Shown here: in pieces, positions 1 to 24,578 of the stretch
Numbering within the stretch: position 1 is the first letter of the stretch
How the letters are laid out: each line of letters opens with the position of its first letter
IMG/VR virus record: IMGVR_UViG_3300025120_000519
Location: 1 to 24,578 of that record
Reading direction: 5' to 3' (one strand)
Length of the DNA: 24,578 bases
Source of the DNA: a virus
Translations under genes and position numbers: made by a program
Notes under the pieces: generated by a model
Databases searched by the model: none
Told to the model about the DNA's origin: nothing
The model's input: only the letters and a program-made list of their open reading frames with translations

Positions 1-1
1 A

Positions 2-172
2 GTAAAGTCTAAAGACAATACTCCTTCTATTACCTCTCTAGATTTAACAGAAAAAGAATTAGAGTTTTTATTAGTAACTATTAAAAATGGTTTATTTAAA
101 GGAGAATATGTAGAATTATGTTATAATATTACTTTAAAATTACAAACAAAATATAATGAAGTAAAAAAATAA
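2..172 (+). CDS. C-terminal end of a small hypothetical protein (partial)
   Basis: This is the last 56 codons of a gene that begins upstream of the window. Reading from base 2 the frame is open to a TAA at 170-172, while the other two forward frames are interrupted. The visible tail is acidic-to-mixed and probably helical (…LDLTEKELEFLLVTIKNG…), and ends in a Lys-rich stretch. Short helical proteins of this style are common in marine phage genomes, but I cannot give a function. The stop is followed after six bases by the next start, so the two small genes are probably co-transcribed. Confidence 0.6.
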   Translation, partial: VKSKDNTPSITSLDLTEKELEFLLVTIKNGLFKGEYVELCYNITLKLQTKYNEVKK

Positions 173-178
173 TAAGTT

Positions 179-370
179 ATGTCTTATAATTTAACAAATC
201 TTTCACTAAGAGAATTACGTGCTCTTAGAAAATCAACAGATTTTATTCCAATTACGGGTATTGATGCTATCTTTATAGGTACACTCCAAGTAAAACTTAC
301 AGCAAAAATAGAAGGTATTGAAGAGCAATTAAAAGAAAAAGAAGCATCCATTCCTCCCCCTCCTATTTAA
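179..370 (+). CDS. small hypothetical protein, 63 aa
   Basis: A 63-residue ORF with an ATG start, following the previous stop by six bases. It has a Leu/Arg-rich N-terminal half (…LSLRELRALRKSTDF…), a short hydrophobic stretch around residues 27-36, then a charged helix (residues 43-57), and ends in IPPPPI. The pattern suggests a small helical protein that may form a coiled coil through its C-terminal half. It lies directly upstream of the late-type promoter motif of the fibre gene and so probably ends the preceding transcription unit. Function unknown. Codon use and the lack of a competing frame support it as a real gene. Confidence 0.55.
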   Translation: MSYNLTNLSLRELRALRKSTDFIPITGIDAIFIGTLQVKLTAKIEGIEEQLKEKEASIPPPPI

Positions 371-388
371 TAGGAAAAACTAAATTCA

Positions 389-397
389 TATTTATAA
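389..397 (+). promoter_or_regulatory. late-type promoter motif TATTTATAA (fibre gene)
   Basis: TATTTATAA followed by CAAAT. The same nonamer occurs 16-63 bases upstream of six other structural genes in this window (5015, 9474, 9774, 11586, 13223 and 15839). It is the reverse complement of TTATAAATA, which contains the T4 late-promoter core TATAAATA. The distance to the ATG at 461 is longer than at the other sites because a structured leader lies between. The promoter role is inferred from recurrence and position. Confidence 0.6.
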
Positions 398-407
398 CAA
401 ATATTAA

Positions 408-447
408 GGCCCGCAAGGGAAGTGGACTGAATAATCAGTAGCCAACC
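408..447 (+). promoter_or_regulatory. structured 5' leader of the fibre mRNA (two hairpins)
   Basis: This GC-richer island in an AT-rich intergenic region can fold into two adjacent hairpins. The first is CCC-GCAA-GGG (410-419), a 3-bp stem with a GNRA-type tetraloop. The second, at 423-444, pairs TGG+ACTGA with TCAGT+CCA around an ATAA loop, with a two-base AG bulge on the 3' side. G408-G409 could pair with C446-C447 and close both into a junction. It lies between the late-type motif and the start codon, so it would be in the mRNA. A role in controlling translation or stability of the very long fibre message is inference. Confidence 0.45.
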
Positions 448-460
448 TAATAAGATAGAT

Positions 461-3400
461 ATGCCAAATTGGAAAAAAGTAATCATCAGTGGATCTAATG
501 CTGATCTAAATGAATTAAAACTATCAGGTCTTTCAACCCAAGGATCTGAAAACACAACCCTTGTAATTAATAGTAGTGGTGTAGTAGGTACTAGAGAAAA
601 TGCAGCTTCTAGTGGCTCATCAGGCTCATCAGGCTCATCAGGGTCTTCAGGTGTAAATGGTTCATCAGGTACTAATGGTTCATCAGGTACTAATGGTTCA
701 TCAGGTTCAAGTGGCTCTTCAGGTACAACTGGTACAGATGGTACTTCAGGTACTAATGGTTCAAGTGGTTCATCAGGAATAAATGGAACAAGTGGTACAG
801 ATGGTTCTTCGGGATCAAGTGGAACAAGTGGTTCATCTGGTTCTTCAGGCACATCTGGTACAACAGGGACTTCTGGGTCCTCGGGATCAAGTGGAACAAA
901 TGGTTCAAGTGGCTCATCAGGAACAACTGGTACCTCAGGTACTAATGGTTCATCTGGTACTAATGGTTCATCAGGAACAAATGGTTCAAGCGGATCATCA
1001 GGAACAGATGGAACTTCAGGTACAAATGGCTCTTCAGGTACAGATGGTTCAAGTGGCTCTTCAGGATCAAGTGGTTCAAGTGGAATTTCTGGTACATCGG
1101 GATCAAGTGGTTCATCTGGTTCTTCTGGTACAACTGGTACTTCAGGTACAACAGGAACTTCTGGATCATCAGGTTCAAGTGGCTCTTCAGGTACAAATGG
1201 TTCTTCAGGTACAGATGGAACATCAGGAACTAATGGTAGTTCAGGTTCATCAGGAACAGATGGAACTTCAGGTACAAATGGCTCTTCAGGTACAAATGGC
1301 TCTTCAGGAACAAACGGTTCTTCAGGAACAGATGGTTCTTCAGGAACAGATGGTACATCAGGAACAAACGGTTCTTCAGGAACAAATGGTTCAAGTGGTT
1401 CTTCAGGTACAGATGGCTCAAGTGGCTCTTCAGGAACAAATGGTTCTTCAGGTACAAACGGCTCAAGTGGTACAAGTGGCTCTTCAGGTACAACTGGTAC
1501 TTCTGGATCTAGTGGTTCAAGTGGTACAAACGGTTCTTCAGGATCTTCAGGTAGTTCAGGTAGTAACGGCTCTTCAGGATCAAGTGGATCTAGTGGTTCA
1601 TCTGGTTCTTCGGGACAAGATGGTAACTTTGGTGGTGCTACTTTTAATTATACTTTTGAAACTAATACCAATGTTGGGGCAGACCCAGGTGCTGGAGATA
1701 TAAGATTAAATAGCTCTACACAAAATGCAGCAACTATATCGGCTATAAGTCAAACAACAGAAGATGGTGATAATATACAAGAGTTTTTAGAATCTATAGA
1801 TGCCTCAACATCAGCCGTAAAAGGTCATATGAGAATGGCAGATAAATTCTCCCCAGAAAATTTTATATTATTTTCAATATCAAACTTAACAGACATAGGT
1901 ACATATTGGACAATAAATATAAATGAACAAGCATCATCAGCAGCTTCACCTTTTAGTGCTAATGAAGCAATAATTGTTTCTTTCGCTTTAGTAGGTGATA
2001 GAGGGGATAATGGTTCTTCAGGAACAAGTGGTTCATCAGGATCAAGTGGGTCTAATGGTTCATCAGGATCTTCAGGAACAAATGGTTCAAGTGGCTCTTC
2101 TGGTTCTTCAGGAACAGATGGCTCTTCAGGCTCAAGTGGCTCAAGCGGATCTTCAGGTACTAACGGTTCAAGCGGCTCTTCAGGTACTAATGGTTCATCT
2201 GGTACAAATGGCTCATCAGGAACAAATGGTTCTTCAGGCTCAAGTGGCTCAAGCGGCTCTTCAGGTACTAATGGCTCATCCGGAACAAACGGGTCTTCAG
2301 GTACAAATGGTAGTTCAGGTTCATCTGGTACTAATGGTTCATCTGGAACAAATGGCTCAAGCGGATCTTCAGGTACTAATGGTTCATCAGGAACAAACGG
2401 TTCATCCGGCTCTTCAGGTACAAATGGTTCATCAGGTACAAATGGTTCAAGCGGATCATCAGGAACAGATGGAACTTCTGGTTCAAGCGGTTCAAGCGGC
2501 TCAAGCGGTTCAAGCGGCTCTTCAGGCACAACTGGTACTTCAGGTACAAGTGGTGTTTCGGGCTCTTCAGGCTCTTCAGGCTCTTCTGGTTCTAATGGCT
2601 CGTCAGGTACTTCAGGTTCAAGTGGAACATCTGGTTCTTCAGGAACATCTGGTTCTTCAGGAACTTCTGGATCAAGCGGTTCAAGCGGTTCTTCGGGCAC
2701 AACTGGTACTTCAGGTACAAGTGGTAATACAGGAACATCTGGCTCAAGTGGCTCATCAGGTTCTTCAGGAGTAAATGGAACAAGTGGCTCATCAGGAGTA
2801 AACGGAACAAGTGGTTCTAGTGGTACAAGTGGAGTAAATGGTAGTTCAGGTTCAAGTGGAGTAAATGGTAGTTCAGGTTCAAGTGGAACAAATGGCTCAG
2901 CAACAATTTCAAATAATGTTGATAATAGAGTATTAACAGCTACTGGAACATCAACAATTAATGGTGAATCTAATCTTACTTTTAATGGATCATTACTATC
3001 AGTAACTGGTTGTCTTTCTGCAACTGGAAGAATAAACTTTGGAACAGATAATGACCAATTAGGTTCATGTGCTTCTATATTAGGTGGAGAACTTAATACA
3101 ATAATTATGGGTGCTAGCCATTCTACAATAGGAGGTGGTTTTAAAAATACTGCATCAAATGCAAGTACAGATTGTACTTTTATAGGAGGAGGATGTGGTA
3201 ATAAGGTAGCAAGCCAATATAATATAGTAGTAGGTGGTCAAAATAACTCTTCTGCAAATAATTATGCAGCTATAGTTGGTGGTGCCAATAACAATAATCA
3301 AGGTTGTCATGGATTTATAGGAGGAGGTTCTAGTAATACTAATAGTCTTAATTGTGTAACATCATTAATTGGAGGTTGTTTAAATTATATTGATGGTAAT

Positions 3401-4996
3401 GTTAACTGCTCAATTTTATTAGGAGGTAGAGAAAATTGCATGTACGCTGGTAATAGTTTACCTGCTTATTGTACCCAATATGCTTTTGTAGGTACTGGTT
3501 GTAAAAACCAAATTAATAAATCAGGTTGTCAAGCCTGTTTTTCAACAATATTAAATGGATCTCATAATGAAAATTTCTGTAATTTTTCTTTTATAGGAGG
3601 AGGAACAAAAAATACTTCATCTGTAAGTTTTAGTACAATTTTAGGTGGAGAACGAAATTCAATAACAACTGCAGGGTGTGGAATTTGCTGTTCTGGAAAC
3701 AATTTTATTGGAGTAGGATATTTAAATACTATCCAAGGTAGTCTACATGGAAGTGTAATTCTTAGTGGTAATACTAATTGTATTACTGGTTCTAATACCT
3801 CTAACGATTTGGCTCTTTTGTCCTGTAATAATATGATAGTGGGGGGCCAGACAAATAAAATACTAGTTGCTGAAAGATCAAACCACAATGCAATAGTTGG
3901 TGGTAGATGCAATATTATATGCACTACAGGACCCAGTTATGCTTCCCAATCTACTGGAAATAATGTAATTGGAGGTGGTGCGTTTAATTTTATGATTATG
4001 CGTTCTGATGTTGGTCAATTTTGTCTCGGAGCTCAAGGAGGTAATACTATATCAGGAGGAAAGGGTAATAAAATTTGTTGTGTTGGTAATAGTTTCATAG
4101 GAGGGGGGGTTAATAATATAATGTGCTGTGCTGGAGTGCATAATGTTATCGCTGGAGGATCACAAAATAAAATAAGATGTCAAAGGGGTAATTCCATTCT
4201 TGGAGGGTGTTGTAATATAATATGTGGAAATCAATCAACACAAGGATGTAATGCTATTGTAGGTGGTTTTGGTAATTTAATAGGAGCGGGTGATGCTTGT
4301 GTTTATCTTAATACAATTGGAGGTGGTTCGGGTAATAAAATTTGTTGTGATAGTCAAAATAATTTTGTAGCAGGATGTAATAACTGTTTAGGTGCTGGAA
4401 GTTCTTCAAATAATTCAAGATTTTCTGCAGTATTTGGATGTAATAATAAAACCTGTGCTGATCATAATTTAATGTCAGGGTATAATAATACTATAGGGTC
4501 AAGTTATAATAGAACAGCTATTTTAGGTACTTATGGTAAAACTGCAACTGCAGATGATCAATTAATGGTTTGCTGTATTTGTGCTTTTGGATCTTTAAGT
4601 AAAGCTTCTGGTACATTTACAATTGATCACCCAAACCCATGTAAAACAGCAACACATCATTTAAAGCATAGTTTTGTTGAATCACCAACAGCTGGGGATA
4701 ATGTATATAGATGGGAAGTTGATATTGATGATACACTTCACGGTGAGATAGTTCTTCCAGAATATTATAGATATTTAAATGAAAATTCTCAAGTATGGAT
4801 TAATCCTGTAAATAATTTAGGTAGAGCATTTGGTATAGTAAATATTAGTGCAACTAAAGTAAAAATTACAACATCAGACCCTGGAAAATTTAATGTGTTA
4901 GTTATTGGAACTAGAAAAGATAAAGCAGCAGTTGAAGCTTGGAAAGGTGTTGAAATTAAAAAAACAAAAGAAGAAAAATTAAATAATAGAAATTAA
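461..4996 (+). CDS. giant collagen-like tail fibre / adhesin, 1511 aa
   Basis: A phage fibre. The N-terminus (MPNWKKVIISGSNADLNEL) resembles virion-anchoring N-termini of marine phage fibres. Residues 50-388 and 512-812 are uninterrupted Gly-X-Y triplets made almost only of SSG, TNG, TDG, TSG and TTG, with no proline. Residues about 389-511 form an ordinary globular domain between the blocks. Residues about 830-1380 repeat a GGG-x-x-N-type motif, as in left-handed beta-rolls of YadA-like trimeric adhesins, with about 42 cysteines. The end (about 1380-1511: SGTFTIDHPNP, HSFVESP, VIGTRKD) matches a C-terminal domain I recognise from other bacterial and phage surface proteins. A trimer with a triple-helical shaft is expected. 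The ATG at 461 follows an A/T leader without Shine-Dalgarno. Fibre identity is sure; receptor and exact virion position are unknown. Confidence 0.88.
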   Translation: MPNWKKVIISGSNADLNELKLSGLSTQGSENTTLVINSSGVVGTRENAASSGSSGSSGSSGSSGVNGSSGTNGSSGTNGSSGSSGSSGTTGTDGTSGTNGSSGSSGINGTSGTDGSSGSSGTSGSSGSSGTSGTTGTSGSSGSSGTNGSSGSSGTTGTSGTNGSSGTNGSSGTNGSSGSSGTDGTSGTNGSSGTDGSSGSSGSSGSSGISGTSGSSGSSGSSGTTGTSGTTGTSGSSGSSGSSGTNGSSGTDGTSGTNGSSGSSGTDGTSGTNGSSGTNGSSGTNGSSGTDGSSGTDGTSGTNGSSGTNGSSGSSGTDGSSGSSGTNGSSGTNGSSGTSGSSGTTGTSGSSGSSGTNGSSGSSGSSGSNGSSGSSGSSGSSGSSGQDGNFGGATFNYTFETNTNVGADPGAGDIRLNSSTQNAATISAISQTTEDGDNIQEFLESIDASTSAVKGHMRMADKFSPENFILFSISNLTDIGTYWTININEQASSAASPFSANEAIIVSFALVGDRGDNGSSGTSGSSGSSGSNGSSGSSGTNGSSGSSGSSGTDGSSGSSGSSGSSGTNGSSGSSGTNGSSGTNGSSGTNGSSGSSGSSGSSGTNGSSGTNGSSGTNGSSGSSGTNGSSGTNGSSGSSGTNGSSGTNGSSGSSGTNGSSGTNGSSGSSGTDGTSGSSGSSGSSGSSGSSGTTGTSGTSGVSGSSGSSGSSGSNGSSGTSGSSGTSGSSGTSGSSGTSGSSGSSGSSGTTGTSGTSGNTGTSGSSGSSGSSGVNGTSGSSGVNGTSGSSGTSGVNGSSGSSGVNGSSGSSGTNGSATISNNVDNRVLTATGTSTINGESNLTFNGSLLSVTGCLSATGRINFGTDNDQLGSCASILGGELNTIIMGASHSTIGGGFKNTASNASTDCTFIGGGCGNKVASQYNIVVGGQNNSSANNYAAIVGGANNNNQGCHGFIGGGSSNTNSLNCVTSLIGGCLNYIDGNVNCSILLGGRENCMYAGNSLPAYCTQYAFVGTGCKNQINKSGCQACFSTILNGSHNENFCNFSFIGGGTKNTSSVSFSTILGGERNSITTAGCGICCSGNNFIGVGYLNTIQGSLHGSVILSGNTNCITGSNTSNDLALLSCNNMIVGGQTNKILVAERSNHNAIVGGRCNIICTTGPSYASQSTGNNVIGGGAFNFMIMRSDVGQFCLGAQGGNTISGGKGNKICCVGNSFIGGGVNNIMCCAGVHNVIAGGSQNKIRCQRGNSILGGCCNIICGNQSTQGCNAIVGGFGNLIGAGDACVYLNTIGGGSGNKICCDSQNNFVAGCNNCLGAGSSSNNSRFSAVFGCNNKTCADHNLMSGYNNTIGSSYNRTAILGTYGKTATADDQLMVCCICAFGSLSKASGTFTIDHPNPCKTATHHLKHSFVESPTAGDNVYRWEVDIDDTLHGEIVLPEYYRYLNENSQVWINPVNNLGRAFGIVNISATKVKITTSDPGKFNVLVIGTRKDKAAVEAWKGVEIKKTKEEKLNNRN
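608..1624 (+). repeat. Gly-X-Y repeat block 1 (about 113 triplets)
   Basis: A nine-base periodic coding repeat in which every third codon is Gly from residue 52 to 388. X-Y pairs are SS, TN, TD, TS, TT and occasional VN, IN, IS and SN. Pro is absent. Synonymous codons are mixed freely (TCA, TCT, AGT, AGC; GGT, GGA, GGC), so the DNA is less identical than the protein. Confidence 0.9.
1994..2896 (+). repeat. Gly-X-Y repeat block 2 (about 100 triplets)
   Basis: The second collagen-like block, residues 512-812, starts GDRGDNGSSG and continues with SSG/TNG/TDG/TSG triplets in perfect three-residue register. The 3' end is enriched in VNG triplets. As in block 1 there is no proline, and the long antisense open frame across it is a by-product of the periodic codons. 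Confidence 0.9.
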
Positions 4997-5014
4997 TTTA
5001 AATAAATAAATTAA
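4993..5014. repeat. AT-only inverted repeat after the fibre stop codon
   Basis: TTAATTTA (4993-5000) and TAAATTAA (5007-5014) form a perfect 8-bp inverted repeat around AATAAA, starting at the fibre stop codon and directly abutting the next TATTTATAA motif. It has no GC pairs and no T run, so it would be a weak terminator at best. It may instead protect the 3' end or be a chance result of composition. Confidence 0.25.
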
Positions 5015-5023
5015 TATTTATAA
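5015..5023 (+). promoter_or_regulatory. late-type promoter motif TATTTATAA
   Basis: TATTTATAA followed by CAAAAT, starting 24 bases upstream of the ATG at 5039. This is the standard spacing seen at the 9499, 11612 and 13247 genes. Role inferred from recurrence. Confidence 0.6.
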
Positions 5024-5038
5024 CAAAATATAATACAA

Positions 5039-5347
5039 ATGACACATACTTGGAAAATTTACGATCTTAAAAGAACAATATCAACTGGAGTAGTTACTGA
5101 AGTAACATATGCTTGTGAATCAGAAGATAATGGACATGGGTCAAGAAAAATAGGATATTTTAACATTTCTGGTGATCCTGCTGATGCCGAATTTATTGCT
5201 TATGATGATTTAACAGAAGCTAATGTTTTAGAATGGTTAAATGATAATGTTGAAAAACAAGTATTTATGGATGCTAATACACTTAGTATACAAAATTCAA
5301 TTGCAAGTGCAGCAGCTATAACAGAAAAAGATGGTACTCCTTGGTAA
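5039..5347 (+). CDS. small conserved phage protein next to the fibre, 102 aa
   Basis: A 102-residue protein beginning MTHTWKIYDLKRTISTGVV. I recall very similar short proteins (TWKI…GVVT.VTYACES…FVAYDDLTEANVL) in many marine phage genomes, usually among structural genes; I believe they are classed as a DUF7936-type family, but I am not certain of the number. The sequence looks like a beta-rich N-terminal half (residues 1-60) followed by a helix (about 60-75, LTEANVLEWLNDNVEKQ). It has its own late-type motif 24 bases upstream and follows the fibre by 42 bases, so a fibre-associated or other virion role is plausible but not shown. Function unknown. Confidence 0.7.
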   Translation: MTHTWKIYDLKRTISTGVVTEVTYACESEDNGHGSRKIGYFNISGDPADAEFIAYDDLTEANVLEWLNDNVEKQVFMDANTLSIQNSIASAAAITEKDGTPW

Positions 5348-5352
5348 TATAG

Positions 5353-5384
5353 TTAGGAGTATCTAAATTAGTTTCGTATATTAG
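5353..5384 (+). promoter_or_regulatory. Bacteroidota-type sigma-A promoter for the glycosylation operon
   Basis: TTAG at 5353-5356, then exactly 20 bases, then TATATTAG at 5377-5384. This approximates the Bacteroidota primary-sigma consensus (-33 TTTG, about 19-21 bases, -7 TAnnTTTG). The wider block TTTCGTATATTAG (5372-5384) is repeated exactly at 22704-22716 and nearly so at 24472-24484. The predicted start site is about 7 bases downstream, which leaves a short leader to the ATG at 5408. Confidence 0.6.
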
Positions 5385-5407
5385 TTTTAATGTAAAAATA
5401 GTTATAA

Positions 5408-6289
5408 ATGAATATTATATTTCAAATAGATGGTGGTTTAGGTAAAAGTATTATGGCAACAGCCATGATTAAAGTTATTAAAAAAAGATACAAAAATTCT
5501 TTTCTTATAATTGTAACAGCATACCCCGATGTTTTTTTAAATAATCCTAATATAGATGAAATTCATCTACCTACACAAGTAAATGGTTTATATTTAAAAC
5601 ATATTAAGGATAAAGATTGCAAGATACTTGTTAGTGACCCGTATAGAGATACAGATTTTATAACTGAAAAACCCATTCATTTATTTAAAACTTGGTGTAA
5701 AATATATGGTTTAAAATATAATAATGAACAACCTCAAATTTATTTATCTCAACCTGAAATAGATTATTTCACACCTTATTATAAAACGGATAAACCTATA
5801 TTAGCTATGCAAGTTAATGGTGGTCCAGCAGGATTAGGTTACCAATATTCATGGACAAGAGATATACCAGAAACTACAGTATTAGAATTAATAGAGCATT
5901 ATAAAAATGATTATACTATAATCCATATAAAAAGAGAGGATCAAAAGGTTTACCCTGATACTATGCAAGCCTTAGATGGATATAGAAGTATAGCTATACT
6001 TTTACAAATGTCGGATAAAAGACTATTAATTGATAGTTTTGTTCAACATTTAGCAGCTTCCTTAAATAAAGAATCTACAGTATGTTGGTCTAGTACTAAA
6101 CCTGAAATATTTGGGTATAAAGTACATAACAACATTAAAGCAGAAAAGTTTACAAAAGAACCAAATCTTTTACAAGCAATATATGGTCCTTTTGCTTTAT
6201 CTGAAGATATAAGTACTATTCCTTATAATGATTTAAGTGAAGTATTTGATACAAATAAAATTATAACTTCTATAAATAACCAAAAATGA
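5408..6289 (+). CDS. GT9-like glycosyltransferase (heptosyltransferase-related)
   Basis: A 293-residue protein resembling glycosyltransferase family 9 (ADP-heptose:LPS heptosyltransferase fold, GT-B). The N-terminus has the Rossmann-like start with a Gly-rich loop (IIFQIDGGLGKSIMATA, residues 3-19). It is followed by the beta-strand/NPNIDEIH pattern typical of GT9, where one monitors what a rival sugar acceptor leaves. The C-terminal half has the donor-side pattern (KRLLIDSFVQHLAASLN, about 204-220, then VCW), where GT9 enzymes carry D-x-x-x-x-H-x-A-A. It is short for GT9 (usually 320-350 aa). It is the first gene of a six-gene overlapping operon and its TGA overlaps the next ATG (ATGA). Donor and acceptor are unknown: ADP-heptose or another nucleotide sugar on the fibre or on host surface glycans are options. 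Confidence 0.72.
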   Translation: MNIIFQIDGGLGKSIMATAMIKVIKKRYKNSFLIIVTAYPDVFLNNPNIDEIHLPTQVNGLYLKHIKDKDCKILVSDPYRDTDFITEKPIHLFKTWCKIYGLKYNNEQPQIYLSQPEIDYFTPYYKTDKPILAMQVNGGPAGLGYQYSWTRDIPETTVLELIEHYKNDYTIIHIKREDQKVYPDTMQALDGYRSIAILLQMSDKRLLIDSFVQHLAASLNKESTVCWSSTKPEIFGYKVHNNIKAEKFTKEPNLLQAIYGPFALSEDISTIPYNDLSEVFDTNKIITSINNQK

Positions 6290-6735
6290 TATATTGGTTT
6301 ACAGGGCAACCAGGATCTGGTAAAACAGTATTAGCAAATTTATTAAAAGATAATTACTTACCCCATGCTTATCGTATAGATGGGGATGAAATGAGAGAGT
6401 TATTTACTAATAAAGACTACTCTATAAAAGGTAGAATAACTAACATAGATGCGGCTCAAAAAATAGCTCATTATTTACATAATCAAGGTAAAGATGTAAT
6501 TGTATCTCTAGTATCTCCCTATTTAGATCAAAGAGAAGAATTTAAATTAAAATTAGGTTGGCCCCTTAAAGAAATTTATGTACATTATGATAAATTAATA
6601 AACCTTAGGGGTAGAGAAAAATTTCATGTTTTAGACTTTCAAAAACCAATTTGTGAATTTTTAAATATTGATACTACAGTTGATACTCCTAATGAATCAT
6701 TAACTAAAATATTAAAATATGTTAAAACAGTATAG
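6286..6735 (+). CDS. APS kinase (CysC)-like P-loop kinase, 149 aa
   Basis: A P-loop kinase close to adenylylsulfate kinase. Walker A is GQPGSGKT (residues 7-14), followed by IDGDEMRE (31-38), the R50/N53 pair of the R-x-x-N element, and VSLVSPY (73-79), where CysC has its SP element with the phosphorylated serine. It is shorter than CysC (about 200 aa), with the APS-binding lid replaced by a short RGREKFHV segment (108-115), so the substrate may not be APS. CysC-like kinases of this compact type are common in marine phages. It overlaps the GT9 gene by four bases, and a nucleotidyltransferase and sugar transferases sit around it. It may therefore make an activated donor for the same pathway, which is inference. 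Confidence 0.72.
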   Translation: MIYWFTGQPGSGKTVLANLLKDNYLPHAYRIDGDEMRELFTNKDYSIKGRITNIDAAQKIAHYLHNQGKDVIVSLVSPYLDQREEFKLKLGWPLKEIYVHYDKLINLRGREKFHVLDFQKPICEFLNIDTTVDTPNESLTKILKYVKTV

Positions 6736-7075
6736 TATGTTTATTGGTAGATATCAACCATGGCATGAAGGGCATCGTTGGTTAATAGACCAAAGATTAA
6801 ATGAAGGAAAAAATGTATGGGTAGCTATTAGATCTAGACCAGATTCCCCAGATGAACCTTGGGGTGCTGATAGGGTTCAAGATAATATTAAAGAAGAACT
6901 TAAAGATTTAATTGAAGAAGGAAGAGTAATTGTTTCTATTATCCCTGATATTGAATCTATTAATTATGGTAGAGGAGTAGGATATGATATAATAGAGCAC
7001 ATCCCACCAAAAAAAGTAGAAAAAATATCAGCAACAAAAATTAGAGAAAAATTAAGAAAAAGTGGTAAGTTATAA
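6719..7075 (+). CDS. HxGH nucleotidyltransferase (cytidylyl/adenylyltransferase superfamily)
   Basis: A small nucleotidyltransferase with both superfamily signatures. The first is GRYQPWHEGH (residues 10-19, HxGH for ATP/CTP phosphates). The second is ISATKIRE near the C-terminus (103-110), equivalent to the ISSTxIR motif. At 118 residues it is close to minimal. Such enzymes transfer AMP or CMP to a phosphorylated substrate (NMN, glycerol-3-P, phosphopantetheine, sugar-1-P), and the specificity cannot be read here. Two starts are possible. ATG 6719 overlaps the kinase by 17 bases, while ATG 6737 follows its stop by one base and still keeps the whole motif (MFIGRYQPWHEGH). I keep the longer form but consider 6737 at least as likely. 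Confidence 0.75.
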   Translation: MLKQYSMFIGRYQPWHEGHRWLIDQRLNEGKNVWVAIRSRPDSPDEPWGADRVQDNIKEELKDLIEEGRVIVSIIPDIESINYGRGVGYDIIEHIPPKKVEKISATKIREKLRKSGKL

Positions 7076-7280
7076 ACGACACATTGCAAAAACAATATCA
7101 TGGAGGATAATAGGAACAATAGATACAATACTAATTTCAGGAATTATAACTGGTTCTTGGGAAGCGGGTTTAGCTATAGGAGGAATAGAAGTTTTTACTA
7201 AAATGCTTCTTTATTTTTTTCACGAAAGAATTTGGTATAAATTTTCAAAATTTGGGGTAAATGGTAAAAGAAAATCTTAA
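7062..7280 (+). CDS. DUF2061 small membrane protein, 72 aa
   Basis: A 72-residue protein matching DUF2061: a basic start (KRHIAKTISWRIIGTIDT) followed by two hydrophobic segments at about residues 17-32 and 34-53, then FHERIWYKFSKFG. It would be an inner-membrane hairpin with basic ends in the cytoplasm. The start is GTG (7062), overlapping the nucleotidyltransferase by 14 bases. No ATG exists nearby, and the family normally begins just before the K-x-x-x-K-T-x-S-W-R motif. The stop overlaps the next gene by 20 bases. Family function is unknown. In this context it could anchor the enzymes or a lipid-linked step at the membrane. Confidence 0.75.
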   Translation: MVSYKRHIAKTISWRIIGTIDTILISGIITGSWEAGLAIGGIEVFTKMLLYFFHERIWYKFSKFGVNGKRKS

Positions 7281-8388
7281 TGTTTTATTTTTAGCACCTC
7301 ACCTTAGCACTGGTGGTATGCCTGCTTTTTTATTAAAAAGAATAGAGTCATTATCTAATTACCCCAATATAAATTTATTTGTTTTAGAATGGTGTAATTA
7401 TAGCCATACTTTTATAGTCCAAAAAGAAAAAATAATTAAATTAGTAGGGGAAAACTATTTTAATTTTGGAGATTTATATACACCTGAAAAAGGTATACAT
7501 GGTGAAAAAGAAAATATAATAGAATTTTTATATGAAAAAAAAATTAATATAATTCATATAGAAGAAATACCAGAAGGATTTGATTCATTTAATCCATTTG
7601 ATAAAAAACTTTTAAAAAAATTATATAGTAAAAATCATCCATGGCGTATAGTTGAAACATGTCATAATATGTATTTCCAACCAGATACCGAAAAATTATT
7701 TGAACCCGATGGGTACGCCTGTGTTACTCCTTATCATGTAGATAATACATTTAAAAACAAACAATCACCAAAAGAATTAATTACTTTTCCAATTGATGAT
7801 TCTATTATTTACAATGAAACTAGAGATAATTTATTAAATGAAATGGGATATAAATTAAAAGGAGAATTCCATATTATTAATATAGGGTTATGGACTCCAG
7901 GTAAAAACCAAAAATATGCTTTAGAAATTGCTAAATTTTTATATGATAAATATGGTTTTACTTATATTTTTCATTTTATAGGAAATCAAGCACCAAATTT
8001 TAAAGAATATTGGGGACCATTAAAGGATAAATTACCTCCTAATGTTAATATATGGGGTGAAAGAAATGATGTAGATAAATTTTTTAAATTTTCTGATTTA
8101 ATGTTATTTACTTCTGACTGGGAATGTAACCCTATAGTATTAAAAGAAGCTATATCGAATAATAAAAAAATAATGGCTTATAATTTAGATCATTACGGGG
8201 ATGAATATACTCCTTATATTGTTCCATTAAGTGGAAATGTAGTAGATGATTCTAATTCTTTAATTAATACTATTTTTACACCTATTAAATATAATGTTAA
8301 AGAAAACAAAAATAATATTAAAAATTTTGCTTTAAAACATATTAATTTTTATAAATCTTTATTAGAAAATGAAACAAAAAGACAATAA
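7261..8388 (+). CDS. GT4-family glycosyltransferase (GT-B), 375 aa
   Basis: A retaining-type GT-B glycosyltransferase. The N-terminal domain opens with a strand and Gly loop (NVLFLAPHLSTGGMPAFLL, residues 7-25). The C-terminal domain starts near residue 203 with HIINIGLWTPGKNQ (204-217), the usual inter-domain strand and phosphate-binding region, and contains FTSDWECNPIVLKEA (283-297). The latter corresponds to the GT4 E-x7-E donor-binding element (E288 and E296). Length is typical. It overlaps the DUF2061 gene by 20 bases and the following O-heptosyltransferase-like gene by 20 bases, so it is translationally coupled to both. It might extend the first sugar put on protein by the next gene product or act on a different acceptor. 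The donor is unknown. Confidence 0.75.
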   Translation: MVKENLNVLFLAPHLSTGGMPAFLLKRIESLSNYPNINLFVLEWCNYSHTFIVQKEKIIKLVGENYFNFGDLYTPEKGIHGEKENIIEFLYEKKINIIHIEEIPEGFDSFNPFDKKLLKKLYSKNHPWRIVETCHNMYFQPDTEKLFEPDGYACVTPYHVDNTFKNKQSPKELITFPIDDSIIYNETRDNLLNEMGYKLKGEFHIINIGLWTPGKNQKYALEIAKFLYDKYGFTYIFHFIGNQAPNFKEYWGPLKDKLPPNVNIWGERNDVDKFFKFSDLMLFTSDWECNPIVLKEAISNNKKIMAYNLDHYGDEYTPYIVPLSGNVVDDSNSLINTIFTPIKYNVKENKNNIKNFALKHINFYKSLLENETKRQ

Positions 8389-9469
8389 AATAAAAATAAG
8401 TTTTGAATATGGTCCTAAAGTAGAAATTATAGGAAATAAACCAAAAAATTATTCTATAAAATTTATTAATGGTTTTAATAATGAAGTAGTACATAAAGAT
8501 ATTATTAAAAATAATATGTGGACTAAAGCTCATTTAGAATATTATATTCCTTGGATTATAGAAATAGATGGAAAAATAGCCCATAAATTTAATGTTAAAG
8601 ATAAAAAAGTAAAAATTACATTTGATTCTAAGTCAATAGGTGATACAATTGCTTGGATACCTCAAGTTGTAGAATTTCAAAAAATATATAGTTGTAAAGT
8701 ATGTGTTAGTACATTTCATAATGAATGGTTTGAAAACTTAGAAGCATATAAAAATATTAAATTTATAAAACCAGATATCCCATATAATGCTTATGTTCAT
8801 TATAAAATAGGATGGTTTAAAATTAATGGGAAATGGGATAATGGTTTAAAAAACCCAATTCAAGCTAATTCAATACCTTTAATAAAGACTATAACTGATA
8901 TTATTAATGTCCCATTTAGGGAATTAAACTATGGTTTAGATTTTAAACCTAGTAAAAGACCTATAAAAGAAAAGTACATTTGCATTGGTCCTAGATCAAC
9001 AGCAGGAATAAAAGAATGGCCATATGATAATTGGAAAGAATTAGCTACTAAATTAACTAAAAAAGGATATAAAGTAATTAATTTATCTTATGAAGGATTT
9101 GAAGGTAAAGATATTATAAATAAAAAAGAACTAGATTGGCCTACTACTTGGAATTATATGCACCATGCAGAAGTATTTATTGGATTAGGTTCTGGTTTAT
9201 CTTGGGTAAATTGGGCATTAAATAAACATACTATAATGATAAATAATTTTATTCCATATGGTTATGAATTTACTAATAATTTAACTAAAATAGAAAACCA
9301 CTCAGTAAATAATAATGTATGGTCAAACCCCCATTATGTATTTGATGCTGGAGATTGGAATTGGGACCCAGAATATCAGGGTACTGAAAAACAACATATA
9401 GCACAAAAATCAATTACAGTAAAACAAGTATATGAAAGTATAATAAAACATTTAACTAATAAAAATTAA
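8369..9469 (+). CDS. autotransporter-type O-heptosyltransferase homologue (TibC/Aah-like)
   Basis: I recognise the architecture of the strand-loop-strand O-heptosyltransferase family (TibC, Aah), which glycosylates Ser residues of autotransporter adhesins with heptose. An N-terminal beta domain (residues 11-80; GPKVEIIGN, NMWTKAHLEY) is followed by FDSKSIGDTIAWIPQVVEF (85-103), which carries the probable catalytic Asp92. Next come YICIGPRSTAGIKEWPYDNW (203-222) and the donor-binding block HHAEVFIGLGSGLSWVNWAL (265-284). The C-terminal segment keeps the family frame FDAGDWNWDPEYQGTEKQ, but the four cysteines that bind iron in TibC are missing. The only Cys residues are 109, 112 and 205. It is the last gene of the six-gene operon. 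The adhesin-like Ser/Thr-rich fibre is the obvious candidate acceptor (inference). Family assignment is confident; sugar and target are not. Confidence 0.82.
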   Translation: MKQKDNKIKISFEYGPKVEIIGNKPKNYSIKFINGFNNEVVHKDIIKNNMWTKAHLEYYIPWIIEIDGKIAHKFNVKDKKVKITFDSKSIGDTIAWIPQVVEFQKIYSCKVCVSTFHNEWFENLEAYKNIKFIKPDIPYNAYVHYKIGWFKINGKWDNGLKNPIQANSIPLIKTITDIINVPFRELNYGLDFKPSKRPIKEKYICIGPRSTAGIKEWPYDNWKELATKLTKKGYKVINLSYEGFEGKDIINKKELDWPTTWNYMHHAEVFIGLGSGLSWVNWALNKHTIMINNFIPYGYEFTNNLTKIENHSVNNNVWSNPHYVFDAGDWNWDPEYQGTEKQHIAQKSITVKQVYESIIKHLTNKN

Positions 9470-9473
9470 TTAA

Positions 9474-9482
9474 TATTTATAA
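9474..9482 (+). promoter_or_regulatory. late-type promoter motif TATTTATAA
   Basis: TATTTATAA followed by ACAAAT, five bases after the O-heptosyltransferase stop and starting 25 bases before the ATG at 9499. It would restart late transcription at the head of the tail module. Confidence 0.6.
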
Positions 9483-9498
9483 ACAAATAAAATAAATT

Positions 9499-9753
9499 AT
9501 GAGTGAAAAAATCAAGTTATCGAAGGAAGAATTAAAAACTCTTAAAGGTTATCAACAACAACAAAATCAATTTACTTTTGAATTAGGTAATGTAGATATT
9601 CAAAAAGCAATTTTAGAAGGGCAAAGAAGTGCAATTTTAGAAAATTTTGCTAATTTACAAGAAAAATCTAATAAATCAGCTAAGGAACTACAAGAAAAAT
9701 ATGGTGACGGGAATATTGATTTAGAAACTGGAGAATTTACTTTAGTAAAATAG
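9499..9753 (+). CDS. small coiled-coil protein upstream of the sheath, 84 aa
   Basis: An 84-residue charged, Gln-rich helical protein. Residues 5-70 are almost free of Pro and read as a helical hairpin or coiled coil (KLSKEELKTLKGYQQQQNQF, then EGQRSAILENFANLQEKSNK). It ends with a short beta-like tail (GDGNIDLETGEFTLVK). Similar short helical proteins sit before the sheath or neck genes in other marine phages, but I know no proven role. It has its own late-type motif and is followed by another, so it can be expressed independently of the sheath. A virion or assembly-chaperone role is plausible. Function unknown. Confidence 0.65.
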   Translation: MSEKIKLSKEELKTLKGYQQQQNQFTFELGNVDIQKAILEGQRSAILENFANLQEKSNKSAKELQEKYGDGNIDLETGEFTLVK

Positions 9754-9773
9754 TTTTTTGAAAGATTTTTTAA

Positions 9774-9782
9774 TATTTATAA
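9774..9782 (+). promoter_or_regulatory. late-type promoter motif TATTTATAA (sheath)
   Basis: TATTTATAA followed by TAAAAC, starting 38 bases upstream of the sheath ATG at 9812. The leader is A/T only and has no Shine-Dalgarno sequence. Confidence 0.6.
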
Positions 9783-9811
9783 TAAAACAAATATTAAAAT
9801 AATATAATAAG

Positions 9812-11569
9812 ATGGCAGAAACATTAATATCTCCTGGCGTATTAGCAAGAGAAAATGACCAATCATTCATTACAGCACAACCCTTAGTAAGAGGAGCAGC
9901 TATTATTGGACCTACTGTTAAAGGTCCTGTTGAAAGACCTACTTTAGTTAGTAGTTTTAGTTCATTCCAAGCAAGATTTGGAGGAGCTCTTTCAAGTGGA
10001 TCAGGTCAATTTACTAACTTAACATCAATTGCAGCAAACCAATACTTTCAAAATGGTGGAGCATCACTACTAGTTACACGTGTAGTATCGGCTTCATCTA
10101 CTTGGACATCTGCTACTAGTTCATTAATCCCTACAGGATCAAATGGTTTTGGTACAAATGGAGCAGTAAATGAATCTCCATTCGTTCTTGAAACAATTTC
10201 TTCAGGTGAAATAATGAATAATGGAACAACATCAGATGGAAATGGTTCACTAGTAAGTGGATCTGTAGATAATGTAAGATGGGAAATTGCTAGTGTTAAT
10301 AGTGCTTCTGGTGTATTTTCACTTCTAATTAGAAGAGGAAATGATACTCAAAATAATAAAGTAGTTCTAGAATCATATAATAATATTTCATTAGATCCTT
10401 TTTCTAGAAATTATATAGCAAAAGCAGTAGGTGATTTAACTACTACAGTAGTAACTTCTGATGGGACTACATATTTACAAGAATCAGGTTCTAACCCTAA
10501 TATTTCTGCTTATGTAAGAGTTAAACAAGTAAATTTCAAAACACCTAATTATTTTAATAATGATGGATCTGCAAAAACAGAATTTACTGGTAGTTTACCT
10601 GCAGTAGGATCAGGTAGTGTTTTTGGTGCATTTGGTGAGGGAGCTGGAAGTAATGAAGCTACAACAGCTACTAACAGATATTACCAAGATATAGATGCTA
10701 CAAATGTACAAGGGTTAATAGCTGGTGATTATACTACCGCTATTGCATTACTTGCAGACACTGATAGTTACCAATACAATGTAATATCAGCTCCAGGATT
10801 ATATTATCAAGCATATTCAGCACCTTTAACTAGTTTAATTAATAATACTATTGCTAGAGGAGACTCAATAGCAGTAGTAGATATGGTACCTTATAATGCT
10901 TCAATTACTGTTGTAAACCAACAGGCTGGAGGTTTAGATACTAGTTACGCAGCAACATATTGGCCTTGGTTACAAACTATTGACCCAAACAGTGGAGAAT
11001 TAGTTTACATACCAGCTTCTACATTTATACCAGGTGTATATGCATTTACAGATGCGTCAGCAGACCCATGGTTTGCACCAGCAGGTATTACTAGAGGAGG
11101 AATGGGACAAGTTGTTAGAGCTGAAAGAAAATTAACATCAGGAAATAGAAATACTTTGTATGAAGCAAATGTTAACCCAATAGCTACATTCCCTAATCAA
11201 GGAGTAGTAGTATTTGGTCAAAAAACATTACAAAAAGCAGCTTCTGCATTAGATAGAGTAAATGTACGTAGATTGTTAATTGTACTTAAAGATTATATTT
11301 CTCAAATTGCTGATAACTTAGTATTTGAACAAAATACAATAGCGACAAGACAAAATTTCTTAACGCAAGTTAATCCTTATTTAGAATCAGTACAACAAAG
11401 ACAGGGATTATATGCCTTTAAGGTAGTAATGGATGAAAGTAATAACACACCAGATGTTATAGATAGAAATGAGTTGATTGGACAAATATTCCTACAACCA
11501 ACTAAAACAGCTGAATTTATTTTACTAGATTTCAATGTATTACCAACTGGAGCAACATTTCCAGCATAA
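9812..11569 (+). CDS. contractile tail sheath protein (gp18-like)
   Basis: A 585-residue sheath protein. The N-terminus (LISPGVLARENDQSF) and the following RGAAIIGPTVKGP (residues 27-39) are the classic sheath start. The segment SSFQARFGG (about 49-57) and the YFQNGGASLLVTRVV region (about 75-89) are also typical. The C-terminal domain (about residues 420-585) contains AERKLTSGNRNTLYEANVNP, RRLLIVLKDYI and the final FILLDFNVLPTGATF, which is the conserved inter-subunit beta/handshake region. It is somewhat shorter than T4 gp18 (659 aa), the variable middle domain being reduced. The sheath surrounds the tube encoded 42 bases downstream and contracts on infection. Identification is based on motifs and on gene order sheath-tube-chaperone-tape measure. 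Confidence 0.95.
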   Translation: MAETLISPGVLARENDQSFITAQPLVRGAAIIGPTVKGPVERPTLVSSFSSFQARFGGALSSGSGQFTNLTSIAANQYFQNGGASLLVTRVVSASSTWTSATSSLIPTGSNGFGTNGAVNESPFVLETISSGEIMNNGTTSDGNGSLVSGSVDNVRWEIASVNSASGVFSLLIRRGNDTQNNKVVLESYNNISLDPFSRNYIAKAVGDLTTTVVTSDGTTYLQESGSNPNISAYVRVKQVNFKTPNYFNNDGSAKTEFTGSLPAVGSGSVFGAFGEGAGSNEATTATNRYYQDIDATNVQGLIAGDYTTAIALLADTDSYQYNVISAPGLYYQAYSAPLTSLINNTIARGDSIAVVDMVPYNASITVVNQQAGGLDTSYAATYWPWLQTIDPNSGELVYIPASTFIPGVYAFTDASADPWFAPAGITRGGMGQVVRAERKLTSGNRNTLYEANVNPIATFPNQGVVVFGQKTLQKAASALDRVNVRRLLIVLKDYISQIADNLVFEQNTIATRQNFLTQVNPYLESVQQRQGLYAFKVVMDESNNTPDVIDRNELIGQIFLQPTKTAEFILLDFNVLPTGATFPA

Positions 11570-11585
11570 AAACTAAAAAGATAAA

Positions 11586-11594
11586 TATTTATAA
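11586..11594 (+). promoter_or_regulatory. late-type promoter motif TATTTATAA (tail tube)
   Basis: TATTTATAA followed by TAAAAT, starting 26 bases before the tube ATG at 11612. Confidence 0.6.
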
Positions 11595-11611
11595 TAAAAT
11601 AAGATAATAAA

Positions 11612-12100
11612 ATGGCAGTATTAAACCCAAACGAAATATTTTTCACAGCTTTCGAGCCAAAACAAAAGAATAGATTTATCGCTTTTGTAGATGGATTCCC
11701 AGCTTACATTATGAAAGGTGTAGGAGCTGTAACCGTATCACAAGGAACAGTACCTTTAAATCATATTAACGTTCAACGTTTTGTAAAAGGTAAAACAACT
11801 TGGGGAACAATTCAGTTTACACTATTTGACCCAATTACTCCATCTGGTGCACAATCAGTAATGGAATGGGTTAGATTACATCACGAATCAGTAACTGGTA
11901 GAGATGGTTATAGTGATTTCTATAAAAAAGATCTTACAATTAACGTACTAGGACCTGTAGGTGATATCATTTCAGAATGGATTATCAAAGGAGCATTAAT
12001 CACAGAAGCTTCATTTGGAGATTATAATTGGGATACTGAAAATGCTGCTCAAGAAATTACAATGACTGTACAACCAGATTATTGTGTATTAAATTTCTAA
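11612..12100 (+). CDS. tail tube protein (gp19-like)
   Basis: A 162-residue tail tube subunit, the same length class as T4 gp19 (163 aa). It shows the family pattern: PKQKNRFIAFVDGFPAYIMK (residues 15-34), the TVPLNHINVQRFVKGKTTWG segment (about 46-65), FTLFDPITPSGAQSVMEWVR (about 70-89), a central DGYSDFYKKDL region, and the closing WIIKGALITEASFGDYNWDT followed by EITMTVQPDYC. Hexameric rings of it form the inner tube through which DNA passes. It follows the sheath by 42 bases with its own late-type motif and is followed by a strong terminator, consistent with high-level expression of a short transcript. Confidence 0.95.
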   Translation: MAVLNPNEIFFTAFEPKQKNRFIAFVDGFPAYIMKGVGAVTVSQGTVPLNHINVQRFVKGKTTWGTIQFTLFDPITPSGAQSVMEWVRLHHESVTGRDGYSDFYKKDLTINVLGPVGDIISEWIIKGALITEASFGDYNWDTENAAQEITMTVQPDYCVLNF

Positions 12101-12123
12101 AAATTTTACCCACCCCTAATTTG

Positions 12124-12156
12124 AAAAATAGCTTGGCTTCGGTCAAGCTTTTTTTT
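12124..12156 (+). terminator. rho-independent terminator with UUCG tetraloop
   Basis: AGCTTGGC (12130-12137), loop TTCG (12138-12141), then GTCAAGCT (12142-12149) gives an 8-bp stem closed as C(UUCG)G with one G-U pair. It is followed by eight T (12149-12156) and preceded by five A, so it may also work in the other direction. It lies 29 bases after the tube stop. Confidence 0.9.
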
Positions 12157-12163
12157 ATCTTAA

Positions 12164-12172
12164 TATGTATCA
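12164..12172 (+). promoter_or_regulatory. degenerate late-type motif (TATGTATCA)
   Basis: AATATGTATCAAC (12162-12174) lines up with the AATATTTATAACAA form of the late motif with two changes. It sits just after the terminator and 40 bases before the gp26-like ATG, where a promoter is needed. A weaker match would fit a low-copy assembly protein. Tentative. Confidence 0.3.
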
Positions 12173-12203
12173 ACGATAAAAACGTTTTAACTAAATAAAG
12201 ATT

Positions 12204-12947
12204 ATGGCTGAATTTAAATTCCCAACAGAAGAAATAGAATTACCCTCTAAGGGTTTAGTATATTCAAAAGACAACCCTTTATCAAGCGGTAAAGTAGAAA
12301 TTAAGTATATGACTGCTAAGGAAGAAGATATTTTATCTAACCAAGCATATATAGAAAAAGGTAATGTACTAGATAAGTTATTAGAATCAGTAATTATTTC
12401 TAAAATAGATTTAAAAGATCTAATTGTAGGTGATAAAAATGCAATTTTAATTGCTACTCGTATTTTAGGATATGGATCCGATTATAAAACAATAGTCAAC
12501 GGAAGAACAGAAACAATTGATCTTTCAGAATTAGAAAATAAGAAATTTGATAATTCTACTATGATTGAAGGTAAAAATGAATTTGCTTTTACCTTACCTT
12601 ATAGTGATACAAAAATTACATATAAATTACTAACGGGTCATGATGAATCTAAAATTGAAAGAGAATTAAAGGGACTTAAAAAATTAAATAAAAATTCATC
12701 ACCTGATGCTTCTACTAGATTAAAATATGTACTAACCTCGGTTAATGGAGAAACTGAAGCTAAAGATATTAGAGAATTTGTAGATACCTATTTTTTAGCA
12801 CGTGATGCTAGAGCATTTAGAAAACATATAAGTGAAACATCACCTGATGTAGATCTTAATGTAATTCTAGATTCAGGAGAGGAGGTAGTTGTGCCTATTG
12901 GGCTTAACTTTTTTTGGCCTGACTTTGGAGACAGCACCTCAAATTAG
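12204..12947 (+). CDS. gp26-type baseplate / tail assembly protein (chaperone-like)
   Basis: A 247-residue protein of the T4 baseplate gp26 type. The N-terminus FKFPTEEIELPSKGLVYS, then SGKVEIKYMTAKEEDILSNQ (about 28-47) and the KLLESVI helix match the family, and a FFWPD motif (236-240) closes it near the C-terminus. Position between tail tube and tape measure is where tail assembly chaperones (lambda gpG-like) are encoded in long-tailed phages. The last 57 bases overlap a second frame (12889-13209) that lacks an ATG, and a run of seven T lies inside the overlap. So this product is probably both a stand-alone protein and the N-terminal part of a frameshifted, longer one. The ATG at 12204 is preceded by AACTAAATAAAGATT. 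Confidence 0.8.
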   Translation: MAEFKFPTEEIELPSKGLVYSKDNPLSSGKVEIKYMTAKEEDILSNQAYIEKGNVLDKLLESVIISKIDLKDLIVGDKNAILIATRILGYGSDYKTIVNGRTETIDLSELENKKFDNSTMIEGKNEFAFTLPYSDTKITYKLLTGHDESKIERELKGLKKLNKNSSPDASTRLKYVLTSVNGETEAKDIREFVDTYFLARDARAFRKHISETSPDVDLNVILDSGEEVVVPIGLNFFWPDFGDSTSN

Positions 12948-13209
12948 ATTAAATATATTTAAACAAATCCACGAAATAATTTTTCACGGTAAAGGTGGGT
13001 ATGATTATAATACTATTTATAATATGCCTATATGGCTACGTAAATTTACATTTAAAGAAATAAATGATTTTTATGAAGCGGAACAAGCTGCTATGAAAAA
13101 AGAACAATCTGCCGGTAAAACATCACTAGTAAACTCAGAAGGAAAAATTAATACCCCTCAATTTAAACAAGCTTCTAAAGCATATGAAGGAAAGAGTAGC
13201 TACAAATAG
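12889..13209 (+). CDS. frameshift extension ORF of the tail assembly protein
   Basis: An open frame, +1 relative to the gp26-like gene, from just after a TAG at 12886 to a TAG at 13207. Only TTG codons are available near its beginning, and the first ATG is far inside (the NMP of NMPIWLRKF). Yet the coding is clearly real: FKQIHEIIFHGKGGYDYNTI, YNMPIWLRKFTFKEINDFYE and a Lys/Gln-rich tail. The most economical reading is that ribosomes enter from 12204 by a +1 or -2 slip at TTTTTTT (12909-12915), giving a protein of about 334 residues, as in lambda G-GT. Alternatives are initiation at TTG or a homopolymer sequencing error. The effective coding part is about 12916-13209. Confidence 0.7.
   Translation: MCLLGLTFFGLTLETAPQIRLNIFKQIHEIIFHGKGGYDYNTIYNMPIWLRKFTFKEINDFYEAEQAAMKKEQSAGKTSLVNSEGKINTPQFKQASKAYEGKSSYK
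12909..12915 (+). other. candidate slippery site (T7)
   Basis: Seven T read as TTT TTT TGG in the upstream frame. Slipping forward one base or back two on Phe codons keeps perfect codon-anticodon pairing and enters the frame of 12889-13209. The overlap in which a shift must occur is only 12889-12944. Confidence 0.55.
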
Positions 13210-13222
13210 TTACTCTTTTTCA

Positions 13223-13231
13223 TATTTATAA
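13223..13231 (+). promoter_or_regulatory. late-type promoter motif TATTTATAA (tape measure)
   Basis: TATTTATAA followed by TAAAAT, starting 24 bases before the tape measure ATG at 13247. Confidence 0.6.
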
Positions 13232-13246
13232 TAAAATCTAATTATA

Positions 13247-15835
13247 ATGGCGAGTCTTAAGGAAATTGAAGAAGCAAAATTAGCAGCTAAAGCCCTCAAT
13301 GAAGAATTAGGGTATTTAGAAGATGCCTTTCTTTCAATAGGCCAAAAAATAAAAAATGAAGTTACAGGTCAATTAGAAGGTGCTAGTAAACAAACTAAAG
13401 AATTAAGTAATAAATTTTCTACAAACCTTAATAATGCTATAAAGCAAAATGCTAGCTCTTTAAAAGAGATAACAAAACTCCAAGATCAAATAAGTAAAGG
13501 TGTTAATGTTGAAGCAAAAATACAAAAAGAATTAGAAAAAATTGCAACTAGGAAAAAAACAATTGCACGCCAACAAAATATTCTTACAGCAAATGGTATA
13601 AAAATAAATGAAGAGAATATTAAACAACTTCAATCTCAATTTTCTGTACAAGAAGACACTCTTAATACCCTATCTCTATCAAATATAGAAAAACAAAAAC
13701 AAAAATCTTTATTAACTTTACTTGGAGAAGGAGGTGCTAACCTATTAGATAAACTTGATAAATCGGGCACAGCATCAAAACTACTGAAATTAAATCTAAA
13801 AGATACAGTAACCCCAATGAGGTTAATGGAACTTGCTATAGGTTTTGTAGTTGATGCCTTTCTATCCTTAGATGCCACAACAGAAAAAGTTGCAAAAAAC
13901 CTAGGAATAAGCTTCCATGAAGCTGCTGGGATGAATTCACAATTTTCTCAAATTGCACAAGATTCAAATAATATATTTGTTACTACTGAAGGTATTGCGA
14001 ATTCTCAAATAGAATTATCTAAAGCCCTTGGAACTAATGCAATGTTTACTAGTGAGATGTTACAAACTCAAACAGAGTTAACAACCCAATTAGGATTAAG
14101 TGCCGAAACTGGTGGTGAAATCGCAAAACTTGGTTTATTAACTGGTAAAACATCAAAAGAAATAGCCGCCAATGTAATGGGTCAATCTGTAGCTATGAAT
14201 GCTGCTAATAAAACAGCAATTACAGAAAAATCAATTTTACAAGAAGTAGCAAAATTATCTAGTAGTATACAATTAAGCATGGGTAATAATCCTATTGCAT
14301 TAGCCGAAGCAGTTCAAACTGCTAAGCAGTTTGGTATGGAATTATCAAATGTAGACGGTATAGCTAATAGCTTAATGAATTTTGAACAATCTATTTCTAG
14401 TGAGTTAGAAGCAGAATTATTAATTGGTAAAAATCTTAATCTAGAAAAAGCAAGAACCGCAGCTTTAAATAATGACCTAGCAACAGTAGCAGAGGAAATT
14501 GCAAAACAAGCAGGATCCGCAGCTGAATTTACTGCTATGAACAGAATACAGCAGGAAGCATTAGCTAAAGCTGTAGGAATGAGTAAAGAAGATTTAGCAA
14601 AATCTCTACAATCTAAAGAAATATTAGCTAAATTAGGAGGTAAAGATGCGGATACGCAGGCTGCTTATAATAGATTAAAAGCAGAAGGTTTATCACAAGA
14701 AGAAATAGCAACTAAATTAGGGGATAAAAGATTAGCACAATCCTTACATTCAGAAGGAATACAATCCCAATTTACAGCTTCTGTAGCAAAAATGAAAGAA
14801 TTATTTGTACAAGTTGCAGCTGTCTTAATTCCTATAGTTGAACCAATAATGGCAGCAGTTGGGTTTATGGCTAATTTAATTTCTGAATCTATGACTTTCT
14901 TGAAAGTATTAGGAAGTATAGCTGCGGCTATGAAAATTATTAAATTTCTAGGTAATCAAACATACCGACAACAAGTATTAACAAATGTTGCCTCTAAACT
15001 AGGTTTAATTACAGAAACAGAAAAAGGAATAGTAGAAAGTAGAAATGCCTTAACCGGAAATAGTATTTTGAGAATAAAGAAAATGAAAGCTTTATATGAT
15101 CAAAACTCATTAGCCACTATATTAAAAGAAAAAGCTATAAAGACATATAATTTAGGCATGGAAAAAGCAAGTAACATATATGCTAAGGTAAAATTAGGAT
15201 TAGAAAATGCCATATTAGCTGTATCAGAGGGGAATTATTTACTAACATTAAAGGAAAATATAGCAACTAAATTAAGTAATGTATTTTTAGGTATAAAATC
15301 AGCAATTACCACTGGTATAGCAGTAACTAGTAAAATAAATTTAGGAACTTTAATTGCAGAAAAAGCGGCACAAGTTGGTACTATTATAATGTTAGGAGCT
15401 AGATTAGCTATTCAAACAGCGATTGCAGCAGCAGCTTTAGTAGGTGTATCTGCATCTACTTTAGGTATTGGAACAATAGTTGCATTAGCAGCAGCTGCCG
15501 GAGGTATAGCATATTTAATGAGTGTTGCAAAAGGAGATGATGTAATGTCCCCAGGAGCTAATACATCAGGGTATGGTAGCAGAACATTAATGGGCCCAGA
15601 AGGAGCAATAGCATTAAATAATAAAGATACGGTTATAGCAGGTACAAATTTATTCCCCAAAGGAAACGATGTTGTATCTGGACCAGCAGGTTCTGTACAA
15701 ATGCCTAATAATTCAGAAGCTAAAAAAACAAATGCCTTATTAGAAGCTTTAATAAATAAACCTGCCCCTAAAGTAGAAATGGATTCAATTGAAGTTGGTA
15801 CGGTAGCAGGAATGAGTGCATTCTCCATACAGTAA
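13247..15835 (+). CDS. tail tape measure protein, 862 aa
   Basis: A long, largely helical protein located just after the tail chaperone pair. Residues about 1-145 are coiled-coil-like (EEAKLAAKALNEELGYLEDA; repeated Lys/Glu/Gln heptads). The middle is Ala/Gln/Ser-rich helix. Hydrophobic segments lie at about 518-545 (VQVAAVLIPIVEPIMAAVGF) and about 720-760 (Ala/Gly-rich, ending IAYLMSVAKGDD), as expected for a protein that passes into the host membrane with the DNA. The C-terminus (GYGSRTLMGPEGAIALNNKD, then DTVIAGTNLFPKGNDV) is a tail I know from tape measure proteins of marine T4-like phages. The usual ruler relation of about 0.15 nm per residue would suggest a tail near 130 nm (inference). 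It has its own late-type motif. Confidence 0.9.
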   Translation: MASLKEIEEAKLAAKALNEELGYLEDAFLSIGQKIKNEVTGQLEGASKQTKELSNKFSTNLNNAIKQNASSLKEITKLQDQISKGVNVEAKIQKELEKIATRKKTIARQQNILTANGIKINEENIKQLQSQFSVQEDTLNTLSLSNIEKQKQKSLLTLLGEGGANLLDKLDKSGTASKLLKLNLKDTVTPMRLMELAIGFVVDAFLSLDATTEKVAKNLGISFHEAAGMNSQFSQIAQDSNNIFVTTEGIANSQIELSKALGTNAMFTSEMLQTQTELTTQLGLSAETGGEIAKLGLLTGKTSKEIAANVMGQSVAMNAANKTAITEKSILQEVAKLSSSIQLSMGNNPIALAEAVQTAKQFGMELSNVDGIANSLMNFEQSISSELEAELLIGKNLNLEKARTAALNNDLATVAEEIAKQAGSAAEFTAMNRIQQEALAKAVGMSKEDLAKSLQSKEILAKLGGKDADTQAAYNRLKAEGLSQEEIATKLGDKRLAQSLHSEGIQSQFTASVAKMKELFVQVAAVLIPIVEPIMAAVGFMANLISESMTFLKVLGSIAAAMKIIKFLGNQTYRQQVLTNVASKLGLITETEKGIVESRNALTGNSILRIKKMKALYDQNSLATILKEKAIKTYNLGMEKASNIYAKVKLGLENAILAVSEGNYLLTLKENIATKLSNVFLGIKSAITTGIAVTSKINLGTLIAEKAAQVGTIIMLGARLAIQTAIAAAALVGVSASTLGIGTIVALAAAAGGIAYLMSVAKGDDVMSPGANTSGYGSRTLMGPEGAIALNNKDTVIAGTNLFPKGNDVVSGPAGSVQMPNNSEAKKTNALLEALINKPAPKVEMDSIEVGTVAGMSAFSIQ

Positions 15836-15838
15836 TAA

Positions 15839-15847
15839 TATTTATAA
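15839..15847 (+). promoter_or_regulatory. late-type promoter motif TATTTATAA
   Basis: TATTTATAA followed by TAAATG, starting 38 bases before the ATG at 15877 and directly behind the tape measure stop. Downstream genes up to 22699 show no further copy and are tightly packed, so this motif may serve the whole baseplate block. Confidence 0.55.
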
Positions 15848-15876
15848 TAAATGTTTAACAATTAAAAATTAAAATT

Positions 15877-16059
15877 ATGCCTTTACTAAACAAATTAGAA
15901 ACAACAGGTACTACAATGTCTCCATTAAAAGGAAAACAACCAACAGCTCCATTACAAAGTGGTGCTATTCCAATTAATAATTCATTTGAAATGGGTACTT
16001 ACATAGATACTATTTCTGATACACCAAGAGCAGTAGATACCACAGGTAACGCATCTTAA
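15877..16059 (+). CDS. small structural-type hypothetical protein, 60 aa
   Basis: A 60-residue, Thr/Pro/Asn-rich protein (MPLLNKLETTGTTMSPLKGK, ending in DTPRAVDTTGNAS) without hydrophobic segments or a recognisable fold. It probably is an extended peptide that packs on a larger virion protein. It is preceded by a late-type motif and followed after seven bases by the 678-residue tube-cap-like gene, with which it is probably co-expressed. Function unknown. Confidence 0.6.
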   Translation: MPLLNKLETTGTTMSPLKGKQPTAPLQSGAIPINNSFEMGTYIDTISDTPRAVDTTGNAS

Positions 16060-16066
16060 ATAAAAT

Positions 16067-18103
16067 ATGGCTTTAGTTAATCTAACAACCGATCTTAAAT
16101 CCTTAAGGTATGGAAGTGATAGACGTGGTGGTGCAAATAGTGGACAACCCTATATCAAAAAATCTATACCCGATGGTAAATCTCCTGGTTTAGGTGATAC
16201 TGACTTTTTATTAAGAGGAGGATCATTAACCCCAGGAAGAGTATTTGATGATGTGTCTAGATTAACTAAAATGTTTTTTGATTTTAAATCTCCTAATGGT
16301 TTATTATTTACTGTAAAACAAGAAGGGTTATCTCGATCTGGAGTAAATATTAATGCTACATTTGGAGATAATAAAATACCATTTAATGAAGGAGTTTATT
16401 TACCTACTTCTACTTTAGCACAAACAGCGGGTAATGCTTTTGGAGTACACTTATTAAAACAAGGAGTTAATCCTTTTGCTAATACTAATATTGTGTCCCC
16501 TAGTGGGAGTGCTGTACCTACTCTATCCCAACCAATTTATTTAAACACATCAGCCCAAAATGAAAGACAAAATTGGGCAAGTGATTTAGGTATCAATTCA
16601 ACTTTAATTACTCAAAATGAAGGAAGTAGATTAATTAGCTTTTTAAAAGATAAAATTAATCAAACTCCAATAGACCCTATCAATTTATATTCTTACTCAG
16701 GTGGACCTGGTTCTACATTAGGGGTAGGGAATACTAATATAAAACTAGCTTCTAATGAATTTAGAACTGGAAGAAATAATGTATTTTTAGGTCAAAGTGG
16801 GTTTTATAATACAGGAGTATCTGATGATACTGATTTTGGGTTTAATTATGGGGTATTTGGTAAAAAACAAGTAGGTCCATCCCCTTATAGTTTTAGAGGT
16901 GGAACATATTTTGGAAATTTAGCATCAGGATCAGCAAAATCCATAACTGGTATTTACCAAAATATTACAGGTGTTAGTCTTTTAGCGGGTGGTAATATAA
17001 AAACCACTAATGACGGTAATAATGGTACCCAAATGAATGGGCTTAATAAAAGCGTTTTTCAAACAGGTTCATTTAGTGCAAATAATGTAGCAGGTTTAGA
17101 TCGAACTTTAGATTATAATCAATTACAAAATTCTTTTAGTTCTACTACTGGTAATTTAAGTCAAATTGTAACAGGATCATCTAATGAAGTTAATGGTGGT
17201 GGAGCAAATAGTATATATAGTTCCGCAACTATAAAACAAGATTTTAGAACTAGAACAAAATATACTGGTTCAACAAAATCTATAAATTATACTACAGATG
17301 GTTTAGATAGTAGAGTTAATTTAGGTACCCCTGGAAGACAATTTAATAGGACAAGCTTTTCAGCTGGTAGTGAAGATGGTGCTTTAGATAAAATAAATGC
17401 TTTATCAATTTATAGAAGTGAAAATTCTAAAAAAAATAGCTTTGAATATCCTACAAATGATTTATGTAAATTTAGAATAGGGATAATAGATAATGACAAC
17501 CCAGAATTTAAACAATATCTTCATTTTAGAGCCTTTTTAGATGGTATGGAAGATAGTTATTCATCTGAGTGGTCATCCCAAAAATTTGCAGGTAGAGCAG
17601 AAAACCTTTATAATTATCAAGGATTTAATAGATCAATTAGTTTATCATGGACTGTAGCAGCCCAATCAAAACAAGAATTAATTCCTATGTACCAAAAATT
17701 AAATTATTTAGCTTCATCTTTAGCTCCTGATTATTCAGATAATGGGTATATGAGAGGTAATTTAATTACCCTAACTGTTGGGGGGTATCTTTATGAACAA
17801 GTTGGAATATTAAATGGAATTAATTATAGTATACCTATGGAATCACCATGGGAAATAGGAATTTCAGAAAATAATACTATAGATGAATCCGGTTTAAATA
17901 GTGATAAATCAGTAAAAGAATTACCTATGATAATTAAGGTATCAGGATTTAACTTTACACCTATACACGATTTTGTACCTAGTATACAAAAGAATAAATA
18001 TGGAAAAGATAATGTTTCAAAAGTAAGCACATTTGGAAATCAAAGATATATTGCTTTAGCAGATGGAAAAAATTCAACTACTAATAATAATTATGATTCA
18101 TAA
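16067..18103 (+). CDS. large baseplate/tail protein with tube-like C-terminal domain, 678 aa
   Basis: A large Asn/Gly/Ser-rich structural protein. The first 450 residues are low in recognisable motifs (SLRYGSDRRGGANSGQPYIK, then GDTDFLLRGGSLTPGRVFDD). The C-terminal part (about 465-640) is much more patterned: LCKFRIGIIDNDNPEF, LHFRAFLDGMEDSYSSEWSS, GRAENLYNYQGFNRSISLSW and MRGNLITLTVGGYLYE. This resembles tail-tube-like domains of T4-type tube initiators and caps (gp48/gp54 style), in which a tube fold nucleates the tube on the baseplate. Gene order between tape measure and gp53 fits that. Its stop overlaps the gp53 start (TAATG). I am confident it is a tail/baseplate protein and moderately so about the tube-cap role. 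Confidence 0.65.
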   Translation: MALVNLTTDLKSLRYGSDRRGGANSGQPYIKKSIPDGKSPGLGDTDFLLRGGSLTPGRVFDDVSRLTKMFFDFKSPNGLLFTVKQEGLSRSGVNINATFGDNKIPFNEGVYLPTSTLAQTAGNAFGVHLLKQGVNPFANTNIVSPSGSAVPTLSQPIYLNTSAQNERQNWASDLGINSTLITQNEGSRLISFLKDKINQTPIDPINLYSYSGGPGSTLGVGNTNIKLASNEFRTGRNNVFLGQSGFYNTGVSDDTDFGFNYGVFGKKQVGPSPYSFRGGTYFGNLASGSAKSITGIYQNITGVSLLAGGNIKTTNDGNNGTQMNGLNKSVFQTGSFSANNVAGLDRTLDYNQLQNSFSSTTGNLSQIVTGSSNEVNGGGANSIYSSATIKQDFRTRTKYTGSTKSINYTTDGLDSRVNLGTPGRQFNRTSFSAGSEDGALDKINALSIYRSENSKKNSFEYPTNDLCKFRIGIIDNDNPEFKQYLHFRAFLDGMEDSYSSEWSSQKFAGRAENLYNYQGFNRSISLSWTVAAQSKQELIPMYQKLNYLASSLAPDYSDNGYMRGNLITLTVGGYLYEQVGILNGINYSIPMESPWEIGISENNTIDESGLNSDKSVKELPMIIKVSGFNFTPIHDFVPSIQKNKYGKDNVSKVSTFGNQRYIALADGKNSTTNNNYDS

Positions 18104-18405
18104 TGGGAAGATATACAAACATACCTATTGATAATACAGATAAAGGAAAAAGATATTATTCAACAACAAAATATCCAAACATTCCTTTAAGTTTTAATGA
18201 CGTTTACGTTTATACTGATGAAGGAGATAGATTTGATATTTTAGCTCAAACTTATTATTCTGATTCTAACTTATGGTGGATAATTTCTATTGCTAATCCA
18301 CAATTACCTCAAAATTCAATATATCCACCTTTAGGAATACAAATTAGAATACCTAGTAATATTTCTGGAATTATAGCTCAATATGACAATCTTAATACAC
18401 AATAG
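18103..18405 (+). CDS. baseplate wedge protein with LysM-like fold (gp53-like)
   Basis: A 100-residue protein whose core (residues about 33-88: DVYVYTDEGDRFDILAQTYY, then DSNLWWIISIANPQLPQNS and IQIRIP) has the LysM-like beta-alpha-alpha-beta pattern of T4 gp53-type baseplate wedge proteins. It is shorter than T4 gp53 (196 aa), being little more than the LysM-like core. In T4 this protein bridges wedges in the inner baseplate. Its ATG overlaps the previous stop in TAATG, and its TAG is two bases from the next ATG, so it is translationally coupled in the baseplate block. The start is fixed by the coupling; no earlier ATG is available. Confidence 0.85.
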   Translation: MGRYTNIPIDNTDKGKRYYSTTKYPNIPLSFNDVYVYTDEGDRFDILAQTYYSDSNLWWIISIANPQLPQNSIYPPLGIQIRIPSNISGIIAQYDNLNTQ

Positions 18406-18407
18406 TT

Positions 18408-21400
18408 ATGGCGGCAGGAAATCTTCTAGGACAAAATATTGATCCCCAAATTGATGAACAAATAAAGTATCGTCAATTAATTCATGGTGCTGGAAACCCA
18501 GAAAATAACGTTAAAAGAGGCAATAAAGTATTAAATTATTTAAATAATAGAAATGCTTGGATAAAACTAGCTTCAGGAGTATCAGTAAATACAGAAGGTT
18601 TACAAAAATTAAGAGATTTAGGAAAAGTTCAAGGGAGTAATTATATTACTGAACCTGAAATACAAAATTTAAAAGGTTCTGGTTTAGCTGAAAATTTAGT
18701 ATTATTTAATACTACCCAAAGATTTGATAAGGCTTCAAAATCTTATGTTTCAAGGAGTGGTGTAAGAAATGATAATACTTTAATAAATAGTATAGATAAA
18801 ATGTACGGGGGTTTAGGAGGTAATGAACAAGGATTAAAACCCATACCAGGTATAACAGATATAAGCGTTGATTGTTTAAATAGAGGCTCAATTAAAAAAG
18901 CTACTGTTAATATTAAAGCATATAATAAATTTCAATTTGGTTTAATAGAATTACTTTACCTAAGATTAGGTTTTATGGTAATATTAGAATATGGTTGGGA
19001 TAAGTATGTTAGTAAAATTGAATCAATAAAAGATAATAATTTAAGTGATGATAAAGTAACTATTGACAATGTAGGTAATACTGTAGTTGAAAATGATTGG
19101 TTTTCTTCCCAAAGTATAGCTCAAGAAACAATTTATAATAAAATTAAAGAATATAAAAATAAGTATAAAGGAAATTATGAAGGGTTTTTTGGTATAGTAT
19201 CTAATTTTACTTGGAAATTAAATAAAGATAATACTTATGATATTACTTTAAATTTAACAACAATTGGTAGTGTTATTGAATCCTTAACGATGAATGTGCC
19301 TACAACATCCTTAACACCTACAATTTTAGAAGAATTAAAAGGAGATTTAACAAAAAAACTTGATATAAAGACTACTGAAGAATCTCAAACAGAAAATACT
19401 ATATTAAATAATGCGGGTTCTGATTTATTAAACCAATTTATAGCAACTACTATTTTAGATTTTCCTTTTAAGGATAGAGATTATTGTTATTTACCTAATT
19501 TAGCAGGATCAACAGGTAATGGGGTGCCCCAAAATAGAAAAAAAATCCCTAAGGAATCATCATATTATATAAGTTTTGCAAAGCTTTTAGAAAAAATAGA
19601 AATAATTTCTATCCCTAATGTAAAAAATGGCAACACTACATCAGAACCTTTATTAAGTTTTGATACAAATTCTGTATTTAATAAATGTGCTTATGAGGTA
19701 AATTTAATACCTTTAGCACCAAGTAAAGTAATTTTCGCCCCTATATTAGAAGAAATTTATTTAAAAAAAACAACTCAAGGGGTAATTGAAAATTTTAATA
19801 AACAGTTAAAACCGTTTGCAATTGAACAAAACAAAGTTTTTTACGGTCAAATAATGAATTGCTATTTTAACTTAAATTTTCTTTCAAATGCTTTAAGTAG
19901 TAACTTAGATGATAAAAAAAGACTTAGTGTGTTTAAATTTTTGCAAACTTTATGTGATGCTATAAATGAATCTACAGGATTTGTTACTAATATAGAACCT
20001 GCTATTAAAGATAATAGGGTTATTTATTTTTTAGAACAAAATCCTATAAAAGGATTTGATGCTATCCACCCATTAGTTCCTCAAACTCCATTTATAGTAT
20101 ATGGTTATAACCAAGGTAGTTCAACTTTTGTTAAAGATTTTAGTTTTCAAACAAAAATTACCCCAGATTTAGCATCTATGATAGTACTTAGTGATTCAAA
20201 TGGGGATTCTACTACTAAAGATATAAATACAATCCCATTTGATAATTGGAATATAGGATTAACTAATCGATTTTCAGAAAAATTTGAAGATAACCCTAAT
20301 GGGCTTAATGAATTAACAACTACTGAATCGGGTTCAGATAACCCAATTTCTATAGAAGATAAGGATATAATAGATTCTTTTAAAAAACAAGTAAAAGATG
20401 GTAGTGCTGATTATAATAACTATCAAGGATATTCCTTTACTTATAATGGTGTTAAGGTTCCACATTTTGGGTATGGGAAAGAGGGTATAGATATTTCAAG
20501 AGGTGGAAATAGGCAAAAAGAAGCAGAACAACAAGCATTACAAGCTTTAGCAGTTACAGCTTATAAAAAGCAATTTAAAAAAACAAGTGCCCAAAAAACA
20601 AAAAACACAGCTAGACTTGCAGAAATTACAGGAGACCCATCAGTAACTATTGTTGCTAAAGCAGCATCAGCTGGAGATAATTATTCTAGTTATTTAACTA
20701 ATGCTTTTGGGGGTGCTACTGGGGAATTTGGAGTTGGTAAATTTATTACAAGTAAAGAAAGAAGTTTTACTACAAACACAAGAGTAGATGGGAAAAATAC
20801 AAGAGTAAAAAAAGTAATCCCTGCTAAAACAACATATACGGGTAAACCAATAACGGTTCAAGCATATAATGCTAAATGGTGGTTTTTAGATTCAAATCCA
20901 GATTTTACTAAACAAGGACAAAATGCTTTTAGACTTTATTTAGATAAAATAAATAAATTAGATTATAAAGATAAAGGAATATTGTCAGCTGAAGGGTTTA
21001 TTCCTATGGAATTAAGTTTAACAATTGATGGGTTAGGTGGAATTGACATTTATAATAAAATAACAATAGATACTAGAATATTACCTGCTAATTACCCCCG
21101 AGCATTAAAATTTATTGCTAGAGGTGTAAATCATAAAGTAAGTAATAATAATTGGGAAACTCAAATAAAAACAATATCAACTACTCCTACGGATAAAATT
21201 TCAGGTAGAGAAGGGGCAGCTGCAGGTATTAAATATAATGAAGTAGCCTTTATTCCTGATAATACTACCACAGAACAAGGTCCAATACCTCCATTAGATC
21301 CTAATCAAAAATTAAGAGTATTAGATAAAAGAACAGTTGCGGGTAAAATTGTTGACACAAGAACTTATGGAAAATATCAGTCTATAGATTGGTTAGTTTC

Positions 21401-21836
21401 AGAAATGAATATTAATACCCAAGCTAAGTTTAGAGAATTTTTTAATATTTTAGATGCAAAATATCCAGGTTATACCTTAAGAATAAATGCTACTTATCGT
21501 ACTTATCAAAGATCAATAGAATTAAAAGCAATAAATTCATCTAATGCTACTGCTGGGTATTCACCACATAATTATGCTTACGGAGTAGATTTAAATGTAA
21601 TCGATCCTACAGGTAAAACATATACTAAATCAGTTAGAGAGCCTTGGATAGCATCTGGTATACCCCAAATAGCAAAATCATTAGGAATGAGATGGGGAGG
21701 ATATTTTAAAAATTATGTTGATTGTGTGCATTTTGATGTTACTAAAGTAACATCAGCCTCTATAAAAAATGCTAAGGCAGATAATAAAGGATTACCACAA
21801 TCACAATGGAACACTAAAAACACAAATTTCGTATAA
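18408..21836 (+). CDS. baseplate hub protein fused to an M15-type peptidase, 1142 aa
   Basis: A large hub-type protein. Residues about 148-198 (GITDISVDCLNRGSIKKATV, then RLGFMVILEYGW) and the following ~700 residues are the structural part. A Pro-rich linker (GPIPPLDPNQK, near 957) leads to a C-terminal D-Ala-D-Ala carboxypeptidase/endolysin-like domain of the M15 family (about 965-1120). It contains YRTYQRSIEL and the metal-binding motif SPHNYAYGVDLNV, with His1054 and Asp1061, plus CVHFDV with His1108. The expected role is local cleavage of peptidoglycan cross-links while the tube penetrates, the job done by gp5 lysozyme in T4. It starts two bases after the gp53 stop and ends in TAATG with the next gene. 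Catalytic identity is well supported; the exact hub subunit is not. Confidence 0.8.
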   Translation: MAAGNLLGQNIDPQIDEQIKYRQLIHGAGNPENNVKRGNKVLNYLNNRNAWIKLASGVSVNTEGLQKLRDLGKVQGSNYITEPEIQNLKGSGLAENLVLFNTTQRFDKASKSYVSRSGVRNDNTLINSIDKMYGGLGGNEQGLKPIPGITDISVDCLNRGSIKKATVNIKAYNKFQFGLIELLYLRLGFMVILEYGWDKYVSKIESIKDNNLSDDKVTIDNVGNTVVENDWFSSQSIAQETIYNKIKEYKNKYKGNYEGFFGIVSNFTWKLNKDNTYDITLNLTTIGSVIESLTMNVPTTSLTPTILEELKGDLTKKLDIKTTEESQTENTILNNAGSDLLNQFIATTILDFPFKDRDYCYLPNLAGSTGNGVPQNRKKIPKESSYYISFAKLLEKIEIISIPNVKNGNTTSEPLLSFDTNSVFNKCAYEVNLIPLAPSKVIFAPILEEIYLKKTTQGVIENFNKQLKPFAIEQNKVFYGQIMNCYFNLNFLSNALSSNLDDKKRLSVFKFLQTLCDAINESTGFVTNIEPAIKDNRVIYFLEQNPIKGFDAIHPLVPQTPFIVYGYNQGSSTFVKDFSFQTKITPDLASMIVLSDSNGDSTTKDINTIPFDNWNIGLTNRFSEKFEDNPNGLNELTTTESGSDNPISIEDKDIIDSFKKQVKDGSADYNNYQGYSFTYNGVKVPHFGYGKEGIDISRGGNRQKEAEQQALQALAVTAYKKQFKKTSAQKTKNTARLAEITGDPSVTIVAKAASAGDNYSSYLTNAFGGATGEFGVGKFITSKERSFTTNTRVDGKNTRVKKVIPAKTTYTGKPITVQAYNAKWWFLDSNPDFTKQGQNAFRLYLDKINKLDYKDKGILSAEGFIPMELSLTIDGLGGIDIYNKITIDTRILPANYPRALKFIARGVNHKVSNNNWETQIKTISTTPTDKISGREGAAAGIKYNEVAFIPDNTTTEQGPIPPLDPNQKLRVLDKRTVAGKIVDTRTYGKYQSIDWLVSEMNINTQAKFREFFNILDAKYPGYTLRINATYRTYQRSIELKAINSSNATAGYSPHNYAYGVDLNVIDPTGKTYTKSVREPWIASGIPQIAKSLGMRWGGYFKNYVDCVHFDVTKVTSASIKNAKADNKGLPQSQWNTKNTNFV

Positions 21837-22699
21837 TGTATTTTCCAAAATCACAATTAGAAACAGATTTATATACTAATGGAGGTGAATTTCTATATGG
21901 TACAGATAACCTTGTTTATACTGGTCCTTATTTTATTGCTCAGGGTAATCAATTTTATAGTGGAAGAAACCCTAATGACAAACCCATTTTTGTTTTAACT
22001 AAATTGTCTACAGATCCTTTTATACAAGATGATGATCCTGAAACCGAAGTATTACCTAATACTTATTATATAATTGACGATGAGTATTATATAGCAACTA
22101 ATACTTCTATTATAGATGGTGAAACACCACCATCAACCCCATTACAAGATTACCAATTTCCAACAGAAGAAGATTATAAAGTTGGAGAATTTGAAAGGTA
22201 TTTCCTTAAAAGAATTAATGACATTAAATATGTTGAACTTTCAAACACTGAATATAGAAAATACCTTACAGAAGATCCAAACGTAAGCTGGCAATTATAT
22301 ACCCCTTTCCAACTTCCATGGGAAATTACAGGTAATAGAAATAAAGTATTTAATGTAAATAAAAATACAGTAAATAGAATACAGACAGACCTTCAACTTT
22401 TAGGATTTAAGTCTTATTTTAAAGGTAAATATGATAGATATTTTAAATATACACCTCAAGAAAATTTATATACTGGAGGTAATGAATATAAATTAGCTTC
22501 TAACGGTAGGTTATACAAAGGCTATTATCATATCCACTCTGAAAAAGGACCAATGGTTGGAAACCAACATACAAAGTTAAAACATGAATATTTAATTCCA
22601 ATTAACAATAGTGGGTCTAATTATCAAAATGAAACATCAATAATGGAATCTGAAAGAGAAAACTACACAGATGCTAGTAGGATCTTTGGAGGTTACTAA
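21836..22699 (+). CDS. conserved phage structural protein with duplicated domain, 287 aa
   Basis: A 287-residue protein with an internal duplication. Residues 11-54 (DLYTNGGEFLYGTDNLVYTG, then PYFIAQGNQFYSG) align with 210-254 (NLYTGGNEYKLASNGRLYKG, then YYHIHSEKGPMVGNQHTK). The second copy, LYTGG…Y.G.YHIH…GPMVG, is a motif I recognise from many marine phage proteins of unknown function, usually at the end of baseplate blocks. The region between the copies is Asp/Tyr-rich and ends with a helical NKNTVNRIQTDLQLLGFKSY stretch. The gene begins in TAATG overlap with the hub-peptidase gene and ends the structural block. A virion protein at the baseplate periphery is likely; the exact role is unknown. 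Confidence 0.65.
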   Translation: MYFPKSQLETDLYTNGGEFLYGTDNLVYTGPYFIAQGNQFYSGRNPNDKPIFVLTKLSTDPFIQDDDPETEVLPNTYYIIDDEYYIATNTSIIDGETPPSTPLQDYQFPTEEDYKVGEFERYFLKRINDIKYVELSNTEYRKYLTEDPNVSWQLYTPFQLPWEITGNRNKVFNVNKNTVNRIQTDLQLLGFKSYFKGKYDRYFKYTPQENLYTGGNEYKLASNGRLYKGYYHIHSEKGPMVGNQHTKLKHEYLIPINNSGSNYQNETSIMESERENYTDASRIFGGY

Positions 22700-22716
22700 A
22701 TAATTTCGTATATTAG
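22685..22716 (+). promoter_or_regulatory. Bacteroidota-type sigma-A promoter for the polymerase gene
   Basis: TTTG (22685-22688), 20 bases, then TATATTAG (22709-22716). This is the best match to -33 TTTG / -7 TAnnTTTG in the window. The -33 box lies inside the end of the previous gene. The ATG at 22735 follows the -7 element by 18 bases, leaving a leader of roughly 12. Confidence 0.65.
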
Positions 22717-22734
22717 GGGTTAAAATAAAGGTAT

Positions 22735-24006
22735 ATGTACTGGCTTGTAGAAAACGAGGAACAGTTAAATGTTTTAATAAATAGTGGTTATAAAAAGGCT
22801 TTCATTGAGGTAATACCTTATAATGATACAATACACCCTGTACTAAATCACGTAAGTTTAGTGTATATTAGACCAATTGAAGCGAGTAAAGGCTTTATGG
22901 TATGTATTACGCATAGTGAATCTTTAAATGCGTTAAACACGCGTATAAACGAGCTACTAAACAAGTTTGATATATTGTATTGTCGTGATAAAAAGGAAAT
23001 ATTACATTATTTTCCAAACAAAGCTCTTTATGATATAAATCCACCCCCTCATACATATATACGACCAACAACACAAACACACGATTTATATTATAGACAA
23101 CACAAAGATAATCCGGAGTTAAACCTAATTATACCGATTGTTAAACATTATGAATTGTGTGAGACAATTTTTAGAGATCTAAAAGCGAATATTAACAATA
23201 AAAAAACAAAATATGATGAGTTCTTTAACAGTAGAGTATCCGTGGTATTCAACGCTATCGAGAGAAGTGGCATACGTATACACAATGAAACCTTCAATGA
23301 ATACTTCCACGCAGTTGACGGTGAATACGTCCACACTCAGTTCAACTTAAAAACAACAACAACAAGACCTTCAAATAAATTTAATAATGTAAATTATGCA
23401 GCACTTAATAAAGAAAATGGTTGTAGAAAAAGTTTTATACCACGTAATAATAGGTTTGTGGAAATTGATATTTCTGCTTACCATCCTAGCTTGTCTGCTC
23501 GTCTTATTGATTATGATTTTGCCGGGGTTGATATTCACGCTCATTTTGCGTCCTTATATGGAGTGGATTATAAAAAATCGAAGGAACTTACCTTCAAGCA
23601 GCTCTATGGAGGCGTTTTTGATAATTACAAAAGCCTGGAATTCTTTCAAAAAATTGAGAAATACGTAGGAGAACTTTGGAGTAAGTTTCAAAGCGATGGA
23701 TTTGTAGAATGTAAGGTTTCTGGATATAGATATGAAAAAGAAAACTTGGATAATATGAATCCGCAAAAGTTATTTAATTACATTTTACAAAATTTAGAAA
23801 CATCAACAAATGTGTTGATATTGTGGGATATATGTTGTATATTGAGAGAATACAAGACGCAACTAATATTATACACATATGATTCGTTTTTATTAGATGT
23901 AAATGATGAAGAAGTTGATGTTTTAGATAAAATTAGAAAAGTATTTAAAAAATATAAATTAAATATTAAAGAAATAGAAGGTTATGACTACAATTTTACA
24001 GAATAA
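22735..24006 (+). CDS. short divergent family A DNA polymerase, 423 aa
   Basis: The C-terminal half shows the family A palm in order. TTTTRPSNKFNNVNYAALNK (207-226) corresponds to the TGRLSS..PNLQN element. Motif A is FVEIDISAYHPSLSARLI (241-258), with catalytic Asp245. Then come VDIHAHFASLYG (265-276) and an O-helix-like KKSKELTFKQLYGG (280-293). NPQKLFNYILQNLETST (342-358) matches the helix before motif C, and motif C is YTYDSFLLDV (380-389), with Asp383. Departures include YDS in place of HDE in motif C and His250 where the Glu steric gate normally sits. The N-terminal 100 residues have the outline of a 3'-5' exonuclease domain without its acidic residues. T4 relatives normally use a family B enzyme. 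It is transcribed from a host-type promoter. Replicative role is likely but not certain. Confidence 0.75.
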   Translation: MYWLVENEEQLNVLINSGYKKAFIEVIPYNDTIHPVLNHVSLVYIRPIEASKGFMVCITHSESLNALNTRINELLNKFDILYCRDKKEILHYFPNKALYDINPPPHTYIRPTTQTHDLYYRQHKDNPELNLIIPIVKHYELCETIFRDLKANINNKKTKYDEFFNSRVSVVFNAIERSGIRIHNETFNEYFHAVDGEYVHTQFNLKTTTTRPSNKFNNVNYAALNKENGCRKSFIPRNNRFVEIDISAYHPSLSARLIDYDFAGVDIHAHFASLYGVDYKKSKELTFKQLYGGVFDNYKSLEFFQKIEKYVGELWSKFQSDGFVECKVSGYRYEKENLDNMNPQKLFNYILQNLETSTNVLILWDICCILREYKTQLILYTYDSFLLDVNDEEVDVLDKIRKVFKKYKLNIKEIEGYDYNFTE

Positions 24007-24013
24007 TCCCAAT

Positions 24014-24451
24014 ATGTATAATACAGAATATGATATCGTATCCGATATCAAAATATTAGGAGATTTGAATAATAAATTATTTTGTACTTTTACTGATTTA
24101 AATGGGTTAGATGCACTAATTGAAGATGTAAAAACTAAATATGACATTATGTACAATAAACTTTTTGTACTAGAAATAGTAGGAAAAGATGAGTATGTAG
24201 TTACGTATAATGTTGATCAAACTAATTTAAATTCAATTCCTGAAAATACTATTTTAGTACATAGAAAAAAGGAATCTAATACCTTATATACTATTAATGC
24301 TTTAAATGAACTTATTAAAAAGCTTAATGGTGGTGTTGTTGATACAAGCTATAAAATAGATTGGCAACATTATAGAAATTGTGTTTTACTTACCCAACAT
24401 AATGATCTAAATCAACTTAATACAAAAATTTACAAAATTATTGAACTATAA
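24014..24451 (+). CDS. hypothetical protein after the polymerase, 145-155 aa
   Basis: An unrecognised protein following the polymerase in the same transcription unit. Starting at ATG 24014 it follows the polymerase stop by seven bases and begins MYNTEYDIVSDIKIL. An in-frame ATG at 23984 would add ten residues and overlap the polymerase by 23 bases. The sequence alternates short strands and helices (LFVLEIVGKDEYVVTYNVDQ, TLYTINALNELIKKLNGGV). Its C-terminal segment VLLTQHNDLNQLNTKIYKI resembles VCITHSESLNALNTRINEL in the polymerase N-terminal domain (residues 56-74), hinting at a shared fold. A replication-linked role is inferred only from position. Confidence 0.6.
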   Translation: MYNTEYDIVSDIKILGDLNNKLFCTFTDLNGLDALIEDVKTKYDIMYNKLFVLEIVGKDEYVVTYNVDQTNLNSIPENTILVHRKKESNTLYTINALNELIKKLNGGVVDTSYKIDWQHYRNCVLLTQHNDLNQLNTKIYKIIEL

Positions 24452-24466
24452 TTTGGCTCCCCAAAT
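24451..24466 (+). terminator. short hairpin after the polymerase unit
   Basis: ATTTGG (24451-24456), loop CTCC, then CCAAAT (24461-24466) is a perfect 6-bp stem immediately at the stop codon. There is no T run behind it, so termination would be weak. It also contains the -33 element of the next promoter, so it could equally influence that promoter. Confidence 0.3.
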
Positions 24467-24484
24467 ATTAGTTCGTATATTTAG
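24452..24484 (+). promoter_or_regulatory. Bacteroidota-type sigma-A promoter (third copy)
   Basis: TTTG (24452-24455), 20 bases, then TATATTTAG (24476-24484), which matches TAnnTTT better than the other two copies. The wider TTCGTATATT block is shared with 5373 and 22705. It drives the gene starting at 24523. Confidence 0.6.
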
Positions 24485-24522
24485 TTACATATAAACAGTT
24501 ATAATTAAAATTAGTTACATTT

Positions 24523-24578
24523 ATGGATTTATCAAAACTTAAACAGAAATTGGATACCCTCCAATCAAAACCACAGGG
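24523..24578 (+). CDS. start of a gene, possibly ssDNA-binding protein (partial)
   Basis: Eighteen codons are visible before the window ends: MDLSKLKQKLDTLQSKPQ. The start is supported by the promoter upstream and an A/T leader. The short amphipathic beginning, the position beside a DNA polymerase, and a separate strong host-type promoter are what I would expect of the gp32-like ssDNA-binding protein of marine T4-like phages. These often begin with a similar L-x-x-L-K-x-L-x-x-L-Q helix. Eighteen residues cannot prove it. Confidence 0.35.
   Translation, partial: MDLSKLKQKLDTLQSKPQ

Follow-up and report, generated by a model that had tools for sequence, protein, structure and literature searches.

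A TibC-like glycosyltransferase in a gene cassette behind a collagen-like phage tail fibre: probable glycosylation of the fibre shaft

When a phage carries glycosyltransferase genes beside its tail fibre gene, do the enzymes modify the surface of the host or the fibre itself? The question is raised by a viral stretch of 24,578 nucleotides (the window; IMG/VR record IMGVR_UViG_3300025120_000519), in which the gene for a collagen-like fibre is followed by a cassette of transferase genes (Table 1). An earlier note, written from the DNA letters alone, had proposed that the cassette activates sugars and attaches them to Ser and Thr of the fibre.

Table 1. Features of the fibre locus in the window
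Feature	Position	Strand	Evidence
Collagen-like tail fibre, 1511 aa	461..4996	+	Pfam Collagen, E 8.9e-87
Gly-X-Y block 1, 114 triplets, Ser/Thr-rich, without proline; proposed acceptor	614..1639	+	
Gly-X-Y block 2, 101 triplets; proposed acceptor	1994..2902	+	
Region of repeats that carry [IVL]GG motifs (residues 830-1390); 41 cysteines; probable beta-roll	2948..4630	+	
DUF7936 protein, between fibre and cassette	5039..5347	+	PF25590, E 8e-20
GT9-like glycosyltransferase; 47% identical homologue on jumbo phage contig L231	5408..6289	+	Fold matches
APS-kinase-like P-loop kinase	6286..6735	+	PF01583, E 1e-14; PDB 5cb6, E 6e-9
HIGH-superfamily nucleotidyltransferase	6719..7075	+	PF01467, E 1e-6
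DUF2061 small membrane protein, GTG start	7062..7280	+	PF09834, E 1e-22
GT4 glycosyltransferase	7261..8388	+	PF00534, E 3e-7
TibC/Aah-like protein O-glycosyltransferase of the collagen-repeat subfamily, lacking the iron-finger cysteines	8369..9469	+	TIGR04414; PDB 4rap; model
Tail sheath	9812..11569	+	PF04984; phrog_23

The fibre and the cassette behind it

The fibre matched PF01391 with 285 bits (cut-off 27) and carries a long Gly-X-Y repeat of 215 triplets in two blocks, whereas 200 shuffles of the protein gave 0.87 triplets on average and 19 at most. Ser or Thr occupies 357 of the 430 X and Y positions and proline none, which bears out the earlier description of a proline-free, Ser/Thr-rich shaft with more than 200 triplets. 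Past the shaft, [IVL]-G/A-G-x motifs recur, and 14 of 18 spacings measure 14 to 20 residues, which is compatible with the beta-roll that had been described. Its designation as YadA-like is plausible only, because the Pfam scan of the fibre matched Collagen and no second family. The DUF7936 gene next to the fibre gene had been absent from the earlier description.

The operon that follows indeed consists of six genes, each overlapping the next, and it lies within the tail gene cluster. The enzyme classes read from the translations were recovered by Pfam, TIGR04414 or fold. In the case of the GT9-like protein, for which the Pfam scan gave no family at cut-off, GT9 folds were the best matches of a low-confidence model (pLDDT 65) that is too poor for claims at residue level.

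The kinase and the nucleotidyltransferase may activate a sugar, as had been proposed. Tentatively, the two might instead form, together with the DUF2061 protein, a PAPS module for sulfation of a glycan, which would be compatible with glycosylation of the fibre. The kinase is APS-kinase-like (55 bits with PF01583, cut-off 21), and a jumbo phage contig (L231) has this trio directly after a sulfotransferase gene (PF13469, E 4e-16); the genes there run from a Gly-X-Y fibre with 450 triplets seen through sulfotransferase, kinase, nucleotidyltransferase, DUF2061, GT9-like, a small gene, GT9 and one further gene to a TibC fusion. Against sulfation, the window kinase fell below the cut-off of every curated NCBIfam APS-kinase model, the nucleotidyltransferase was nearer to NMN adenylyltransferases (its best curated models, each under its cut-off) than to ATP sulfurylase, and no sulfotransferase was matched among the ten window proteins scanned with Pfam. 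ATP sulfurylase had been considered as the identity of the nucleotidyltransferase, and its profile was unsupportive (E 0.19); a PDB search returned weak lectin and NMN-adenylyltransferase matches. Kinase and nucleotidyltransferase genes adjoin few TibC-like genes (7 and 8 loci, with many contigs short).

Fold and active site of the TibC-like enzyme

The product of the last gene matched TIGR04414 over residues 5 to 358 with 167.5 bits (E 4e-49), below the curated cut-off of 200. A sister phage enzyme (L020), which bears the cysteines, scored 205, five bacterial collagen-type enzymes 306 to 324 and four AIDA-type enzymes 536 to 660; on score alone, the bacterial collagen-type enzymes would count as named members. 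The window enzyme also matched PDB entry 4rap (E 7e-27), and its predicted structure (pLDDT 94.8) has the TibC fold (TM 0.85, Z 39.5). Residues 5 to 366 superposed on residues 21 to 391 of 4rb4 with an rmsd of 1.8 over 349 residues, the N-terminal beta-barrel included, whereas LPS heptosyltransferases reached Z values of about 20 and less. This difference speaks against the improbable explanation that the transferases alter host surface glycans (LPS or capsule) against superinfection and lie beside the fibre by coincidence, within a host-recognition island. Such a role has been published for pelagimyophages: glycosyltransferases lie by the tail fibres in their host-recognition clusters, collagen repeats were noted, and modification of the host O-chain was proposed (PMC7029224).

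In the alignment of 103 TibC-like rows (86 distinct; the window sequence enters as three rows, the window, L001 and L002), the catalytic residues of the window enzyme are kept as D92 and K215. They align with Asp110 and the catalytic Lys230 of TibC, and a catalytic Asp and Lys were present in 103/103 rows in each of two alignments. An alanine mutant of Asp110 of TibC is inactive, and each of the four cysteines of the TibC iron finger (339, 342, 358 and 370) is reported to be required for activity (PMC4358343). All four are replaced in the window enzyme, by N, V, D and A. Across the alignment the finger was either complete (94/103 rows) or devoid of cysteine (9/103), with no partial sets; it was complete in 78/78 rows from bacterial assemblies, a count to be read with the fact that one of the two fetching patterns itself includes a finger cysteine. 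The clade of the window enzyme has lost all four cysteines, and since the finger is essential in TibC, activity of the window enzyme is not assured.

TibC also has a beta-hairpin thumb with a hydrophobic tip, which is described as conserved in the family and needed for the dodecamer (PMC4358343). The thumb region measured 38 residues in 34/34 AIDA-type rows and 28 in the window enzyme; 13 bacterial collagen-type rows had 29 or 34 residues there, and 25 phage rows had 27 to 40. Its motif G[AS]ED was found in 28/34 AIDA-type rows versus 0/17 bacterial collagen-type and 0/25 phage rows. A pairwise alignment placed Ile-Ile of the window enzyme opposite Phe265-Val266 at the tip, and the multiple alignment put gaps there. 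The region seems to be remodelled, and a hairpin may still form.

The window enzyme shares with TibC/Aah (TIGR04414; PMC4358343) the GT-B fold with its N-terminal barrel, the catalytic Asp and Lys, and a gene close to that of a repeat-rich Ser/Thr surface protein. Its neighbour is a Gly-X-Y fibre and not an autotransporter adhesin, its thumb region is ten residues shorter, and in other phages the enzyme frequently comes as a fusion with GT4, PIG-L deacetylase or FkbM domains. Because partner, iron finger and curated score differ, the enzyme is no TibC/Aah family member in the strict sense. Heptose as the donor is a guess drawn from the family, whose enzymes use ADP-heptose and form a dodecamer.

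Pairing of the enzyme with one type of fibre

If the enzyme acts on the shaft, TibC-like genes should accompany such fibres in other phages. We selected virus records of any size by a pattern coding for GSSGTNGSSG alone; the set held 100 of the 102 distinct records in 120 stretches among the matches listed (L281, 8.8 kb, and L282, 4.5 kb, were omitted). A TibC-like gene was present in 49/100 records (23/50 and 26/50 in two batches) and in 30/62 groups after near-copies (fetched pieces nearly identical, or TibC scores equal) had been joined, one positive member making a group positive. Among records of at least 50 kb the fractions were 35/43 raw and 20/24 joined. Two control sets of 50 records of at least 15 kb each were drawn from the 80 loci listed per pattern (omitting, for example, L353, L409 and L472); TibC-like genes were found in 1/50 records with Gly-Pro-type and 0/50 with Gly-Asp-Lys-type fibres, or 1/19 and 0/14 at 50 kb and above, where 37/50 and 27/50 of the fetched control pieces held at least 15 triplets. 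The co-occurrence that the earlier note had wanted checked was thus strongly positive against both control classes, and the tie of the enzyme to one class of fibre composition, and hardly to two others, again argues against action on host glycans. The 51/100 GSSG records without a TibC-like gene count in favour of such action and against glycosylation of the fibre. Near their fibres, GT2 was the only glycosyltransferase found among the 25 of 83 families listed, in 2 ORFs (107 of 122 non-redundant ORFs scanned); a family matched by just one ORF could have escaped this listing.

The pairing has exceptions. By hand count, 8 of the 37 TibC loci that have 10 kb of upstream sequence had no flanking fibre, and 5 of these had no collagen match on the contig, so a TibC-like gene does occur away from Ser/Thr-rich fibres, a circumstance that the earlier note had named as refuting its proposal. 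One record (L136) pairs the gene with a Ser/Thr-poor collagen and another (G154) with a proline-type collagen. Where both genes were present (33 records), their median distance was 6.7 kb, shorter than expected from random placement (KS p 7e-4), and just 15/33 pairs lay on the same strand.

GSSG fibre and TibC-like gene could also be joint markers of one broad group of large phages, so that their co-occurrence would reflect ancestry or habitat and not function. Many of the records are indeed related T4-like or jumbo phages, and the controls came from other phages and had shorter repeats. When 31 records were chosen by tail sheath (in a batch of 50 with 19 others chosen for TibC), a collagen match was found in 6/12 TibC-positive versus 4/19 TibC-negative records by hand count, a weak contrast. 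We nevertheless regard common ancestry as an unlikely explanation: TibC rows from these large phages are as little as 33% identical to the window enzyme and come in varied architectures (a lone domain, a domain behind GT4, or one combined with GT4 plus either PIG-L or FkbM), the pairing is found on bacterial chromosomes too, and the other neighbour type lies beyond one single branch.

The bacterial loci were taken from the best 80 of 441 cellular relatives, which were found by two patterns. At the 78 loci examined, the neighbour was a Ser/Thr-rich Gly-X-Y protein in 17 cases, a protein with many SGG motifs in 34 and both in none. Pfam matched Collagen in 10/10 sampled Gly-X-Y neighbours (8 above cut-off) and AIDA above cut-off in 6/6 sampled SGG-motif neighbours. 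In the tree, a branch with 100/100 support united 25/25 phage rows and 17/17 Gly-X-Y rows, with 34/34 AIDA-type rows opposite and no phage or collagen-type row among them. Within one bacterial order, a Gly-X-Y neighbour was found at 8/9 places scoring above 390 bits (counted by hand; AIDA-type 0/9) versus 0/9 below 312 bits (AIDA-type 4/9). This pairing of chromosomal relatives with like repeats outside phages is not what a role in host glycan modification would predict. The co-occurrence, the split in the tree and the jumbo phage cassette support O-glycosylation of the fibre and place the window enzyme in a subfamily for collagen repeats, which is sister to the autotransporter heptosyltransferases and common to phages and bacteria.

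In TibA and AIDA-I, TibC targets the passenger domain, which is beta-helical (PMC4358343), and with a possible beta-roll in the fibre, the enzyme might modify this roll or another virion protein in place of the shaft. This is doubtful, since the partners near the closest cellular relatives are small Ser/Thr-rich collagen-like proteins with GTSGTSG-type runs and no roll-like region by eye, and since the GSSG records were selected on the shaft alone.

Proposed glycosylation of the fibre and its counterparts

Because the pairing of enzyme and fibre recurs in many phages and some bacteria, it is very probable that the phage puts a sugar coat on its own fibre, with the TibC-like enzyme most probably O-glycosylating Ser and Thr of the shaft. 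Virus co-occurrence and bacterial pairing support this part of the earlier note. The coat might confer protease resistance or mediate binding, as that note suggested. For the full proposal, a phage-encoded cassette dedicated to glycosylation of its own tail fibre, we estimate a probability of about 0.78. The analysis established the homology, the fold, the catalytic residues and the synteny, and it showed that enzyme subfamily and neighbour type co-segregate; acceptor residues, order of addition and timing are inferred. The TibC-like GT-B enzyme would act in the host cytoplasm, prior to trimerisation of the fibre or while it proceeds, and transfer a sugar from a nucleotide donor to Ser/Thr of the Gly-X-Y shaft. 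The GT4 and GT9-like enzymes would then extend or branch the glycan, and the kinase/nucleotidyltransferase/DUF2061 trio would be an optional module supplying an activated group, possibly sulfate.

At even odds, we take a wider view. The enzymes would form a separate class of protein O-glycosyltransferases for Ser/Thr collagen-like repeats, with members in T4-like and jumbo phages and on several bacterial chromosomes. Their sister group would be the autotransporter enzymes, which depend on iron and form rings, and their own thumb would be remodelled. In phages they would take the first step of an elaborate glycan coat, continued by GT4, GT9, de-N-acetylase, methyltransferase and perhaps also sulfotransferase, on fibre shafts that are nearly free of proline and may run to several hundred triplets. 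Since the iron finger is gone in the window clade, the enzyme there should then need no iron and perhaps form no dodecamer.

Glycans on virion proteins have been reported for mycobacteriophages, at the C-termini of capsid and tail tube proteins (Freeman et al. 2023, via PMC12619734). The window case is known from genes, its target would be a collagen-like fibre shaft, and its enzyme is of the TibC type. The enzyme that glycosylates mimivirus collagen presumably belongs to another family. As in the window, collagen and (candidate) collagen glycosyltransferase are both virus-encoded there (R699, L230), with hydroxylysine as the reported site (PMC9546862). The window shaft, with no Lys among its 430 X/Y residues, differs from this mimivirus and animal type. 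BclA, the Bacillus spore collagen, has proline-containing repeats and other glycosylating enzymes. It is a glycosylated collagen-like protein of a bacterial system (PMC8968730). We found no report of a TibC-like enzyme paired with a collagen-like fibre in the open-licence PMC literature searched.

The results amount to a rule on neighbours: Ser/Thr Gly-X-Y repeats accompany the TibC sister subfamily, and AIDA repeats accompany classical TibC. Glycosylation may help to account for the cohesion of proline-free collagen shafts with hundreds of triplets, and the loss of the finger suggests a candidate iron-free tool enzyme for O-glycosylation of collagen-like proteins. The rule makes the role of glycosyltransferases by phage fibres, on host glycan or own virion, testable with Methylobacter (M. 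luteus has a TibC-like gene beside that of a Gly-X-Y protein) and with phage Mel-JY01, for which the record gives Microcystis as the host. Mel-JY01 had been considered as a TibC phage without a Gly-X-Y fibre, since its annotated neighbour P0004 has none; this was dropped, as an open frame (2-3049) about 1.7 kb ahead of the TibC fusion gene holds 202 triplets (Ser/Thr 0.79). In the record, this stretch is annotated as two genes on the reverse strand plus a C-terminal piece. The phage first surfaced as a collagen match in a collagen search of its record.

The fibre and the cassette behind it

The window, a virus record of 24,578 bases, carries the tail genes of a T4-like phage with a contractile tail. 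Its host is likely to belong to the Bacteroidota, since the sheath is closest to those of immuto-group Flavobacterium phages (53%), followed by Microcystis phage Mel-JY01 (47%). The earlier note had described a fibre with more than 200 proline-free, Ser/Thr-rich Gly-X-Y triplets, and indeed, we counted 215 (blocks of 114 and 101), with neither Pro nor Lys at any X or Y position. Ser or Thr occupies X in 201/215 and Y in 156/215; the remaining Y residues include Asn (43) and Asp (12). A repeat region holds 41 of the 42 fibre cysteines, several as CC, and these might form a metal or disulfide ladder.

The fibre gene is followed by a DUF7936 gene, six overlapping cassette genes, a small gene and the sheath gene. 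The proposed six-gene operon was found, with GT9-like, GT4 and TibC/Aah-like transferases, an APS-kinase-like enzyme, a HIGH-type nucleotidyltransferase and a DUF2061 protein. In the distant, 218-kb jumbo phage contig L231, a Gly-X-Y fibre precedes a sulfotransferase, a kinase, a nucleotidyltransferase, DUF2061, a GT9-like protein (47% identical to that of the window), a small gene, a GT9, one gene and a GT4-TibC-FkbM fusion. Such distant conservation of gene order behind a Gly-X-Y fibre speaks for a cassette that moves as one block and serves the fibre, and it brings up sulfate as what the kinase and nucleotidyltransferase might activate. The kinase scores under the curated APS-kinase cut-offs, and the window nucleotidyltransferase is like NMN adenylyltransferases; the activated group may thus be sulfate or, as the earlier note suggested, a sugar. 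A kinase lies beside the TibC-like enzyme in 7 loci and a nucleotidyltransferase in 8. Since GT4, PIG-L de-N-acetylase and FkbM or other methyltransferase domains are often fused to or flank the TibC-like enzyme in related phages, the gene content suggests a glycan built in several steps, the PIG-L domains hinting at an amino sugar.

AATATTTATAA, a candidate late promoter whose reverse complement contains TATAAATA, occurs five times in the window (0.43 expected from shuffling), 15 to 30 bases upstream of tail-region start codons. One-mismatch copies also stand before genes, but overall they showed no excess beyond what chance often gives (14 versus 8.7 expected).

Coordinates of features in the window and in loci fetched in the searches (L numbers)
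Feature	Record	Position	Remark
Collagen-like fibre gene	window	461-4996
Cysteine-rich repeat region	window	2948-4630
GT9-like	window		cassette gene 1
APS-kinase-like	window		cassette gene 2
HIGH-type nucleotidyltransferase	window		cassette gene 3
DUF2061	window		cassette gene 4
GT4	window		cassette gene 5
TibC/Aah-like transferase	window	8369-9469 (+)	cassette gene 6
AATATTTATAA	window	5013, 9472, 9772, 11584, 15837	all + strand
AATATTTATAA, one mismatch	window	387	before fibre
AATATTTATAA, one mismatch	window	5397	before 5408
AATATTTATAA, one mismatch	window	13221	before 13247
PIG-L GlcNAc de-N-acetylase domain	L009	8789-12511	fused to or beside TibC-like enzyme
PIG-L GlcNAc de-N-acetylase domain	L020	11076-12515	fused to or beside TibC-like enzyme
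TibC-like fusion, complete	L105	5217-8368	directly followed by a second, partial TibC-like frame
2-Oxoglutarate oxygenase-like (by eye)	L123	553-1164	near TibC or Gly-X-Y gene
2-Oxoglutarate oxygenase-like (by eye)	L169	6141-6740	near TibC or Gly-X-Y gene
2-Oxoglutarate oxygenase-like (by eye)	L636	6569-7168	near TibC or Gly-X-Y gene
Gly-X-Y fibre frame of Mel-JY01	L083 (PP395634.1)	2-3049	1016 codons, 202 triplets

Co-occurrence of fibre and enzyme in phages

Among the best 80 of 150 viral loci found with the enzyme, 37 had 10 kb upstream; in 29 of these (near-duplicates included), the flank encodes a protein with at least 15 triplets, and another 3 match collagen at some other point of the contig. 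A fairer test is the reverse search of IMG/VR with a GSSGTNGSSG-coding pattern, which is blind to any enzyme. When the enzyme profile was run over the full length of 100 of the 102 distinct records listed, a TibC-like gene was present in 49 (30/62 once near-identical records were joined) and, at 50 kb or more, in 35/43 (20/24 joined). The co-occurrence expected by the earlier note was thus found: at 15 kb or more, the gene was present in 49/92 GSSG records versus 1/50 controls with Gly-Pro-x fibres and 0/50 with Gly-Asp-Lys-type fibres, in a comparison of fragmentary contigs and many related records, with GSSG and control fibres drawn from separate phages and with each record counted as independent in Fisher's test. 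Median Ser/Thr fractions at X/Y were 0.81, 0.20 and 0.07, respectively, and median lengths 220, 47 and 31 triplets, only 37 and 27 of the control records having at least 15 triplets in the fetched piece. In 33 records, the median fibre-enzyme gap was 6.7 kb (23/33 within 10 kb; same strand in 15/33), smaller than under random placement (KS P = 7e-4).

The pairing is not strict. The profile search found no TibC-like gene in about half of the GSSG records, two records (L136 and G154) pair the gene with another collagen class, and records chosen by tail sheath gave a weak contrast (collagen match in 6/12 TibC-positive versus 4/19 TibC-negative records). The earlier note had counted TibC-like genes independent of Ser/Thr-rich fibres as evidence against its reading; this was seen in some TibC-bearing phages, in which no GSSG-type fibre was found.

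In the 160-kb record of Flavobacterium phage immuto, neither a collagen match nor a TibC-like enzyme was found; the start of its fibre-like protein resembles that of the window fibre, without the shaft. Both fibre and enzyme are present in Mel-JY01, whose 190-kb record (Microcystis elabens) is given as complete. There, the fibre frame is annotated as two hypothetical genes on the reverse strand and a C-terminal fragment; 1.7 kb past the frame lies a fusion of 1226 residues with the TibC domain at its end. Mel-JY01 also has an annotated prolyl 4-hydroxylase, yet the Gly-X-Y shafts concerned have little or no proline, and PF13640 was matched by 2/107 open reading frames near TibC-less GSSG fibres.

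A sister subfamily of TibC and its neighbours

The window enzyme matched TIGR04414 along its length but, at 167.5 bits, stayed below the curated cut-off of 200; its match to TibC in the PDB had an E value of 7e-27. Its AlphaFold model (pLDDT 94.8, 32 sequences) superposed on TibC, also in the N-terminal barrel, with a Z score of 39.5 and an rmsd of 1.8 over 349 residues; the next matches were GT9 enzymes (Z of 21 and below). D92 and K215, equivalent to TibC Asp110 and Lys230, are kept in 103/103 alignment rows. TibC has an iron finger of four cysteines and a thumb formed by a beta-hairpin; its dodecamer and activity depend on both, according to the TibC study (PMC4358343). All four cysteines are present in 94/103 rows and none in 9 (the window clade, with the window sequence itself three times, and locus L073); partial sets do not occur. 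Since the window clade forms a single group (five rows, 100/100) within cysteine-bearing relatives in a 74-row tree, the cysteines were lost once there, and separately in L073. The cysteine-less enzyme presumably kept its role, because a Gly-X-Y fibre is still present in those members of the clade whose flank is long enough (L002, L003, L005, L006 and L045).

Of 441 homologues in the species-genome collection, the best, at 78 loci, were classified by a single script: a Ser/Thr-rich Gly-X-Y protein lies in the flank of 17, a protein with at least eight SGG motifs in that of 34, and no locus has both. Pfam Collagen was matched by 10/10 Gly-X-Y neighbours checked (over cut-off in 8), Pfam AIDA over cut-off by 6/6 SGG proteins checked, two of which also matched the autotransporter beta-domain. 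The Gly-X-Y proteins on bacterial contigs come from Methylobacter, Methylomicrobium, Acidiferrobacterales, a Polaromonas assembly and others. Most of them are short, with runs like GTSGTSGTSG, and they often start with an apparent signal or lipoprotein sequence (by eye); the distance to the enzyme gene ranges from 35 to about 1100 bases. In a 103-row tree, one 100/100 branch has 25 phage and 17 Gly-X-Y rows on one side, along with 4 that are unlabelled, and 34 AIDA-type rows on the other, along with 23 unlabelled ones. On the Gly-X-Y side, six of the 21 loci from bacterial assemblies look viral by eye (L522, L524, L530, L536, L538 and L540); 13 of the other 15 have a Gly-X-Y partner.

The thumb region spans 38 residues in 34/34 AIDA-type rows and 28 in the window; the 13 bacterial collagen-type rows have 29 or 34. 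None of the 42 collagen-type and phage rows shows the thumb motif G[AS]ED; the change of neighbour thus appears to go with remodelling of this ring-forming element. The insert of some phage rows is longer and of another kind, and the remodelled region may still form a hairpin. With 306 to 324 bits, the bacterial collagen-type enzymes tested would be labelled autotransporter transferases by the curated score, at odds with the genes beside them. The reading with the best support, at a probability of about 0.78, is that the phage itself encodes O-glycosylation of its fibre shaft; it rests on the co-occurrence and the bacterial pairing. The TibC/Aah-type assignment needs amending: the enzyme would belong to a sister subfamily rather than to classical TibC, as it scores below 200 bits, lacks the cysteines and has a different neighbour.

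In the order of Methylobacter, 17/311 genomes have a homologue at an E value of 1e-40 or better; of 369 genomes sampled evenly across the class, only 2 do, one being the centre. Nine places in the order above 390 bits have a Gly-X-Y neighbour in 8/9 and an AIDA-type neighbour in 0/9; nine below 312 bits, two of them short-flanked, have 0/9 and 4/9, and six of these 18 places overlap the 78-locus set. Small, secreted-looking proteins with GTSGTSG runs stand beside TibC-like genes of methanotrophs and other Gammaproteobacteria at L526, L532, L534 and L535.
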